64,000 bases of DNA. Source: Syntrophomonas sp. DTU018. Its GTDB lineage: Bacteria > Bacillota > Syntrophomonadia > Syntrophomonadales > Syntrophomonadaceae. This document shows positions 1 to 64,000 of this stretch, piece by piece. The notes beneath the pieces are model-generated. The model did not search any database and was not told where the DNA came from. It saw only the letters and a list, made by a program, of their open reading frames with translations. Positions within the stretch are counted from its first letter, which is position 1. Each line of letters begins with the position of its first letter. Location: positions 7,095 to 71,094 of the forward strand of contig LFSR01000004.1 in assembly GCA_001513155.1 (NCBI GenBank), given 5' to 3'. A program made the position numbers and the translations under genes.

Positions 1-2
1 TT

Positions 3-476
3 TATCCGTATGAGTCCCGAATTACTTTAAAACAAATCTGTGCTGATGAAAAGGGTGTACTACTGGTAGATCTGCTAGCCAGCCTGGCTTTAGGGTTAGC
101 AGTTCTGACTCTGGTGGTTAATATACTGGTGGTTATGCACACCAGCAACCGGCAGCAGGCTGATCATGCGGAGCTGCTGTATGCAGGACAGGTAGTTCAG
201 CAGGTTTTGCAGAACGAAGTACGCAATGCGTTGAAGGTTAAGGTGATTAACGGCGGGAAGAAATTGCTGGTCACCAATGCTCAGGGCGGAGTAACCGGTT
301 TTTACAGCAGCGGGGGCAATTTTTACCGTGAATATATAACCGCCAATCCGGTAGCGGAAAATGTGCAGGCAGTTTATTTTACGGAGAGTGAGGGCTGTTT
401 GCTGGTGGATCTGGCCCTGCAGAGGGACCAGGAATATATGGAGATTAATTTTGCCTGTGCGATCCGGTGCGAGTAA
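3..476 (+). CDS. type IV pilin-like / pseudopilin protein (5' partial)
   Basis: The reading frame is open from the left window edge to the TAA at 474-476, with no ATG, GTG or TTG before 114, so the gene almost certainly starts outside the window. The visible start encodes DEKG then VLLVDLLASLALG and a long hydrophobic stretch (about codons 18-38). This resembles a prepilin leader cleaved after Gly, although the usual Glu at position +5 of the mature protein is Asp here. The rest is a small hydrophilic domain of about 110 residues with no motif I recognise. It is followed by a PilX-like gene, which suggests a minor pilin of a type IV pilus or competence pseudopilus. The GTG at 114 lies inside the hydrophobic helix and is not a credible start. 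Confidence 0.55.
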   Translation, partial: YPYESRITLKQICADEKGVLLVDLLASLALGLAVLTLVVNILVVMHTSNRQQADHAELLYAGQVVQQVLQNEVRNALKVKVINGGKKLLVTNAQGGVTGFYSSGGNFYREYITANPVAENVQAVYFTESEGCLLVDLALQRDQEYMEINFACAIRCE

Positions 477-480
477 AGGC

Positions 481-706
481 GGGCCGACAGGGTCGTCGGC
501 CCCTACGGCCTATAATGCAGGTCGGGGGGGAAGTCCGGTTGCCCTGATGGTTATAGCGGAGCCATGTGGGGCATATTTGCGGGACGATGTGGGCATCGTC
601 CCCTACGGTCTGTCATGCAGGTAGGGGGAAAATCCTGATTGTCTGGTGGTTATCGCGAAGTAATGTAGGGTGTTGGTTCGGGCCGACAGGGTCGTTGACC
701 CCTACA
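481..706. repeat. three copies of a GGGCCGAC/GACGATG hairpin repeat
   Basis: Palindromic units lie at 481-506 (GGGCCGACAGGGTCGTCGGC then CCCTAC), 581-606 (GGGACGATG core) and 680-706 (a decayed copy). Each folds as an 8-9 bp GC-rich stem followed by CCCTAC. The same family recurs at 6.5-6.8 and 12.9-13.3 kb. The copies fill the 287-nt gap between two pilin-like genes that are probably co-transcribed, so they would appear as hairpins in the mRNA. Confidence 0.85.
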
Positions 707-763
707 GGGATGGGCGAGAGTAACGTAGATCCTTACACAGTTGGTGAGAGTAGTGTAGGCACT

Positions 764-1300
764 ATGGACAGGTTGAGATGCCAGAGCGGATATATGCTGG
801 TAATGGTCATGGTATTCATGGCGCTGGTTACCATAGTAGTTATTTCTATGCTGGATACTTCGGTAATGGAGGCCTTAATCAGCCGCAACATCCGGGATGG
901 GGAACAGGCTTTTCAACTGGCGGAAGGAGCCGTATTCCTGGGGGTGGAACAAAGCTATCAGGTTTTGTCCCAGAATTATCGTACCGTGGAAATCCTGCCG
1001 GCGGTGCTTGAACTGGCCGAGACTAATTTTACGGATAGTGTTGACGGTAAAACCGTAGAAATGCAGGTGAGCAATCCCAGGCTAATCGAGCAGCGCAGTG
1101 ACTACTGTATATATGAAATAAGAGGTCAGGGGACATGCCCTCCTGCCCAGTACCGACTGAAGGTTCAGGTGCGTTTTGATTACCTGGAGTATCATTCCCT
1201 GCATTACGGAACGGATGGATCAGTCAGCATGGCTTTCAGCCACCGGGACTTTCTGGACCGGGGCAAAGTCATAAAGATGGAAAGAGCGCTGCAGCCTTAA
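764..1300 (+). CDS. PilX-like type IV pilus assembly protein
   Basis: The product is 178 aa. I chose ATG 764, which gives MDRLRCQSG followed by a hydrophobic helix of about 22 residues (YMLVMVMVFMALVTIVVISM) and then STSVMEA/ISRN-type sequence. This is the layout of PilX N-terminal proteins, in which a Gly precedes a pilin-like helix and a LISRN-like segment. The frame is open back to 566, but that upstream part is translated hairpin-repeat DNA and should not be counted as protein. The remainder is a soluble domain rich in Glu and Gln. It probably acts with the preceding pseudopilin as a minor pilin at the membrane. No Shine-Dalgarno sequence stands out before 764, so the exact start is uncertain. 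Confidence 0.55.
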   Translation: MDRLRCQSGYMLVMVMVFMALVTIVVISMLDTSVMEALISRNIRDGEQAFQLAEGAVFLGVEQSYQVLSQNYRTVEILPAVLELAETNFTDSVDGKTVEMQVSNPRLIEQRSDYCIYEIRGQGTCPPAQYRLKVQVRFDYLEYHSLHYGTDGSVSMAFSHRDFLDRGKVIKMERALQP

Positions 1301-1301
1301 G

Positions 1302-1640
1302 CTAAACTACTCGACCCTGTGGCTTAACTCCTTGAGCCTGCAGTTCATAAATAAAAAGCGTCTTTTTTAGGGAAATCAGAATTGGCTTAGCTGGGTCCTC
1401 GGGAACAATGCCATCAGTTTCATACCAGATGGTAATGTCATCAAGCTGGGTGGAAGTATAGAACTCCCGTTCATCGGGGTGAGGCTTGCCCAGCTGTACC
1501 ACTGGCTGGCGGCGGAATCCCTGGGGTGCCTGGCAGCTGCGATTGCAAATTAGTATGGTTTCCAAATATATCCGGATATTATTGCCTTTACGATTTATAT
1601 AGCGGCGAGCTTCGTCAGTAACTGCAAACACTGGGATCAC
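1302..1640 (-). CDS. small HesB/IscA-like protein, possibly CC/Se-motif family
   Basis: The product is 112 aa on the minus strand, convergent with the PilX-like gene (1 nt between stop codons). It begins MIPVFAVTDEARRYINRKG, which has the look of an A-type carrier (HesB/IscA) N-terminus of the form T-x-E-A. It continues with an ICNRSC segment, LGKP and a DDITIWYE strand. This pattern recalls the clostridial CC/Se-motif family of small (seleno)proteins, here with Cys-x3-Cys in place of the usual adjacent CC or C-Sec. Function is unknown; metal or persulfide binding would be a guess from the fold. Confidence is high that it is a gene and modest for the family. Confidence 0.5.
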   Translation of the reverse strand: MIPVFAVTDEARRYINRKGNNIRIYLETILICNRSCQAPQGFRRQPVVQLGKPHPDEREFYTSTQLDDITIWYETDGIVPEDPAKPILISLKKTLFIYELQAQGVKPQGRVV

Positions 1641-1840
1641 CTCTTACACCTGTCACCCCCATGATATATGCTCTGGTGGTTAAACGCAAGACAGAGCCGG
1701 CCTTCTGTTTACTTTTCACCATTATTTTTGGAATTCTGCCCTTTCAGGAAGGATTTTTACATAGTGTGTCGAATACACATCATTTGTATTGTGGCTCGTA
1801 TGTAAAATTATGGCAATATTATGGGGAGGTAAGAGTACAG

Positions 1841-2944
1841 ATGAAATGGAGAAAGTTGGGGGTTCTCCTGCTGGTATTGGCATTTGCTGCTACCATGGTA
1901 GTTGGTTGCGGCGGCTCTCAGGATACCAGCGCACCAGATCAGACCGAGAAGGAGTTCAAAGTCGGATTTATTTACATAGGTGCTCCTGGGGACGCTGGAT
2001 GGACTTATGCTCATGATGAAGGCAGAAAGTATCTGGAACAGCAGATTCCAGGCGTCAAGACCGTTACCCTGGAAAACGTGCCCGAAGGAGCCGATGCAGA
2101 GCGCAGTATTGAGCAGTTGGTTCAGGAAGGATGTCAGGTGGTAGTTGCCAACAGTTTTGGTTATGGTGATCCGATGCTGGAAGTTGCCAAGCGTTATCCG
2201 GATGTGACTTTCCTGCATTGTTCAGGACTGCAGACCGCTGAAAACGTTTCGACTTACTTTGGCCGTATGTATCAGCCTCGCTATTTAAGCGGTATGGTAG
2301 CGGGCGCCATGACCAAGAACGGCAAAATTGGTTATGCGGCAGCTTATCCTATTCCCGAAGTTATTCGCGGAATCAATGCTTTCACCCTGGGTGTTAAGGC
2401 TGTGAACCCTGATGCTACCGTAAAGGTAGTATGGTCCAACACCTGGGTTGATCCTACCCTGGAAAAACAAGCAGCTCAGAGTTTAATCGATGCTGGCTGT
2501 GACGTTTTGGCCCAGCACGCTGATACTCCTGCAGTACAGCAGGCTGCCGAGGATGCCGGCATTTACTCTATTGGCTACAACAGCGACATGAGGAAATTTG
2601 CTCCCAATGCCAACCTGACTTCGCCGGTTTGGAATTGGGGTCCCTATTATGTGCGGGTTATTCAGAGCGTTATAGATGGAACCTGGAAGAGCGAAGCATA
2701 CTGGGGTGGTATGGCAGACGGCATAGTGGATCTTGCTCCTATTTCTGACAAGGTTCCCACTGAGATAGTTGACCAAGTACAAGCCAAGAAACAGGAAATC
2801 ATTCAGGGTGAATGGGATGTTTTCTTTGGTCCCATCAAAGCTCAGGATGGTACAGTTAAGGTGCCCGAAGGTCAGGCCCTGACCGACGAAGAAATGCTCA
2901 GCATGGATTGGTTTGTATACGGGGTAGAGGGTACTATTGAGTAA
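1841..2944 (+). CDS. BMP-family lipoprotein, nucleoside ABC transporter substrate-binding protein
   Basis: The product is 367 aa. ATG 1841 is preceded by GGGGAGGT at 1824-1831, and starts a classical lipoprotein signal (MKWRKLGVLLL through VVGCGG), with the lipidated Cys at about residue 24. The mature part starts near FKVGFIYIG and is a type I periplasmic-binding fold of the basic membrane protein (BMP, Med/PnrA-like) family, including GDAGWTYAHDEG near the start and YFGRMYQPRYLSGMVAG in the middle. BMP lipoproteins with this ATPase and permease set bind purine or pyrimidine nucleosides in the characterised cases. It is the first gene of a four-gene importer and is separated from the ATPase gene by a hairpin, which probably keeps the binding protein in excess. 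Confidence 0.88.
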   Translation: MKWRKLGVLLLVLAFAATMVVGCGGSQDTSAPDQTEKEFKVGFIYIGAPGDAGWTYAHDEGRKYLEQQIPGVKTVTLENVPEGADAERSIEQLVQEGCQVVVANSFGYGDPMLEVAKRYPDVTFLHCSGLQTAENVSTYFGRMYQPRYLSGMVAGAMTKNGKIGYAAAYPIPEVIRGINAFTLGVKAVNPDATVKVVWSNTWVDPTLEKQAAQSLIDAGCDVLAQHADTPAVQQAAEDAGIYSIGYNSDMRKFAPNANLTSPVWNWGPYYVRVIQSVIDGTWKSEAYWGGMADGIVDLAPISDKVPTEIVDQVQAKKQEIIQGEWDVFFGPIKAQDGTVKVPEGQALTDEEMLSMDWFVYGVEGTIE

Positions 2945-2967
2945 TGTACCCAAGGCTTGTCGAAATT

Positions 2968-2987
2968 AAGGCGGCGTAAGCCGCCTT
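2968..2987 (+). terminator. intercistronic hairpin after the BMP lipoprotein gene
   Basis: The inverted repeat AAGGCGGC (2968-2975), GTAA loop, GCCGCCTT (2980-2987) is followed by TTC. The U-tract is short, so this is probably a partial terminator or an mRNA 3'-end stabiliser. It would give more lipoprotein than membrane components. It sits 23 nt after the lipoprotein stop codon and just before the ribosome site of the ATPase gene. Confidence 0.65.
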
Positions 2988-3005
2988 TTCACTTGGAGGA
3001 TCAGC

Positions 3006-4511
3006 ATGAAACGTGTTCCGGTTGTAGAAATGATTGGCATTAATAAATGGTTTCCGGGAGTAAAGGCCAATAAAAATATTAATTTTCGAGTTTATCCTGG
3101 CGAAATTCATGCTCTGCTGGGGGAAAACGGCGCCGGCAAATCCACTCTGATGAGTATACTGGCTGGCTTGTATCGCCCCGATTCCGGGACTGTCAAAGTA
3201 AAAGGACAACCGTTAAGATTGCGTTCTCCCCGCCTGGCATTACAGGCTGGCATTGGTATGATTCACCAGCATTTCCGGCTGGTAAACAATATGACGGTGG
3301 CGGAGAATGTGATGCTGGGGGCCAAAGGCAGGGTCAGGATTCGCACCGAGGAGATAGAAAAAAGAGTGCGGGATTTATCGGAGCAGTTCGGCCTGGCGGT
3401 GGACCCCCATGCCAAAGTAAGCCACCTGTCCCTGGGGGAGCAGCAGCGAGTAGAAATACTGAAAATGCTTTACCGGGGCTGTGATACTCTCATCCTGGAT
3501 GAACCCACTACCGTGCTGACTCCTCAGGAAGTAAAGGACTTATTTAAAACCCTGCGCTTAATGGCCGATCAGGGCAAAGCAGTAGTTCTTATCACTCATA
3601 AACTCAGCGAAGTTATGGAAATAGCTGATTATGTAACAGTTTTGCGCCGGGGAGAAGTGGTGGGCAGTGATCACATCCACAACTTGGATGAACAAACCTT
3701 GACCCGCATGATGGTGGCCCGGGAAGTTATATTTCCAGAGTTTAACCGCAGTCACCAGCTCGGTCCCACTGTATTAGCAGTCAGTGACCTGAGTGTCCCC
3801 AATGACCGGGGACGGACAGCAGTGCGTCGTGCCAATTTGGAATTGCATGAGGGTGAAATTCTGGCTATAGCTGGAGTGGCCGGCAATGGACAGCGGGAAC
3901 TGGTGGAGGCTTTGGCGGGCTTAAGACCGGTATCTGCCGGCAGTATCCGGCTGCAGGGGAAGGAAATAAGCCATTTGCCCATTAGGGAGCGCTCGGAGAT
4001 GGGGTTGACCTTTATTCCGGAAGACCGCATGGGTATGGGGCTGGTTCCCAATATAAGCGTGGTGGAAAACGCCATGCTGCGGGTTTACCGTTATCCTGAA
4101 AACCGGCGCGGATTGTTATTGGATTATCGGACCCTGGAAGCCTACACATACAGTTTGGTAGACCGCTACCAAATTGCGGTGGCGGATATTTATCATCCGG
4201 TTAATTACCTGTCCGGAGGCAATCTGCAAAAATTGCTGCTGGGGCGGGAATTGGACTTGGATCCGACGGTTTTGGTAGCTGCTTATCCAGTACGGGGACT
4301 GGATGTAGCCGCGACCCAGGCTGTTTATGATCTGCTGCTGGAACAACGCCAAAAAGGTACAGCCATTATGCTGGTTTTGGAGGATCTGGATGATGTTTTT
4401 CGTATAGCGGACCGGGTGGCTGTCATGTACAACGGGGAAATAAAAGCAGTTTTGAATGTAAGCGAAACAGATATAGATAGTATTGGTGCTTTAATGTTGG
4501 GAGTCCAATAA
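3006..4511 (+). CDS. nucleoside ABC transporter, double ATPase subunit (NupO/YufO type)
   Basis: The product is 501 aa with two ABC domains in tandem. The first has Walker A GENGAGKST (39-47), signature LSLGEQQ (about 142) and Walker B LILDEPT (about 163). The second half has a degenerate Walker A (GVAGNGQRE, about 297), signature LSGGNLQK (about 403), and a Walker B region in which the usual Glu position is unusual (VLVAAYPVRGLDVAA). That asymmetry is typical of sugar and nucleoside importers of the RbsA/NupO type, where one ATP site is weak. It sits between the BMP lipoprotein and two permeases, and a GGAGG ribosome site precedes ATG 3006. It energises import at the inner face of the membrane. 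Confidence 0.9.
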   Translation: MKRVPVVEMIGINKWFPGVKANKNINFRVYPGEIHALLGENGAGKSTLMSILAGLYRPDSGTVKVKGQPLRLRSPRLALQAGIGMIHQHFRLVNNMTVAENVMLGAKGRVRIRTEEIEKRVRDLSEQFGLAVDPHAKVSHLSLGEQQRVEILKMLYRGCDTLILDEPTTVLTPQEVKDLFKTLRLMADQGKAVVLITHKLSEVMEIADYVTVLRRGEVVGSDHIHNLDEQTLTRMMVAREVIFPEFNRSHQLGPTVLAVSDLSVPNDRGRTAVRRANLELHEGEILAIAGVAGNGQRELVEALAGLRPVSAGSIRLQGKEISHLPIRERSEMGLTFIPEDRMGMGLVPNISVVENAMLRVYRYPENRRGLLLDYRTLEAYTYSLVDRYQIAVADIYHPVNYLSGGNLQKLLLGRELDLDPTVLVAAYPVRGLDVAATQAVYDLLLEQRQKGTAIMLVLEDLDDVFRIADRVAVMYNGEIKAVLNVSETDIDSIGALMLGVQ

Positions 4512-4525
4512 GTTAGGAGTGTAAT

Positions 4526-5587
4526 ATGAAAAGGTTAAGGCTGGTTCGCAGGAATAATGAATCATGGTTGGTGAAGGTAGCCGTTCCTATTTTATCCATA
4601 TTGCTTGCTATATTGGTGGGCTGGATTTTTCTCGTGCTATCAGGGTACGATGCGGCTGAGACATATCGGCGCATGATACAGGGAGCTTTTGGAAGCCCCT
4701 ATGCTATTTCTGAAACCATTGTAAAAGCTATACCCCTGGCCTTAACCGGTCTGGCAGTCTCCGTTGCCTTTCGCATGAAACTTTGGAATATCGGAGCTGA
4801 AGGACAGCTGTATATGGGGGCTTTCGCTGCTGCCGGAGTAGTGATGTTTCTGGGAGACTGGCCCTCCTGGCTGCTGCTGTCGGTGATGCTGGCGGCTGGA
4901 TTTGCAGCGGGAGCAATATGGGGGTTGATCCCTGGAGCCTTGAGAGCTTTTTGGAATGTCAACGAGACTATAACTACTTTGCTGCTTAATTATGTGGCTA
5001 TTTTCTGGGTAAGTTACTTGGTGTTCGGACCCTGGAAAGACCCTAATGCCATGGGTTTTCCCCTGGCTCCGCGTTTTCCCCAGGCAGCCTATTTGCCGGT
5101 TATTCCAGGCAGCCGGGTGCATATAGGCATATTGGTTGCTGTGGCGGTAGCCGTATTATTGTATATTGTGATGAAATACACCCGCTGGGGTTATGAAGTG
5201 CGGGTAACTGGTGAGAGCCCGGAAGCAGCCCGGTATGCAGGTATGAACGTAGTCAGAAATATACTGCTGGTAATGCTGGTCAGCGGGGGGATTGCCGGGA
5301 TGACTGGTATGATCGAAGTATCGGGAATTACCCACCGCCTGCAGCAGGATATATCAGCCAGCTATGGATATACTGGCATTATTATTGCCTGGCTGGCTCG
5401 ACTGAATCCCTTCACTGTACTCCTGGTAGCCTTTTTATTTGGGGCTTTGCTGGTTGGAGGCTTTGGGGTGCAGACCTACGGTATCCCTTACGCTATTGTG
5501 CTGATGCTGCAGGGAGCAGTTTTATTCTTCCTGCTGGCGGGAGATATCATGCTAAAATATCGTCTGACTATTACCCGGGAGGATTAA
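4526..5587 (+). CDS. nucleoside ABC transporter permease (NupP/YufP type)
   Basis: The product is 353 aa and is a polytopic membrane protein with about 9-10 hydrophobic segments. It belongs to the BPD_transp_2 family: NIGAEGQLYMGAF at about 90 and NYVAIFWVSYLVFGPWKDP in the middle are typical of the NupP/YufP branch. GESPEAARYAGMN near residue 232 is the cytoplasmic EAA-like loop that contacts the ATPase. The gene lies 14 nt after the ATPase gene and 1 nt before the second permease, so one transcript is likely. It should pair with the next gene as a heterodimeric channel. Confidence 0.9.
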   Translation: MKRLRLVRRNNESWLVKVAVPILSILLAILVGWIFLVLSGYDAAETYRRMIQGAFGSPYAISETIVKAIPLALTGLAVSVAFRMKLWNIGAEGQLYMGAFAAAGVVMFLGDWPSWLLLSVMLAAGFAAGAIWGLIPGALRAFWNVNETITTLLLNYVAIFWVSYLVFGPWKDPNAMGFPLAPRFPQAAYLPVIPGSRVHIGILVAVAVAVLLYIVMKYTRWGYEVRVTGESPEAARYAGMNVVRNILLVMLVSGGIAGMTGMIEVSGITHRLQQDISASYGYTGIIIAWLARLNPFTVLLVAFLFGALLVGGFGVQTYGIPYAIVLMLQGAVLFFLLAGDIMLKYRLTITRED

Positions 5588-5588
5588 C

Positions 5589-6518
5589 ATGGACTTAAAC
5601 AGTATTGTCGCCCTTCTTGCAGTGGCTATAGTAGCGGGCACCCCTCTGCTTTTTGCAGCCGTGGGTGAGGTTATGGCAGAACGCTCCGGCATATTGAATC
5701 TGGGCGTGGAAGGAATGATGCTGGTAGGAGCGGTTACTGGATTTATAGTGACGGTAACTACTGAGAATCATTGGCTGGGAATCCTGGCCGCAGCGGCAGG
5801 AGGAGCGGTCCTGGCAGCTATTCATGCCTTTATATGTATTACCCTGAAAGGCAACCAGGTAGTGAGCGGTCTGGCCTTAACTATATTCGGTACGGGTACC
5901 GCCTCCTTTCTGGGCAAAAACTATGTAGGGCTGCCCTTGACCAATCGCTTTAATCCTATTGACATACCTGTATTGGGAGATATTCCAGTACTGGGCCCGA
6001 TACTCTTTAGGCATGATGCCATGGTTTACCTGAGCATAGTCCTGGCCTTGGCCCTGTGGTATATTATGTTTCGCACCAGCTGGGGACTGAGCATCCGGGC
6101 AGTGGGTGAAAATCCGGCGGCGGCTGATGCGGTGGGCATCAGCGTTTCCCGGGTGCGCTACCTGGCGGTCATTGTCGGGGGCATGATGGCCGGACTGGGA
6201 GGCGCTTACCTGTCTTTGGCCTATGCACCCACCTGGCAGGAGAGCATCACTGCCGGACGGGGCTGGATTGCGGTAGCTCTGGTAATATTTGCACTATGGA
6301 ACCCGCTGCGGGCTATTCTCGGATCCTATTTGTTTGGTGGTGTGGAGGCTTTGACCTTCCGCATCCAAACGGCCGGATTTCAAATATCTCCATTTTTCCT
6401 GTCCATGTTGCCTTATCTCTTTACCATTCTGGTCCTGGTGATAGTAACTATCCGGCTGCGGCAAGAAGCTGGAGTCCCGGCTGCTTTAGGATTTCCCTAT
6501 GACCGTGAGGAACGGTGA
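5589..6518 (+). CDS. nucleoside ABC transporter permease (NupQ/YufQ type)
   Basis: The product is 309 aa with about 8-9 membrane segments. The start MDLNSIVALLAVAIVAGTPLLFAAVGE followed by MAERSGILNLGVEGMML is the highly conserved N-terminal signature of NupQ/YufQ permeases. GENPAAADAVGIS (about residue 175) is the ATPase-coupling loop. ATG 5589 follows the stop of the first permease by one base. It closes the importer operon; a 434-nt repeat-rich gap follows. The substrate is probably nucleosides, consistent with deoB and a nucleoside phosphorylase at 50-52 kb in the same window. Confidence 0.9.
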   Translation: MDLNSIVALLAVAIVAGTPLLFAAVGEVMAERSGILNLGVEGMMLVGAVTGFIVTVTTENHWLGILAAAAGGAVLAAIHAFICITLKGNQVVSGLALTIFGTGTASFLGKNYVGLPLTNRFNPIDIPVLGDIPVLGPILFRHDAMVYLSIVLALALWYIMFRTSWGLSIRAVGENPAAADAVGISVSRVRYLAVIVGGMMAGLGGAYLSLAYAPTWQESITAGRGWIAVALVIFALWNPLRAILGSYLFGGVEALTFRIQTAGFQISPFFLSMLPYLFTILVLVIVTIRLRQEAGVPAALGFPYDREER

Positions 6519-6521
6519 GAT

Positions 6522-6820
6522 GTAGGGGCCAATGCCCACATCGACCCGATGGATTTATCGGAAGGGTTGTAGGGGCCGACGACCCTGTCGGCCCGTATGT
6601 ATGAAACGATGTCTGCATTGCCCAATTGTAGGGGCCGATGCCCACATCGGCCCGATGGGGTCAGGAACGACGACTTATGTTATCCAGTAGGTTAACCATG
6701 CGCACCTGTTCCGTCGCCACGATATAGCAACGGTTCAGCCCGATGGATTTATCGGATGGGTTGTAGGGGCCGACGACCCTGTCGGCCCGTCGTGTAGGGA
6801 CCGATGCCCACATCGGCCCG
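6522..6820. repeat. cluster of five hairpin repeats in the gap before tldD
   Basis: Units begin GTAGGGGCC and end GGCCCG, at 6522-6548, 6569-6595, 6628-6654, 6763-6789 and 6794-6820. They alternate between a GACGACCCTGTC core and a GATGCCCACATC core, and lie in the opposite orientation to the copies at 0.5 and 13 kb. A longer direct repeat of about 51 bp, containing CCCGATGGATTTATCGG and the next hairpin, occurs at 6543-6595 and 6737-6789. I see no gene in this 434-nt gap. Confidence 0.9.
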
Positions 6821-6887
6821 AAATCATTGAATAGCGATGATAAGCAGGCGATTGCTATTAAGGTAGGGTATTTTCTCGGTAAACCTG

Positions 6888-6916
6888 TAGACAATAATTA
6901 GTGAGTTACTTATAGT
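6888..6916 (+). promoter_or_regulatory. sigma-A-type promoter of tldD
   Basis: TAGACA (6888-6893), a 17-nt spacer, then TATAGT (6911-6916). Each hexamer matches the consensus at five of six positions. The expected start point, near 6923, leaves a leader of about 30 nt containing the GCGGAGG ribosome site before ATG 6953. Confidence 0.7.
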
Positions 6917-6952
6917 GATTGGTAACAAATACCTATTTTTGCGGAGGACTAT

Positions 6953-8377
6953 ATGCTCGATCGCATGCTGCTGGCGGATATTCTGGATGAAGCTTTGAAA
7001 AAAGGCGGCGATTTCGCCGAGATTTATATTGAGGAAAAAGTCAGCACCAGTGTTTACTGTGAAGAAGACCGTATTGAAAAGATTAACAGCGGCCGGGAAC
7101 GAGGAGCGGGCATTCGCGTCCTGGCAGGAGGACGCACCTCCTATGTTTATACCAATGACCTCAGCCGGGAAGGCCTTCTCAAAGCAGCTCGAGTAGCCGG
7201 GCATGCCGCCCGGTCCCAGCAGGCGGAAACTCGTTCACCTATTAGCCTGCACAGCAAACCGGCTCCGGAACCGGTCCATTATTTCCGACTTCCTGAAGAG
7301 GTGCTGTTTGATGAAAAAATAGCACATGTACTGGCTGCCAACCAGGCAGCCCGGGATTTGGGCCCGGATATCAAACAGGTTACTGTAGCTGTGGGGGACA
7401 ATCATAAATCGGTCTTGATTGCCAATAGTGACGGTGAAATAGTGGAGGACGACCGGGTGCGGGTGCGTTTCCTGGTCAATGTGGTAGCGGAACGAAATGG
7501 GGTTATCCAAACTGGTTACGAGTCAGCCGGAGGGGTAGCTGGCTGGGAGCTTCTGGAGCAGATTTCCCCGGTAGACATGGCGCGGAAAGCCGGAGAATTG
7601 GCGATAAAAATGCTGGATGCCCGCCCGGCACCGGTAGGCAGAATGCCGGTGGTCATGTCTTCAGAAGCCGGCGGAACCATGGTGCATGAGGCCTGCGGGC
7701 ATGGATTGGAAGCTGATCTGGTTCAAAAAGGCTTATCGGTTTATCGCAACAAACTGGGTGAACAGGTGGCTGCTCCCCTGGTTACGGTTATAGATGATGC
7801 TACTATTCCTGGAAAATTCGGTTATCTGCGCTTTGATGATGAGGGTACGCCCGGACAGCGTACGGTTTTAATAGATCAAGGCCGGTTGGTGGGTTATATG
7901 TATGACCGCTTGACTGCCAAAAAGGACCAGGTGAAATCCACCGGCAACGGCCGCCGGGAGTCATACCAGCATAAACCCATTCCCCGGATGACCAATACCC
8001 TGATAGCCCCAGGGGAAGATGACCCTGAGGAAATCATACGTTCAACCTCCCGGGGCCTTTTGGTAAAGAAAATGGGCGGCGGCCAGGTCAACACTACCAA
8101 TGGTGATTTTGTTTTCGAGGTCCAGGAAGGTTATTTAATAGAAAATGGGGAGATTGTAGCTCCGGTAAGGGGAGCAACTCTCACCGGCAACGGTCCCGAA
8201 GTTTTAGCCAGCATTGACCGGGTAGGGCGCGATTTGGGTTATGCTATCGGTACCTGCGGCAAAGATGGGCAGGGTGTGCCGGTGGCGGACGCTCAACCTA
8301 CCATTCGCATTAAAGAATTAACTGTGGGAGGCACTTCCCACGACAGCCACCCGGCTTACAGGATAAGAAGGAAGTAG
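6953..8377 (+). CDS. tldD: TldD metalloprotease subunit
   Basis: The product is 474 aa, normal for TldD. The zinc motif HExxxH is present as HEACGH at residues 245-250, followed by GLEADLVQKG, and a glycine-rich C-terminal region (TLTGNGPEVL) is conserved. TldD forms a heterodimer with TldE/PmbA, encoded directly downstream; the complex degrades unfolded or modified peptides and, in E. coli, matures microcin B17. The start has GCGGAGG 6-12 nt upstream. The two genes abut (TAG then GTG), indicating translational coupling. No peptide-modification or bacteriocin gene is visible nearby, so a housekeeping proteolytic role is more likely. Confidence 0.93.
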   Translation: MLDRMLLADILDEALKKGGDFAEIYIEEKVSTSVYCEEDRIEKINSGRERGAGIRVLAGGRTSYVYTNDLSREGLLKAARVAGHAARSQQAETRSPISLHSKPAPEPVHYFRLPEEVLFDEKIAHVLAANQAARDLGPDIKQVTVAVGDNHKSVLIANSDGEIVEDDRVRVRFLVNVVAERNGVIQTGYESAGGVAGWELLEQISPVDMARKAGELAIKMLDARPAPVGRMPVVMSSEAGGTMVHEACGHGLEADLVQKGLSVYRNKLGEQVAAPLVTVIDDATIPGKFGYLRFDDEGTPGQRTVLIDQGRLVGYMYDRLTAKKDQVKSTGNGRRESYQHKPIPRMTNTLIAPGEDDPEEIIRSTSRGLLVKKMGGGQVNTTNGDFVFEVQEGYLIENGEIVAPVRGATLTGNGPEVLASIDRVGRDLGYAIGTCGKDGQGVPVADAQPTIRIKELTVGGTSHDSHPAYRIRRK

Positions 8378-9730
8378 GTGAGCAGACCGTTGCAGGAGCG
8401 ATTGACTCATATAGGCGAAATGCTGCTGGATAAGGCACACCATGGAGGAATCGATGCCGAGGTCTTTTTGCTGCATAATCGGGAATTAAGCATAGAAGTG
8501 GTAGAGGGACAGGTAGATACCCTTAAGGAAGCTGAAGAGATAGGACTAGGTCTGAGGGTAATCAAGGGTAATCGGCTGGGGTTTGCCTTTACCAGTGACT
8601 TGTCCCCTAAAGCCCTGGAAGAAGTATGGGATGCCGCTGTGAGCATCTGCCATTATACAGCTCCGGACCAGTACCTGTCCTTGCCCGCTGGTCCCGCAGA
8701 ATATCCCTCACTGGAAGTTTACGATCCTGTTATCTCTCAGACCAGTATTGAAGAGAAAATTGAACTGGCCCGCCAGGCAGAAAAGGCCAGCCGGCAATAT
8801 GACCCGCGCATTACGGTGATTGAAAGGGCTGGCTATGAGGACAGTGAATTTCATTCCTTGATTCTTAATACCCGGGGTATCCGGGCTTATGCTAAGGGGA
8901 ATTACTGCGGAACTTATGTTTTTGCCGTGGCAGAGGAAGACGCAGACGCCCAGACCGGCTTTTCCATAAGTATCAAGCAGAAACTGGCTGACCTGGATCC
9001 CCTGGCAGTGGGTACTGAGGCTGCCCATAATGCAGTACGCTGCCTACATGCCCGCCGGGCTCCTTCCGGAAAAGTACCCTGTATCATGGAACCTTATGTG
9101 GCTACCCGTTTTTTAGGCATAATTGCTCAGATGGTGGATGCGGAAGCGGTGCAAAAAGGTAAATCCTTATTCAAAGGCAGGATGGGGCATAAGGTTGGAG
9201 CGGAGTGTTTGTCCCTGACAGATGACGGTACCTATCCTGGAGGGGTCGGCAGCTTTCCTTTTGACAGCGAAGGTGTGCCCTGCCAGCGTACTGAATTGAT
9301 ACAAAACGGCCACTTGGTGGGTTTTCTTTATGATACTTATACCGCCAACCGTGACCGTACCAGGTCTACCGGCAACGGGCAGCGCAGTTCCTTCCGGGGA
9401 TTGCCTTCGGTGGGCAGCACCAATTTTATGATTGAACCGGGTGTTCTGTCCTTAAACCAGCTAATGGATGATATAACCTATGGGTTTTATATAACTGAAG
9501 TTATGGGCATGCACACTGCCAATCCCATTTCCGGGGAATTCTCGGTAGGGGCAGCAGGTCTGCTGATTGAAAAAGGCCAATTAACCAAACCGGTGCGAGG
9601 AGTCACCATTGCCGGCAACATAGTGGAATTGCTGGAACAGGTAGAAGCAGTAGGCAGTGACCTGCGCTTTTTTGGCAGCCGGGGTGCCCCGTCCCTGCGC
9701 ATTCGGTATCTGAGCCTGAGCGGGGATTAA
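8378..9730 (+). CDS. pmbA: TldE/PmbA protease partner subunit
   Basis: The product is 450 aa, starting at GTG immediately after the tldD stop. It is homologous to TldD across its length but lacks the HExxxH motif, as expected of the non-catalytic partner. The family-typical DTYTANRDRTRSTGN and RGVTIAGN segments are present near the C-terminus. It acts with TldD as a cytoplasmic heterodimer in which this subunit closes the proteolytic chamber. AroQ follows after 19 nt. Confidence 0.92.
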   Translation: MSRPLQERLTHIGEMLLDKAHHGGIDAEVFLLHNRELSIEVVEGQVDTLKEAEEIGLGLRVIKGNRLGFAFTSDLSPKALEEVWDAAVSICHYTAPDQYLSLPAGPAEYPSLEVYDPVISQTSIEEKIELARQAEKASRQYDPRITVIERAGYEDSEFHSLILNTRGIRAYAKGNYCGTYVFAVAEEDADAQTGFSISIKQKLADLDPLAVGTEAAHNAVRCLHARRAPSGKVPCIMEPYVATRFLGIIAQMVDAEAVQKGKSLFKGRMGHKVGAECLSLTDDGTYPGGVGSFPFDSEGVPCQRTELIQNGHLVGFLYDTYTANRDRTRSTGNGQRSSFRGLPSVGSTNFMIEPGVLSLNQLMDDITYGFYITEVMGMHTANPISGEFSVGAAGLLIEKGQLTKPVRGVTIAGNIVELLEQVEAVGSDLRFFGSRGAPSLRIRYLSLSGD

Positions 9731-9749
9731 TTAAAGGGAGAGGAAGTCT

Positions 9750-10187
9750 ATGGTCAATATTCTGGTGATTCATGGTCCTAACCTGAACTTGCTGGGAGAG
9801 AGGGAACCGGCGGTTTATGGAGAGCAAACCCTGGAAGATATTAATAAAATGCTTAAGGACACTGGGGCTGAATACCAAGTGGAAGTGGATTGCTTCCAAT
9901 CCAACCATGAAGGAACCATTGTTGATCAGATTCAGGAAGCCCGGGGCCGGTATCAGGCTTTGATAATTAATGCCGGAGCCTATAGCCATTACAGTATTGC
10001 CATTTTAGACGCCCTGCGTTCCTTTAAGGGACCTATTATAGAAGTGCACCTGTCCAATATTTATCAGCGGGAAAGCTATCGCCACCGCTCTTTAATCTCA
10101 GAAGCTGCCACCGGCGGTATCTTTGGGCTGGGGGCTTTGGGTTACAAACTGGCCTTGCTGGCGGCAATTGAAATGCTGAAACAATAG
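9750..10187 (+). CDS. aroQ: 3-dehydroquinate dehydratase, type II
   Basis: The product is 145 aa, the standard length of the dodecameric type II enzyme. The N-terminal HGPNLNLLGEREPAVYG carries the lid Arg and catalytic Tyr. QSNHEG, INAGAYSHYS and the EVHLSNIYQRESYRH segment supply the remaining active-site Asn, Glu and His. It converts 3-dehydroquinate to 3-dehydroshikimate in the shikimate pathway, in the cytoplasm. GGGAGAGG precedes ATG 9750. In many Firmicutes aroQ lies just upstream of a pepP-type aminopeptidase and efp, as it does here, although a 516-nt repeat block now separates them. Confidence 0.95.
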   Translation: MVNILVIHGPNLNLLGEREPAVYGEQTLEDINKMLKDTGAEYQVEVDCFQSNHEGTIVDQIQEARGRYQALIINAGAYSHYSIAILDALRSFKGPIIEVHLSNIYQRESYRHRSLISEAATGGIFGLGALGYKLALLAAIEMLKQ

Positions 10188-10254
10188 GGAGCGACGATTA
10201 GGAACCTGAAGAATAGACCACAATTATCACCTGTGGTACAGACCACGATGAAGG

Positions 10255-10657
10255 AAAGTCACCTTTCGTGTCATGGCTGTGAAAACGGCTTCCCTAGTAT
10301 GTCATGGCTGGGATAATAGCTCCCAATTGTGTCATTGCGAGCGCGTAGCGCGTGGCAATCTCTATGGCAACTAACGGTGTGAGTTAACAGATCGCCACGT
10401 CGCTTTGCTCCTCGCGATGACAGGCTTAAGTTTTCATTTATCGTGGCCTGTTATTCAGGTGATAATTGCGAGGGCAGCGAAGCAATCTCTAGCGGTGCCT
10501 GCAGGTATGTGAACGAGATCGCCACGGCACTTCGTGCCTCGCGATGACACAGCAAGAGCCATTTTCACAGCAATGAATGAAAATATTGTTGTACGGCTTA
10601 AGCAGGAGTATCAGCCGGGCGAGGAGTACCGGAGCGAGCCGGCTGATACTGCTGAAA
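10255..10657. repeat. repeat-filled intergenic region (TCATTGCGAG family and CAGGAGTATCAGCC element)
   Basis: The 516-nt gap between aroQ and pepP holds two TGTCATTGCGAG...CTCGCGATGACA palindromic elements (10330-10422 and 10461-10549). A 20-mer at 10255-10274 recurs inverted at 13170-13189. A 52-bp palindromic element at 10603-10654 has ends CAGGAGTATCAGCC and GGCTGATACTGCTG. The 23-bp core of that element (GGGCGAGGAGTACC to GAGCC) recurs on the opposite strand in the 47.5-kb foldback element. I see no gene here. Confidence 0.85.
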
Positions 10658-10703
10658 AGCGGTAGCTGGCCTAGAGACAACCAGGCATGATAGAGGTGAG
10701 CCT

Positions 10704-11762
10704 TTGAATCAGCGCATTACCCGTTTACGCCAGAGTCTGGAGAAATTAAAATTGGATGGGATTATCATTGACCGCCGTGAGAATATCTATTACCTGTCCG
10801 GCTTTACCGGCGGTGACGATGCCCGATTGCTGGTTACCCAGCAGGAGACTCTGCTCTTTACCGATTCCCGTTATACGGAACAAGCCTCTCGGGAGTCTCC
10901 CCAGTGGACCCTGATCGAGGAAAAGCCTCCCCTGGGTCAGGCTCTCAAGGAACATGCCCGGCGTGTAGGGAAGGTGGGCCTGGAGGATACTGTTTCCTAT
11001 AGGTTCTTTAAGGAGCTTAGCCTGGAACTGGGTGAGGCAGTTGTCCCGGTCAGTGATGTGGTGGAAGAGCTGCGGGTGATCAAGGAATCGGAGGAATTGG
11101 AGATTCTCCGGCAAGCAGCGGATATAGGCAGTGAAGTGTTTTCTGAACTCTTGTCCCAGCTGCGGGCAGGAGTATCAGAGCGCACTGTGGCTAATTGGAT
11201 TGTAACCGCTCTCCGGCAAAAGGGGGCCGAGAAAGAGTCTTTCGATCCCATTGCCGTCAGCGGGCCCAATGCTGCTCTGCCCCATGGGAGGCCAGGCGAA
11301 CGTCTTCTCCAAGCAGGAGATATGCTGACCCTGGATTTCGGCGGTTTTTGCCAGGGTTATGCCTCAGACATGACCAGAACAGTGGCTATTGGTGAAGCCA
11401 GCCAGCAACTGAGAGATCTGTATGCAAAACTGCTGGATGCTCAACAATATGGAGTAGAACAGGTTAGAGCCGGCATCAGATGTGCTGAATTGGATCGATT
11501 GGTAAGGGAACGGCTGCGCAAGTATGACCTGGATCAGTATTTTGCCCATGGAACCGGCCACGGCCTGGGTTTGGAGGTTCATGAATCCCCCAGTGTATCC
11601 TCTCGCAGTGAGTGGGTACTACAGGAAGGTATGGTTATTACTGTTGAACCGGGAGTATACATTCCCGGCTGGGGAGGAATTCGCATAGAGGATAGCGTAA
11701 TAGTTAAAAGTTCTGGTTGTGAAGTCATCACCAAGGCACCTAAGCAGTTAATTGTTATATAG
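10704..11762 (+). CDS. M24 family Xaa-Pro aminopeptidase
   Basis: The product is 352 aa. TTG 10704 has a GAGGTGAG ribosome site 5 nt upstream. Residues 1-130 form the creatinase-like N-domain (RRENIYYLSGFTG). The C-domain is a pita-bread metallopeptidase with metal ligands visible in LTLDFGG, SDMTRT, HGTGHGLGLEVHE, TVEPGVY and GIRIEDS. It would remove N-terminal residues preceding proline in the cytoplasm. It sits 19 nt before efp, a common pairing in Firmicutes that may link proline-containing peptide turnover with EF-P-dependent translation. Confidence 0.9.
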   Translation: MNQRITRLRQSLEKLKLDGIIIDRRENIYYLSGFTGGDDARLLVTQQETLLFTDSRYTEQASRESPQWTLIEEKPPLGQALKEHARRVGKVGLEDTVSYRFFKELSLELGEAVVPVSDVVEELRVIKESEELEILRQAADIGSEVFSELLSQLRAGVSERTVANWIVTALRQKGAEKESFDPIAVSGPNAALPHGRPGERLLQAGDMLTLDFGGFCQGYASDMTRTVAIGEASQQLRDLYAKLLDAQQYGVEQVRAGIRCAELDRLVRERLRKYDLDQYFAHGTGHGLGLEVHESPSVSSRSEWVLQEGMVITVEPGVYIPGWGGIRIEDSVIVKSSGCEVITKAPKQLIVI

Positions 11763-11781
11763 TCTGGAGGGATTACATTAG

Positions 11782-12339
11782 ATGATATCAGTTAATGATT
11801 TTCGGATCGGATTGACCATCGAACTTGACGGGCAACCCTACCAGGTAGTGGAGTTTCAGCATGTGAAACCTGGTAAAGGAGCTGCCTTTGTGCGTGCCAA
11901 GCTGAAGAACCTGCAAACAGGCGGTACGGTTGAAAAGACCTTCCGTGCCGGGGAAAAAGTTCCCAAAGCCCACCTGGACCGCCGGGGAATGCAGTATCTG
12001 TATAATGACGGCGATGGCTATGTTTTTATGGATAACGAGAATTATGAACAGATTACGATAACCAAGGAGCAAATCGGTGATGGTATCAAATGGCTCCTGG
12101 AGAATATGGAAATTCAGGTGCTGCTTTTCCAAAACCGGATTATCGGTATTGAACTTCCCAACTTTGTAGAATTGCAAGTTGTTGATACTGAACCAGGTAT
12201 TAAAGGTGATACTGCTACCGGGGCTACCAAGAACGCAACTTTGGAAACCGGAGCTGTAATACAGGTGCCTTTGTTTGTCAATGCCGGAGATCGAGTACGT
12301 GTGGACACCCGCACTTCCCAGTACATTGAGCGGGTATAA
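11782..12339 (+). CDS. efp: translation elongation factor P
   Basis: The product is 185 aa, full length, with the three beta-barrel domains of EF-P. The start [20 protein letters not shown] is typical. The loop [11 protein letters not shown] carries the Lys at the tip that enters the peptidyl-transferase centre, and the C-terminus ends in [16 protein letters not shown] rescues ribosomes stalled at polyproline. CTGGAGGG lies 13 nt before ATG 11782. I do not see a lysyl-modification gene (epmA/B or ymfI type) in the window. Confidence 0.96.
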
Positions 12340-12446
12340 CCGCGGTTATGCAAGCACCAGTATAAAATCAAAAATTTACCGGGTATTTCCTCCTTTTTAG
12401 GTTAATACTATGATTAGTCTAATTCCTTAAAAAGGAGGATTTTGTT

Positions 12447-12872
12447 GTGCGTGATATTACCGAAAAGGTTAGTTATTTGCAGGGCTTAAGCGAAGGACTT
12501 AATATCAGCGAGGGAAGCCCTCAGGGAAAAATAATTTCGGGTATCCTGAGCGTTTTGGAAGAACTATCTGATGCCGTAGTCAACCTGCAGTGGGAAATGG
12601 ACGAATTCCGCGAGTATGTGGAAAGCATTGATGATGATTTATTTGACTTGGAAGAGAGCATATATGATGACGAAGATTTGATCGAAGTGGAATGCCAGCA
12701 CTGCGGAGAAGAATTGGTGTTTGACGCGGATATCCTGGAAGATGATGATGTAATTGAAGTAATCTGCCCCAATTGCAATGAGGTGGTTTACGTTAATGAC
12801 GGTTCCTTTGACTATGAACCCGCCTGCATTGAACATGACCTGGATGATCGGGACACAGATTCGACCCGTTAA
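12447..12872 (+). CDS. acidic zinc-ribbon protein with CD1247 N-terminal domain
   Basis: The product is 141 aa. It starts at GTG 12447 with AAAGGAGG upstream. Residues 1-65 (MRDITEKVSYLQGLSEG onwards) form the CD1247-type helical domain common in Clostridia. This is followed by a very acidic segment and a zinc ribbon with CQHCGEEL and CPNCNEV. Its function is not known. It is usually found next to efp in Clostridia, as here, which suggests a link to translation. A strong terminator follows the stop codon. Confidence 0.8.
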   Translation: MRDITEKVSYLQGLSEGLNISEGSPQGKIISGILSVLEELSDAVVNLQWEMDEFREYVESIDDDLFDLEESIYDDEDLIEVECQHCGEELVFDADILEDDDVIEVICPNCNEVVYVNDGSFDYEPACIEHDLDDRDTDSTR

Positions 12873-12890
12873 AAGGACCATTAACTGAAG

Positions 12891-12918
12891 GAGCTGCTTT
12901 TAGGGCAGCTCTTTTTTT
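12891..12918 (+). terminator. Rho-independent terminator after the zinc-ribbon gene
   Basis: GAGCTGC (12891-12897), a TTTTAGG loop, GCAGCTC (12905-12911), then a run of T residues to about 12919. It ends the aminopeptidase-efp-zinc-ribbon transcription unit. Confidence 0.9.
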
Positions 12919-12921
12919 TGC

Positions 12922-13308
12922 GGGCCGATGTGGGCATCGGCCCCTACAACCAACGCGATAATTGTCCCTACAACCTGACAACGGGCCGACAGAGTCGTCG
13001 GCCCCTACGATCTTTCGATTAATCCACCGGGCTGATGCGGGCACCGTCTCAGTAATTGTTCGTATCATTCGCCTGTGTCATCGCGAGGAGCGAAGCGACG
13101 TGGCGATCTCTTTTCAACATTGCCCGTAATCCTGGTTTGAGATTGCCACGCCCCTTTCAGGGGCTCGCAATGACACGAAAGGTGACTTTTGTATCCCCCT
13201 ACAACCCTTTCGCTATTCCACCGGGCCGATGTGGGCATCGGCCCCTACAACCAACGCGACAATATCCCTACAACCTGACAACGGGCCGACAGAGTCGTCG
13301 GCCCCTAC
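12922..13308. repeat. duplicated 86-bp repeat block plus TGTCATCGCGAG palindrome
   Basis: Two direct copies (12922-13008 and 13223-13308) each contain a GGGCCGATG hairpin, a spacer with ACCAACGCGA and CCTGACAACG, and a GGGCCGACAGAGTCGTCGG hairpin. Between them lies a TGTCATCGCGAGG...CTCGCAATGACA palindromic element (13076-13175). The 20-mer at 13170-13189 is the inverted partner of 10255-10274. Several open frames cross this block, but their proteins are translated repeat and are not supported as genes. Confidence 0.88.
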
Positions 13309-13434
13309 TTTCTGTCGGTGGGCGTTGGCATCCATATCTTGCGCGAAATTTCCTCTGGCGTTATTGCCCTGCCAATCTTGGAATAAATTACTTTGTCTGT
13401 CCATATTTATATACAACAAGGTGGTGGTATAGCA

Positions 13435-14400
13435 ATGGTTTTACCCCAGACCGCTGTGCTGCGAACCGAAATAACAGCCTATCTGGCACCCAATATACGC
13501 AAACTTTTTTGCGGGGTTGAGGATCGGCTATTAAGCCATCTGGAGGAAATACGCTTGCGCTGCAATCAACCGTTGGTGCTGCGGGTGGGTGATAAGGAAT
13601 ACAGCATTGACCGGCATGGCCGGGTAGTAACCGATCTTAAACAGGGATACCTGGTATCCCGGGAGGATTTATACCGGAGCATTGCCTCTATCAGTGACAA
13701 CTCTCTGTATGCTTTTGAGGAAGAGATAAGAAGGGGATTTATTACTATTCCCGGGGGTCACCGGGTGGGACTAGCCGGTCAGGTGGTGGTCAGCGGGCAG
13801 GAGGTCAAAACCATGAAAGATTTTTCCGGGCTATGTTTCCGGGTAGCCCGGGAGGTGCCGGATTGTGCCCTGGGATTGATTAGTCAGGTTGCCCCTCGGG
13901 GGACACCGGTCAGCAGTCTGATTATATCCCCGCCTCGCTGCGGCAAAACCACCATGCTGCGGGATTTAGCCCGCCTGCTGTCCGATGGCAGCGGATCAGT
14001 ACCGCCTCACAATGTGGTAGTAGTTGATGAACGTTCAGAAATTGCTGGCTGTTACCAGGGGATTCCCCAGTTAAACGTGGGAATGAGGACTGATGTACTA
14101 GATGCCTGTCCGAAGGCTTTGGGTATGATGATGGCTATTCGTTCCCTGTCTCCGCAAATTATTATCACGGACGAAATAGGCCGGCGGGAGGATGTGGAGG
14201 CAATTGGTGAGTGCCTGCATGCTGGGATCACAGTAATCGCCAGCATACATGCCCGTAACGTCGAAGAATTGAGAGGGAGACCTTTAATCCGAAAATTGCT
14301 GGATGAGGGTGCGTTTCAGCGGGGAATAGTTCTGACCCGTCAGCCCCGGCCGGGACGTATCCAGGAAATAATCAGGTGGGATGAATCATGCTGTGGCTGA
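13435..14400 (+). CDS. spoIIIAA: stage III sporulation protein AA, secretion-type ATPase
   Basis: The product is 321 aa. I chose ATG 13435, with AAGGTGG 10 nt upstream, over the open ATG at 13393. The P-loop reads SPPRCGKTT (about residue 165). Walker B and Asp/Glu boxes follow as VVVDERSEI and IIITDEIGR, and HARNVEEL near the C-terminus is typical. It is the VirB11/T2SS-like ATPase of the mother-cell half of the SpoIIIA-SpoIIQ channel and is normally under sigma-E. It begins the eight-gene spoIIIA operon and overlaps spoIIIAB by 13 nt. Confidence 0.95.
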   Translation: MVLPQTAVLRTEITAYLAPNIRKLFCGVEDRLLSHLEEIRLRCNQPLVLRVGDKEYSIDRHGRVVTDLKQGYLVSREDLYRSIASISDNSLYAFEEEIRRGFITIPGGHRVGLAGQVVVSGQEVKTMKDFSGLCFRVAREVPDCALGLISQVAPRGTPVSSLIISPPRCGKTTMLRDLARLLSDGSGSVPPHNVVVVDERSEIAGCYQGIPQLNVGMRTDVLDACPKALGMMMAIRSLSPQIIITDEIGRREDVEAIGECLHAGITVIASIHARNVEELRGRPLIRKLLDEGAFQRGIVLTRQPRPGRIQEIIRWDESCCG

Positions 14401-14912
14401 AAACTATGGGCATTTGCCTGACCATTGCGGGTTTTGGCATGTGGGGACTGGGAGGAGCCCGGCGCTTCAGCCGCCGCGTGACTCAGCTCAGAGATCTGCG
14501 CCTGGCTATGGGCTTTTTGGAAAAGGAAATTATTTTTATGCACACTCCCCTGACCCGGGCTTTGGAGCGCACTGCCCGCTTTGCCCACCCGCCGGTGAGC
14601 CAGCTTTTTTGGGCCGCATCCCGGCATTTACAAAGCAAAGCAGGAGTCACCGCCCAGGAAGCATGGCAAATAGGGATAAATAAACTGGCCCAGACCAGTG
14701 ATCTGGGTAAAAAGGATCTGGCTCTCCTGGAAGTTGTCGCCCCGCAACTGGGCATGTCTGATGCCGACCAGCAGGGTAAATTCGTGCGACTTATCCAGGA
14801 GGAATTAAAGCTGCTGGAAGATCAAGCTGCCCAGGAGGTGGAAGCGGGGCAAAAAATTTGGAGCTATGGGGGGTTTATATTAGGTGCGGTAGTAGTATTA
14901 CTGCTCCTGTAG
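14388..14912 (+). CDS. spoIIIAB: stage III sporulation protein AB
   Basis: The product is 174 aa. An N-terminal membrane helix (about 5-22) is followed by RRVTQLRDLRLAMGFLEKEI, the SpoIIIAB hallmark, and a C-terminal helix (YGGFILGAVVVLLLL). It resembles GspF/T2SS inner-membrane platform proteins and works with SpoIIIAA in assembling the engulfment channel. ATG 14388 lies inside the 3' end of spoIIIAA, so translational coupling is likely. Confidence 0.93.
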   Translation: MLWLKTMGICLTIAGFGMWGLGGARRFSRRVTQLRDLRLAMGFLEKEIIFMHTPLTRALERTARFAHPPVSQLFWAASRHLQSKAGVTAQEAWQIGINKLAQTSDLGKKDLALLEVVAPQLGMSDADQQGKFVRLIQEELKLLEDQAAQEVEAGQKIWSYGGFILGAVVVLLLL

Positions 14913-14937
14913 ATTCAGTTATTATTGGAGGGCTGGT

Positions 14938-15132
14938 ATGGACATAGATATCATTTTCCGCATTGCAGGTATTGGCATTCTCATCTCGGTTTTATCCATT
15001 GTGCTTAAACAGGCGAAAAAAGAGGAGCAGGCGGAAATGCTTACCCTGGCAGGGGTAGTGGTAGTGCTGATCATTGTGGTGCAGTTAATGAACCAGCTGT
15101 TTTTAGTGGTTCGTTCTGTTTTTAATTTATAA
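14938..15132 (+). CDS. spoIIIAC: stage III sporulation protein AC
   Basis: The product is 64 aa, two hydrophobic helices joined by a short charged loop (LKQAKKEEQAEM), the standard size and layout of SpoIIIAC. TTGGAGGG lies just upstream of ATG 14938. It is a small membrane subunit of the mother-cell SpoIIIA complex. The frame is intact, unlike its neighbour spoIIIAD. Confidence 0.93.
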   Translation: MDIDIIFRIAGIGILISVLSIVLKQAKKEEQAEMLTLAGVVVVLIIVVQLMNQLFLVVRSVFNL

Positions 15133-15175
15133 CCCTGCCGTGGCTGGAAATAAATCCTGCAGGGGGAGAGGTAAT

Positions 15176-15566
15176 TTGGAAATTGCTCAAATCGTGGGAA
15201 TAGCTCTGGTAACCACTATTATGCTGTTAATCCTGAGGCAGGAAAGACCGGTTATGGCAGTGGTATTGAGCATCGTATTCAGTATAGTCATCTTTACCTA
15301 TTTGATGGGTAAAATGGCTGCCATACTCAGTGTCTTGGAGGAACTAACTCAGCGGGCCCAGATCAATTACTTTTTTTTCGGAACGCTGTTGAAAATCCTG
15401 GGGGGTAGCCTATTTGGGAGAGTTCGCAATTTCTATTTGTCAGGATGCTGGAGAGCAGGCGGTAGCCAAGAAGGTAGAGTTTGCCGCCAAGATAATCATT
15501 GCCGTTTTGGCTTTGCCGATGCTGGTGGCTATCCTGGAGTCCCTGATGGAACTCCTGCCAGGTTGA
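15176..15566 (+). pseudogene. spoIIIAD: stage III sporulation protein AD, apparent +1 frameshift
   Basis: TTG 15176, with AGGGGGAGAGG upstream, begins MEIAQIVGIALV and reads as SpoIIIAD up to FFFGTLLKILG. At the run of six G (15400-15405) the frame shifts. The continuation of the family sequence (VAYLGEFAISICQDAGEQA, then KKVEFAAKIIIAVLALPML and MELLPG) is in the +1 frame and stops at TGA 15564-15566. Removing one G restores a 129-aa protein, close to the usual length of about 130. Read without correction, the frame continues to 15724 with non-family sequence across the start of spoIIIAE. The cause could be a sequencing error, a true mutation or slippage. The remaining seven spoIIIA genes are intact, which favours an error or a tolerated shift. 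Confidence 0.88.
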
Positions 15567-15587
15567 GGGGTGAGGAGGCTAGCCGGT

Positions 15588-16751
15588 ATGAAAAGACTGG
15601 TGATAGGACTTGCCCTGGGGATTATGCTGCTGTTGCCTTTGCCCGTGGAAGCGGCAGAAGAACCGGTTTTCTCCTGGCAGGATACCGCCGAGCAAATGGA
15701 TCTGGAAGTGATGGAGGAATATAAAAATCGCCTTGAGGGAGAGATCAACTCCTATATTACTTCCAAATCGGTTAAGGAGTGGCTAGTGGACTTTATCAAA
15801 GGAGAGTGGGAATTCAGCTTTGCAGAACTTATCAATAATACTGTGAGATTCTTCTTTAAGGAGATAATGGCAAACTCTGGCCTGTTGGGCAGGCTGTTAA
15901 TTCTGTCAGTATTGTCAGCCCTTTTGGTTAACCTGCAGAGTGCCTTTTCTTCCGGGGTGGCCCGCCTATCCCACCTGGCCTGCTTTATGGCTCTGGCAGC
16001 TATTGCTCTGGGGTCATTCCGCCTGGTATTGGATGTGGGGCAGCAGACCATAGATCAGATGGTCAGCTTTATGATGGGAATGCTGCCGCAAATGCTGGTC
16101 CTGGTGGCTGGTCTGGGAAACGTACATACGGCGGCAACTCTGTTCCCGGTTTTGATGACCACCTGCACAGCCTTTGCCAATGCCATGCAGGACATCGTAT
16201 TCCCGTTGATAATCCTGTCCGCTATTTTGAATCTGGTTAATCACCTTTCGGAAGGGCTGAAGGTGGAAAGGATGGCCAAGTTTTTCGGACAGCTGGCCCA
16301 GTTATCCCTGGCCTTTTTCCTGACCATATTTGTAGGTATTTTAACCCTGCGGGCTTTGTATTCCTCGGTAATGGACAAAGTGGCTCTGCGCACTACCAAA
16401 TTTGTCACGGACAATGCTATCCCCGTAGTGGGGAAAATGTTTTCCGATACCATCGAAGTAGCCGCCGGCTACGTAGTGATGATCAAGCAGGCCTTAGGCA
16501 TTTTCGGAGTCATCATCATACTGGGGGTGGTTTTGTTCCCCCTGCTTAAGGTAGCCGCCATTGCCCTGATCTACAAAATAGCCGCAGCCGTGGCCGAACC
16601 ATTAGGAGATTCCCGTACCTCAGCCATACTGGAAATGATGAGCAGTCACCTGTTTCTCATGCTGGCAGCGGTGGCGGCAGTAGCCCTTATGTTTTTCATA
16701 ATGATCGCTATAGTAGTGGGCATGTCCAATCACCTGGCTGCTTTGCCCTAA
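15588..16751 (+). CDS. spoIIIAE: stage III sporulation protein AE
   Basis: The product is 387 aa. I chose ATG 15588, which has AGGAGG at 15573-15578, over GTG 15570. A signal peptide (MKRLVIGLALGIMLLLPLPVEA) is followed by an extracytoplasmic helical domain and then about seven membrane helices from residue 100 on. VLVAGLGNVHTAATLFPVL and ILNLVNHLSEGLKVERMAKF are family-typical. It is the large polytopic component of the mother-cell side of the SpoIIIA-SpoIIQ channel. Confidence 0.95.
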   Translation: MKRLVIGLALGIMLLLPLPVEAAEEPVFSWQDTAEQMDLEVMEEYKNRLEGEINSYITSKSVKEWLVDFIKGEWEFSFAELINNTVRFFFKEIMANSGLLGRLLILSVLSALLVNLQSAFSSGVARLSHLACFMALAAIALGSFRLVLDVGQQTIDQMVSFMMGMLPQMLVLVAGLGNVHTAATLFPVLMTTCTAFANAMQDIVFPLIILSAILNLVNHLSEGLKVERMAKFFGQLAQLSLAFFLTIFVGILTLRALYSSVMDKVALRTTKFVTDNAIPVVGKMFSDTIEVAAGYVVMIKQALGIFGVIIILGVVLFPLLKVAAIALIYKIAAAVAEPLGDSRTSAILEMMSSHLFLMLAAVAAVALMFFIMIAIVVGMSNHLAALP

Positions 16752-16762
16752 GGAGGATAGGT

Positions 16763-17347
16763 ATGGCGGTATTAAGCGAAATTGTCCGCAATGTATTGGT
16801 AATAGTGCTGATTGCCAGTTTTCTTGAACTTATGCTTCCGGAAGGAACCTTGCGGCCTTTTGTTCGTTTTGCTATGGGTCTGTTCATATTAATAGCCGTG
16901 TTGAATCCGGTAGCCGGGGTTTTGTTTGAAAACCGCACCATCAATACGGAATGGTGGGATCTTAAAATTGACGCCAACCAGCAGGAACAGGTTATGGAGA
17001 GGGGCGAGGAAATTAACCGGCAAATATGGAGATCCCACCAGCAGGCACTGGCAGATAAAATGGCCGGGCAAATCAGTGCGGTGGCTGTACTGGTACCGGG
17101 GGTGGAAGATGTAGAAACCCAGGTAGTTCTCAATGAATCCGGGGAAGTGGAGTCTATGCACTTGCTGGTTAAGCCCCAGCCCCTAGCAACAGCAGACGAA
17201 AGCGGTCAGGTAGGCGTATTCGGCAGCAATGCTGCAGACCTGTCTGCTGAAGAGCAGGAAGCCATACGCAGCAAACTCAGTACCATTATCAAAAACCTTT
17301 ACGGTTTTGAGGATACAATCGTGCAAATCGAGTTTCAAGGAGGTTGA
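16763..17347 (+). CDS. spoIIIAF: stage III sporulation protein AF
   Basis: The product is 194 aa. Two N-terminal membrane helices (about 8-26 and 34-52, with LMLPEGTLRPFVRFAMG between them) precede an extracytoplasmic domain of the ring-building-motif type. ATG 16763 has AAGGAGGATAGG upstream. It is a membrane component of the SpoIIIA channel and is encoded between AE and AG, as in other spore formers. Confidence 0.93.
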   Translation: MAVLSEIVRNVLVIVLIASFLELMLPEGTLRPFVRFAMGLFILIAVLNPVAGVLFENRTINTEWWDLKIDANQQEQVMERGEEINRQIWRSHQQALADKMAGQISAVAVLVPGVEDVETQVVLNESGEVESMHLLVKPQPLATADESGQVGVFGSNAADLSAEEQEAIRSKLSTIIKNLYGFEDTIVQIEFQGG

Positions 17348-17351
17348 GGGA

Positions 17352-17921
17352 GTGCTGGATGAGTGGATTCGAAAAGATACAGGTGAGGAGAATAAGATCT
17401 CTTTGCTTAACAGTAAAAAGGGAAGGCTTCTGTTAGTAATAATAATCTGCATTGGCCTTCTGGCCTTGCTATGGCCGCCTGTCAGCAAGCCGGACTCATC
17501 TCCCACCAAGGTAGCTCAGCCTTTGGCTAGCCAGTCTTTAGAAGGGAGCTTAAAACACAGACTGCAAACAGAATTGGCAGCTATTCTGAGTCAGATCGAA
17601 GGAGCGGGCACAGTAGAAGTCAGTGTTACCCTGGATTCTGAAGGGCTGAAAACCTATGCCACCAATGACCGGGATGAACGGCGGCAGATTGAAGAAGGAG
17701 GCCGTACCACTATCGAGGAGAGCAGTACCCGGGATTTGGCGGTATCTTCAGGAAATCCCCTCTTACTAGAAGAAAAGATGCCCGAGATATTAGGAGTTTT
17801 AATAGTGGCTGATGGAGCAGATGATCCTCAGGTGAAAGAAAATCTAACCAATGCAGCTTCTACCCTGCTGGATATCTCCCCTCACCGTGTCAGGGTAATG
17901 CCCCGGGAAGGAGGCCGGTAA
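17352..17921 (+). CDS. spoIIIAG: stage III sporulation protein AG
   Basis: The product is 189 aa. GTG 17352 has AAGGAGG at 17337-17343 with an 8-nt gap. Longer in-frame starts overlap spoIIIAF and are rejected. A single membrane helix (about 25-45, LLLVIIICIGLLALLWPP) is followed by a ring-building-motif domain with LAAILSQIEGAGTVEVSVTL, the SpoIIIAG signature. It forms the large multimeric ring in the intermembrane space between mother cell and forespore. Its stop overlaps the start of spoIIIAH by 1 nt. Confidence 0.94.
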   Translation: MLDEWIRKDTGEENKISLLNSKKGRLLLVIIICIGLLALLWPPVSKPDSSPTKVAQPLASQSLEGSLKHRLQTELAAILSQIEGAGTVEVSVTLDSEGLKTYATNDRDERRQIEEGGRTTIEESSTRDLAVSSGNPLLLEEKMPEILGVLIVADGADDPQVKENLTNAASTLLDISPHRVRVMPREGGR

Positions 17922-18454
17922 TGGTTATTAATTTAAGAAAAAGCGGATTGTTGCTGGCAATGCTGGTTTTTGTGGCCGTTTTGGGCGGTTTCATCCTCAA
18001 AGGAGTAGAGCCCGGCCCTGTGGTTAATGAACAGCCAGTGATGAAAGCAGATGACCCGGTACTTACCACTCAGACGATCGATACTCCCAATAACAGCGAT
18101 AAGTTTTTTGCTGAGTACCGGATGGAAAGGGAACGCATGCGGGGCAAAGAGGTAGAAATGCTGCGGGAAATACTGAATAACAGCAGCAGTGACAAAGAAG
18201 CCCGGCAGGCAGCTTCCCTGCGCTTAGTAGAAATATCCACAGATATGGAAAGGGAAATGAAGGCTGAAAACTTAATTAAATCCAAGGGTTATCAGGATTG
18301 CGTAGTCATGATCCAACCGGAAAGTACTACAGTGGTATTGGCTGCTGAGCACCTGCAGCTGGATCAGGAACAGGACATAAAGGCCTTGGTTAGCAGAGTG
18401 ACCAAAACCCGGGAGGACCAGATCGTTATTATTACCCGCGAGGTACAAAAATAA
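17921..18454 (+). CDS. spoIIIAH: stage III sporulation protein AH
   Basis: The product is 177 aa. An N-terminal signal-anchor helix (about 8-26) is followed by a linker and a YscJ/FliF-like domain (residues about 60-175) with FFAEYRMERERMRGKEVEML, typical of SpoIIIAH. It binds SpoIIQ from the forespore, bridging the two membranes during engulfment. It is the last gene of the operon; a palindrome at 18530-18550 follows. Confidence 0.94.
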   Translation: MVINLRKSGLLLAMLVFVAVLGGFILKGVEPGPVVNEQPVMKADDPVLTTQTIDTPNNSDKFFAEYRMERERMRGKEVEMLREILNNSSSDKEARQAASLRLVEISTDMEREMKAENLIKSKGYQDCVVMIQPESTTVVLAAEHLQLDQEQDIKALVSRVTKTREDQIVIITREVQK

Positions 18455-18529
18455 TGTATACATTGTGAAAAACCGTTGCTATAAGCGGTTCGAGTTTCTA
18501 TAATAAATACTGTCGGTGTTGATAAGGGT

Positions 18530-18550
18530 ACTCAGGCCCAGGGCCTGAGT
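18530..18550 (+). terminator. palindrome after spoIIIAH, possible terminator
   Basis: ACTCAGGCCC (18530-18539), A, GGGCCTGAGT (18541-18550) is a perfect 10-bp inverted repeat followed by CTATTTGTATTTGG. The T-rich tail is interrupted, so termination is likely but may be weak. A TATAAT at 18581-18586 may be the -10 of the next gene; no good -35 is visible. Confidence 0.6.
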
Positions 18551-18628
18551 CTATTTGTATTTGGGCACTTTTATTAGTTTTATAATATATATCTTTACCT
18601 TGGTTTAGTTTCAGGAGGTTGCACCAGG

Positions 18629-20530
18629 ATGAATCCTATTAAGATAACTGATACCAGCCTGCGTGACGGTCACCAAAGCCTGTGGGCTACCCGCATGACC
18701 ACCAGTGATATGCTGCCTATATTGGAGAAGCTGGATGATGTTGGTTATTACTCCCTGGAGGTATGGGGAGGAGCTACCTTTGACGTATGCATACGCTATT
18801 TAAATGAAGATCCCTGGGAGCGTCTGCGGACTATTCGCAGTATAGTTAAAAAGACTCCTCTGCAAATGCTGTTAAGAGGACAATCTCTGGTGGGCTATAC
18901 CCATTATCCAGATGACATTGTAGTAAAGTTTGTGGAGAAATCCGCTGAAAATGGCATCGACATCTTCCGGATATTTGATGCTTTAAATGATGTGCGCAAT
19001 TTAGAAGTTCCCTTAAAAGCTGTTAAAGCCACCGGGAAACACGCCCAGGCCAGTGTGGTGTATACCATCAGCCCCGTGCACACTTTGAATCATTTTGTGG
19101 ACACAGCTCTGCGGCTCAGGGAAATGGGGGCTGATTCCATTTGCATCAAGGACATGGCCGGACTTTTATCTCCTTATGTTGCCTATGATCTGGTTAAGAT
19201 GTTAAAAGCCAATCTCGATGTGCCCATTCAGCTGCATACTCACTATATCGGCGGAATGGCCATAGCTGCTCTGCTCAAAGCAGCTGAGGCTGGAGTGGAT
19301 ATTGTCGATACAGCTTCGGTACCTATGGCCTTTGGGTCTTCCCAGCCGCCGGTGGAAACTATTGTCAGGGCTCTGCAGGATTCTGAACGGGATACCGGCT
19401 TGGATCTGCACAAGCTTTTTGAGATTGCCAACCACTTTGAACAGCTGCGCAAGCAAAAGGGATTTGAACGTGGAGTTACCCGCATCTCAGACATGCGAGT
19501 CTTTGAACATCAAGTACCGGGCGGGATGATTTCCAATCTGATGTCCCAGATGGAAGAGCAGAAAGCTGCCGACAGAATTGATGAGGTTTTGGCAGAAATA
19601 CCGCGGGTGCGGGAAGATTTGGGTTATCCTCCCCTGGTTACACCTACCAGTCAGATAATAGGTATACAGGCGGTTCTGAACGTACTAATGGGGGAACGCT
19701 ATAAGCTATGCCCGGGAGAAGTCAAGGATTATGTAAGGGGTTTGTATGGAAAGCCTCCTGCACCTATCAAGGATGAAATTCGGCAGAAGATTATTGGGGA
19801 TGAAACAGTAGTAACGGTACGGCCCGCTGACCTGCTAGAACCTATGTGGGAAAAAGCCAAGCAGGAGTCAGCCCAATATGCCCGCAGTGAAGAGGATATT
19901 CTCACTTATGCTCTCTTCCCGCAGGTTGCCTTGAAGTATTTTGCCTGGCGCGAATCCAAAGGTCAAGAAGATATTCCTCAGATTCAGACTCATGATGTAG
20001 TAAGCAAAGAAACCAAGAAAGAAGAAACCCGGATTGCCAGCCAGCCGCTTCACCGGGTAAGCAAGAAAGCAAGCCACAGGGGAGATGATGAGATGAACAT
20101 AGACGAAATCAGGGAACTCATCCTGCTCCTGGATCAGACCAGCATAAGTGAACTGGAAGTCCAGAAGAACGATTATCGTTTAGCTTTGCGAAAAAGCCAG
20201 GCAACAGGCAATTCTCCGCAGCAAAATATGCCGGATACCAGCAACCTTGCTCCCAAGCAAGAGGCTGCTTCCGGCAGTGCAGCCGACAATCTGGTAGAGG
20301 TAACTTCGCCTATGGTAGGAACCTTCTATGCTGCTCCAGCGCCTGATGCTCCGCCTTTTGTACAGGTTGGTGACAGAGTCAAAGCGGGGCAGACTCTTTG
20401 TATTGTTGAAGCCATGAAACTCATGAACGAAATCAAAGCAGAAACAGACGGTGTAGTAGCTGAAATCTTGGTTAGCAATGCTCAACCGGTAGAATATGGT
20501 CAGGTCATGATGCTGATCGAAAAGAATTAG
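18629..20530 (+). CDS. pyruvate/oxaloacetate carboxyltransferase fused to an AccB-like biotin carrier
   Basis: The product is 633 aa. Residues 1-450 are a carboxyltransferase of the PycB/OadA family: TDTSLRDGHQSLWATRM and GGATFDVC near the N-terminus, QLHTHYIGG with metal-binding His, and the LYGKPPAPI tail. A linker of about 40 residues leads to MNIDEIRELILLLDQTSISE at about 489. That sequence is the N-terminal module of acetyl-CoA carboxylase biotin carrier AccB, and the protein ends with the biotinyl domain EAMKLMNE. OadA/PycB proteins normally end in a biotinyl domain without that AccB module. An AGGGGAG site 8 nt before the internal ATG 20093 suggests separate AccB synthesis as well. With accC downstream it may serve both pyruvate carboxylation and acetyl-CoA carboxylation. 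Confidence 0.88.
   Translation: MNPIKITDTSLRDGHQSLWATRMTTSDMLPILEKLDDVGYYSLEVWGGATFDVCIRYLNEDPWERLRTIRSIVKKTPLQMLLRGQSLVGYTHYPDDIVVKFVEKSAENGIDIFRIFDALNDVRNLEVPLKAVKATGKHAQASVVYTISPVHTLNHFVDTALRLREMGADSICIKDMAGLLSPYVAYDLVKMLKANLDVPIQLHTHYIGGMAIAALLKAAEAGVDIVDTASVPMAFGSSQPPVETIVRALQDSERDTGLDLHKLFEIANHFEQLRKQKGFERGVTRISDMRVFEHQVPGGMISNLMSQMEEQKAADRIDEVLAEIPRVREDLGYPPLVTPTSQIIGIQAVLNVLMGERYKLCPGEVKDYVRGLYGKPPAPIKDEIRQKIIGDETVVTVRPADLLEPMWEKAKQESAQYARSEEDILTYALFPQVALKYFAWRESKGQEDIPQIQTHDVVSKETKKEETRIASQPLHRVSKKASHRGDDEMNIDEIRELILLLDQTSISELEVQKNDYRLALRKSQATGNSPQQNMPDTSNLAPKQEAASGSAADNLVEVTSPMVGTFYAAPAPDAPPFVQVGDRVKAGQTLCIVEAMKLMNEIKAETDGVVAEILVSNAQPVEYGQVMMLIEKN
20078..20095 (+). promoter_or_regulatory. 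internal ribosome site and ATG for an AccB-length product
   Basis: AGGGGAG (20078-20084), 8 nt, then ATG 20093-20095, in frame with the carboxyltransferase-AccB gene. Translation from here would give a protein of about 145 aa that starts and ends exactly like a free AccB. It could simply be a relic of the former accB start. Confidence 0.5.
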
Positions 20531-20536
20531 GGGTGG

Positions 20537-21889
20537 ATGCTCTTGCTAAACAAGGTGTTGATTGCCAACCGGGGGGAAATAGCGGTACGTGTTATCCGTG
20601 CCTGCCGGGAGTTGAACATCCCCACGGTAGCTGTATATTCTACGGCTGACAGAGACAGCCTGCATGTAAAGCTGGCTGATGAAGCGGTTTGTATCGGTGA
20701 GCCTGCTGCCAACCACAGCTACTTGAATTTGTCCAATATAATCAGTGCTGCCCATAATACGGGAGCTGATGCCATACATCCCGGGTATGGCTTCCTGGCT
20801 GAAAATGCTTACTTTGCAGAACTGTGCAAGACTCATGACATTAAATTTATTGGACCATCTCCTCAAGTAATAAAGATGATGGGAGACAAAGTGAAAGCCC
20901 GGGAGATAGCGCTCCAGGCCGGTGTGCCTTTGGTGCCGGGCAGTGATGGAGCGGTCAGCAGCCTGAAAGAAGCCCGGCAGATAGCTGATACCATCGGCTA
21001 TCCGGTGATGATCAAGGCTTCGGCGGGAGGCGGGGGCAAAGGCATGCGCCTGGTCCATAATGCTGATTCCCTGAAGGAAGCTCTGGAAACAGCCAGGCTG
21101 GAAGCGGGAGCGGCTTTCGGCAATGATGAAATATATATTGAAAAATACATTGAAGAACCCCGCCATATCGAAATACAGGTGTTAGGTGATGAACACGGGA
21201 ATGTGATTCATCTGGGAGAACGGGACTGCTCCTTGCAGCGGCGGAACCAAAAACTGCTGGAGGAATCTCCCTCCACTTTGCTGGATGAGGAACTGCGGGC
21301 TCGCATGGGAGCGTTAGCGGTGGAACTGGCCAGAAAGGTCGGCTATTCCAGTACCGGGACGGTAGAATTTCTGGTGGATAAAAACCGTAACTTCTACTTT
21401 ATCGAGATGAACACCCGGATTCAGGTGGAGCATCCCGTAACCGAGCTAGTGACGGGTATAGATTTGGTCAAGGAACAGATCAGGTGTGCTGCCGGGATAC
21501 CTCTGGGTATTCGGCAGGAAGATGTTGCCCTCCGGGGCTGGGCCATTGAATGCCGCATTAATGCGGAAGACCCCGACCATGATTTTCGTCCTTCTCCGGG
21601 TACGGTTAACCGTTACATTCCACCGGGGGGACCGGGAGTCAGAGTGGACTCTTCAGTTTATAGCGGCTATACCATCCCCCCTTATTATGATTCCATGATA
21701 GCCAAGCTGATTGTATGGGGAAACGACCGGACGGAAGCTATAGCTCGCATGAAACGGGCGTTAAGGGAATTTGTCATTGAAGGAGTCACCACTACTATTC
21801 CTTTCCATGTGAAAGTGCTCAACAACGCCTTTTTCCAGAAGGGTGAGGTATATACCAACTTTATCCAGCGCCGTATGAGTGGTAGCTGA
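20537..21889 (+). CDS. accC: biotin carboxylase
   Basis: The product is 450 aa, standard for AccC. It starts [23 protein letters not shown]. The ATP-grasp glycine loop is [14 protein letters not shown] (about 155-170). Catalytic and biotin-binding residues appear in [18 protein letters not shown] and [16 protein letters not shown]. It carboxylates biotin on the carrier encoded just upstream, using ATP and bicarbonate. ATG 20537 sits directly against the GGGGTGG site, so TTG 20543 (6 nt spacing) may be the true start. Confidence 0.95.
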
Positions 21890-21986
21890 TGTTTTTTTCC
21901 CGGCAGGGTTATTTGATCTTATGAAGAATAGTTAGTAAAATAACTGTTATAGTTTATATGAAGACTGGAATAATGGAGGTGACTTC

Positions 21987-22397
21987 ATGGCAGAACAACG
22001 ACCCGAATTGACTACGGAAATGGGAACCGTTCGTATAGCGGATGAGGTAGTCTCCACCGTGGCTGGTCTGGCTGCAATGGAAGTAGAAGGTGTGGCAGCC
22101 ATGAGCGGCGGATGGGGAACTGACCTGGTGGAAAAACTGGGACGAAAGAATTTTGGCAAGGGTATTAAAGTTGAAGTTATCAATGAAGAAACTCGGATCG
22201 ATATTTACATTGCGGTGCAGTACGGCTATCCCATACCGGAAGTAGCCGAAAATGTTCAAAAGGAAGTCAAAGTAGCAGTGGAAACCATGACGGGATTAAA
22301 GGTAACTGCAGTTAACGTACATGTGGTGTCGGTGCAGATTAAGAAGCAAACGGAAGCAGAACCTGAGCTAGCGGCTGATTTGGACAGCGCCGAGTAA
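21987..22397 (+). CDS. Asp23/Gls24 family envelope stress protein
   Basis: The product is 136 aa. GTVRIADEVVSTVAGLAAMEVEGV at residues 13-36 is the Asp23 signature, followed by VEVINEETRIDIYIAVQYGYPIPEV. Asp23 proteins sit under the membrane and are tethered by AmaP, whose gene follows. GGAGGTGAC precedes ATG 21987. A hairpin ends this cistron before amaP, suggesting higher Asp23 than AmaP expression. It lies upstream of nusB, as in many Firmicutes. Confidence 0.92.
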   Translation: MAEQRPELTTEMGTVRIADEVVSTVAGLAAMEVEGVAAMSGGWGTDLVEKLGRKNFGKGIKVEVINEETRIDIYIAVQYGYPIPEVAENVQKEVKVAVETMTGLKVTAVNVHVVSVQIKKQTEAEPELAADLDSAE

Positions 22398-22413
22398 TTG
22401 TTACATCAAGTAT

Positions 22414-22439
22414 CAACCCCCTGTTAAACCAGGGGGTTG
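22414..22439 (+). terminator. hairpin between asp23 and amaP
   Basis: CAACCCCCTG (22414-22423), TTAAAC loop, CAGGGGGTTG (22430-22439), then TCTGTAT. A stable 10-bp stem with a poor U-tract; probably partial termination or mRNA stabilisation. Confidence 0.65.
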
Positions 22440-22476
22440 TCTGTATACCGGCAATGTTTAAAGTGAGGTGTTGAAT

Positions 22477-23016
22477 ATGTCCGGACTGTGGCGGGTAGTT
22501 CTTTTTTGCTACAACCTGTTGATATTGGGCCTGGCAATTGCCGCCATGTACTTGGCCGTTGGGTATACCAGGCTTGTAGATGCTGGGCTTGCACTTCTCT
22601 CCAATCCGGTCAACCAGATAATACTGGGGGCCTCAGCAGCAGCAGTTATTGCTCTGACTATCCTGGTTATGATTTCCCTGCTGAAAGGTGAATCTAAACC
22701 TGCCAACATTCTAGTCAGCAGCAGCGTAAACGGTCAGGTATCCATTACCGTCGCGGCAATCAAGACGATTATAAGCAGAGCAGTTAAAAAAGTTGATGGC
22801 GTCAAGGAAACCCGTTCTTCTGTAGCCCAGGGACCCGATGGGGTAATAATATATTTACATATGATGATTAATCCGGAAATAAGCGTACCGGAAATGTCCA
22901 AAAATGTACAAGCCGCTGTTAAAGAACAGCTGGAATCCATAGGCGGACTGCAAGTCTCTGAGGTTAGGGTTTTGGTAGATGATTTTAGTCATGCCAATAA
23001 ACCAGTAACCGCATAA
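22477..23016 (+). CDS. amaP: alkaline shock response membrane anchor protein AmaP
   Basis: The product is 179 aa. ATG 22477 has GTGAGGTG 7 nt upstream; GTG 22468 lies within that site. Two membrane helices (about 8-30 and 46-66) are followed by a cytoplasmic Asp23-like domain (GQVSITVAAIKTIISRAVKKV). In Staphylococcus AmaP recruits Asp23 to the membrane. Its position between asp23 and a DUF2273 gene supports the call. Confidence 0.85.
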   Translation: MSGLWRVVLFCYNLLILGLAIAAMYLAVGYTRLVDAGLALLSNPVNQIILGASAAAVIALTILVMISLLKGESKPANILVSSSVNGQVSITVAAIKTIISRAVKKVDGVKETRSSVAQGPDGVIIYLHMMINPEISVPEMSKNVQAAVKEQLESIGGLQVSEVRVLVDDFSHANKPVTA

Positions 23017-23029
23017 AGGGGGCATTACT

Positions 23030-23248
23030 ATGTGGGAGAAGTTAATCCCGTTTCTGCTGATAGAACACCGCGGCAAAACCATCGGCGTTTTATTGGGTTT
23101 GCTGGCTAGCATACTCTTTGTTACCTTTGGCTTTTGGCGTACTATTTTTATAATTATTTGTATAGCAGTAGGATACTTTATTGGTAAACAGCTTGATGAG
23201 AAGAAGAACTTTGACAGTTGGATGAAACAGATGTTCAAAGACCGGTAG
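23030..23248 (+). CDS. DUF2273 small membrane protein
   Basis: The product is 72 aa with two hydrophobic helices (about 20-36 and 40-55), the pattern of DUF2273. It starts with HRGKTIGVLLGLLASILFV-like sequence after a short amphipathic leader and ends in a charged tail (GKQLDEKKNFDSW). GGGGGC and ATG 23030 follow the amaP stop by 13 nt. It accompanies asp23-amaP in Firmicutes; its role is probably membrane-associated but not defined. Confidence 0.8.
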   Translation: MWEKLIPFLLIEHRGKTIGVLLGLLASILFVTFGFWRTIFIIICIAVGYFIGKQLDEKKNFDSWMKQMFKDR

Positions 23249-23267
23249 CGGTAGTAAGGGTGAAAAC

Positions 23268-23687
23268 TTGAGCAGAAGGAAAGCTAGAGAATACGCATTT
23301 ATAGTGATTTTTCAGGTTGACCAGGTTCAAGCTGATCCCCAACAGGCCATGCAGTATCTGCTGGATGAGTATCCTCTTGCTGAAAAGGACCAGCAGTTTG
23401 CTGCCGAGCTGGTGAAAGGAACCCTGCAGCATATGCAGGCCATTGACGAGAAAATAGCTCGCTATTCCCGGGAATGGTCAGTGGAGCGGATGTCATCGGT
23501 GGATCGCAATATTATGCGGGTAGCCGCCTATGAAATTCTTTTCCGCCAGGAAGTACCGCCGGTGGTAGCCATCGATGAAGCCATTGAGCTGGCTAAACGC
23601 TATGGAGGAGAACAGTCCAGCCGGTTTGTAAATGCCATACTAGATCGCATACAAGGTGAAAAAAATGAAAGTGTACCTGGGGATTGA
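23268..23687 (+). CDS. nusB: transcription antitermination factor NusB
   Basis: The product is 139 aa, starting at TTG 23268. It is all-helical with SRRKAREYAFIVIFQVDQV at the start, and VERMSSVDRNIMRVAAYEIL with PPVVAIDEAIELAKRYG in the C-terminal half, which are NusB hallmarks. It binds boxA RNA with S10 during rRNA antitermination. Its 3' end overlaps the start of the Kae1-like gene. Confidence 0.95.
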   Translation: MSRRKAREYAFIVIFQVDQVQADPQQAMQYLLDEYPLAEKDQQFAAELVKGTLQHMQAIDEKIARYSREWSVERMSSVDRNIMRVAAYEILFRQEVPPVVAIDEAIELAKRYGGEQSSRFVNAILDRIQGEKNESVPGD

Positions 23688-24630
23688 CACCAGCGCTTAT
23701 ACCACATCCATTGCTGCTGTAGACGAGAACCTGAGTATCTTGGCTGATGAAAGAATATTATTAAAAGTTGAACCGGGCAAACGGGGCTTGCGCCAATCGG
23801 AAGCCCTGTTTTTACATATTAAGAATCTGCCGCAGCTGGTGAAAAAACTGGACCATCAGCTCTATGAAAATACTCAGGCCCTGGCGGTAAGTGCCCGGCC
23901 GCGAAATGTAGCCAACAGCTATATGCCGGTATTCCTGGCCGGTACTTCCCTGGCTCAGTCCTTGGCTGCCTTTGCCCAAGTACCTTTATACCAGGTAAGC
24001 CATCAGGAAGGGCATGTTATGGCCGGCATGCAGGGCAACCGGGAACTCCTTGACAAGCCTAGGTTCCTGGCGGTTCATTTTTCCGGGGGAACTTCAGATG
24101 TATTAATGGTAGAAAACCACCAGCCCGGCCTAATGTCTATAACCCAGCTGGCCAGCAGTGAAGACATTCATGCCGGTCAATTGGTGGATCGTGCAGGTGT
24201 GGCGATGGGACTGCCTTTCCCGGCCGGACCGGCTCTGGAGAAACTGGCAGCCCAGGCTGCTGATAAAGAATTAGTGGCTATTCCTACTGCTATTACCAGT
24301 AAGGGTTTTTCTTTTTCTGGTGCGGAAACCCGGGCGGTGCAGATGCTGAAAAATGGAACCAGTCCGGAGATAGTAGCTACAGCCGTCCTGGGAGTCATAG
24401 CCAAAACTTTGGAAAAAGTTTTACGCAGCTTTATTGAACAGCTGCAGATAAGGGATGTTTTGCTGGCTGGAGGCGTAATGGCCAACCATTTGATAGCCCA
24501 GCGCTTAATAAAACGCTTGCAGCACCCGGCTGTGGGAGCCCGGCTTTATTTTGCCTCACCCCGTCTCAGTACCGACAATGCGGTGGGAGTGGCAATGCTG
24601 GCTGCCCTGCAGCACCGGTTGAAACAATAA
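23665..24630 (+). CDS. Kae1-like (TsaD-related) domain protein
   Basis: The product is 321 aa, starting at ATG 23665 with AAGGTG upstream, overlapping the nusB end. It has an ASKHA ATPase fold: VYLGIDTSAYTTSIAAV at the N-terminus, a metal-binding HQEGH (equivalent to HxEGH of TsaD), and LLAGGVMANHLI at the C-terminus. It is more divergent than genuine TsaD, which makes t6A37 in tRNA, and is a paralogue found next to nusB in Clostridia. A role in tRNA modification is inferred only from the family. Confidence 0.8.
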   Translation: MKVYLGIDTSAYTTSIAAVDENLSILADERILLKVEPGKRGLRQSEALFLHIKNLPQLVKKLDHQLYENTQALAVSARPRNVANSYMPVFLAGTSLAQSLAAFAQVPLYQVSHQEGHVMAGMQGNRELLDKPRFLAVHFSGGTSDVLMVENHQPGLMSITQLASSEDIHAGQLVDRAGVAMGLPFPAGPALEKLAAQAADKELVAIPTAITSKGFSFSGAETRAVQMLKNGTSPEIVATAVLGVIAKTLEKVLRSFIEQLQIRDVLLAGGVMANHLIAQRLIKRLQHPAVGARLYFASPRLSTDNAVGVAMLAALQHRLKQ

Positions 24631-24651
24631 ACAGATGTTTAGGGGGTTATT

Positions 24652-25485
24652 ATGGAGCTAATAAACGGCAGACAGATATCTGATGAGATCCGCCAGCGGC
24701 TGAAGGAAAAAGTCCAGGATGCAGGAACAATTCCTCACCTGGCTGTTATTGTAGTGGGTGATGACAAGGAAACGTTGATTTATGTAGGGCTGAAAGACAA
24801 AGCCGTAAGTTTTATCGGCGGCACTACCCGGCATATTAATGTGCCTGCTGATACCACCCGGGAGGAGTTATTGACACAGATTCAACAGTTGAACCAGGAT
24901 CCCGAAGTGGATGGAATCCTCCTGCAGCTGCCTTTGCCGGAGTCCTTGCAGCCCTACACCGATGAATTCCTGGCTGCAATTGATATTAACAAGGATGTGG
25001 ATGGTTTTAACCCCGTGAACCGGGGGCGGCTTCTTTACGGAAATCCACGTTTTATATCCTGCGCTGCCCTGGGCTGCCTGGAAGTTATCCGCCGGTACCG
25101 GGGATCCGCACAGGGTAAAAAAGCCGTTTTAGTAGGGGACTCCTTTGACGTGATATTGCCCCTGAGCCTGCTGCTGATAAAAGAAGGCAGCCTAGTTACG
25201 GTGGTGCCGGAAATGCCGGCTGGTGATCCTCTGCCTGAAGCCGATATTTATGTTATCGAAAAGGGCAGACCGGAAATGGTACAAGCTCATCAGGTTGCCA
25301 ATGGGGCGCTGGTTTTGGATGTAGGATTTTACTGGCACTATGATCACAGCTGCGGCAATGTGAAAAAAGATGCCTTGAACAGCCTGGATGGGCACCTGCT
25401 GTCGGTGCCGGGAGGCTTAGGGCCTATTCTCATTGCCAAGCTTTTGGAAAACCTGTATTCAGCTGCTCAGGAGAGACAGAGCTGA
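24652..25485 (+). CDS. folD: FolD-like methylene-THF dehydrogenase/cyclohydrolase (divergent)
   Basis: The product is 277 aa. The catalytic Tyr-x3-Lys is present as Y44 and K48, and VDGILLQLPLP and DINKDVDGFNPVNRG match the folate site. The cofactor motif usually reads GRSxIVGxP but here is GDSFDVILP, and the usual GGVGPMT is GGLGPIL. It therefore keeps folate and cyclohydrolase residues but has an altered dinucleotide site. It would interconvert methylene-, methenyl- and formyl-THF for one-carbon metabolism. Its stop overlaps the xseA start (TGATG). Confidence 0.85.
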   Translation: MELINGRQISDEIRQRLKEKVQDAGTIPHLAVIVVGDDKETLIYVGLKDKAVSFIGGTTRHINVPADTTREELLTQIQQLNQDPEVDGILLQLPLPESLQPYTDEFLAAIDINKDVDGFNPVNRGRLLYGNPRFISCAALGCLEVIRRYRGSAQGKKAVLVGDSFDVILPLSLLLIKEGSLVTVVPEMPAGDPLPEADIYVIEKGRPEMVQAHQVANGALVLDVGFYWHYDHSCGNVKKDALNSLDGHLLSVPGGLGPILIAKLLENLYSAAQERQS

Positions 25486-26702
25486 TGAACCCTTATTTGA
25501 CGGTCAGTGAATTAAACCAGTATATTGCCGACCTGCTGGATGGGGATATCTTTCTGCGGGATTTCTGGCTGAAAGGTGAGATATCCGGTTTTAAACTGTA
25601 CCAGCAATCCGGGCATCTGTACTTTACCCTCAAAGATGCCGATTCATCTATAAGTGCGGTTATGTTTCGCAGCCGGGCGCGCCGCCTTGAGTTTAAGCCG
25701 GAGAACGGTATGGAAGTGCTGGTGCGGGGATCGGTTTCCGTTTTTGCTCCCCAGGGGCGTTACCAGCTGTATGTGGAAGAAATGGAGCCCTATGGCGTAG
25801 GGGGAGTCTATCTTTTCCTGGAACAGCTCAAGGAAAAGCTGCAGCAGAAAGGCTATTTTGATGTGGAGAAGAAAAAACCGCTGCCTGCTTATGCCCGGCG
25901 CATAGGGGTGGTTACCTCTCAGGACGGAGCAGCCCTGCGGGATATACTGCGGGTGCTGAGGCAGCGCCACCGGGGAGTAGATGTGGTCCTGGTGCACAGT
26001 GCTGTACAGGGCGCAGAGGCACCTGAGCAAATTGCCCGGGGAATCAAGCTGCTTAACCTCTATGGCCAGGTGGATTTGATCATTGTGGGAAGGGGAGGAG
26101 GCTCTTTTGAGGATCTCATGCCCTTCAACAGCGAAGAAGTAGTGCGGGCTATTTATGAATCGGAACTGCCGGTCATCTCGGCGGTAGGCCATGAGGTGGA
26201 CTGGACTTTGGCTGACCTGGCCGCGGATGTCCGGGCAGCCACTCCTACCCAAGCGGCTCAACTGGCGGTTGCCGACCTGGAACACTTGAGCCAGGAATGC
26301 AACCAGCTGCAGCAACGCTTGATCCGCATTATGCAGAGAAGACTGCAGCAGGAAAGCGAAATACTGGATAGGCTGATGATGAACCGGGCCTGGCAGAAGC
26401 CCCGGCAAATGGTGCAGCAATACCAGCAATACTGCCAGGAATTGAGAGTGCAGATGCAAAAAGCCATGGAGAACAGGGTTAACCAATCCCGCCAGCGCCT
26501 GGCGATGGCGGTCAGCGGCCTGGAACGGCTCAGCCCCTTAAAAGTTATGCAGCGGGGCTATGCCGTAGTACATAACCAGGCAGGAATTATTAAGTCAGTG
26601 GAAAATGTACAACCAGGAGATTGTTTGTCCATTACTCTCCTGGATGGGGAGCTGTGTACCCAGGTAAAGCAAAAGGAGAAAGTCATAAGATGGAACCTGT
26701 GA
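25485..26702 (+). CDS. xseA: exodeoxyribonuclease VII large subunit
   Basis: The product is 405 aa. An N-terminal OB domain (LTVSELNQYIADLLDGD and FWLKGEISGFKLYQQSGHLYFTLKD) is followed by the catalytic domain with RIGVVTSQDGAALRDIL and VGRGGGSFEDLMPFNSE. A coiled-coil region from about 275 to 355 carries the XseB-binding helices, and GYAVV lies near the end. It degrades single-stranded DNA with XseB. It overlaps xseB by 13 nt. Confidence 0.95.
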   Translation: MNPYLTVSELNQYIADLLDGDIFLRDFWLKGEISGFKLYQQSGHLYFTLKDADSSISAVMFRSRARRLEFKPENGMEVLVRGSVSVFAPQGRYQLYVEEMEPYGVGGVYLFLEQLKEKLQQKGYFDVEKKKPLPAYARRIGVVTSQDGAALRDILRVLRQRHRGVDVVLVHSAVQGAEAPEQIARGIKLLNLYGQVDLIIVGRGGGSFEDLMPFNSEEVVRAIYESELPVISAVGHEVDWTLADLAADVRAATPTQAAQLAVADLEHLSQECNQLQQRLIRIMQRRLQQESEILDRLMMNRAWQKPRQMVQQYQQYCQELRVQMQKAMENRVNQSRQRLAMAVSGLERLSPLKVMQRGYAVVHNQAGIIKSVENVQPGDCLSITLLDGELCTQVKQKEKVIRWNL

Positions 26703-26923
26703 AATTCGAACAAGCCTTAAAAAGGTTGGAAGAGCTGGTCAGCCAGCTGGAGGACGGCGAATTGGAGCTGGAAGAAGCCCTGCGCCTATTTGAAGAAGGG
26801 GTAAGGCTGTCCCGGTACTGCCAGCAGGAACTCAAAGCAGCTGACGGCAAGGTGCAGAAGCTGGTGCAGACCCTGGAAGGAGATTTGGAGTTGGTGGATT
26901 GTGAAGAACTGCTGGAAGGCTAG
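26690..26923 (+). CDS. xseB: exodeoxyribonuclease VII small subunit
   Basis: The product is 77 aa. ATG 26690, with AAAGGAG upstream inside xseA, gives the standard start KFEQALKRLEELVSQLEDGE, with LELEEALRLFEEGVRL. An open frame from 26621 only reads the xseA tail and is rejected. It forms the helical sheath along XseA. Confidence 0.95.
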   Translation: MEPVKFEQALKRLEELVSQLEDGELELEEALRLFEEGVRLSRYCQQELKAADGKVQKLVQTLEGDLELVDCEELLEG

Positions 26924-26933
26924 GTGATGAACT

Positions 26934-27833
26934 GTGGATATGAATGGGTTTAAACAGGAGCTGCAGCAGCGCAAAGAACTTATAGATCAGCATTTGCTGA
27001 AATACCTGGCACCAGAGGATACACATCCTGCAGTTATTCACCATGCCATGCACTATGCAGTTTTCAACGGCGGAAAGAGACTGCGGCCCATGCTGGTCCT
27101 GGAAGGAGCAGCTCTGGCCGGCAAAAAAACGGAGATAGCCATGCCCACCGCCTGCGGTATGGAACTGATTCATTGCTATTCCCTGGTTCATGACGATCTG
27201 CCTGCTATGGATGACGATGACTTCCGCCGGGGTAAGCCCACCTGCCATAAGGTTTTTGGGGAAGCCAACGCCATACTGACCGGAGATGCTTTGCTTACCG
27301 CGGCTTTTGAATTAATTGCTTCCAATGCTAAAGCACCGGGAGTACGTCCGGAGCAGGTGATCAGAGTTATCGGAGAGATAGCTGCTGCTGCCGGAAGCCG
27401 GGGCATGATCGGAGGGCAGGTTATGGATCTGGATGCGGAAAACAAGACTATTGACCTGTCAACTCTGCAGACCCTGCACAGTCTGAAGACTGGAGCTTTG
27501 TTCACCGCAGCCCTGCGAGCCGGTGCCATATTGGGGGATATGAATGAAGAAAAACTAGAGGCACTGACTTCCTATGCCAGGCATTTTGGCCTGGCTTTTC
27601 AAATAACCGATGATCTGCTGGATATTAAAGGCGATCAGGAGGTACTGGGCAAACCAGTCGGCAGTGACGCCAGGAATAACAAGAACACCTATCCCGGTCT
27701 GCTGGGATTGGAACAGGCTGAACTCATGGCCCGCCAAAGTATTGAACAATGTATAGCCAGCCTGGAGAGGTTTGGCCCGGAAGCGGATTTCCTGCGCCGG
27801 CTGGCTTGCTTTACTTTGGAAAGGGAAAGCTAA
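26934..27833 (+). CDS. ispA: farnesyl diphosphate synthase (polyprenyl synthetase)
   Basis: The product is 299 aa. GTG 26934 has AGGTGA 6 nt upstream; ATG 26940 is possible. The first Asp-rich motif is DDLPAMDDDD followed by FRRGKPT, the second is DDLLD, and GGKRLRPML and KTGALF are also present. The two extra residues in the first motif mark bacterial short-chain synthases. It condenses DMAPP/IPP to farnesyl-PP. It lies directly upstream of the OLE RNA, and dxs follows oapA, so this is the canonical ispA-ole-oapA-dxs arrangement. Confidence 0.94.
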   Translation: MDMNGFKQELQQRKELIDQHLLKYLAPEDTHPAVIHHAMHYAVFNGGKRLRPMLVLEGAALAGKKTEIAMPTACGMELIHCYSLVHDDLPAMDDDDFRRGKPTCHKVFGEANAILTGDALLTAAFELIASNAKAPGVRPEQVIRVIGEIAAAAGSRGMIGGQVMDLDAENKTIDLSTLQTLHSLKTGALFTAALRAGAILGDMNEEKLEALTSYARHFGLAFQITDDLLDIKGDQEVLGKPVGSDARNNKNTYPGLLGLEQAELMARQSIEQCIASLERFGPEADFLRRLACFTLERES

Positions 27834-27940
27834 ATGATGCATACCCGATTAAGCTTGAGCCAAACCCCGGCTATAAGCAGCCAAGAGCCAAGCGGGGAAT
27901 AAGCGGTTCAGCGGGTTACTGGCAACCTGTGTTGGTGGTA

Positions 27941-27949
27941 TGCTATAAT
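27941..27949 (+). promoter_or_regulatory. extended -10 promoter of the OLE RNA
   Basis: TGCTATAAT: TG, one base, then a perfect TATAAT at 27944-27949. No good -35 exists 16-18 nt upstream, as is usual for extended -10 promoters. The predicted start point is near 27956. ispA ends 110 nt upstream, so some read-through is also possible. Confidence 0.65.
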
Positions 27950-27955
27950 ACATGT

Positions 27956-28590
27956 CGAAAACGGATCTGGCAAAAGGTTGCAGTATTCTAGTCAACCCTA
28001 TCGATTTCGAAGACGGGCCTAAAAATCCGTTAAGGGCACATCGATGAAGCTCCTGGTATCGGCTTTTGACGCCCAGTCAGGGGTCGTTGCTGGGAGATAA
28101 GGGTGATGGGGCGGCCCGCAATGGCATGCGGAAGCTGACCCCGCTCCCGTGGAGGCTTAAAACCGAATGGTTTTAAGAAAACCTGCATTTGGTAGATGCT
28201 GGGTGCAGTGTAGCCTGCCTTGAGTGGTTGCGGCGAATGGACCGCAAAGGGCGGCCAGTATCTCGGCCAAGATACTGATCGTCTGGTTCTGAAACCGGTG
28301 ACTGCAAAAGAGGCTAGAATCGATGTGGGTTGTCGAGGAAAACTCCTAGACTGCGTACGCATAGTACAGTTGGTTGAGGATTAAAGTGCGCACTAAGTGG
28401 CAATCCAGTCTCACTGGCGGCAACGCGGTGAAGCAGGCGTAAAGGGAAACCGCCCCTTTGGCAACAATCGGGTGTCCTGCTGGGAAAACCTACTGGACCT
28501 AAGTCGCAGCGTTTACTCAGCCAATAACCTTTTGCCGGATGAGATTTTCTTGGGGGATAGCAGTATTTGCAGCGCTACAACAGTCCCAAA
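27956..28590 (+). ncRNA. ole: OLE RNA (ornate, large, extremophilic)
   Basis: About 630 nt lie between ispA and the oapA-type gene without a credible protein, but with dense secondary structure, matching OLE RNA in size and location. Clear stems include CTTAAAACC-GAAT-GGTTTTAAG (28156-28177), GCGG/CCGC (28230-28245) and CAGTATCT-CGGCCA-AGATACTG (28256-28277). GC-rich paired segments such as GGGGCGG (28109-28115) also stand out from the flanks. The ncRNA lies in the known ispA-ole-oapA-dxs context and is followed by the OLE-associated membrane protein gene. OLE forms a ribonucleoprotein at the membrane and is linked to cold, alcohol and Mg2+ stress tolerance. I read identity from context, size and structure, not from a covariance search. 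The ends are approximate; the 3' end may overlap the oapA start. Confidence 0.85.
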
Positions 28591-29148
28591 ATGAGAAAGC
28601 ACTTATTAGCCGGTCTTGTGGTCGGCTTCTTCACATTTTTAATTGCCCTTTTACTGAGTTTAGGCTCGGAAGTCCTTATTAAAACAGTAAATAACCGTAT
28701 AATGGCCCTGGGATTATTATTAATAATAATACTGCTGGGCATTTTTTTTGATATTATAGGGACAGCGGTTACTGCCGCCCAAATTGCTCCCTTTAATGCC
28801 AAAGCCGCCAAAAAAGTATCCGGCGCTCCTCAGGCAGTCAGACTGACTCAGAATGCAGGCCAAGTGGCCAACTTCTGCAATGATGTAGTGGGTGATATTT
28901 CCGGGACCTTAAGCGGAGCAGTAGGGGCGGGTATTGTAGCTAGCCTGGCCAGCACTTTTCCCGCTTTGGATTTAGTTCTGGCCGGAGCAGTCATGACCAG
29001 TTTAATTGCTGCTCTGACCGTAGGAGGAAAAGCCATCGGCAAAAACCTGGCCGTTGAACATGCCAATCAAATAATATTCCAAGTAGCTAAAGTTATGGCT
29101 TATATTGAAGCCTTGACCGGACGCCAGCTGTTTGCCAGCAAAAGGTGA
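28591..29148 (+). CDS. oapA: OLE-associated membrane protein OapA
   Basis: The product is 185 aa from ATG 28591. Four hydrophobic segments are visible (about 5-25, 35-60, 108-130 and 136-155), with the conserved stretch DIIGTAVTAAQIAPFNAKAA and a small basic tail. This matches the 21-kDa OLE-associated protein always found next to OLE RNA; in Bacillus halodurans it binds OLE as a dimer and localises it to the membrane. No ribosome site precedes the ATG. TTG 28567, with GGGGGAT 8 nt upstream, would add eight residues (MQRYNSPK) and may be the true start, which would place the start codon inside the end of the RNA. Confidence 0.88.
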   Translation: MRKHLLAGLVVGFFTFLIALLLSLGSEVLIKTVNNRIMALGLLLIIILLGIFFDIIGTAVTAAQIAPFNAKAAKKVSGAPQAVRLTQNAGQVANFCNDVVGDISGTLSGAVGAGIVASLASTFPALDLVLAGAVMTSLIAALTVGGKAIGKNLAVEHANQIIFQVAKVMAYIEALTGRQLFASKR

Positions 29149-29154
29149 GTGATT

Positions 29155-31065
29155 ATGACTTTACTAGATAGCATCAATTCTCCCCAAGACCTGAAAAAAT
29201 TAGATGTGTCTGCCATGTATAATCTGGCGGAAGAAATACGGGAATTGTTAATAAACAGCGTTTCCCGGTGCGGGGGCCATTTAGCTGCCAATTTGGGAGT
29301 GGTGGAACTGACCCTGGCACTGCACTATGTGTTTGACAGCCCCCGGGACAAATTGATTTGGGACGTGGGGCATCAGAGCTATGTACATAAAATCCTTACC
29401 GGCCGCCGGGAGCAGATGAAGACCCTGCGCCAGTTTGGAGGGCTGAGCGGATTTCCCAAGATTGAGGAATCCCCCCACGATACTTTTAATACCGGTCATA
29501 GCAGTACTTCCATTTCCGCGGCTTTGGGACTGGCTATTGCCCGGGATTTAAATAAAGAAGACTACTCGGTTATAGCCATAATCGGCGATGGAGCCCTGAC
29601 CGGAGGTATGGCTTTCGAAGCCCTGAATCATGCCGGAAATGAAGACCGGGATTTGATTGTAGTACTTAACGATAATGAAATGTCCATTTCTCACAATGTG
29701 GGGGCCTTGTCTGCCTATCTTAACCGGCTGCGTACCGACCCCTCCTATTCCCGCACTAAGGAAGATATTGAAGCTATTCTGAAACGGATCCCGGGAATTG
29801 GGCCCAATATTGCCCGGGCAGCCGGCCGCTTTAAGGATCTGGTCAAATACATGATGGTTCCGGGCGCCTTTTTTGAGGAACTGGGGTTTACTTATATTGG
29901 TCCGGTTAATGGGCATAATCTGGAAGAGTTAATCCTGGTTTTCCGGAATGCCCGCCGCATGAAAGGGCCTATTTTAATCCATGCCATTACCGAAAAAGGG
30001 CGGGGGTATGAGCCTGCCAGCCGTAATCCGGACCTGTTCCACGGAGTAGGACCTTTCAACATAGAAACCGGCCTCCCGGTAAAAAAAGCAGTACGCACTT
30101 ATACCGAAGTGTTTGGCGAATTTATGGTGGAAAGAGGCCAACAGGATGCCAGGGTGGTGGCTATTACTGCCGCCATGACTTCCGGCACTGGATTAACTGA
30201 GTTTGCCCGGCAGTATCCGGAGCGCTTTTTTGACGTCGGAATCTGTGAACAACATGCGGTTACTCTGGCCGCAGGTATGGCCCGGGCGGGCCTGAGGCCG
30301 GTTGTGGCTATTTATTCTACCTTCCTGCAGAGAGCCTATGATCAGATTGTACATGATGTGGCCCTGCAAAACCTGCCCGTGATTTTTGCCGTGGACCGGG
30401 CTGGTTTGGTAGGGGAAGACGGACCAACTCATCACGGGGTATTTGATCTTTCCTATTTACGCAGTATTCCCAATATGACGGTGATGGCTCCTGCAGACGA
30501 AAATGAACTGGTGCAGATGCTGCATACCGCTTTTACCCTGGAGGGACCGGTGGCTATCCGCTACCCCCGCGGGGTCGGATTGGGAATCCCCCTCACTAGT
30601 CCCTACCAGGTGCTGCCGGCAGGCCGGGGAGTAATGCTGCAGGAGGGCCAAGACCTGGCTGTGATCGGCATAGGCCGCGGCACCGCTTTGGGGCGGGAAC
30701 TAGTTGAGCGTTTAGCCCAGCTGGGCATAAATGCTTCCCTGGCCGATGCCCGCTATGTCAAACCCCTGGACCGGCAATTGATCTGCCATTTGGCCTGTAC
30801 TCACAAGTATCTGGTAACCATCGAGGATAACGTTGTCAGTGGGGGCTTTGGCAGTGCGGTACTGGAAGCCTTGCAGGAAGAGCGGTTGCAGGCTGATTTG
30901 CTGAGGGTAGGAATTCCCGATGAGTTTGTCGAACATGGCAGAGTAGACGTTTTGTTTGAATATTTAGATATGAGCCCGGAGGCAATTATGGAATTGATTT
31001 TCAATCGCTGGCCGGAATTGGTTCAGCCCCAGGGCTGGGAGTTGCTGAAGTTTGGCAAAAATTAG
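29155..31065 (+). CDS. dxs: 1-deoxy-D-xylulose-5-phosphate synthase
   Basis: The product is 636 aa. ATG 29155 has AAAGGTGA at the oapA stop. TPP-binding GDGALTGGMAFEALNHAG is followed by NDNEMSIS. HVGHQSYVHKILTGR-type sequence (here WDVGHQSYVHK) and the C-terminal FAVDRAGLVGEDGPTHHGVFD are diagnostic. It makes DXP from pyruvate and glyceraldehyde-3-P, the first step of the MEP isoprenoid pathway that feeds IspA. Overlaps tlyA by 14 nt. Confidence 0.96.
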   Translation: MTLLDSINSPQDLKKLDVSAMYNLAEEIRELLINSVSRCGGHLAANLGVVELTLALHYVFDSPRDKLIWDVGHQSYVHKILTGRREQMKTLRQFGGLSGFPKIEESPHDTFNTGHSSTSISAALGLAIARDLNKEDYSVIAIIGDGALTGGMAFEALNHAGNEDRDLIVVLNDNEMSISHNVGALSAYLNRLRTDPSYSRTKEDIEAILKRIPGIGPNIARAAGRFKDLVKYMMVPGAFFEELGFTYIGPVNGHNLEELILVFRNARRMKGPILIHAITEKGRGYEPASRNPDLFHGVGPFNIETGLPVKKAVRTYTEVFGEFMVERGQQDARVVAITAAMTSGTGLTEFARQYPERFFDVGICEQHAVTLAAGMARAGLRPVVAIYSTFLQRAYDQIVHDVALQNLPVIFAVDRAGLVGEDGPTHHGVFDLSYLRSIPNMTVMAPADENELVQMLHTAFTLEGPVAIRYPRGVGLGIPLTSPYQVLPAGRGVMLQEGQDLAVIGIGRGTALGRELVERLAQLGINASLADARYVKPLDRQLICHLACTHKYLVTIEDNVVSGGFGSAVLEALQEERLQADLLRVGIPDEFVEHGRVDVLFEYLDMSPEAIMELIFNRWPELVQPQGWELLKFGKN

Positions 31066-31867
31066 GTTAGATACCCTGGTCTACAAGAGAGGTCTGGCAC
31101 CTAGCCGGGAAAAAGCCCGGGCTTTGGTTTTGGCCGGGCAGGTTAGGGTGAATGATCATATTATAGATAAACCAGGTACTGCTGTTGATGAAAATGTTAT
31201 CATCCAGTTAACCGCTCCGGGATGCCCCTATGTCAGCCGGGGGGGCTTGAAGCTGGAAAAGGCTTTAGATGTATTCGGGGTACAGGTACAGGATATGGTG
31301 GTTATGGATGTGGGGGCTTCCACGGGAGGATATACCGATTGTGTCCTGCAGCGGGGCGCCCGGAGGGTATATGCGGTGGACGTGGGCTATGGCCAATTGG
31401 ACTGGAAATTGCGCAACGATCCCCGGGTAATTAACCTGGAACGCACCAACATCCGCTATTTACCTCCAGGCTCGATCCCCGAACTGGTTGACCTGGTAAC
31501 TGTAGATGTATCATTTATATCAACCAGTTTTGTTTTTCCCGTTATAAAGGAATTACTAAAATACGAGGGAGCGGTAATTTGCCTGATCAAACCTCAGTTT
31601 GAAGCCGGACGGGAGAAAGTAGGCCGCAAAGGTGTGGTTCGGGACGAGAACGTACACCGGGAGGTACTTTTTAACAGTATAGATAATGCTGCCGGTCAGG
31701 GGCTTAACTGCCGGGGCGTAACCTACTCTCCTATTAAAGGTCCGGAAGGGAACATAGAATTCTTTATTTATCTGCGTCAGGACCAACCACCACTGCCCAA
31801 CATAGAACAGCTGGTAGAAAATGTTGTAGAGGAAGCCCATCAGCAATTGGGAGGAAAACACAACTGA
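31052..31867 (+). CDS. TlyA family rRNA 2'-O-methyltransferase
   Basis: The product is 271 aa from TTG 31052. An N-terminal S4 RNA-binding domain (LDTLVYKRGLAPSREKARAL, RVNDHIIDKPG) is followed by an FtsJ-like methyltransferase domain with VVMDVGASTGGYTDCVLQ as the SAM motif and VDVSFISTS. This is the TlyA/YqxC type that methylates rRNA in characterised cases. It usually lies between dxs and nadK in Firmicutes. Its stop abuts the nadK start (TGATG). Confidence 0.92.
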   Translation: MAKIRLDTLVYKRGLAPSREKARALVLAGQVRVNDHIIDKPGTAVDENVIIQLTAPGCPYVSRGGLKLEKALDVFGVQVQDMVVMDVGASTGGYTDCVLQRGARRVYAVDVGYGQLDWKLRNDPRVINLERTNIRYLPPGSIPELVDLVTVDVSFISTSFVFPVIKELLKYEGAVICLIKPQFEAGREKVGRKGVVRDENVHREVLFNSIDNAAGQGLNCRGVTYSPIKGPEGNIEFFIYLRQDQPPLPNIEQLVENVVEEAHQQLGGKHN

Positions 31868-32688
31868 TGAGAGTTTTACTGGTTAGCAACTACATCAAAG
31901 AGGCGACTGAAACAGCTGCACGCAGCACCATAGAACTGTTGATGCGCTATGGTGTTCAGGTAGTGGAGGTTGATAATGGCCGGGAAGCAGTGCCCGATCA
32001 GGCGGATTTTGATCTGCTGATTGTTTTTGGCGGGGATGGCACCATCCTGCGGGCTGCTCGCCAATATGCCTTTACCGGTGTTCCGGTTCTGGGAGTAAAC
32101 ATGGGGACGGTGGGATTTTTAAGCAATATAGAGTTTCATGAGCTGGAACAGTACCTGCCGGATCTGCTGAACCAACGCTATCGACTGGACCAGCGCATGA
32201 TGCTGCAGGTAACCATACACCAGGGAGACCGTGTTACCCATCAGGGTTGTTGCCTGAATGAAATAGTGGTTAGATCAATGGATCATCAGCTGAATAACCT
32301 GAGAGTGGAGATTAGTTCTGATCAGGTAGGCAATTACCGGGGAGACGGACTGCTGGTCGCTACCCCAACTGGCTCTACCGCTTACTCCCTGTCCTGTGGA
32401 GGACCCGTGGTGGATCCAGAGATGGAGGCTATGATACTTACCCCGATTGCTTCTCAGATTATAAGCCGCCGGCCTATGGTAGTCAGTGCCGGTAAAGTGA
32501 TAAATGTGTATTCGGCGGATGGACGCCCCAGTCTGATCAGGCTGGACGGACAGTCCCAGGTAGTATTGGAACCTGAAGAGATAGTATCCATACGCAAAGC
32601 TGACCATAAGCTTAATCTGATAAATTTAAAGCCCACTTCCTTCTTTCATCAGATTGATACCCGCTTGCGCAGGAGTGAGGGCCTGTAA
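31867..32688 (+). CDS. nadK: NAD kinase
   Basis: The product is 273 aa. The GGDGT motif occurs as VFGGDGTILRAAR (about 56-68), followed by GVNMGTVGFLSN, LNEIVV, GDGLLVATPTGSTAYSLS and a C-terminal RLDGQ. It phosphorylates NAD to NADP using ATP or polyphosphate. Starts at ATG 31867, overlapping the tlyA stop. Confidence 0.95.
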   Translation: MRVLLVSNYIKEATETAARSTIELLMRYGVQVVEVDNGREAVPDQADFDLLIVFGGDGTILRAARQYAFTGVPVLGVNMGTVGFLSNIEFHELEQYLPDLLNQRYRLDQRMMLQVTIHQGDRVTHQGCCLNEIVVRSMDHQLNNLRVEISSDQVGNYRGDGLLVATPTGSTAYSLSCGGPVVDPEMEAMILTPIASQIISRRPMVVSAGKVINVYSADGRPSLIRLDGQSQVVLEPEEIVSIRKADHKLNLINLKPTSFFHQIDTRLRRSEGL

Positions 32689-32823
32689 AGGATAGCCCCA
32701 TCATAATGCGCAACGTAGCTAAACTGGACCAGAAGGAATATGAACCCTGTCGATTGAATTTCATAAATCAGCCAATCATCCTCCCGATTTCTTGGCGGGA
32801 AGTAAACGAGGTGGAGTGACATT

Positions 32824-33270
32824 ATGAAATCCAGACGGCATCGCAGCATTATGGAAATTATTAATAGCCGGCGGATAGCTACCCAGGAAGAGCTATGTGA
32901 AGCATTGCGTGCTAATGGCTTTGATGTGACTCAGGCTACGGTATCCCGGGATATAAAGGAACTCCATCTGGTTAAGATTCCTGATGGAGAAGGATATCGT
33001 TATGCTCTGCCTGATGCTGCTGCTGTCAACCGTGACCAGGAGAGACTCCACCGTATCCTAAAAGATGCAGTGGTACATATGGATTACAGTGAAAATATCA
33101 TTGTCATAAAGACCCTTCCCGGCGGAGCCCAGAGTGTAGCTTCAGTTATAGATGCTTCCGAACTGGAGGGCATAATAGGGACAGTAGCGGGAGATGATAC
33201 CATTTTTATTGTAGTCAAGCCCAAAGAAGCGGTTACTGAAGTGATAAGGCACTTCCAACAGCTGATATAA
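32824..33270 (+). CDS. argR: arginine repressor ArgR/AhrC
   Basis: The product is 148 aa. The winged-helix DNA-binding domain (RHRSIMEIINSRRIATQEEL, TQATVSRDIKELHLVKI) is followed by the arginine-binding oligomerisation domain with GTVAGDDTIFIV. It controls arginine biosynthesis and catabolism. The 135-nt leader holds a weak ARG-box-like ATTGAATTTCATAAATCA near 32753-32770, possibly for autoregulation. AGGTGGAG precedes the ATG. Its place before recN is conserved in Firmicutes. Confidence 0.95.
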   Translation: MKSRRHRSIMEIINSRRIATQEELCEALRANGFDVTQATVSRDIKELHLVKIPDGEGYRYALPDAAAVNRDQERLHRILKDAVVHMDYSENIIVIKTLPGGAQSVASVIDASELEGIIGTVAGDDTIFIVVKPKEAVTEVIRHFQQLI

Positions 33271-33291
33271 CCCGGGAAGTGAGGAAGAGCT

Positions 33292-34968
33292 ATGCTAATG
33301 GAATTGCTCATCAAAAACTTTGTCCTTATAGACGAACTGCGCTTGGAATTCCAGAAGGGACTTAATGTTCTCACCGGTGAAACCGGCGCTGGCAAGTCCA
33401 TATTGATTGATGCCCTGGGACTGGTCACCGGGGGCCGTATTCAGGATGATTATTTACGGGACAGCAGTCAGAAAGCCTTGGTGGAGGCCGTTTTTGATGT
33501 ATCCCAAAGAGGTGATATCCGCCACCTTCTGGAACAAGAGGGACTGTATGAAGAGGAGGAGGACAACCTAATTATCAGCCGGGAAATAGCCCCCAACGGG
33601 CGGAGCACTGCCCGGGTCAACGGACGAACGGTCACGATAAACACCTTGAAGCAATTAGCTCCCTACCTGGTGGACCTTCATGTTCAGGGAGAACAACATC
33701 ATTTCCTGCAGGGAGATGCTTACCTGGAAATGATTGATGCTTTCAATCCCCAGATTCTGCCGCTGCGGGATCAATTGGAGGAGGAGTATCGGGAACTGCA
33801 GAAGTTAACCCGGGAGTTGGAGACCCTCCGGAATAATGAACAGAATAAGCTGCAGCGCCTGGATTTCTTGGAATTTCAGATAAGAGAGATTGAGCAGGCT
33901 CAGCTGCAGCCCGGCGAAGACCAGGAGTTGACCCTTAAAAGACAGCGTATTCGCAATGCTCATCGCTTGAATGAAACCTGCCAGCAGGTACTGGCTTGCC
34001 TGTATCGCAATGAAGAGGGCGGCAGTGCTTATGATCTGCTGTCAGCAGCCCTGGATGCCATTCGCAGCTTGAAGGACGATGATTTCTTTGTTTCCTTGAC
34101 TGAGCCCTTGCAGGACATGCTGGTGACCATTCAGGACATGGCCGCCAGCATATCCTCTTTTCAGAACCAGCTGGACTTTGAGCCAGGTCTGCTGGAGGAT
34201 ATCGAGCAGCGGCTTTATACCATAGAAAAACTTAAATCCAAGTATGGCAGCAGTGTGGATGAGATTTTAGCATACCTGCAGCAAGCCTATGAGGAAAAGG
34301 ACCAGCTGGAATTCAGTTCGGAGCGGCAGCAGGTTCTGATCCAGGAGTGTGCCAAGTGGCAGGAACGCTATCAGGAAACCGCTGCCCGTCTTACTGAACT
34401 GCGCCAGGAGACGGCTAAGATTTTGGAAAATCAGATTTTAAATGAACTAATTCAGCTTAATATGCCCCACATACGCTTGAGCATCCAAATCCAGCAGCGT
34501 TCCACCCCGGGACCCCAGGGGATGGACCAGGCGGAGATCTGGTTTTCCGCCAATCCCGGTGAAGAACTGCGGCCTCTGGCCCGCACCGCTTCCGGGGGAG
34601 AACTGTCCCGGGTAGTGCTGGCTATTAAGACGGCCCTGGCGGATACTTACCAGGTACCAACCCTGATATTTGATGAGATAGATGTGGGAGTAGGAGGAAC
34701 TGCTTTATCCGCCATGGCCCGCAAACTTAGCCAACTGGCGGAAAGTCATCAGGTTATACTGGTCACCCATGCACCCCAGGTGGCAGCTTATGCCCGAACC
34801 CATTACTTGATTCAAAAAGAGGTGCGGGAAGGTCAAACTCTTACCCGGGTTCGCCTCCTGGAAGGTGAGGAAAGGGTGGCAGAACTGGCACGGATGCTCT
34901 CCGGAGAAAGCATCACCGACATCACCCTGCAGCACGCCCGCGAGATGATCGCCCACGCTGCCAACTAA
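33292..34968 (+). CDS. recN: DNA repair protein RecN
   Basis: The product is 558 aa, an SMC-like ATPase. Walker A is GETGAGKSILIDAL (about 24-37), coiled-coil arms run from about 165 to 385, the ABC signature is SGGELSRV (about 440) and Walker B is TLIFDEIDVGVGG. It binds DNA double-strand break ends early in recombinational repair. GAGGAAG precedes ATG 33292. Confidence 0.95.
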   Translation: MLMELLIKNFVLIDELRLEFQKGLNVLTGETGAGKSILIDALGLVTGGRIQDDYLRDSSQKALVEAVFDVSQRGDIRHLLEQEGLYEEEEDNLIISREIAPNGRSTARVNGRTVTINTLKQLAPYLVDLHVQGEQHHFLQGDAYLEMIDAFNPQILPLRDQLEEEYRELQKLTRELETLRNNEQNKLQRLDFLEFQIREIEQAQLQPGEDQELTLKRQRIRNAHRLNETCQQVLACLYRNEEGGSAYDLLSAALDAIRSLKDDDFFVSLTEPLQDMLVTIQDMAASISSFQNQLDFEPGLLEDIEQRLYTIEKLKSKYGSSVDEILAYLQQAYEEKDQLEFSSERQQVLIQECAKWQERYQETAARLTELRQETAKILENQILNELIQLNMPHIRLSIQIQQRSTPGPQGMDQAEIWFSANPGEELRPLARTASGGELSRVVLAIKTALADTYQVPTLIFDEIDVGVGGTALSAMARKLSQLAESHQVILVTHAPQVAAYARTHYLIQKEVREGQTLTRVRLLEGEERVAELARMLSGESITDITLQHAREMIAHAAN

Positions 34969-35295
34969 CTGTCAAGTTATCCTTTTGCCCAGGGAATCTG
35001 TCATGTGCCTGAAGGGGACAGACGACCTCAACTAACTGTCCGTTTGAACCCAGCGGCCTATCCCATAACCATTTATTGCTTGGCTTTTTATAGCCATGGT
35101 ATGTCAATAACTCTTTTTGTTTATATCCTGCAATTTTTTCAATCAGCGCACCTTGCCAATTACCCAATAAAAAATCTGCGTGAATGCTTTTTTATTTGTA
35201 GTGGCCCAGCTGCGCAGCTAATAGTCCTGGCAGTATAGTTTGCTGCTCCCGAGGAGAGAATAGAAAACATCAAGTCTCGGGAGTGGATTCATTAA
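34969..35295. other. 327-nt leader region of spoIVB with an 8-bp hairpin
   Basis: No gene is convincing here; the 77-residue open frame at 35005-35238 lacks a ribosome site and homology. An inverted repeat CTCCCGAG (35246-35253) / CTCGGGAG (35276-35283) lies just upstream of spoIVB, and its right arm contains the GGGAG that may be the ribosome site of ATG 35296. I could not place a sporulation promoter with confidence. Confidence 0.5.
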
Positions 35296-36624
35296 ATGCG
35301 TAATATAAGGCCATTAATGGGCATTATTTTAGCTGTGCTTTTTTTGGCCCTTTGTTTTTCACCTCAAGCCAGATTAATACTGACCTTGCCGGAAAACCAA
35401 AAATTGGTGGTAGGGGAAAGCAATCAGATTGCTTTGGAGTTGCCCGATGCCCTGCAAAAGTATATCCAAATGCAGGTGGTGGGCCAATCCAGCAGTGTGT
35501 TTGCTGCTCCTGCCGATCCACCAGTAGCAGTAAATCCGCATGCCAATGGGTATGAAATAGTAGCTCTAAAACCGGGTCGCGCAGATGTAGCGGTCAAGAT
35601 TTTAGGCTACATACCTGTCAAATCCATGGCAGTGGAAGCCATCGCTCCCCGCCGGGTGGTGGTGGGAGGACATTCCATAGGGGTAATGCTGCAGTCCCGG
35701 GGAATTATGGTGGTGGGGTTTGCTCCGGTGGTGGACGAGAATGGGGAAAAAGTCTATCCTGCCCGGGACAAAGGCATGCAAATCGGAGACCTTATCCTGG
35801 AAGTGGACGGGCAGAAAGTTAATTCTGAAAACGACCTGGCTCGCTTAATCGATGAACACCGGGATCAGGAAATGGTTTTGACGGTACAGCGCCGGGAGGA
35901 GATTTTTGAAGTGCCGGTGGCAGGTTTTTATTGTCCGGAAACCCATCGTTACAGGATCGGTCTGTATGTGCGGGATGGGGTAGTGGGAGTAGGAACCCTG
36001 ACCTTCTGGGATCCGCAAACTCACGAATATGCAGCTTTGGGACATATAATAATTGATGCGGATACCCGGCAGGGTATTAAGGTTATGAGCGGCAAAGTTG
36101 TCAGTGCCTCCATACAAACCATTAAACCGGCGGCACCGGGCCGGCCAGGAGAAAAAATCGGAGTGTTTGACAGTGAAGGGCAGCTTAATGGCAATATCAC
36201 CAAGAATACTCCTTTCGGTATATTTGGCCGAATCGACCAGGAAATCACCAATCCGCTGCAGCCTTATACTGTGGAAGTGGGTTATGCTCACCAGGTGAAA
36301 AAGGGGAAGGCACAAATCTATACTGTAATTAACGGCAATGATATTGAAGCCTTTGATATAATAATTGAAAAAGTATACCCGGAAAGACAAAATGGCAAAG
36401 GTATGGTTATCCGGGTAACCGATCCCCGCCTGTTGAATGTAACCGGGGGGATTGTACAGGGCATGAGCGGCAGCCCTATCATTCAGAACAATAGAATTGT
36501 CGGCGCGGTGACCCATGTATTTTTAAACGATCCCCAGAGAGGTTATGGGGTTTTTATGGATAATATGTTGTCAGAAACTTCTATCAGTTCCATAAACTCC
36601 TCAAGGGTTTCGACAAAGGATTAA
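35296..36624 (+). CDS. spoIVB: SpoIVB serine peptidase (S55 family)
   Basis: The product is 442 aa. An N-terminal membrane anchor (about 8-24) is followed by a PDZ domain around residues 115-205 (KGMQIGDLILEVDGQKV). The S55 peptidase domain has the catalytic His in LGHIIIDADT and Ser in GMSGSPIIQNNRIVGAVTHV. SpoIVB is made in the forespore and cleaves SpoIVFA across the intermembrane space, activating pro-sigma-K processing. It lies between recN and spo0A, as in most endospore formers. Confidence 0.94.
   Translation: MRNIRPLMGIILAVLFLALCFSPQARLILTLPENQKLVVGESNQIALELPDALQKYIQMQVVGQSSSVFAAPADPPVAVNPHANGYEIVALKPGRADVAVKILGYIPVKSMAVEAIAPRRVVVGGHSIGVMLQSRGIMVVGFAPVVDENGEKVYPARDKGMQIGDLILEVDGQKVNSENDLARLIDEHRDQEMVLTVQRREEIFEVPVAGFYCPETHRYRIGLYVRDGVVGVGTLTFWDPQTHEYAALGHIIIDADTRQGIKVMSGKVVSASIQTIKPAAPGRPGEKIGVFDSEGQLNGNITKNTPFGIFGRIDQEITNPLQPYTVEVGYAHQVKKGKAQIYTVINGNDIEAFDIIIEKVYPERQNGKGMVIRVTDPRLLNVTGGIVQGMSGSPIIQNNRIVGAVTHVFLNDPQRGYGVFMDNMLSETSISSINSSRVSTKD
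36609..36617 (-). promoter_or_regulatory. 0A box (TTTGTCGAA) at the end of spoIVB
   Basis: TTCGACAAA on the plus strand is a perfect 0A box read on the minus strand, 224 nt before the spo0A start. About half such a 9-mer is expected in 64 kb by chance, so position is the main support. Confidence 0.4.
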
Positions 36625-36770
36625 GGGGGGTATATTACTCATCAGCTGAACAAAAATGGGAAATCACCCAAAAAATGATTTTTGAGCTGGCTGGTTTTAA
36701 TGTGGATTCCATGTGTTTGTTTATGGAATTGTCTGCGGCATTATGACTCAATTTGGCAGAAAAATAAAGC

Positions 36771-36797
36771 AGGAAATACTTGGTGTATCGTCGAAAA
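36771..36797 (+). promoter_or_regulatory. sigma-H-like promoter of spo0A
   Basis: AGGAAAT (36771-36777), 12 nt, then GTCGAAAA (36790-36797) matches the sigma-H pattern RnAGGAWWW and RnnGAAT. The -10 overlaps a TCGTCGAAA sequence close to the 0A box. The predicted start is near 36804; ATG 36842 follows GGGGAGG. Confidence 0.5.
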
Positions 36798-36841
36798 GCC
36801 AAAAAAATGAGATTTAATCAGTGATGGGGAGGATTTGGTTC

Positions 36842-37645
36842 ATGTTCAATGAAACAGGCCGGATACGGATCCTGATTGCCGATGATAATCGGGAGTTTTG
36901 CGGAATACTTAAAGATTATTTCAACAATGAACGAGATTTTGAAATTATCGATGTCTGCAGCAATGGCATGGAAGTACTGGAGACACTGGAGAAAAACGAG
37001 GTAGATGTGCTGATACTGGACTTGATTATGCCTTATATGGACGGAATAGGAGTTTTGGAAAAGATCAACGAAAATAATTTGCCCAAGCGACCCAAAATTA
37101 TTATCTTGACTGCCTTTGGCCAGGAAAACATCACCCAGAAGGCGGTGCAGCTGGGAGCTGATTATTACATCTTAAAACCCTTCAATCTGCAAGTCCTTGG
37201 TGACCGGGTTCGTCAGGTGGCTTATGATACCCATCCGCGCACTGAAAGCAGAGGTACGGCGGCAAGCCTGATGGTTCAGGCACCTGCTCCTAAGAACCTG
37301 GAAGTTGAAGTGACCAAGGTCATCCATGAAATCGGAGTACCCGCTCATGTTAAAGGATACCAGTACCTGCGGGACGCCATAATGCTGGTGGTTGAAGAAA
37401 TCAATTACCTGGGGGCGGTAACCAAGGAACTGTATCCTACTATTGCCCAGAAGTATGACACCACTCCCAGCCGGGTGGAGAGAGCTATACGCCATGCAAT
37501 TGAACTAGCCTGGGATAGGGGCGATCTGGACAAGATCAACAAATTCTTTGGCTATACCATCAGCGGGGAAAAAGGGAAACCTACCAACTCTGAATTTATT
37601 GCCATAATTGCCGACCGTCTCCGTTTGGAGAATAAGGTGAGCTAA
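36842..37645 (+). CDS. spo0A: sporulation master regulator Spo0A
   Basis: The product is 267 aa, the same length as the Bacillus subtilis protein, from ATG 36842 (GGGGAGG 9 nt upstream). The receiver domain has IADDNREF acidic residues, the phospho-acceptor in [13 protein letters not shown], and ILTAFGQE and ILKPFN. The C-terminal effector domain (about 150-267) has [24 protein letters not shown] and the recognition helix [14 protein letters not shown]. Phosphorylated Spo0A commits the cell to sporulation. Confidence 0.97.
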
Positions 37646-37664
37646 AGGGAAATCGTGCTGAGAG

Positions 37665-37709
37665 AGCCTCTTGTTTGTTGGTTTGCCAATGAAGAAGAGG
37701 CTTTTTATT
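37665..37709 (+). terminator. terminator after spo0A
   Basis: AGCCTCTT (37665-37672) pairs with AAGAGGCT (37695-37702) around a 22-nt loop, followed by TTTTATTTT. Confidence 0.8.
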
Positions 37710-37819
37710 TTGCCCTTCTCCCCAGAAGTAATGGTTTCCAGTCCAGTTTTTATTTGGAGTCACATTATGGTAATATAAATGCGATGCTGTGCAAGCCCGG
37801 GTGGTAAAGAGGTGGAATC

Positions 37820-38941
37820 ATGCACGCAAAGGGACGAGCGCGTCTGGACCGGCGTACCAAGAACCTGGTCAAGCGCCTGCGCAAAAATGATATTGCCATT
37901 ATTGACCATGATGATATAGATGAAGTAGCTGCCAATGCTCTCATTGACATACGGCCGCAAGTCATTGTCAATGCGCGTCCTTCCATTACTGGCAAATATC
38001 CTGCTAAAGGTGCCTATAAAATTTTGAAAGCGGGCATACCCATTCTGGATGAGGTGGGAGATGCCATTTTTAATGAAGTGCGGGAGGGCAGCATCCTGCA
38101 TATCCGGGACGAAAAGGTGTTCTCCGGCCATCGCCAGATAGCCGAGGGGAAATGGTTAACTCTGGAAGATGTCAGTAATAAGTGGAAAGAAGCCAATGAG
38201 AATATTAAAGAAGAACTGGACCACTTTGTAGAAAACACTTTGGAATATGCCAAGAAAGAAAAAGACATTCTGCTGGGTAATCTGGAGGTACCGCCCTTAC
38301 ATACGCCGATACTGGGGCGGCATGTACTGATAGTGGTAAGGGGAAGCAGCTATAAAGAGGACCTCCGGGCTATCAGTTCTTACATACAAGAAGAGAATCC
38401 TGTGCTCATTGGTGTGGATGGCGGGGCTGATGCCCTGCTGGAGTTTGGCTTGAAACCAGATATTATAGTAGGGGATATGGATAGTGTTTCCGATGAGGCC
38501 TTGCTCTGCGGCGCTGAAATAGTAGTACATGCCTATTCCAACGGTGATGCTCCCGGACTGCAGCGAGTAGAGGAAATGGGACTGTCGGCGGTGACCTGCC
38601 CTATGCCGGGGACCAGTGAAGACGTGGCCATGATCTTGGCCTGGGAATATGGTGCCAGCCTGATAGTGGCAGTAGGCACCCACTCCAATATGATCGATTT
38701 TCTGGAAAAAGGCCGCAAGGGAATGGGAAGTACTTTCCTGGTGCGCATGAAAGTGGGTTCGATTCTGGTAGATGCTCGGGGAGTAAGTCAGCTCTACAAG
38801 CAGCACCTGCCCACCAAGTACCTGCTGCAGCTTTTGGCAGCGGCTATGGTTCCCATCATTACGGTATTAATGGTATCTCCTGCAACCCAGCCCTTTTTCC
38901 GGATACTTTCTCTGCAGCTTAAACTGCTGTTCAATATGTAA
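37820..38941 (+). CDS. steA: SteA-like cytokinetic protein
   Basis: The product is 373 aa. The N-terminal part has KGRARLDRRTKNLVKRL, and the middle has a thiamine-pyrophosphokinase-like fold (LIGVDGGADALLEFGLKPDIIVGDMDSV). A C-terminal membrane helix lies near 345-370. This is the SteA architecture: in Corynebacterium, SteA and SteB act at the division septum. The next gene encodes a SteB/MctB-like protein. AGAGGTGG precedes ATG 37820. In clostridia this pair follows spo0A. Confidence 0.85.
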   Translation: MHAKGRARLDRRTKNLVKRLRKNDIAIIDHDDIDEVAANALIDIRPQVIVNARPSITGKYPAKGAYKILKAGIPILDEVGDAIFNEVREGSILHIRDEKVFSGHRQIAEGKWLTLEDVSNKWKEANENIKEELDHFVENTLEYAKKEKDILLGNLEVPPLHTPILGRHVLIVVRGSSYKEDLRAISSYIQEENPVLIGVDGGADALLEFGLKPDIIVGDMDSVSDEALLCGAEIVVHAYSNGDAPGLQRVEEMGLSAVTCPMPGTSEDVAMILAWEYGASLIVAVGTHSNMIDFLEKGRKGMGSTFLVRMKVGSILVDARGVSQLYKQHLPTKYLLQLLAAAMVPIITVLMVSPATQPFFRILSLQLKLLFNM

Positions 38942-38958
38942 TGGGGAGTGAATTGTTA

Positions 38959-39861
38959 ATGATAGATCTGAGATATCATATTGCCACTATCATAGCCTTG
39001 TTTTTAGCTCTGGCAGTGGGTATATTGATCGGCAGCTCCATCGTGGGCGACGATTTGCTGGTGGAGCAGCAGAAAAAGTCCATTGATCGCTTGGAAGAGC
39101 AGTTTTTGAGCCTGCGAGAAAAAGAAAAGGCTTTAACGGAAGCCAATATTTTTCAGACCACCATGTTGGCTAACTATGAAAATTACAACCAGGCCCTTTT
39201 GCCGGTACTGGTAAAGGATAGACTTAAAGGCTTAAATGTGGCAGTGGTAGTTACCGGCGGCAGCGATATTCCTGCCGGGATGCTTAATTCCCTTTCCATT
39301 GCCGGGGCCAATATAACTTCCAAAACCGTGGTATTGGAGGAAGCTGCCCTTAAGAATGCGGATTTAAGAGCCGAATTAATAGACTATTACCAGCTGGATC
39401 CAGGCACAGACACGGACGCTATTCGCTACCAGGTAGCCACCAGCGTAGCTGCAGTGATATCCAACGAGGCTGATGAGAGCGTAATATCTTTTTTGCAGGA
39501 TAAAGGCCTGGTGAAGTTCAGCGGCAGCGGTGATATTCCGGTACAGGCAGTGATAGTGGTGGGAGGAACTGAGGATGAGGATATGTTCCTGGCTTCCAGT
39601 TTTGATCAGGGACTGATTACCCACTGCCTGGAAAGGAATTTGAAAGTATATGGTGTGGAAAGTTCCCAGACATCCTTTTCCTACATGGAAGAATACCAGA
39701 AAAACAATATCAGTACCGTAGACAACATTGATTTAAGCCTGGGCCAGATCGCTCTTATATATGCTATGGAAGGTGAACCAGGCAATTATGGTATAAAACC
39801 CACTGCCAAGCGGTTTATGCCCAGTGTACCGGTTGAAGCCATAGGAGGCCAGTCCCGATGA
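38959..39861 (+). CDS. steB: SteB/MctB-like membrane protein (copper transporter family)
   Basis: The product is 300 aa. ATG 38959 has GGGGAGTG 8 nt upstream; ATG 38941 overlapping the steA stop is less likely. An N-terminal membrane helix (YHIATIIALFLALAVGILIGSS) is followed by a coiled coil (about 35-70) and an extracytoplasmic domain. The family is named for MctB of mycobacteria, but next to steA a division role is more likely than copper transport. Confidence 0.78.
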   Translation: MIDLRYHIATIIALFLALAVGILIGSSIVGDDLLVEQQKKSIDRLEEQFLSLREKEKALTEANIFQTTMLANYENYNQALLPVLVKDRLKGLNVAVVVTGGSDIPAGMLNSLSIAGANITSKTVVLEEAALKNADLRAELIDYYQLDPGTDTDAIRYQVATSVAAVISNEADESVISFLQDKGLVKFSGSGDIPVQAVIVVGGTEDEDMFLASSFDQGLITHCLERNLKVYGVESSQTSFSYMEEYQKNNISTVDNIDLSLGQIALIYAMEGEPGNYGIKPTAKRFMPSVPVEAIGGQSR

Positions 39862-40532
39862 AAACGGTTTGGGCAGTGATACCCGCTTATAACGAGGCAG
39901 AGCGCATCCAGCGGACTATCCGGGCGGTGCAAAGCATTCCCTGCATCGAGAGGATAATAGTGGTCAACGACGGCTCCACTGATGCTACTGCGGAAGAAGT
40001 GAGAAAGACCGGGGTTTGCCTGCTGGACCTGCCTCGCAATATGGGCAAAGGGGGAGCTATGAACAAAGCCGCCGCTGAAGTGGATGCCGATATTGTTTTA
40101 TTTCTGGATGGTGACCTGGCGGAGTCAGCCTCCCAGGCCGAACTTATTCTCAAACCGGTTTTGGAAGGCCAGGCTGATATGGCTATTGCCGCTTTCCCGC
40201 CTCCCCGGCGTAAAGGAGGCTTCGGATTGGTGAAAAAAACTGCAGCCTGGGCGATACGGCGGGCAGGTAATTTACACTCCGTTGCTCCCTTAAGCGGGCA
40301 GCGGGCTATGACCCGGGAAGTGCTGCAGGCGGTTTTGCCTTTTAACGAATCATATGGTGTAGAGTTGGGTATGACTATCCGGGCTCTGCGCAAAGGTTTC
40401 CGGGTGATGGAAGTGCCTACCCAAATGAGTCACAAAGAAACCGGCCGGGATCTGCAGGGCTTCCTGCACCGGGGACGACAGTGGTGGGATGTGGTGAAGG
40501 TAATCATCAGTGAGTGGAGGAACCTGCTTTGA
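39858..40532 (+). CDS. family 2 glycosyltransferase
   Basis: The product is 224 aa. A GT-A fold with AVIPAYNEAERI, VVNDGSTDAT and the metal-binding FLDGDLAES (DxD-like), with HKETGRDLQGFLHRGRQW near the end. It probably transfers a sugar from a nucleotide donor to a lipid or wall precursor, given the polyprenyl-phosphate transferase gene that follows with a 4-nt overlap. The acceptor is unknown. Confidence 0.85.
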   Translation: MKTVWAVIPAYNEAERIQRTIRAVQSIPCIERIIVVNDGSTDATAEEVRKTGVCLLDLPRNMGKGGAMNKAAAEVDADIVLFLDGDLAESASQAELILKPVLEGQADMAIAAFPPPRRKGGFGLVKKTAAWAIRRAGNLHSVAPLSGQRAMTREVLQAVLPFNESYGVELGMTIRALRKGFRVMEVPTQMSHKETGRDLQGFLHRGRQWWDVVKVIISEWRNLL

Positions 40533-41350
40533 CGCAAGTCTATTGGGCGGCCGGAGGATTCCTGGCTGCTTTTGTAATTGAAGGCATAATACTATACCTG
40601 CTGCTGCCCTTGCTGACCAGCACAGGAGCGGTGCGCAGCAACTACCGGGAGGAACAGATTCCTGTCAGTGCAGGCATTTCTTTTGCCATGACCCTGCTGC
40701 TGGTTTACCTCCTTTACCGGCTGGTGAATCATGAGGCGGAGGGCAGCCAGCTGTTTATGCTGGGGATTACGGCCATTTCTTTTCTGGGATTTATTGACGA
40801 TATGCTGGGCAGGCGGGATACCACCGGATTTAAAGGCCATTTGGAAGCTTTGGTAAAAGGGCGTTTGACTACCGGGGGATTAAAGGCTCTGGGAGGAGGG
40901 CTGATTGCCTTCTACCTGGCCTTGTATATATCAGCGGACTGGATCAACATTATTCTTAATACCCTGCTGATAGCTTTGAGTACCAATTTTATCAACCTGC
41001 TGGATTTGCGGCCGGGAAGAGCTATTAAGGGTACCTTCCTGTTGGCAGCTGTCATCATAGCTGTGGCTTACCAGAGCATGAACTGGGCTCTGGTGTTGCC
41101 TTTGCTGGGCGCCGTTGTTTATTACCTGCCCAGCGACTTGAAAGCCCGAGCTATGATGGGGGATGCCGGCTCCAACGTACTGGGCCTGGCTCTGGGATTC
41201 TGGGCGGCAGCTTATATGCCCTGGCTGCCCCGCTTGCTTATGCTGGCTTTCCTGATAATAATTCACTGGTATACCGAACGCTATTCTTTGACGGAAACTA
41301 TTGAGAGAGTCAAGATTTTACGGGCTATTGATCAATTAGGGAGGAATTAG
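40529..41350 (+). CDS. polyprenyl-phosphate sugar-1-phosphate transferase-like protein (GT4/MraY-WecA fold)
   Basis: The product is 273 aa. TTG 40529, with TGGAGG 8 nt upstream, overlaps the previous stop (TTGA). About eight to nine membrane helices are present. FLGFIDDMLGRRD and STNFINLLDLRPGRA match the conserved cytoplasmic Asp-rich loops of MraY/WecA proteins, and MMGDAGSNVLG the third loop. It likely uses undecaprenyl phosphate as acceptor. It is shorter than MraY and is not the peptidoglycan enzyme. Confidence 0.82.
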   Translation: MTQVYWAAGGFLAAFVIEGIILYLLLPLLTSTGAVRSNYREEQIPVSAGISFAMTLLLVYLLYRLVNHEAEGSQLFMLGITAISFLGFIDDMLGRRDTTGFKGHLEALVKGRLTTGGLKALGGGLIAFYLALYISADWINIILNTLLIALSTNFINLLDLRPGRAIKGTFLLAAVIIAVAYQSMNWALVLPLLGAVVYYLPSDLKARAMMGDAGSNVLGLALGFWAAAYMPWLPRLLMLAFLIIIHWYTERYSLTETIERVKILRAIDQLGRN

Positions 41351-41353
41351 CGC

Positions 41354-42469
41354 ATGGTCAACCGGAAAAGATTAATAGACAGTTTTGTGAAAATGGCGGA
41401 GATTGATTCGGTATCGGGGCGCGAAGGCCGCTTCAAGGATTATCTGGTCCAGGAACTGAAGCGGAGGGGATTGCAGGTAATGGAGGACCAGGCCGGTCAA
41501 GCCCTGGGAGGGGACGCCGGCAATTTGCTGGCTGTCTGGCCGGGTTCCAAAGGGCCAGCTATTCTCTTTTGTGCCCATATGGACACCGTTCAGCCGGGTA
41601 TTGGGGTGAAAGCCCAGGTAAATGATGATCGCATAACCAGTGCCGGCGATACCATACTGGGCTCCGATGACAAAGCCGGTATCGCTGCTTTGCTGGAAGC
41701 CATAGATTGTATCCAGGAGCAAAACCTGTCTCATCCTGATGTGGAAATACTGTTTACCGTAGGGGAGGAGCAGGGATTGCAGGGATCCAAACAGTTTGAT
41801 TTCAAATTGCTTAAAGCGCAGATGGGTTTTGTGCTGGATGGGGGAGGCGATCCGGGAGAAATTATCATCCAATCCCCCTGCCAGAATGAAATCGAATATA
41901 TCGCTTATGGCAAATCCGCCCATGCGGGCATCAATCCGGAAGAGGGGGTCAATGCCATCCACCTGGCCAGTAAGGCTCTGGCGGTCATGCCCTGCGGGAG
42001 AATTGATGAGGAAACCACCTGCAATCTGGGCATCATTGAAGGGGGAACCGCCCGCAATATTGTAGCCGATGTCTGCCGGGTAAAGGGTGAGAGCCGCAGC
42101 TTGCAGCGCTCCAAACTGGATGAATTGACCAACCGCCTGGTCAGTATTTTTAAGGAAGAGGTGGAGAAAGGGGGCGGCCGGGCTGAGGTTCAGGTAACCT
42201 TTCTATACCCGGAAATCAATTTAGACCAGGATGCCCCGGTGGTGCAGCTAGCGGTACGAGCGGCGGAAAGAGCAGGGCTCAAGCCGGTGTTAACCAGTAC
42301 CGGGGGAGGCAGTGACGCCAGTATTATTAACGGCCAGGGTATTCCCTGTGTTAATCTGGGGATTGGCATGCGCAAGGTGCACACCACCAGTGAATATATT
42401 CTCATTGATGATCTGGTAAAAGATGCCGAGTACATTATGGAGATAATCGCCCAAGCAGCTCAAGATTAA
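41354..42469 (+). CDS. M20 family peptidase (PepT-like)
   Basis: The product is 371 aa. The metal-binding CAHMDTVQPG, GSDDKAGIAALLEA, TVGEEQGLQGS and HTTSEYILIDDL motifs are those of M20 di/tripeptidases, with a lid domain around 190-300 (KSAHAGINPEEGVNAI). It probably cleaves short peptides in the cytoplasm. It starts 3 nt after the previous gene. Confidence 0.88.
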   Translation: MVNRKRLIDSFVKMAEIDSVSGREGRFKDYLVQELKRRGLQVMEDQAGQALGGDAGNLLAVWPGSKGPAILFCAHMDTVQPGIGVKAQVNDDRITSAGDTILGSDDKAGIAALLEAIDCIQEQNLSHPDVEILFTVGEEQGLQGSKQFDFKLLKAQMGFVLDGGGDPGEIIIQSPCQNEIEYIAYGKSAHAGINPEEGVNAIHLASKALAVMPCGRIDEETTCNLGIIEGGTARNIVADVCRVKGESRSLQRSKLDELTNRLVSIFKEEVEKGGGRAEVQVTFLYPEINLDQDAPVVQLAVRAAERAGLKPVLTSTGGGSDASIINGQGIPCVNLGIGMRKVHTTSEYILIDDLVKDAEYIMEIIAQAAQD

Positions 42470-42481
42470 GGGAGCAGTTCT

Positions 42482-43579
42482 ATGCTGGAGATAAAATGTG
42501 GAGTCCTGAAACAACTGTTATTTTCCCGGCCAGGTATTGAGGGATATACTGTAGAGGTCAACGGCAGGGAAGAAAAATGTATTGTCTACACCGATCTGGT
42601 GGGAAAGGTGGCCAGCGGGGACCAGGTGCTTCTTAATACTACTGCGGAGAGCCTGCACCTGGGCAGCGGGGGCTATCACTACGTTATCGCCGGACTGAAT
42701 GGAACAGAGAAATCACTGCCGGCCGGCGGCCATATTATGAAACTCCGCTATACCCCCCTGCAGATAAAAGTACTAAGTGCCGAGGAAGAAGACAGCCCTT
42801 ATCACCAGGAATTAAAAGAAGCCGACAGTCTGGAGGGTGTCCCCGTTCTGGCGGCTACTCTTCATTCCATGCTGGGCCCCCTGGCGGTGGAACTGCACCA
42901 GGCTGGTTTCAAAGTGGCTTACCTGATGACTGACGGGGCGGCTCTGCCCCTGCATTTCAGCCAAACGGTAGACTGGCTTTCCCGCCAGGGTATCATATCG
43001 GGAACAGTCACAGTGGGGCACGCCTTTGGCGGGGATGTAGAAGCAGTAAATATCTATTCCGGTTTGCTGGCAGCCCGGGTGGCTTTTCAGCCGGATGTGA
43101 TTATAGTCAGCATGGGCCCGGGAATAGTGGGAACCGGTACCCGCTGGGGATTCAGCGGAGTGGAACAGGGGATAGTACTTAACGCTGTGGAAACCTTGCA
43201 GGGAATCCCTATAGCGGTACCCCGCATTAGCTTTGCCGATGCCCGGCCCCGCCATCAGGGCATCAGTCACCACACCCTTACGGTTTTGTCCAAGGTATGC
43301 AAGGTGCGCTGTTTGCTTCCCCTGCCCCTGCTTTCCGATGACAGGATGAGCCTGATTTTAGAGCAAGCCCGCCAGGCCGGTTTGTTTGACCGGCATGAAA
43401 TCTATGGGGAACCAGCGGAAGATGCTTTGGAAAGATTTCGCAGCAGTGAGCTGCCCTTTACCACCATGGGGCGCACGGTGGATCAGGACCGGGAATTTTT
43501 CATGGCCCTGGCAGCGGCAGCTCGCCTGGTACAAAAACTATTAACGGGACAGAAGCTGAACCCTATCATTCTAGTGTAG
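42482..43579 (+). CDS. DUF3866 family protein
   Basis: The product is 365 aa. The order matches DUF3866: an N-terminal strand-rich domain (VYTDLVGKVASGDQVLLNTTA), HIMKLRYTPLQ, then GGDVEAVNIYSGLLAA and VSMGPGIVGTGTRWGFSGVEQG, and a C-terminal FTTMGRTVDQDREFF. No catalytic function is known. It begins 12 nt after the M20 peptidase, so it is probably co-transcribed. Confidence 0.82.
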   Translation: MLEIKCGVLKQLLFSRPGIEGYTVEVNGREEKCIVYTDLVGKVASGDQVLLNTTAESLHLGSGGYHYVIAGLNGTEKSLPAGGHIMKLRYTPLQIKVLSAEEEDSPYHQELKEADSLEGVPVLAATLHSMLGPLAVELHQAGFKVAYLMTDGAALPLHFSQTVDWLSRQGIISGTVTVGHAFGGDVEAVNIYSGLLAARVAFQPDVIIVSMGPGIVGTGTRWGFSGVEQGIVLNAVETLQGIPIAVPRISFADARPRHQGISHHTLTVLSKVCKVRCLLPLPLLSDDRMSLILEQARQAGLFDRHEIYGEPAEDALERFRSSELPFTTMGRTVDQDREFFMALAAAARLVQKLLTGQKLNPIILV

Positions 43580-43696
43580 GTTTAGTCTGATAAAATCTGC
43601 CAGAGTAGTCTCCGGGGGATAAGCAGACAGCAGGGTGATCAGATCATCCATACGTCCTATAAACCAGAATCCGGATTTTCCTACTATTAGATTCAT
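43571..43696 (-). CDS. possible 41-residue protein, convergent with the DUF3866 gene
   Basis: ATG at 43696 on the minus strand has AGAGGTGAA about 6 nt upstream and reads MNLIVGKSGFWFIGRMDDLI then LLSAYPPETTLADFIRLNLH, ending at 43571 and overlapping the DUF3866 stop by 9 nt. It has a plausible folded-protein composition (Trp, Phe, Gly, mixed charge) and a good ribosome site, but is short. I do not recognise the family. Confidence 0.45.
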   Translation of the reverse strand: MNLIVGKSGFWFIGRMDDLITLLSAYPPETTLADFIRLNLH

Positions 43697-43759
43697 GCTG
43701 CTTTCACCTCTGCTGGCAGTTTATGTGATCATCGATAAATATATGCAGGAGGAACTATT

Positions 43760-44299
43760 ATGGATCTTTATGAAAAAACCATTTCTTCCCAGCAAATCTT
43801 TGCCGGCCGCATCATAAACGTAAGGGTAGATACAGTAGAACTGCCTGACGGTTCTACCAGCACCCGGGAAATAGTTGCTCATGCCGGGGCTGTGGCAATA
43901 CTGCCTGTAGATAAGGATGGGACGGTGTGGCTGGTCCGGCAGTACCGCAAGCCGGTGGAAAAGGTCCTTTTGGAAATACCGGCGGGCACTATGGAACCAG
44001 GAGAGGAGCCCCGGGATTGTGCCATCAGGGAATTGGAAGAAGAGACCGGCCTGCAGGCGGCTGTTTGGGAACCGATCGTCTCCTATTACAGTGCCCCGGG
44101 TTTCTGTGATGAACAGCTGCATCTTTACCTGGCCCGGGATTTAAGCAGGGGCAGCAGTCACACCGACCGGGATGAGTTTGTGGAAGTAGTTAAAATGAGT
44201 TTGGCGGAGGCGTATGAAGCCATTTTTAAAGGAGAGATCATAGACGGCAAGAGTATTATTGCCATTCAATACGCCTACCAGCACAGGGAGAAGTTATAA
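43760..44299 (+). CDS. NUDIX hydrolase, ADP-ribose pyrophosphatase type
   Basis: The product is 179 aa. The Nudix box is intact as GTMEPGEEPRDCAIRELEEE followed by TGL, giving Gx5Ex7REUxEExGU. SYYSAPGFCDEQLHLYLAR downstream is typical of the NudF ADP-ribose pyrophosphatase. It hydrolyses ADP-ribose to AMP and ribose-5-P. AGGAGGAAC precedes ATG 43760. Confidence 0.92.
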   Translation: MDLYEKTISSQQIFAGRIINVRVDTVELPDGSTSTREIVAHAGAVAILPVDKDGTVWLVRQYRKPVEKVLLEIPAGTMEPGEEPRDCAIRELEEETGLQAAVWEPIVSYYSAPGFCDEQLHLYLARDLSRGSSHTDRDEFVEVVKMSLAEAYEAIFKGEIIDGKSIIAIQYAYQHREKL

Positions 44300-44301
44300 G
44301 A

Positions 44302-45480
44302 TTGCGCAGTGTTTATGCTGATCTACATGTTCATATCGGCAGAGCCAGCGGGCGTCCGGTGAAGATTACTGCTTCCCGCAGTCTCACCCTGGCCAATCTG
44401 CTTAATGAAACGGCCTTGCGCAAGGGACTGAATATGGTGGGTATTGTGGATGCAGGCACCACCCCGGTACTGGCTGAGCTGGAAAAGATGGTGGAGCAGG
44501 GCCAGCTGGATATTCACCGGCGGGGCGGCTTTATAACCCGCCAGGGGGTAATGCTTCTGGCCGGCTGTGAAGTGGAATCCCGGGAAGGGGTACATATTAT
44601 TATCTATCTTCCCGACCTGGACAGCCTGCACAAATATCAGAAGTATATGCGTACCCGGGTTAAAAATATGGAACTGTCCACCCAGCGCTGCAAGGCTGGA
44701 ATCAGGGAATTGCTGAATCTATCCCATGTGCTGGGGGGAGTGTTCTGCCCGGCTCATGCTTTTACTCCCCATAAGGGATTTTACGGCATGCTGTCAGCTT
44801 CATTCCAGTCTTACCTGGGGCGGGATGCCAGCCAGATCCGGGTTTTGGAATTAGGCCTCAGTGCCGATACAGATATGGCCGATACTATTAATGAAACCCG
44901 CCATTTTACTTTTCTGTCCAACTCCGATGCCCATTCTGCCGATAATGTAGGGCGGGAGTACAACCTGCTGCGGCTGGCCGAACTCAGTTTTGAGGAGTTC
45001 CGCCAGGCGGTATATGGTCAGGAAGGCCGCCGGGTCATGGCCAATTATGGAATGGACCCTTTAATGGGGAAATATCACCGCAGCTATTGCCCCCAGTGTG
45101 ATTTGATCATGCAGGAAGAACCTCCCGTAGTAATATGCCCGGTGTGCGGCAGTGATAAGCTGGTTATGGGGGTCTATGACCGCATAGTGCAGATTCAGGA
45201 TCATCCGGAACCGGTTCATCCGGTGGGCAGGCCTCCTTATCATTACCGGGTACCTTTAACCAGCCTGCCGGGGGTTGGTCCCAGCACCTACCAGAAACTG
45301 ATCCGGTTTCTGGGCAATGAAATAGAGGTGATCGAAAAGGCCAGCTTTGATGATATTGCCCGGATAGCCGGGGAGAAAGTGGCCGCTCTGGTTATACAGA
45401 TGAGAGCCGGAAGAATACCCATCACTCCGGGAGGGGGAGGTGTCTATGGAAAGATCCAAGCCCATAATAGTGACCAGTGA
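44302..45480 (+). CDS. endonuclease Q-like PHP-domain protein
   Basis: The product is 392 aa, starting at TTG 44302. A PHP domain with ADLHVHIGRASG, GIVDAG and NSDAHSADNVGREYN metal ligands is followed by a zinc finger (CPQCD and CPVCG) and a helix-hairpin-helix-like end (LTSLPGVGPSTYQKLI). This order is that of endonuclease Q, which nicks DNA 5' of deaminated bases. DNA-repair function is inferred from the family. Confidence 0.85.
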   Translation: MRSVYADLHVHIGRASGRPVKITASRSLTLANLLNETALRKGLNMVGIVDAGTTPVLAELEKMVEQGQLDIHRRGGFITRQGVMLLAGCEVESREGVHIIIYLPDLDSLHKYQKYMRTRVKNMELSTQRCKAGIRELLNLSHVLGGVFCPAHAFTPHKGFYGMLSASFQSYLGRDASQIRVLELGLSADTDMADTINETRHFTFLSNSDAHSADNVGREYNLLRLAELSFEEFRQAVYGQEGRRVMANYGMDPLMGKYHRSYCPQCDLIMQEEPPVVICPVCGSDKLVMGVYDRIVQIQDHPEPVHPVGRPPYHYRVPLTSLPGVGPSTYQKLIRFLGNEIEVIEKASFDDIARIAGEKVAALVIQMRAGRIPITPGGGGVYGKIQAHNSDQ

Positions 45481-46147
45481 TGCCTCCGGAGCTCAGCAGG
45501 CTGCCCGGCAGGGATTCCTGGTAATGATTGTTGATGTTATCGATATGTCTACCACCCTGGAGAGTGCGCTGGAAGCTGGTGCTGCAGCGGTGTTGGGCGC
45601 CAGCCCCGATGAAACCCGGGCACCGGTCAAGGTTGATCCTGAAAGAATGGGCCGGTATGCAGCCCAAATAGCCCGCTCTCACCAGACGGATATAATTTTG
45701 ATAAGCGAACCCCGGGTAGGAAGTGACCAGGAACGACGCCAGCGTTGTCAGAAGGTAATCAAGGGCATTGAAGCAGAGGGCGGGATCCTGGCTGCGGTAC
45801 TGCCGAATCTGGGTGCTGAAACTCCCCGGATGTTGGACATGCAAGGGAAAGTGGTAGTAGCGGTAACCGATACCGGAGGAGTAGCATATGATGCAGCCTT
45901 TCAGGAAAGTCCCCGGGTGATTACGGGCACAGTAGCCAGAACTTACCGGCATCGCGGTCTGGAGCCTGCCCTGCGGGCAGTTGCTCGGGCCCGTCAGGAA
46001 TGGGGCGATTGTAATGGTCTGGCTGTAGTAGCCGCCAGCCGAAATTCCATGGAAGATGTCCTGGCCGCCCAGTTTATTGCCAACCTGATGCTTAAGCAAG
46101 ATGATAGGGGGATCAGTAATGAAACCGATTATGGTAATAGGCCATAA
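45446..46147 (+). CDS. ComB-like (phosphosulfolactate phosphatase-related) protein
   Basis: The product is 233 aa from ATG 45446, with GGGGGAGG 5 nt upstream inside the EndoQ gene. IVDVIDMSTTLESALEAGAAAVLG resembles the N-terminal motif of 2-phosphosulfolactate phosphatase (ComB), where an Asp-rich loop binds Mg2+. The rest is divergent, with VVVAVTDTGGVAYDAAF and LAVVAASRNSMED in place of the family end. I would not claim coenzyme M or sulfolactate metabolism from this alone. Confidence 0.5.
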   Translation: MERSKPIIVTSDASGAQQAARQGFLVMIVDVIDMSTTLESALEAGAAAVLGASPDETRAPVKVDPERMGRYAAQIARSHQTDIILISEPRVGSDQERRQRCQKVIKGIEAEGGILAAVLPNLGAETPRMLDMQGKVVVAVTDTGGVAYDAAFQESPRVITGTVARTYRHRGLEPALRAVARARQEWGDCNGLAVVAASRNSMEDVLAAQFIANLMLKQDDRGISNETDYGNRP

Positions 46148-47471
46148 AAATCCTGACGTAGATTCAGTGGCAGCAGCTATCAGTTATAAAATTTACAAGC
46201 AAACCACTGATCAGGGATTATATATAGCCGCTGCAGCCGGGGAGATAAATGAGGAAACCAGCTTTATTTTGGATTACCTGGATTTTGAACCTCCCGCTCT
46301 GGTAAGAAATGTCCGTAACACAGTGGAGGATCTTCTGGATGATCATGATACTATTACGGTGGGCACCGACATGACCCTGGCTGAGCTGGGCAATCTGATG
46401 CGCAGCAATGATCTGAAAACCGTGCCGGTTCTGGACCCTAAAGGACGCCTGCTGGGATTAATTACCATCGGTGATCTGGCTATGATATTTATGGACAACC
46501 TGGCAATCACCCGGGATGTATCCCGGGCACCGGAAATACTGCGGGAATTGTTAAGCCGCAGAGTCACCGAGGTGATGATTACCCGGGATCTGGTATTATT
46601 TGAAAAAGACGAATTGGTTGAAGAAGCCCGCAAGCAGATGTTAGCCACCCGTTACCGCAATTATCCCGTGGTGGATGAAAGCAATGTCTTCCTGGGCTTT
46701 ATCTCCCGCCACAACCTGCTGGAAATGAAGCGCAAGCAGCTGATACTGGTGGATCATAACGAGCGCAAACAGGCGGTAGACGGAGTTGAGGAAGCGGAAA
46801 TATTAGAAATCGTAGACCATCACCGGGTAGGAGATCTGCAGACCATATCTCCCATTTATTTTCACAATGAACCGGTGGGCTCTACCTGTACTTTGATAGC
46901 GGAGAAATTCTTGACGGACCATATGGCTCTGGGGGCAAGCCTGGCCGGCTTGCTTCTTTCCGGAATCATAAGTGATACCATGATCTTTAAGTCTCCTACC
47001 ACTACCGCCAAAGATCGCAACATAGCCCAACAGCTCCAGGAAATTGCCGGCTTAGATCCCCTGGATTGGGGCAAGCAAATCTTCAGCCATGCCATTAATA
47101 CGGAAAACCAAAGTGATGAAGAGCTGATTACTTCCGACTTGAAAGAATACAACAGTGGTTCCCTGGTATTTGCTATCTCCCAGCTGGAGACCATTGATGC
47201 CAAAAGAATGGCCTCTCGCCGGGGCGATCTTCTGAAAAGCCTGGAAGAATTAGCCCAGCGCCGGGGTTACGCCTTTGTTTGCCTGATGGTTACTGACATT
47301 TTGGAAGAAGCTACCGAGCTGCTCATCGCCGGGGAAAAGAGCCATTTGGTGAAGTCGGCTTTTGGCCCCCAGGAGGAAGGGGGAGGAATCTTCCTCAAAG
47401 GGGTTTTGTCCCGTAAAAAACAGGTTGTGCCGGTCCTCTATGAGGCACTGACCCGGCAAAACTTTATGTAG
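46119..47471 (+). CDS. ppaC: family II manganese-dependent inorganic pyrophosphatase with CBS domains
   Basis: The product is 450 aa. ATG 46119 has GGGGGAT 6 nt upstream. A DHH domain, with GHKNPDVDSVAAA at the N-terminus and EIVDHHRVGDL near residue 235, is split by two CBS domains (about 70-185, with MTLAELGNLMRSNDLKTVPV and RKQMLATRYRNYPVVD). A DHHA2 domain follows. CBS pyrophosphatases are regulated by adenine nucleotides. I see no DRTGG domain between the CBS pair. The gene overlaps the previous one by 29 nt. Confidence 0.88.
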   Translation: MKPIMVIGHKNPDVDSVAAAISYKIYKQTTDQGLYIAAAAGEINEETSFILDYLDFEPPALVRNVRNTVEDLLDDHDTITVGTDMTLAELGNLMRSNDLKTVPVLDPKGRLLGLITIGDLAMIFMDNLAITRDVSRAPEILRELLSRRVTEVMITRDLVLFEKDELVEEARKQMLATRYRNYPVVDESNVFLGFISRHNLLEMKRKQLILVDHNERKQAVDGVEEAEILEIVDHHRVGDLQTISPIYFHNEPVGSTCTLIAEKFLTDHMALGASLAGLLLSGIISDTMIFKSPTTTAKDRNIAQQLQEIAGLDPLDWGKQIFSHAINTENQSDEELITSDLKEYNSGSLVFAISQLETIDAKRMASRRGDLLKSLEELAQRRGYAFVCLMVTDILEEATELLIAGEKSHLVKSAFGPQEEGGGIFLKGVLSRKKQVVPVLYEALTRQNFM

Positions 47472-47529
47472 TCCAGCAGCAATGATCTGCGTATCGTCGC
47501 TGTGAGGAGGACGCGGGGACACAAAACTT

Positions 47530-47747
47530 GCTTCCAGGAGTATTAGCCGGCTCGCTCCGGTACTCCTCGCCTGCAACACAACGGCAAACTTTAAGTGCGA
47601 AGGGGACCGCTCCTAATTCGGCATCCATGCACTCAGTACTCGCTGCTCGAAACGTCCTGTTTCTCGCTCCCCTTCGCAGCCCTCAGTTTCGCCGTGAGTT
47701 GCAACGGCTCGTCGTAAGTCCCTCGCCTGGCTAATACTCCTGCAAGC
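47530..47747. repeat. 208-bp foldback element with 19-bp inverted ends
   Basis: Ends are CAGGAGTATTAGCC (47535-47548) and GGCTAATACTCCTG (47729-47742), a perfect 14-bp inverted repeat, extended to 18 of 19 matches over 47530-47548 and 47729-47747. Inner matches continue the fold: TGCAAC (47572-47577) with GTTGCA (47698-47703), and TGCGAAGGGGA (47596-47606) with its complement (47668-47678). It shares a core with the 10.6-kb element. The 505-nt gap 47472-47976 holds this, the hairpin at 47824-47849 and the spoIIM promoter region; I see no protein gene. Confidence 0.85.
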
Positions 47748-47823
47748 TTACACTACCGGCGATCCGTTAGCGTTGATTGGCATAGCGTCACATGACTGGA
47801 CTTCTAGTTTGGACACAGCATCA

Positions 47824-47849
47824 AAACCCGGGCTTTTCGGCCCGGGTTT
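47824..47849 (+). terminator. GC-rich hairpin upstream of spoIIM
   Basis: AAACCCGGGC (47824-47833), TTTTCG loop, GCCCGGGTTT (47840-47849), followed by A. A strong 10-bp stem without a clear U-run; could terminate in either direction. Confidence 0.6.
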
Positions 47850-47856
47850 ACTGCTG

Positions 47857-47885
47857 TCATAAACAGGTAATTGCCACCATATTAT
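47857..47885 (+). promoter_or_regulatory. possible sigma-E promoter of spoIIM
   Basis: TCATAAA (47857-47863), 14 nt, then CATATTAT (47878-47885) resembles the sigma-E pattern with CATAnnnT at -10. spoIIM is a sigma-E gene in Bacillus subtilis. Predicted start is near 47893, 84 nt before the coding region. Confidence 0.4.
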
Positions 47886-47976
47886 TTCATGAGGAGATGA
47901 CCAGTCAGCAGTGTGTACTTAGCCGGGGCACCCTCTTTTCTACCATGCCTAAAACCATCCATCAAGGAGACTGGAA

Positions 47977-48582
47977 ATGAGTTTAGCACAGCGGCTGAAA
48001 CAGCACATACGAAACAACCGGTGGCAGTATATAGTGATCGGCCTGGTGTTTCTGGTCGGCCTGGTTATGGGCGGGCAAAAGGTGGAAGGTTTGGAAGGCG
48101 GTGTGCGCGACTATTTACGGGAGTTGATTGACACCTACCTGCAGGAAGGTCAGAAAGCTCCCATCTATGGTCCGGGCATACTGCTGGCGGCGCTGGCTAC
48201 CCAGGCTAAAACCGTAGTGGCCATCTGGTTTTTAGGGCTCACCGTGATCGGAGTACCGCTGATACTGGCAGTAGTGTTTTTGCGGGGTTATGCCCTGGGT
48301 TTTACGGTAGGATTTCTTGTTCAGCAAAAAGGCGGGGCGGGTGTAATCATGAGCATTTTGTCCATCCTGCCGCAAAATCTGGTGTATATACCGTTGCTAA
48401 TTATCTGGGCAGTTATTGCCGTAAATTTCTCTTTCTATCTGATAGGACGACATCCCGGAGCAGCTCTGGGTAAAACTCTGATAAATTACAGCCTGCTGCT
48501 GGCTGTTTTCCTGGTGCTGTTTACAGCAGGAGCCTTTATTGAGGCTTACCTGTCGCCATGGTTTTTAAGTCTCATACTGTAA
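47977..48582 (+). CDS. spoIIM: stage II sporulation protein M
   Basis: The product is 201 aa with about five membrane helices. GLVFLVGLVMGGQKVEGL near the N-terminus and FLRGYALGFTVGFLVQQKG with MSILSILPQNLVYIPLLI are SpoIIM hallmarks. It acts with SpoIID and SpoIIP in peptidoglycan degradation during engulfment. AAGGAGA precedes ATG 47977. spoIIM upstream of xerD is the usual Firmicute order. Confidence 0.93.
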   Translation: MSLAQRLKQHIRNNRWQYIVIGLVFLVGLVMGGQKVEGLEGGVRDYLRELIDTYLQEGQKAPIYGPGILLAALATQAKTVVAIWFLGLTVIGVPLILAVVFLRGYALGFTVGFLVQQKGGAGVIMSILSILPQNLVYIPLLIIWAVIAVNFSFYLIGRHPGAALGKTLINYSLLLAVFLVLFTAGAFIEAYLSPWFLSLIL

Positions 48583-48596
48583 ATGGGGGTGATGGC

Positions 48597-48863
48597 TTGA
48601 TAATCATCATAAGCCAGTGGAAACAAAAGCTGCTGCGCCTGTTGATGGCGGTTCTGCTCATATTGGCCTTTATGGCGGCTGTGCCGGTAGTAACCGGCCA
48701 GATGTACCAGCTTATCCCTGCAGTAGGAGGCTGGTTCGATGAGGAACATCCTACCGGCAATCCCCTGCGGGTGGAAAATGATACCCAGTCATCCAAGTAC
48801 CAGCAGATTATGGACCAGTTCGTAATCAAGCTTCAGGAATTTTATTACGAGGAACAGGAATAG
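48597..48863 (+). CDS. small single-pass membrane protein, possibly YqzK-like
   Basis: The product is 88 aa from TTG 48597, with GGGGGT 6 nt upstream. One hydrophobic helix (about 13-32, LLMAVLLILAFMAAVPVV) precedes a short acidic tail. In Bacillus subtilis yqzK (DUF4227) occupies this place between spoIIM and xerD. Sequence similarity is not obvious to me, so the match is positional. Function unknown. Confidence 0.55.
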   Translation: MIIIISQWKQKLLRLLMAVLLILAFMAAVPVVTGQMYQLIPAVGGWFDEEHPTGNPLRVENDTQSSKYQQIMDQFVIKLQEFYYEEQE

Positions 48864-48921
48864 CAGGAATCGGGGGAAGGATGTCAAAACTGTCCAGTAA
48901 AAAGGCATCAGGGGTATATAC

Positions 48922-49812
48922 ATGCTGGCCTACATAGAAAAATTTCTGGAGTATATAAAGTACGAAAAAGGTCTGTCTGCCAACACCATTGCTGCCTATA
49001 AACGTGACCTGCTGTTTTTTCATGAATTCATGCTCAGCCAGCAGGGTTCCACCCATCCCGATAATATTACCAGACAGGATATAAGGAGGTTTCTCACTCA
49101 TCAACTGGATGAGGGCATTTCCCATCCTACCGTGGCCCGGCGTCTTTCCAGCCTTAAGACTTATTACAAATTTCTGGTTTTGGAGGGACACTGCCAGAAC
49201 AATCCCACGGTAGATTTGGAAACCCCTAAAATAAAAAGGAAACTGCCTGATGTATTGACTATCGAGGAAATTGACCTGCTGATGAATCAGCCCCAGGTTG
49301 CCAAAGTGTTGGGACTGCGGGACCGGGCTATGCTGGAACTTATGTACGGCACCGGGGTCAGAGTATCAGAACTGCTGTCACTGCAGATAGAGGATCTTAA
49401 TTTTCTGGCCGGCTTCCTGCGCTGTTTTGGAAAAGGCCGCAAGGAGCGCATTATTCCCGTCAATCAAACCTCCATAGAATGGACTCAGCGCTATTTAGCC
49501 CGCAGCCGACCTTACCTGGTAAAGAACCCTGGGGAAAGAACCCTGTTTGTGAATGCCCACGGCCGGCCTATGACCAGGCAGGGTTTTTTTAAGATTTTGC
49601 AGACTTATGCTGCCCAGGCGGAAATCACCAAGGAAGTTACTCCCCATACCCTCAGGCATTCTTTTGCTACTCATCTTCTGGAAAATGGGGCCGATTTGCG
49701 TTCTGTTCAAGAAATGCTGGGGCATGCTGACATATCCACCACCCAGATATATACTCACCTAACCAGATCTCGCCTGCGTGAGGTGTACAAGCTTTACCAC
49801 CCCAGGGCATAA
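48922..49812 (+). CDS. xerD: site-specific tyrosine recombinase XerD
   Basis: The product is 296 aa. An N-terminal SAM-like domain (LEYIKYEKGLSANTIAAYKRD) is followed by the catalytic domain: Arg in GTGVRVSELL, Lys in CFGKGRKERIIP, His-x2-Arg in HTLRHSFATHLLENGADL, His in LGHADISTT and the nucleophile in QIYTH. It resolves chromosome dimers at dif with XerC or alone. Its location after spoIIM is typical, so it is the housekeeping enzyme and not a phage integrase. Confidence 0.95.
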   Translation: MLAYIEKFLEYIKYEKGLSANTIAAYKRDLLFFHEFMLSQQGSTHPDNITRQDIRRFLTHQLDEGISHPTVARRLSSLKTYYKFLVLEGHCQNNPTVDLETPKIKRKLPDVLTIEEIDLLMNQPQVAKVLGLRDRAMLELMYGTGVRVSELLSLQIEDLNFLAGFLRCFGKGRKERIIPVNQTSIEWTQRYLARSRPYLVKNPGERTLFVNAHGRPMTRQGFFKILQTYAAQAEITKEVTPHTLRHSFATHLLENGADLRSVQEMLGHADISTTQIYTHLTRSRLREVYKLYHPRA

Positions 49813-49855
49813 TAGGAGAGGATAGGAATGGAAATTTATATACAGGAGGTAGTTT

Positions 49856-51022
49856 ATGAGTCGCCGTGTGATTCTTATTGTATTGGACAGTGTAGGCGTA
49901 GGAGAAACACCAGACAGTCACCTTTTCTGTGACCAGGGATGCAATACCCTTAAACATACCGCTGAGGCAGTGGGCGGGCTGAATGTACCCAGTTTGCAGA
50001 AGTTGGGGCTGGGAAACATTGCAGGTATTTCTGGAGTACCGCCTGCTTCTGAACCTAAGGCTGCCTATGGAAAGATGCAGGAAAAATCAGCTGGAAAGGA
50101 TACCACTACCGGGCACTGGGAAATAATGGGATTGGTAATGGAACGGCCATTTCCCACCTATCCCCAGGGCTTCCCCCGGGAACTGATAGAAGAGTTTGAG
50201 CGGAGAATAGGCCGCAAGACCCTGGGCAATAAACCAGCCTCGGGAACGGTAATTATAGAAGAGCTGGGCAGGGAGCATATGGAAACCGGTTATCCCATTG
50301 TTTACACTTCGGCAGACAGTGTTTTTCAGATTGCTGCCCATGAAGAAGTTATTCCTCTGGAACAGCTGTACCAGATGTGCAAGACAGCCCGGGAACTGCT
50401 GACAGGTGAACATGCCGTCGGCCGGGTAATTGCCCGCCCTTTTATCGGGGAACCGGGCAGTTTCAAGCGTACTGCCAATCGTCATGATTACTCCCTGGAA
50501 CCTCCTGATAATATACTGGATCACCTGGTTGCCCATGGCTTTGAGGTAATCGGCGTTGGCAAAATTGCCGATATTTTTGCCGGAAAAGGCATTACCCAAA
50601 CTCTGCCCACCACTGGCAACCAGGATGGAGTGGACAAGCTACTGGCGGTTTTGGATCAGGATTTCACAGGTCTGGTATTTGCCAATTTGGTGGACTTTGA
50701 TATGCTGTACGGGCATCGCAATGACCCCCAGGGCTATGCCCGGGCTTTGGAAGAATTCGATGCTCGCCTGCCGGAGATTCTGAGCAAGCTGAGGGAAGAA
50801 GATTTGTTGATTATTACTGCCGACCATGGCTGCGACCCCTGTCACCCGGGGACCGACCATACCAGGGAATATGTGCCCTTGCTAGTCTATGGGGCGGTAA
50901 TTAAACCAGTGGATCTGGGTGTTCGCAGTACCTTTGCTGATGTAGGTCAGTCAGTGGCTGATTACCTGGGAGTACCGGCTTCCCATTTGGCCGGAAAGAG
51001 TTTTCTGCCGGAAACGAGGTGA
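49856..51022 (+). CDS. deoB: phosphopentomutase
   Basis: The product is 388 aa, an alkaline phosphatase-superfamily enzyme. [16 protein letters not shown] at the N-terminus holds a metal-binding Asp, the catalytic Thr is in [13 protein letters not shown], and [20 protein letters not shown] completes the metal site. It isomerises ribose-1-P and deoxyribose-1-P to the 5-phosphates. AGGAGG precedes ATG 49856. With the next gene it salvages nucleosides. Confidence 0.95.
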
Positions 51023-51028
51023 TGATGG

Positions 51029-52333
51029 GTGCACTTTCAGGATTTAATTGAAAAAAAGCGCGATGGAGGCACGTTAACCCCTGAGGAAATTGAGGTTTTG
51101 GTACAGGGAATAGTTTCGGGCCAAGTACCTGATTATCAGATTTCCGCCTGGGCCATGGCCGTGTATTTTCAGGGTATGAGCAAAGAAGAGACCCTGAACC
51201 TGACCATAGCTATGAGCAAATCTGGGGATATCATGGATTTGTCGGGAATACAGGGTATTCCCGTGGATAAACACAGTACTGGCGGGGTGGGAGATAAAAC
51301 CACTCTGGTAGCCATACCCTTGGCAGCGGCGGCTGGTGTTCCGGTAGCGAAAATGTCCGGGCGGGGTCTGGGCCACACCGGAGGTACCATTGACAAGCTG
51401 GAATCCATACCCGGTTTTCAGGTGGAGAAAACCCTGCCGGAGGTTATCCAGCAGGTTAACCGGGTTAAGGCAGCCATAATATCCCAGATGGGGAACCTGG
51501 TGCCGGCAGATAAAAAACTCTATGCCATCCGTGATGTAACGGCAACAGTGGACAGTATTCCCTTAATCGCCTCCAGCGTAATGAGTAAAAAATTGGCTTC
51601 CGGCGCCCAGGGGATTGTGCTGGATGTCAAGGTAGGCCGGGGAGCTTTTATGAAAAGCCTGGACCAAGCCCGGGAACTGGCCCAAACCATGGTAGCTATC
51701 GGCCAGGGAGCAGGCCGTAAAGTGGTGGCAGTATTGAGCGACATGAATCAGCCTCTGGGGCGGACGATCGGAAACGCCCTGGAAGTGAGGGAAGCCATAG
51801 ATACTCTCCAGGGCAAAGGACCGAAGGACTTGGAGGAACTGTCGGTGCTGCTGGCAGCCCATATGGTTCATATCGGCGGACTGGTTGGCACTCTGGAGGA
51901 AGCCCTGCTGAAAGTTAAAAAACTGCTGCAATCGGGAGCAGGTTTCCAGGCCTTCCAGAGGATGGTTGAAGCTCAGGGTGGGCACCTGGACTATGCCCGG
52001 CCCCATTACGGACTGCCCCGGGCAGCAGAAATTGCCGATGTTATCATTCCCCACGAGGGATATATCAGTGCCATAGACGCCCTGGCCGTGGGAAGAATCG
52101 TTATGCGGCTGGGAGCCGGCCGGGAACGGCTGGAAGACCAAATATTGCCAGAAGTAGGAGTGGAACTGCACAAGAAAGTGGGGGACAAAGTAGAGCGCAA
52201 CGATGTAGTAGCTACCATTTACGCCAGAAACAAAAACCAGTTGGACCAGGCTGCTGCCGAAATCAGGCAAGCTTTTACCCTGACCGAGACTCCGCCCCAG
52301 CCGGTGCCGTTGATTTTTGATACTATAACTTAA
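51029..52333 (+). CDS. pdp: pyrimidine-nucleoside phosphorylase
   Basis: The product is 434 aa, starting at GTG 51029. The thymidine/pyrimidine phosphorylase signature SGRGLGHTGGTIDKLE is present (about 112-127), with VDKHSTGGVGDKT, the phosphate site, before it. It releases ribose-1-P or deoxyribose-1-P from uridine, thymidine or deoxyuridine, which DeoB then converts. The 2-6 kb importer could supply the nucleosides. Confidence 0.95.
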   Translation: MHFQDLIEKKRDGGTLTPEEIEVLVQGIVSGQVPDYQISAWAMAVYFQGMSKEETLNLTIAMSKSGDIMDLSGIQGIPVDKHSTGGVGDKTTLVAIPLAAAAGVPVAKMSGRGLGHTGGTIDKLESIPGFQVEKTLPEVIQQVNRVKAAIISQMGNLVPADKKLYAIRDVTATVDSIPLIASSVMSKKLASGAQGIVLDVKVGRGAFMKSLDQARELAQTMVAIGQGAGRKVVAVLSDMNQPLGRTIGNALEVREAIDTLQGKGPKDLEELSVLLAAHMVHIGGLVGTLEEALLKVKKLLQSGAGFQAFQRMVEAQGGHLDYARPHYGLPRAAEIADVIIPHEGYISAIDALAVGRIVMRLGAGRERLEDQILPEVGVELHKKVGDKVERNDVVATIYARNKNQLDQAAAEIRQAFTLTETPPQPVPLIFDTIT

Positions 52334-52379
52334 TGGCTATTATAAGTTATTGATTATGATGTTTATTGCATTAAAATAT

Positions 52380-52409
52380 TTTACTTAACTGCAATCCGGG
52401 TGTTATATT
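52380..52409 (+). promoter_or_regulatory. promoter before the ferredoxin-AOR genes
   Basis: TTTACT (52380-52385), 18 nt, then TATATT (52404-52409) preceded by TGT, an extended -10. The leader after it holds GAGGCCTG-CTATT-CAGGCCTC (52428-52448), a hairpin just upstream of the AGGAGGAG ribosome site. Confidence 0.5.
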
Positions 52410-52473
52410 CAAGGCAAAGAGAGATGTGAGGCCTGCTATTCAGGCCTCCTTTCCGGCACCAGGAGGAGCATGG

Positions 52474-52896
52474 ATGGCATACTCCATTAATGATAAGTGT
52501 AACGGATGCAGTGCTTGCAAATTACTATGTCCAGTGGATGCCATCAGCGGGGAGCGCAAGGAAGCTCACCATATTAATCCGTTGCGCTGTGTCAACTGCG
52601 GGGTTTGCGGCCGAGTATGTGCCCAGGGAGCGGTGCTGGATGACCAAGGCCAGCCGGCTGTCCGGATTCCCCGCAAACAATGGCCGTTACCTGTCATTGA
52701 TGCCCACCTCTGTTCAGCTTGTTCCATGTGTGTTGATATCTGCGGCAAGCAAGCCCTGGCCATTTCCACACCTGCTTATAAAGGAGACCTGCGGGTATAT
52801 GCTGTCCTTTCCAACCCCAAGAATTGCGTGGGCTGCAGCTTATGTGCCCAAATATGCCCGCTGGGAGCTGTCACCATGGAGGTGCAGTTATCATGA
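52474..52896 (+). CDS. four-cluster [4Fe-4S] ferredoxin-type protein
   Basis: The product is 140 aa from ATG 52474, with AGGAGGAG 5 nt upstream. Four cysteine motifs are present: CNGCSACKLLC, CVNCGVCGRVC, CSACSMCVDIC and CVGCSLCAQIC, each with a following Cys-Pro or Cys-like ligand, enough for up to four [4Fe-4S] clusters. Its stop overlaps the AOR start by 4 nt, so it is probably the electron carrier or subunit of that enzyme. Confidence 0.88.
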   Translation: MAYSINDKCNGCSACKLLCPVDAISGERKEAHHINPLRCVNCGVCGRVCAQGAVLDDQGQPAVRIPRKQWPLPVIDAHLCSACSMCVDICGKQALAISTPAYKGDLRVYAVLSNPKNCVGCSLCAQICPLGAVTMEVQLS

Positions 52897-54776
52897 AGGT
52901 ACGCTATGCTGACATTGACCTTTCTACCGGCCAGGTACGGGATTACCACCTGAGTGAAGACATTGTGCGTCTTTATCTGGGTGGCAAGGGACTGGCCGCT
53001 TATATTCTCTACCAAGAACTGGCCCCGGGAATTGACCCTCTCTCACCGGACAATATTTTGATTTTTAATACCACTCCTTTGACCGGAACCGGTGCTCCCT
53101 GTACCAGCCGTTTCAATGCTACTACCAAGAATGTTCTTACCGGGGGTATTGCTTCTTCCAACTGCGGTGGTTCATTCGGCATAAAGCTGCGCCGGGCAGG
53201 CTATGACGGTTTAATTATTCGGGGAAAAGCCCCCCAGCCTTGCTCCTTGATGGTAATAGATGGACAGATTACTATTCAGGACGCCCGAGAACTCTGGGGT
53301 CTGGATACAGAGCAGACTCAGCATCGTTTTGACCGTAAATACGGCTGTGTAGTAATCGGCCCGGCCGGGGAGAATCAGGTACGTTATGCCTGCGCAGTAT
53401 CCGGGGAAAGGGTCCTGGGAAGATGCGGTATCGGGGCGGTTATGGGCAGCAAGAATCTAAAAGCGGTAGTAACTTACGGTACTCGCTCATTGCCCATCAA
53501 TGATCCTGAGACCTTTCGCAGAGATGTGCAGCACTGGGTGAAAGCCCTGCACAAAAATCCTACCACCGGGGAATTCCTGCCCCGCTATGGAACTGCCTTC
53601 TGGATGAACATTGTTAACCGGCATCATATTCTGCCTACCTTAAATTCCCAGCAGGTTAAACATGACCAGGCCCAACGGATATCGGGCGAGTATATGACCG
53701 AGCATCATTTAACCCGCAATTCCGGCTGTGTCAGTTGTCCGATCCGCTGTGAGCGGCGTATTATGCTGGACGGGAAGGAGATAAAGGGACCGGAATATGA
53801 AACCCTCGGATTGCTGGGAGCCAACCTGGGGGTTACTGATATTGAGTGGATCAACCAGTGGAACTACCAGTGCGACCTGCTGGGCCTAGATACCATGTCT
53901 TTAGGAGTTACCCTGTCCTTGGCTATGGAACTGTCCCAGCGGGGTATCAAAGATTACGGCCTTAATTTCAGCCAACCGGAGAATATCAGCATAGCCATAG
54001 AGAAAATAGCCCGCCGGGAGGAACCCTTTGATGAGCTAGCAGAAGGTTCAGCCTGGGTAGCCCAAAAATACGATGCTTTAAGTTTTGCCATACAGGTCAA
54101 AGGCTTGGAACTGGCTGCTTATGACCCCAGGCAATCCCAAGCTTTGGGATTGGCTTATGCTACCGCTAACCGGGGCGGATGCCACCTGGACGGCGGTTAT
54201 CCGGTCTATTTCGAGGCGTTGGGGCCTATTGCCGTGAACGGGCATACGGTAAGGGGTAAAGCCGCTCTGACCGTTCTGATGCAAAACCTTATGGATGCGG
54301 TTTCCACCTCCGGGTTCTGTTTGTTTACAGCTTTGGGATCCTTGCCGGCAGCCTTGTTTAAGTTTAAGGAAAACAGTTTTGTGCCTCGACTTCTGGGCAA
54401 TATTATAATTTCACTGCCGTCCACTCATTGGCTGTGGCGGTTGATGCCTGGCTTGATGCCTTTAAACCTGCCCAGCTTTTTGCCCCATCCTCTGATAATC
54501 CGTGATGTAACCGGTATGAAAATGACCCTGGGGCAATTCCTGCAGATGGGAGAACGGGTCTTTAACATAGAACGGCTGTTCAATATCCGGGAAGGATTGG
54601 ACCGGCAGCAGGATTGTCTGCCAGAACGGTTAGTTTCCGAACCCGCTGAACTTGATAAACCTGATACGGTAGTCCATTTGGATAAGATGCTGGATACTTA
54701 CTACCGGATCAGGGAATGGAGCAACCAGGGTATTCCGTCCCCGCGCAAATTAAAACAGTTAGGAATTGCCAATTAG
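52893..54776 (+). CDS. aldehyde:ferredoxin oxidoreductase family protein (tungsten type)
   Basis: The product is 627 aa from ATG 52893 (GGAGGTG 7 nt upstream). The N-terminal domain has LGGKGLAAYILY and TGTGAPCTSRFN, which bind the bis-pterin cofactor. The [4Fe-4S] ligands are CVSCPIRC (about 287-294) and a later Cys in STSGFC near residue 474. It resembles AOR-family enzymes that oxidise aldehydes to acids with ferredoxin as acceptor, or the reverse. The substrate cannot be read from sequence. No cofactor-synthesis genes are near. Confidence 0.88.
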   Translation: MKVRYADIDLSTGQVRDYHLSEDIVRLYLGGKGLAAYILYQELAPGIDPLSPDNILIFNTTPLTGTGAPCTSRFNATTKNVLTGGIASSNCGGSFGIKLRRAGYDGLIIRGKAPQPCSLMVIDGQITIQDARELWGLDTEQTQHRFDRKYGCVVIGPAGENQVRYACAVSGERVLGRCGIGAVMGSKNLKAVVTYGTRSLPINDPETFRRDVQHWVKALHKNPTTGEFLPRYGTAFWMNIVNRHHILPTLNSQQVKHDQAQRISGEYMTEHHLTRNSGCVSCPIRCERRIMLDGKEIKGPEYETLGLLGANLGVTDIEWINQWNYQCDLLGLDTMSLGVTLSLAMELSQRGIKDYGLNFSQPENISIAIEKIARREEPFDELAEGSAWVAQKYDALSFAIQVKGLELAAYDPRQSQALGLAYATANRGGCHLDGGYPVYFEALGPIAVNGHTVRGKAALTVLMQNLMDAVSTSGFCLFTALGSLPAALFKFKENSFVPRLLGNIIISLPSTHWLWRLMPGLMPLNLPSFLPHPLIIRDVTGMKMTLGQFLQMGERVFNIERLFNIREGLDRQQDCLPERLVSEPAELDKPDTVVHLDKMLDTYYRIREWSNQGIPSPRKLKQLGIAN

Positions 54777-54827
54777 TTATCGCAACCCAGATGTTCCAGG
54801 AATAGTTTCAGTTTCCCCGTTATGACA

Positions 54828-54856
54828 TTGCAGAAATAACCTGGCTGGTGTATCCT
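54828..54856 (+). promoter_or_regulatory. promoter upstream of the MFS gene
   Basis: TTGCAG (54828-54833), 17 nt, TATCCT (54851-54856). The operator-like box (54865-54886) begins 8 nt after the -10, where a repressor would block initiation. Confidence 0.45.
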
Positions 54857-54864
54857 AAAACTAA

Positions 54865-54886
54865 TCGGTTGTACGACCGACCGACA
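54865..54886 (+). promoter_or_regulatory. operator-like box, copy 1 (upstream of MFS gene)
   Basis: TCGGTTGTACGACCGA (54865-54880) is a 16-bp near-palindrome, matching its complement at 14 positions, followed by CCGACA. The same 21-bp sequence, differing at one base, lies at 56383-56403. A TetR-type repressor is the likely ligand; a candidate gene is at 62038-62646, but no copy of the box lies upstream of that gene. Confidence 0.6.
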
Positions 54887-55064
54887 CAAAATGGTAATTC
54901 CGACAGTGTTTGCAGCGGAGTGGTTTGAAAATAAATAACTGTACACCACATGGGAAGGAAGTGATAATTGCCATTATTGCAGGGTGATCAGGGTTTTCTC
55001 CGCCGAGAGGGTCTGCTGGTAAATAAACCGGCAAAGCAGGCTAAATCCATGGAGGTGAAATTTA

Positions 55065-56330
55065 GTGGAAGCTGCCGCAGAATCAAAAAAGGTAAAATTT
55101 ACTCTAAATGAACGACAAAGACGTATGTTGCCGTTGGTGATGATCGGGGCCTTCTTTGAGGGTTTTGATTTCATGGTTATTAATCTGGCTCTCCCCTTTA
55201 TCACCCAAGATTTTGGTCTCAATGACCAAACCGCTAGTTTTACAGTTTCAGCGGTTGCCGTGGGAACACTGTTGGCGTTTTTTGTAGTGCGCCTGGCCGA
55301 TCGATGGGGACGCAGGCCAATTTTTATCTGGTCGGTAGTGATTTATTCCTTCCTTAGTTTAGCTACCGCCTTTTCACCCAACGTTGAATACTTTATAGTA
55401 TGCCAGTTTCTTGCTCGTATCTTCCTGGTTACTTGCTGGGCAGTGGGCTTTATCTTTATGACCGAGGAATTTGCTCCGGAAATGCGCGGCCGTGCCATTG
55501 GTTTGTTCCAAAGCGCTGCTGCGGTGGGAGCCATATTCCCTTCTTTGTTCCTGCCCCTTACAGCTGCATTTAACATGGAATGGGAAGGACTGTATATAAT
55601 CGGAGCCCTGCCTCTGATCCTGGTATTCTTCTTTGCCAAGAATCTGCCGGAAACTGCTGCCTTCCTGGAAAGCCGGGAACGCCTGGCAAATGGCACTGAA
55701 CATAAACCCAGCCTTTTTGCCGTCTTTGCCAAGCCTTATCGCAAACACATTATAACCATTATGGGCATTTGGATATGCATGTATCTCTGTTATTCCTCAG
55801 CCATGAATTTCTTCTCCTACCATGTGGTCAATGATCTGGGATGGGGAACAACCCAAGTCAGTCTGGTTACTGCCTTGGCTTATACCCTGGGTCTGGCCGG
55901 TTATTATGTGGTAGGTAAACTCCTTGACGCTATTGGCCGTAAGAAAACTGCCTACATTTTCTTCTTCATGGGTGCCTGTGCTGTGACTGCGGTCTTCCAG
56001 GTTGAACACATGGTAGGGGTGGCTATAGCTCAGATCGTTGCCGTATTCTTTACCGGAACATTTACCGTATTGTGTGCAACCTTTACCAATGAGCTGTTCC
56101 CCACAGAAATCAGAGCCAGTGCTACTGCCTGGGGAAATAACATTGTAGGCCGGATCGGACAGATTGCCGCTCCCGCTCTGGTAGGTATCCTGACTATTCC
56201 GGTGGGCGGGGTCGCCAATGCAGTTTCATTGCTGACTCTGGGTCCGATTGTGTGTATCCTTTTGATTTCCCTGTTCCTGCCTGAACCTTTGACTTACAAA
56301 ATTCCGGAATACAAACCTGTTGAATCCTAA
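55065..56330 (+). CDS. MFS transporter (acid:H+ symporter-like)
   Basis: The product is 421 aa, GTG start 55065 after GGAGGTG. Twelve membrane helices are apparent. GAFFEGFDFMVINLALPFI in helix 1 carries the Gly-x-Asp seen in aromatic-acid and sugar-acid symporters, and RLADRWGRRPIF is the loop 2-3 motif. It imports an organic anion with protons. The cargo is not deducible; the neighbours suggest a hydroxylated acid or sulfonate. Confidence 0.88.
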   Translation: MEAAAESKKVKFTLNERQRRMLPLVMIGAFFEGFDFMVINLALPFITQDFGLNDQTASFTVSAVAVGTLLAFFVVRLADRWGRRPIFIWSVVIYSFLSLATAFSPNVEYFIVCQFLARIFLVTCWAVGFIFMTEEFAPEMRGRAIGLFQSAAAVGAIFPSLFLPLTAAFNMEWEGLYIIGALPLILVFFFAKNLPETAAFLESRERLANGTEHKPSLFAVFAKPYRKHIITIMGIWICMYLCYSSAMNFFSYHVVNDLGWGTTQVSLVTALAYTLGLAGYYVVGKLLDAIGRKKTAYIFFFMGACAVTAVFQVEHMVGVAIAQIVAVFFTGTFTVLCATFTNELFPTEIRASATAWGNNIVGRIGQIAAPALVGILTIPVGGVANAVSLLTLGPIVCILLISLFLPEPLTYKIPEYKPVES

Positions 56331-56381
56331 TAGACATTGAAAGCAGGAACTTTAAGCAAAGGCAAATTTTTTTAACTCAAA

Positions 56382-56403
56382 GCGGTTGAACGACCGACCG
56401 ACA
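56382..56403 (+). promoter_or_regulatory. operator-like box, copy 2 (upstream of the dehydrogenase gene)
   Basis: GCGGTTGAACGACCGACC followed by GACA. Twenty of 21 positions agree with copy 1 (54866-54886). It lies 123 nt upstream of GTG 56527, implying a second regulated promoter within the unit. The -10 region is not clear. Confidence 0.6.
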
Positions 56404-56526
56404 AGAGAAGCAAAGGTTTTGATGAAGGAGAGGAGGGAAACGGCTGTTTAAGAAAGTGAGCCTGCAGTTCAATAACCATACGCTTTAGTGGGCGAGCGAA
56501 TAGACAAAAAAGGAGGAATCAAAGCA

Positions 56527-57462
56527 GTGAGCGACAAGATAAACGTTTTAGTTGTTGGAGCTGGAATAATGGGACATTCCATCGCCGGTGTATTTGCCTC
56601 CTACGGATATCCAACTACTCTCTATGACCCAAATACTGAACAGTTGGATATAGCCAAAAAGCTCATTGCCGGTAATGTCCAGGTATTAAAAGAAGAAGGC
56701 TTGATGACTGATGAAGGCATCCAGAACGTAAATGACTTGCTGGTGTACACCGATAAGCTGGAAGAAGGTGCTCCCCAGGCTAAATTTGTGGTGGAAGCAG
56801 TTCCGGAAGTTCCTGATATTAAACAGGCACTATTTGCAGAATTGGACAGACTCTGTTCTCCCGACACTATTCTGACCAGCACTACCTCGGCTTTGAACAT
56901 TTACGACATAGTAAAGGTATCCAATCCGGGCAGACTGTTAATCGGGCACTTCAACAATCCGGCCCATATCATTCCCCTGGTGGAAGTAGTTTTGGGACCG
57001 GAGACCTCGGAGGAAACCCTGGAAACTGCTAAACAGATATATAGAAGCATCGACAAAACACCGGTGGTACTAAAGCAGTATGTAATAGGCTTTATTGTCA
57101 ACCGTCTTAACACAGCCCTGGCCCGGGAAGCCAATTATATAGTGGAACAAGGCTGGGCCTCCTGGGAAGATGTGGACGCTGCTGTAACCAATAATGCAGG
57201 ACTTAAGCTGGCTTTTGAAGGCCCCCTGGAACTGTACGACCACATTGGCTGGGATTTAGCTAAATTAGGAGGAACCTTCCTGGCTCCCATGCTGTGCAAC
57301 ACTACTGCTACGGCTTTGGCTGACAAGTTGGTTGCCGAAGGCAATCTGGGAGTGAAGACGGGCAAGGGTTTAAAGGATTATACCGGCCTTGACCGGGTAG
57401 AAGTCCAAAATGCCCGTAACCGTAAAATTCTTAAGGTCCTCAAGACTGTTAAACAGTTCTAA
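56527..57462 (+). CDS. 3-hydroxyacyl-CoA dehydrogenase-family protein
   Basis: The product is 311 aa. GTG 56527 follows AAAGGAGG by 10 nt. NAD-binding Rossmann motif VLVVGAGIMGHSIAGVFASY at the N-terminus, then catalytic segment IGHFNNPAHIIPLVEVV (about 141-157). That motif is more like lambda-crystallin/L-gulonate or carnitine dehydrogenases (HPFNPxHxxPLVEVV) than beta-oxidation enzymes (HFFNPVPVMKLVEI). It may therefore act on a free hydroxy acid and not on a CoA ester. It precedes the TPP enzymes. Confidence 0.82.
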   Translation: MSDKINVLVVGAGIMGHSIAGVFASYGYPTTLYDPNTEQLDIAKKLIAGNVQVLKEEGLMTDEGIQNVNDLLVYTDKLEEGAPQAKFVVEAVPEVPDIKQALFAELDRLCSPDTILTSTTSALNIYDIVKVSNPGRLLIGHFNNPAHIIPLVEVVLGPETSEETLETAKQIYRSIDKTPVVLKQYVIGFIVNRLNTALAREANYIVEQGWASWEDVDAAVTNNAGLKLAFEGPLELYDHIGWDLAKLGGTFLAPMLCNTTATALADKLVAEGNLGVKTGKGLKDYTGLDRVEVQNARNRKILKVLKTVKQF

Positions 57463-57495
57463 ATGTATACATTACTTTATCAAGGAGGTATTTGT

Positions 57496-59136
57496 ATGGC
57501 AGAAATTAGAGGCGGCACCATGGTGCAGAAAGTGCTGAAAAAAGAAGGGGTAAAGTATATTTTTGGTATCCCTGGAGGCCATATTTATCCAATGATGGAA
57601 TCCTGTGAGGAAAACGGCATTAAATTCATTGGCGTAAGACACGAGATGACAGCAGCCATGATGGCTCAGGGATGGGCGCTGGCTACCGGTGAAGTAGGGG
57701 TGTGTACCGCCACCGCCGGACCGGGAGTCACCAATTTGGTAACCGGCATTGCCAATGCTGAGCGGGACTGCGCACCCGTTCTGGTCATTGGCGGCAAGGC
57801 AGCTATTAACCAGTATGACCGCAATGAAATGCAGGACTTTAACCAGCTGGATCTTTTCAAACCCCTGACCAAACATGCTCGGGTGGTATTGGAGAGTCAC
57901 CGGATTCCTGAATATATTGGCCGGGGCATTGCTGAAGCCACCACCGGCAGGCCGGGCCCGGTTTACATTGAGATTCCCCGGGATATCATGGAAGGCTATG
58001 TGGATGAGTCCCAGGTTGAATACCAAAACACCTACCGGTTGGAGAACAGGCCCCTGGGCAACCCGGTTGACATTGAAAGAGCAGCCAAGCTTTTGAATGA
58101 AGCCCAAAGACCTTTAATTGTAGCCGGCAGCGGAGCTTTCTATGCCAAGGCCGGGGAGGAACTGAAACAGTTTGTGGAGAAGACCGGAATTCCTTTCTGC
58201 ACCCGCAATGCAGCTCGCGGTCTGGTTCCTGACAGCCATCCATTATACGTGACTATTGCAGCTTCCAAGCATCCAGTTTTTGCCGGAGCAGCTGCCAATG
58301 CCGACGTAGTTCTAATCCTGGGAACCCGTCCTGGCTATCTGATGACCAGGGACTCCTTCCCCAACGCTAAAATTATCCGGGTTGACATCAGTGCTACTGC
58401 CATTACCGACCAGTTGGATGTAGAAGTTGGCATTGTAGGCGATGTAAAAGAGGTCTTGAAACAATTAATTGACGCAGTAGAACCCAAAACTCATGAGGGC
58501 TGGGTAAACGCCCTGAACAATGGCAAACAGCAGATGATGCAGGCTGCAATACCTCTGGTCACCTCGGATCAAAAACCCATCCATCCGGCCCGGTTGATGT
58601 TCGAAATCAGGCAGCGGATAGATGAAAACACCATTGTGGTTATCGATGGCGGTGACACTGCGTCTTTCGGTAATATATTCCTGCCTGCTACCGGTCCTGG
58701 TCAGTACATGGGTATCGCCAACGGCAGCTTTGGACCTCTGGGAGTAGGGGTACCCTATGCCATGGCTGCTAAATTGGCTCATCCGGATAAGAAAGTTATC
58801 CTGCTCACCGGTGACGGGGCTTTCGGATACGGGGCTATGGAATACGATACCGCCCTGCGTTACGGCATCAAATTTACCACCATCATTCTCAATGACGGAT
58901 GCTGGGGTATGATTAAGCGGTCCGAAGCCAAGAAGGCCGGAGAAGATAAACCCTTTGTAGGACTTTTCCTGAGAGAAGAAGTCCGTTATGACCAGGTGGT
59001 GGAAGCTCTGGGCGGTTATGGTGAATTTGTCACCGAACCGGCAGACATCGGTCCTGCCATTGACCGGGCTTTGGCTTCTGATAAGCCAGCGGTTGTCAAT
59101 GTGATAACTGACGTAAATATAGGTCCCAATGTTTAA
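57496..59136 (+). CDS. thiamine diphosphate enzyme, acetolactate synthase / 2-hydroxyacyl-CoA lyase-like
   Basis: The product is 546 aa. ATG 57496 has AAGGAGGT 6 nt upstream. Catalytic Glu is in VRHEMTAAMMAQGWA (about 50), a central domain spans about 190-320, and the TPP motif runs from GDGAFGYGAMEYDTALRYG to ILNDGCWGM. The family carries out C-C bond cleavage or formation on 2-oxo or 2-hydroxy acids. It lacks markers that would fix it as acetolactate synthase (no regulatory subunit nearby). Pairs with the Xsc-like enzyme downstream. Confidence 0.82.
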   Translation: MAEIRGGTMVQKVLKKEGVKYIFGIPGGHIYPMMESCEENGIKFIGVRHEMTAAMMAQGWALATGEVGVCTATAGPGVTNLVTGIANAERDCAPVLVIGGKAAINQYDRNEMQDFNQLDLFKPLTKHARVVLESHRIPEYIGRGIAEATTGRPGPVYIEIPRDIMEGYVDESQVEYQNTYRLENRPLGNPVDIERAAKLLNEAQRPLIVAGSGAFYAKAGEELKQFVEKTGIPFCTRNAARGLVPDSHPLYVTIAASKHPVFAGAAANADVVLILGTRPGYLMTRDSFPNAKIIRVDISATAITDQLDVEVGIVGDVKEVLKQLIDAVEPKTHEGWVNALNNGKQQMMQAAIPLVTSDQKPIHPARLMFEIRQRIDENTIVVIDGGDTASFGNIFLPATGPGQYMGIANGSFGPLGVGVPYAMAAKLAHPDKKVILLTGDGAFGYGAMEYDTALRYGIKFTTIILNDGCWGMIKRSEAKKAGEDKPFVGLFLREEVRYDQVVEALGGYGEFVTEPADIGPAIDRALASDKPAVVNVITDVNIGPNV

Positions 59137-59203
59137 TAAACCTCTGGCAACGATAGCTTAGCCGGAATCATCTAGGTAACTGTTATGGTAAGGAGGACTA
59201 AAC

Positions 59204-60937
59204 ATGGCTAAACAAAAAATGGTAGCCAGTGAAGCAATTGTTGAGACTTTGGTAGCTGAAGGTGTGGATCACGTTTCAGGTATCGTAGGTTCAGCTTTTA
59301 TGGATCTGCTGGATCTGTTCCCGGCGGCAGGTATAAGGTTTATCCCGGTACGACATGAGCAGAGTGCTGCCCATATGGAGGATGCCTACGCCCGGGTAAC
59401 CGGCAAATGCGGTGTGGTAATAGGCCAAAACGGACCGGGCATAACCAACATGGTTACCTCGGTGGCTGCTGCCAATATGGGCCATACCCCTATGGTAGTA
59501 ATCGCCCCTTCGGCGGGCAGCAAAACCGTAGGGTGGGATGGCTTCCAGGAATGTGACCAGGTGTCGGTTTTCAAAGCTATAACCAAAGCAACCATACGCT
59601 TGCCCCATCCCAGCCGGGCGGCAGATTGCACCCGGGCAGCCTTCCGGGCGGCTTATGCCCTGCGGGGACCTGTTCTGCTGGACATTCCCCGGGACTATTT
59701 CTACGGAGAGGTGGAGGACTATATCCTGCAGCCTCATCAATACCGGGTGGATAACCGGGGCTGCGGTTCCCCAGAAGCCTTGGAAAGGGCCGCTGAGCTG
59801 CTGGCTGATGCCAAAAAACCAGTAATAGTTTCCGGGCGCGGTGTGGTGGATACTGATGCCCATGATATCGTGGCCCAGATAGCCGACCTGCTGACGGCTC
59901 CCGTGGCCTGCACCTACCTGCACAACGATGCTTTTCCGGCCAATCACCCCCTGCATGTGGGCCCGATTGGTTATATGGGATCCAAAGCGGCTATGTACAG
60001 CCTGGCTGAGGCGGATGTCATTCTGGCCCTGGGAACCAGATTGTCTGTATTTGGAACCCTGCCCCAGTATGACATAAACTACTTCCCGGAAACCGCCAAG
60101 ATTATCCAGGTGGACATCAACCCCCTTAATATTGCCAGAACACACCCCATTGAAGTGGGTATTATCGGTGATGCCAAAGCTGCCGCTGTTGAAATACTGA
60201 AACTGCTCCGGGCCAAAGTGGGAGACCGCAAGCCTGATGAGGCACGTTTGAAGGAAATAGCTGACCGGAAAGCCGCCTGGAGAAAAGAAATTGAAGACCT
60301 GGCCATGGTGCCTGGCAATCCTATTAATCCCAGAAGAGTGCTCTATGAATTGGCCAAAGTTATGCCGGAAGACGCTATTTTGGCTACCGATATCGGCAAT
60401 GTGGCTTCTACTGCCAACAGCTATTTCAATTTCAACAAGGGCCGTCAGCATATTGCCGCTTTGACTTTCGGCAACACCGGCTTCTCTTATCCCGCTGCTC
60501 TAGGTGCCAAATTGGGCCGTCCCGAAGCCCCGGTTTTCAACATCGTTGGCGACGGTGCCTGGGGAATGAGCCTGCACGAAGTAAGCACCGCAGTTCAGGA
60601 AAATATTCCGGTAGTAGCCTGTGTATTCCATAACACTGCCTGGTGTGCTGAGAAGAAAAACCAGATAGATTTTTACAATAACCGGTTTATCGGAGTAGAC
60701 ATTGAGGCTCCCAACTTTGCTGAAGTGGCCAAAGTCATGGGTGCCTATGGGGCTACTATTGACCGTGCTGAAGACGTAGGCGATGCTTTCCTGGAGGCTA
60801 TTAAATCAGGCCGTCCGGCAGTTCTGCAGTTTGAAGTTGACGGAACCCAGCTGGCACCGCCCTTCAGAAAAGACGCCCTGCAACTGCCGGTAAGATATCT
60901 GGAGAAGTATAAACATTTGGATCACAGAAATTGGTAG
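59204..60937 (+). CDS. xsc: sulfoacetaldehyde acetyltransferase (Xsc)-like thiamine diphosphate enzyme
   Basis: The product is 577 aa, normal for Xsc. [39 protein letters not shown] and [18 protein letters not shown] follow the Xsc pattern closely, the catalytic Glu is in [15 protein letters not shown], and the TPP motif is [12 protein letters not shown] with [17 protein letters not shown]. The tail [15 protein letters not shown] is also typical. Xsc converts sulfoacetaldehyde and phosphate to acetyl phosphate and sulfite. One residue of the usual WGAEKKNQ is Cys here. No taurine or isethionate enzyme is adjacent, so a different substrate is possible. Confidence 0.82.
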
Positions 60938-60963
60938 GCATTGCTGGCGGAAACTGAGTTGTT

Positions 60964-60997
60964 ATGGTGTCGATTCCCTAACGGGGGTCGACACCAT
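60964..60997 (+). other. 15-bp intercistronic hairpin between xsc-like and SDR genes
   Basis: ATGGTGTCGA (60964-60973) pairs with TCGACACCAT (60988-60997). The inner TTCCC/GGGGG can extend the stem, with two G-T pairs, to 15 bp around a TAAC tetraloop. No U-run follows, so it is more likely an mRNA stability or processing element than a terminator. Confidence 0.7.
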
Positions 60998-61052
60998 TAT
61001 AAATGAGGTGAATGGCATGTAGTTCGGTAGTATAGAAAGGAGGTAGAGGCTA

Positions 61053-61862
61053 ATGGCTAGAGATTTTAAGGATAAACTAGTCGTTATAACCGGCGCTGCA
61101 TCAGGACTGGGATATTCCCTTTGCAAGCGTTTTGCCAAAGCTGGTGCCAGGATTGCTGGTATTGATAAGGATGAAATAGGTCTGGCAGCATTGTCAGAGG
61201 AACTTGCATCTATGGGAGTCCAGGCCAGTACATTTGTTTGTGATGTTACTGATGAAGACCTGGTAAACATTACATTCAGGCAAATTATCGACAGCATGGG
61301 CGATATTTATGTACTCATCAATAATGCTGGCGTTTCCCACATTAGCCCGTTTTATAAAACCAAGGTTTCCGTCCTTAAAAGGGTTATTGATATCAGCCTT
61401 TTTGGCACTATTTACTGCACCAAAGCAGCTATTGACAGCCTCATCAGGACTAAGGGGATGGTTATTGGAATTTCCAGTGTAGCTGGATTCGCCCCTCTGG
61501 CAGGCCGAACTGGTTATGCGGCTGCCAAGCATGGCATGGTTGGCTTTCTTAATACCCTGCGGACAGAAGTAGCCAGGTACGGAGTCAAGGTTCTGGTGGT
61601 ATTTGCTACCTATATTAAGACAAACATTGACAAGAACAACTTGAGCGCTGACGGTACACCCATGGGCGGAGGGCGGCCTACTTCTGGCAATGTACTGATG
61701 CCTGATGATGCAGCGGATAGTATCTTTGTTGCTGCTGCCCAGGAAGAAAGGCAGTTAATGCTGGGTGATACAGCTCAGGCATCCTGGGATTTATATCATA
61801 GTGACCCGGCAGCCTACGAGGAAATCATGCTTTCATTAAATGAGTACGTGTTCGAACTGTAG
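61053..61862 (+). CDS. short-chain dehydrogenase/reductase
   Basis: The product is 269 aa. Cofactor motif TGAASGLGYSL (about 14-24), NNAGVSH, catalytic Ser in GISSVAGF and YAAAKHG (Tyr-x3-Lys). Classical SDR. GGAGG precedes ATG 61053. It may reduce or oxidise the small carbonyl compound handled by the neighbouring TPP enzymes, for example sulfoacetaldehyde to isethionate, which is unproven. Confidence 0.88.
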   Translation: MARDFKDKLVVITGAASGLGYSLCKRFAKAGARIAGIDKDEIGLAALSEELASMGVQASTFVCDVTDEDLVNITFRQIIDSMGDIYVLINNAGVSHISPFYKTKVSVLKRVIDISLFGTIYCTKAAIDSLIRTKGMVIGISSVAGFAPLAGRTGYAAAKHGMVGFLNTLRTEVARYGVKVLVVFATYIKTNIDKNNLSADGTPMGGGRPTSGNVLMPDDAADSIFVAAAQEERQLMLGDTAQASWDLYHSDPAAYEEIMLSLNEYVFEL

Positions 61863-62037
61863 CAACTGAACATAAAAGCCGGCCCCCAAAAACTGAGCAA
61901 CATCTTCCCCGCGATCAGTCAAACCATTGCAGCAAAGTGGGGGCTTTTGCTAATGAAAGCATATGGTCCTCTTTCTGAAGGAGACGAGGGAGGATTCAGA
62001 ATAAAGGTGCTCCTGGTTCCCCTTATAATCGATGCCC

Positions 62038-62646
62038 TCAATTATTGGAGACTGGACTCTGATGTGATTCTGCAGATGCCAGCAAGGTAATCATTCTGGC
62101 CATGGTATTGCTGATTTCGTCAATATTCACACAGCCTGGTTCTACCAAAATCTGCAGTGCCAGACCATCAATAATGGCTAATGTTATAGCTCCCAATGCT
62201 GACGAATATACTGGATCGGTTATACCAAATACCTTTTCAAATTCCTCAGCAATAACTTTACGCCAGTTACGCTTTCTTTCCAAGAACTTTTGATTGATGT
62301 TTTCATTGCCCTGAATTCCTTCTTGCAGCAGGTATAGATCCAGACGAGTAATGTCCATATCACTGGTAAACTGTTCAAAGATCATTTTGAATGCCTGAGC
62401 GGGGTTGTCCTTCTCCAGGTGCTGTGATATATGGGCTTTGGCTATATCCACCAAGTTGGTAAAATGATCGGCCAAAATGTCGTTTACCAGATCATCTTTG
62501 CTGGCGAAATGATAGAACAAAGTGCCTTTGCTTATACCTACGGCACGAGCTATATCTGCCAGGCTGGTTTTCTTAATACCCTTTTCAGCCATCAGCAAAC
62601 GTGCTGCTTCCAGTATTTTTCTGCGGTTGTTGCTATCGTGGCTCAC
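62038..62646 (-). CDS. TetR family transcriptional regulator
   Basis: The product is 202 aa. GTG at 62646 has GGAGGT 6 nt upstream; ATG 62700 would add 18 residues of unlikely sequence. The N-terminal helix-turn-helix reads RRKILEAARLLMAEKG, then TSLADIARAVGISKGTLFYHF. The C-terminal ligand domain (about 60-195) is FadR-like in outline but unassigned. It is divergent from the membrane cytochrome gene and convergent with the SDR. It is the best candidate regulator of the paired boxes at 54.9 and 56.4 kb. Confidence 0.92.
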   Translation of the reverse strand: MSHDSNNRRKILEAARLLMAEKGIKKTSLADIARAVGISKGTLFYHFASKDDLVNDILADHFTNLVDIAKAHISQHLEKDNPAQAFKMIFEQFTSDMDITRLDLYLLQEGIQGNENINQKFLERKRNWRKVIAEEFEKVFGITDPVYSSALGAITLAIIDGLALQILVEPGCVNIDEISNTMARMITLLASAESHQSPVSNN

Positions 62647-62896
62647 TGCCGTACCTCCATGTGTTACTGATTCTAACTTGAGCACAAGCTTGAATACCAT
62701 TAACTACAGCACTTTTATTATAAGTTTTACCTGGGGTTTTGCAAGTTTTTGGCTGTATAATTATACTTTTATTTTTTCAATAGGAAACTGCAATCGTCAC
62801 TATCAAAACACCCTATTTTACAAAGCCAGGGGAGTTTCTTAAAGTGAAAATAGAGTTGCAGTAGGCGTTTAACATTAAAAAGGGAGGGTGACGGCT

Positions 62897-63784
62897 TTGC
62901 TCTTAGGGCTTTCTGTATATTTGGCCGTAATATTGTTTATTGGTTTGTCTGTTTACCAGTTCGTCAAATACGCCCGCATGCCTTTGCATGCCCGGATGGA
63001 ATTATATCCGGTACCCCGGGAAAGAGGACGGCATACCTACGGCGGTTCTTATATGGAAGAACCCGAATGGTGGCGCAAACCTCATCAGATCTCCAGGTCT
63101 TCAGAGCTTATTGATATGCTCAAGGAAATGCTGTTCATAAAAAAACTCTTTTCCAGCCATAGATCCCTGTGGTGGAAGTCCTATTCCTTTCATCTGGGCC
63201 TCTATTTACTTATCCTCTGGGCTATATTGCTGATTATAGGAGCTCTGGCTGAACTATCCGGTATTCCTGTGAGTCCTTCTGTTTCCTTTTGGACAGCCCT
63301 GCTTTACTATCTAACCATCATAACCGGAGTTGTTGGATTTGCCATTGCCACGGTGGGCGTAATCCTTCTTCTGATGCGGCGAGTGTTCGATCCGGTACTG
63401 AAAAAATATACCACCCCTCAGGAATATTTTAATCTGCTGCTTCTTCTGGCTGCTTTATCAACCGGGATTGCAGTATGGATTCCGGATTTGTCCTTTGCTG
63501 CCGCCCGGCAGTTAGTGGCACAGATCTTAACCCTTTCGGTGGTTCCTGATATTATGCTGGTTATTCATTTGCTTCTGGCGGAAGTGACGCTTATCTATAT
63601 ACCTCCCAGCAAGATGGGACATTATGTGGGCAAGTACTTTACCTATCATAAGATTTTGTGGGAAAACGAACCCAACCTGGCCGGCAGTCCAATGGAAGAC
63701 AAGGTAAAGGCGGCTCTGGCCAATAAACCTGCCACATCCTGGGGGGCTCCTCATATTCAGAATCCCCCGGCACCAGAAGCATAA
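62897..63784 (+). CDS. nitrate reductase gamma-like (DsrM/HdrE-like) membrane cytochrome subunit
   Basis: The product is 295 aa. TTG 62897 is 6-9 nt after AGGGAGGG; GTG 62888 lies in that site. Five or so membrane helices are present, with His residues in the helix starting SFHLGLYLLILW and in the segment MLVIHLLLAEVTLIYIPPS that could ligate heme b. This is the NarI/DsrM/HdrE family that passes electrons from quinol. The next gene starts an Fe-S protein of the DsrK/HdrD type, completing a usual pair. Confidence 0.8.
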   Translation: MLLGLSVYLAVILFIGLSVYQFVKYARMPLHARMELYPVPRERGRHTYGGSYMEEPEWWRKPHQISRSSELIDMLKEMLFIKKLFSSHRSLWWKSYSFHLGLYLLILWAILLIIGALAELSGIPVSPSVSFWTALLYYLTIITGVVGFAIATVGVILLLMRRVFDPVLKKYTTPQEYFNLLLLLAALSTGIAVWIPDLSFAAARQLVAQILTLSVVPDIMLVIHLLLAEVTLIYIPPSKMGHYVGKYFTYHKILWENEPNLAGSPMEDKVKAALANKPATSWGAPHIQNPPAPEA

Positions 63785-63803
63785 GGGGAAAGGAGAGAAA
63801 AAG

Positions 63804-64000
63804 GTGACCCATAAAGATCTGAGACCAAGCGATTTAGGAAAATCCCAGGAGCAGCTGATCCATCTGGATAACCTGATGCCTTTGAGCTTCCCTTATGATC
63901 AGCCAGATATGGAACCCGCCTTTCCTGAGGTTAAACCGGAATGGAAAGAGAAATACTGCACTTCTCTGGATGGCTGTGTGGCCCTGGATACCCTGCAGCG
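63804..64000 (+). CDS. (Fe-S)-binding protein, DsrK/HdrD-like (3' partial)
   Basis: Only 65 codons are present, from GTG 63804 with AAAGGAG upstream, to the window edge. The N-terminal part (MTHKDLRPSDLGKSQEQ, then PEWKEKYCTSLDGCVALDTL) is the leader seen in Fe-S oxidoreductases encoded after NarI/DsrM-like genes. The cluster-binding CxxCxxC motifs are expected past the edge. Identity is therefore mostly from context. Confidence 0.6.
   Translation, partial: MTHKDLRPSDLGKSQEQLIHLDNLMPLSFPYDQPDMEPAFPEVKPEWKEKYCTSLDGCVALDTLQ

Follow-up and report, generated by a model that had tools for sequence, protein, structure and literature searches.

A complete OLE RNA–oapA locus in a Syntrophomonadaceae bacterium, and evidence for OLE RNA in an Actinomycetota class

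A preliminary description of the 64-kb window analysed here (the whole stretch of DNA) had placed an OLE RNA and the gene for its membrane protein, oapA, between ispA and dxs, and had taken this as an extension of the setting in which OLE is known. The locus raises the question of whether the RNA is complete and likely to function, and of where else such loci occur. The flanks were confirmed by Pfam: ispA, encoding a polyprenyl synthetase (26934–27833, + strand; PF00348, 208.8 bits), lies upstream of OLE, and dxs (29149–31065, + strand; PF13292, 425.5 bits) lies downstream of oapA. Also upstream is xseB, while dxs is followed by a gene for a TlyA-type S4/FtsJ methyltransferase and, farther downstream, by spoIVB and spo0A, recognised by their matches to the respective NCBIfam models. 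Isoprenoid and sporulation genes are the usual neighbourhood of OLE (PMC12265935; PMC11332333).

The identity of the RNA as OLE is certain. The Rfam model (RF01071) matches positions 27959–28547 of the + strand over its full length (model positions 1–616 of 616), with 493.8 bits and an E-value of 7.2e-142; the covariance search that had been proposed for this region therefore returned a score far above the gathering threshold of 50 bits, and the claim of a complete OLE RNA was borne out. It was the only Rfam family matched across the window, and the genome, a metagenome-assembled genome (MAG) of a Syntrophomonadaceae bacterium (2.56 Mb in 59 contigs, 99.9% complete), carries a single copy. The length given earlier, about 630 nt, was too long: the RNA measures about 590 nt by the model, or 593 nt (27957–28549, + strand) if its terminal helix, P1, is taken as the boundary and the ends are placed by P1 and promoter spacing.

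The locus is a known RNA in its expected place, and a typical, ordinary copy. OLE was found in 44 of the 54 Syntrophomonadaceae genomes, and in 26 of the 28 of good quality, so that it is nearly universal in the family and its presence in the window was to be expected. Beyond this genome, oapA has its closest relatives, at 89% and 82% identity, in MAGs with the names "Bacillota bacterium" and "Syntrophomonas sp."; those of Syntrophomonadaceae and of Thermosyntropha lipolytica come next. Given this distribution, and because OLE is known throughout Bacillota (PMC11332333), the suggested extension of its setting is not supported. It had been tied to an Xsc (sulfoacetaldehyde acetyltransferase) gene, which is genuine (59204–60937, 841 bits) and lies 30 kb from OLE; the Xsc genes have no visible connection with the OLE locus and are irrelevant to it. 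A homologue of thiamine pyrophosphate (TPP) enzymes (57463–59136) directly precedes Xsc, and beside this region (57463–60937) lie genes for a 3-hydroxyacyl-CoA dehydrogenase-like protein and for an MFS transporter.

The OLE gene has its own extended −10 promoter, TGCTATAAT (27941–27949, + strand), as the preliminary description had it, with the TG at 27941–27942 and TATAAT at 27944–27949. Its −35 element is weak (TGGCAA, with an 18-bp spacer), and standard promoter spacing predicts a transcription start at about 27956–27957. Among 85 non-redundant OLE loci, 76 carried a TGn-extended TATAAT-like hexamer at 30–59 nt ahead of the CTAG anchor, versus 5 of 85 in the adjacent stretch (60–89 nt) that served as a comparison. 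A −35-like hexamer (at least 5 of 6 positions, 16–18 bp spacing) accompanied it in 17 of those 76, where 1.6 would be expected. The nine loci without the element at 30–59 nt include all six Actinomycetota loci sampled at that stage, several of which show a similar element farther upstream. That the OLE gene of Halalkalibacterium halodurans has its own promoter is known (cited in PMC9723947), and a dedicated extended −10 promoter appears, from these sequences, to be general in Bacillota.

The ends of the RNA are probably set by P1, a helix formed by 27957–27980 and 28525–28549 (both + strand; −28.1 kcal/mol by duplex folding), the outermost pair of which is G27957–C28549 and the 3′ strand of which would mark the 3′ end. 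Minimum-energy folding of the entire RNA gives the same closing helix; the RF01071 model leaves these ends unpaired. Since duplex folding on 40-nt arms was noisy, P1 statistics were taken from an anchored count over 89 loci: at least 8 contiguous P1 pairs lie beside the conserved GCAGTATYCTAG in 74 of them, versus 4.5% with shuffled 5′ strands. Most P1 positions show several Watson–Crick types, for example T–A in 31 and G–C in 55 loci at position 2, or G–C in 31 and T–A in 49 at position 4. As read from this comparison, the helix is supported by compensatory changes among relatives, and it is probably the published P1. Promoter spacing and P1 are independent cues, and because they agree, an RNA of about 593 nt is predicted.

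Just outside P1 stands the Shine-Dalgarno sequence GGGGGA (28552–28557, + strand), at which place relatives have GGAGGA or GGGGGA, and 9 nt beyond it begins oapA (28567–29148, + strand; 193 aa) with a TTG codon. From the last P1 pair (28549) to the TTG the distance is 18 nt, and the order of P1, Shine-Dalgarno and TTG recurs across Syntrophomonadaceae. With one start caller, and with the window locus included, TTG was chosen in 67 of 79 oapA loci from two phyla: in 26 of 28 Syntrophomonadaceae, 30 of 40 other Bacillota and 11 of 11 Humimicrobiia, related loci not being independent of each other. The same caller chose TTG in 60 of 232 starts of control genes (dxs, tlyA, lepA, nadK, recN, and ispA), and since it over-calls this codon (26% in controls), the 85% for oapA is to be read as relative, not absolute. 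The conservation of a weak start suggests that OapA production may be purposely kept low next to an RNA that is abundant.

The oapA start had previously been placed inside the 3′ end of the RNA, with a coupling of RNA processing and translation as a consequence. If the start did overlap the OLE 3′ end, processing of the RNA and translation of oapA would exclude or control each other, and the spacing is indeed close: the Shine-Dalgarno sequence starts 3 nt downstream of P1, the oapA start falls 15–37 nt past the end of the OLE match in most family members, and folding or cleavage of P1 could still alter ribosome access. However, P1 bounds the RNA in the window and leaves the TTG beyond it, OLE is transcribed from its own promoter, and in Syntrophomonadaceae relatives such as L009, L011, L017, L027, and L028, inserts of about 100–390 nt between P1 and oapA put its start about 96–390 nt farther on, so tight coupling is not general. 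We therefore regard an overlap as unlikely. Some of the inserts resemble palindromic repeat elements.

Slightly less likely again is that oapA really begins at the ATG at 28591 and that the TTG is unused. ATG is the commonest start codon, and outside the genus the OapA alignment is poor up to about position 10; however, 28591 is preceded by no Shine-Dalgarno sequence, whereas GGGGGA stands before the TTG, the closest relatives retain MQRY from the same TTG, and TTG is chosen for oapA far beyond its frequency in control starts called in the same way. It is scarcely credible that the locus is a decayed or non-expressed remnant, for although the 3′ hairpins contain some mismatched pairs and the hairpin near model positions 204–240 is shortened, the full-length match ranks among the top OLE scores of Syntrophomonadaceae, the promoter, P1 and oapA are intact, and homologues of oapB and oapC are present in the genome. 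The reading that we prefer, a complete locus for a functional OLE ribonucleoprotein in a member of the Syntrophomonadaceae, is almost certainly correct, judging from the sequence and from analogy with H. halodurans.

Homologues of OapB and OapC, which the preliminary description had proposed to seek elsewhere in the genome, were both found. The OapB homologue is a 115-aa ORF between map and infA (contig C24), located by this position and by its match to H. halodurans OapB (PDB 7k9b, E 7.9e-11). The two KOW (PF00467) matches in the genome were rejected as OapB, one being L24 and the other probably NusG. For OapC, the homologue is an L7Ae protein of 83 aa encoded between rpoC and rpsL (contig C49; E 4.9e-19 to YbxF, 4lck). 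Homologues of oapB and of oapC/YbxF are common, not universal, companions of OLE. MpfA was not found in the genome, the only CNNM match being OapA itself, below the cut-off; this agrees with the published anticorrelation of OLE and MpfA (PMC11332333).

From these elements, the following working of the locus may be proposed. A promoter of the type used by the primary sigma factor would start the RNA of about 593 nt at 27956–27957, and the RNA would fold into the OLE structure, closed by P1. Directly downstream, oapA would be translated from its TTG, behind a strong Shine-Dalgarno sequence, the weak codon probably keeping OapA synthesis low, and the OapB and OapC homologues would be supplied from elsewhere in the genome. 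By analogy with work on H. halodurans, OapB and OapC would aid the folding of OLE, and dimers of OapA, as cryo-EM work also suggests, would bind P2/P4a and so tether an OLE RNA dimer in the membrane. The complex may then serve Mg2+ homeostasis and the response to cold, alcohol, and carbon-source stress, as in H. halodurans, and may act in place of the absent exporter MpfA.

Where else such loci occur was followed through relatives of OapA. At 80 loci with such relatives, OLE lies just upstream in 79, the exception (L050) being cut by a contig end. Six of the 80 come from MAGs labelled Actinomycetota or named Candidatus Humimicrobium oleiphilum, and all six have a full OLE (429–462 bits). OLE RNAs were previously thought confined to Bacillota: a survey of GTDB reported only 24 matches outside that phylum, called their flanks Bacillota-like, suggested transfer or assembly error, and left them out (PMC11332333). 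Across the class Candidatus Humimicrobiia, a full-length OLE (430–499 bits) is present in 17 of 40 genomes, never in more than one copy (loci L122–L138, also L056, L060, L087, L096, L105, and L112, one per genome).

In the OLE tree, the 17 Humimicrobiia RNAs form a single clade (support 100/99) nested among Bacillota OLEs. Their flanks differ from ispA/dxs and are common to independent MAGs: several genomes have the order lepA-murJ-holA-OLE-oapA-comEC, and in others the locus lies in a DegV-rich region. The LepA of an OLE contig shares 95% identity with that of an OLE-negative member of the class, versus 58–60% with LepA of Bacillota, and falls within the Humimicrobiia clade in the LepA tree. 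In two close OLE-negative relatives the holA-comEC junction is empty, with 49 nt (L188, 5779–5828) and 47 nt (L189, 5898–5945) between the genes, from which it follows that ole-oapA comes and goes as a unit. Taken together, the one clade, the non-Bacillota flanks, the class-type LepA on an OLE contig and the empty sites speak against simple contamination, and these sequences strongly indicate that OLE RNA has become established in a class of Actinomycetota, on real Humimicrobiia contigs. In the LepA tree, genomes with OLE are interspersed with those lacking it; a single gain followed by losses, spread among members of the class, or incompleteness of the MAGs would each fit.

OLE and oapA very probably make up a two-gene cassette that is self-contained and has truly taken hold outside Bacillota, after a single transfer into Humimicrobiia that founded the clade now seen in 17 of the 40 genomes at several chromosomal sites. 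If so, OLE RNA and OapA would operate there in cells of another kind, most of which have no MpfA. The 40 Humimicrobiia genomes gave a single transporter-strength CNNM protein; as its genome is OLE-positive, the idea that MpfA substitutes for OLE in the OLE-negative members was set aside.

Two further observations concern single MAGs. At L087 (5001–5477), a Humimicrobiia locus, the oapA match has an in-frame stop, from sequencing error or decay. A single study supplied two MAGs with the label Desulfovibrio that also contain OLE and oapA (L053, 3377–3956, and L097, 1–574); the OLE of L053 groups with those of Bacillota, which makes misbinning or recent transfer likely (L097 is outside the tree).

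The window locus thus adds one more OLE to a family in which OLE is the rule, and its comparison with relatives yields testable details, namely the dedicated promoter, the end-fixing terminal helix and the TTG start of oapA. The part that will be new to specialists is the occurrence in Humimicrobiia, which would alter the view of how one of the largest RNAs of unknown biochemical function has evolved, and would provide a second background for recognising its minimal partners, the RNA and OapA.

The protein that follows the RNA, as the preliminary description had stated, is the OLE-associated membrane protein: it has the diagnostic DxxxD motif, whose D106 and D110 are invariant in all 42 aligned relatives, and a CNNM-like fold. 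In sequence it matches the Pfam CNNM domain (PF01595) of CNNM/CorB/CorC Mg2+ transporters weakly, with 22.8 bits, under the cut-off of 28.4. Its AlphaFold2 model (pLDDT 84) resembles that domain with a TM-score of up to 0.55 by query length; among the matches listed, the top five PDB entries are all CNNM/CorB/CorC (probability 1.00) and the others reach at most 0.21. According to the model, OapA has a CNNM-like membrane fold, a structural resemblance already published for OapA of H. halodurans (PMC11332333). An identity as an MpfA/CorB transporter was ruled out from its 193 aa and the sub-threshold CNNM score; unlike those transporters, OapA is without CBS and CorC domains and has DxxxD.

Compared with the OLE system of H. 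halodurans, one difference concerns bS21 (PF01165), a published OLE partner that was not found in the assembly, despite its 99.9% completeness. The three congeners all encode it, as do 50 of the 54 Syntrophomonadaceae genomes, so a gap in the assembly is the likely cause; with bS21 in every congener, the idea of its loss as a natural test of the bS21 hypothesis was dropped. P1 differs in a compensatory manner between the RF01071 model (GUGGU/ACCAC) and the window (AAGGUU/AACCUU). In all other respects compared, the locus shares the H. halodurans arrangement: a full-length RNA by covariance model with its own promoter, oapA directly downstream with DxxxD in its product, no MpfA, and homologues of both OapB and OapC.
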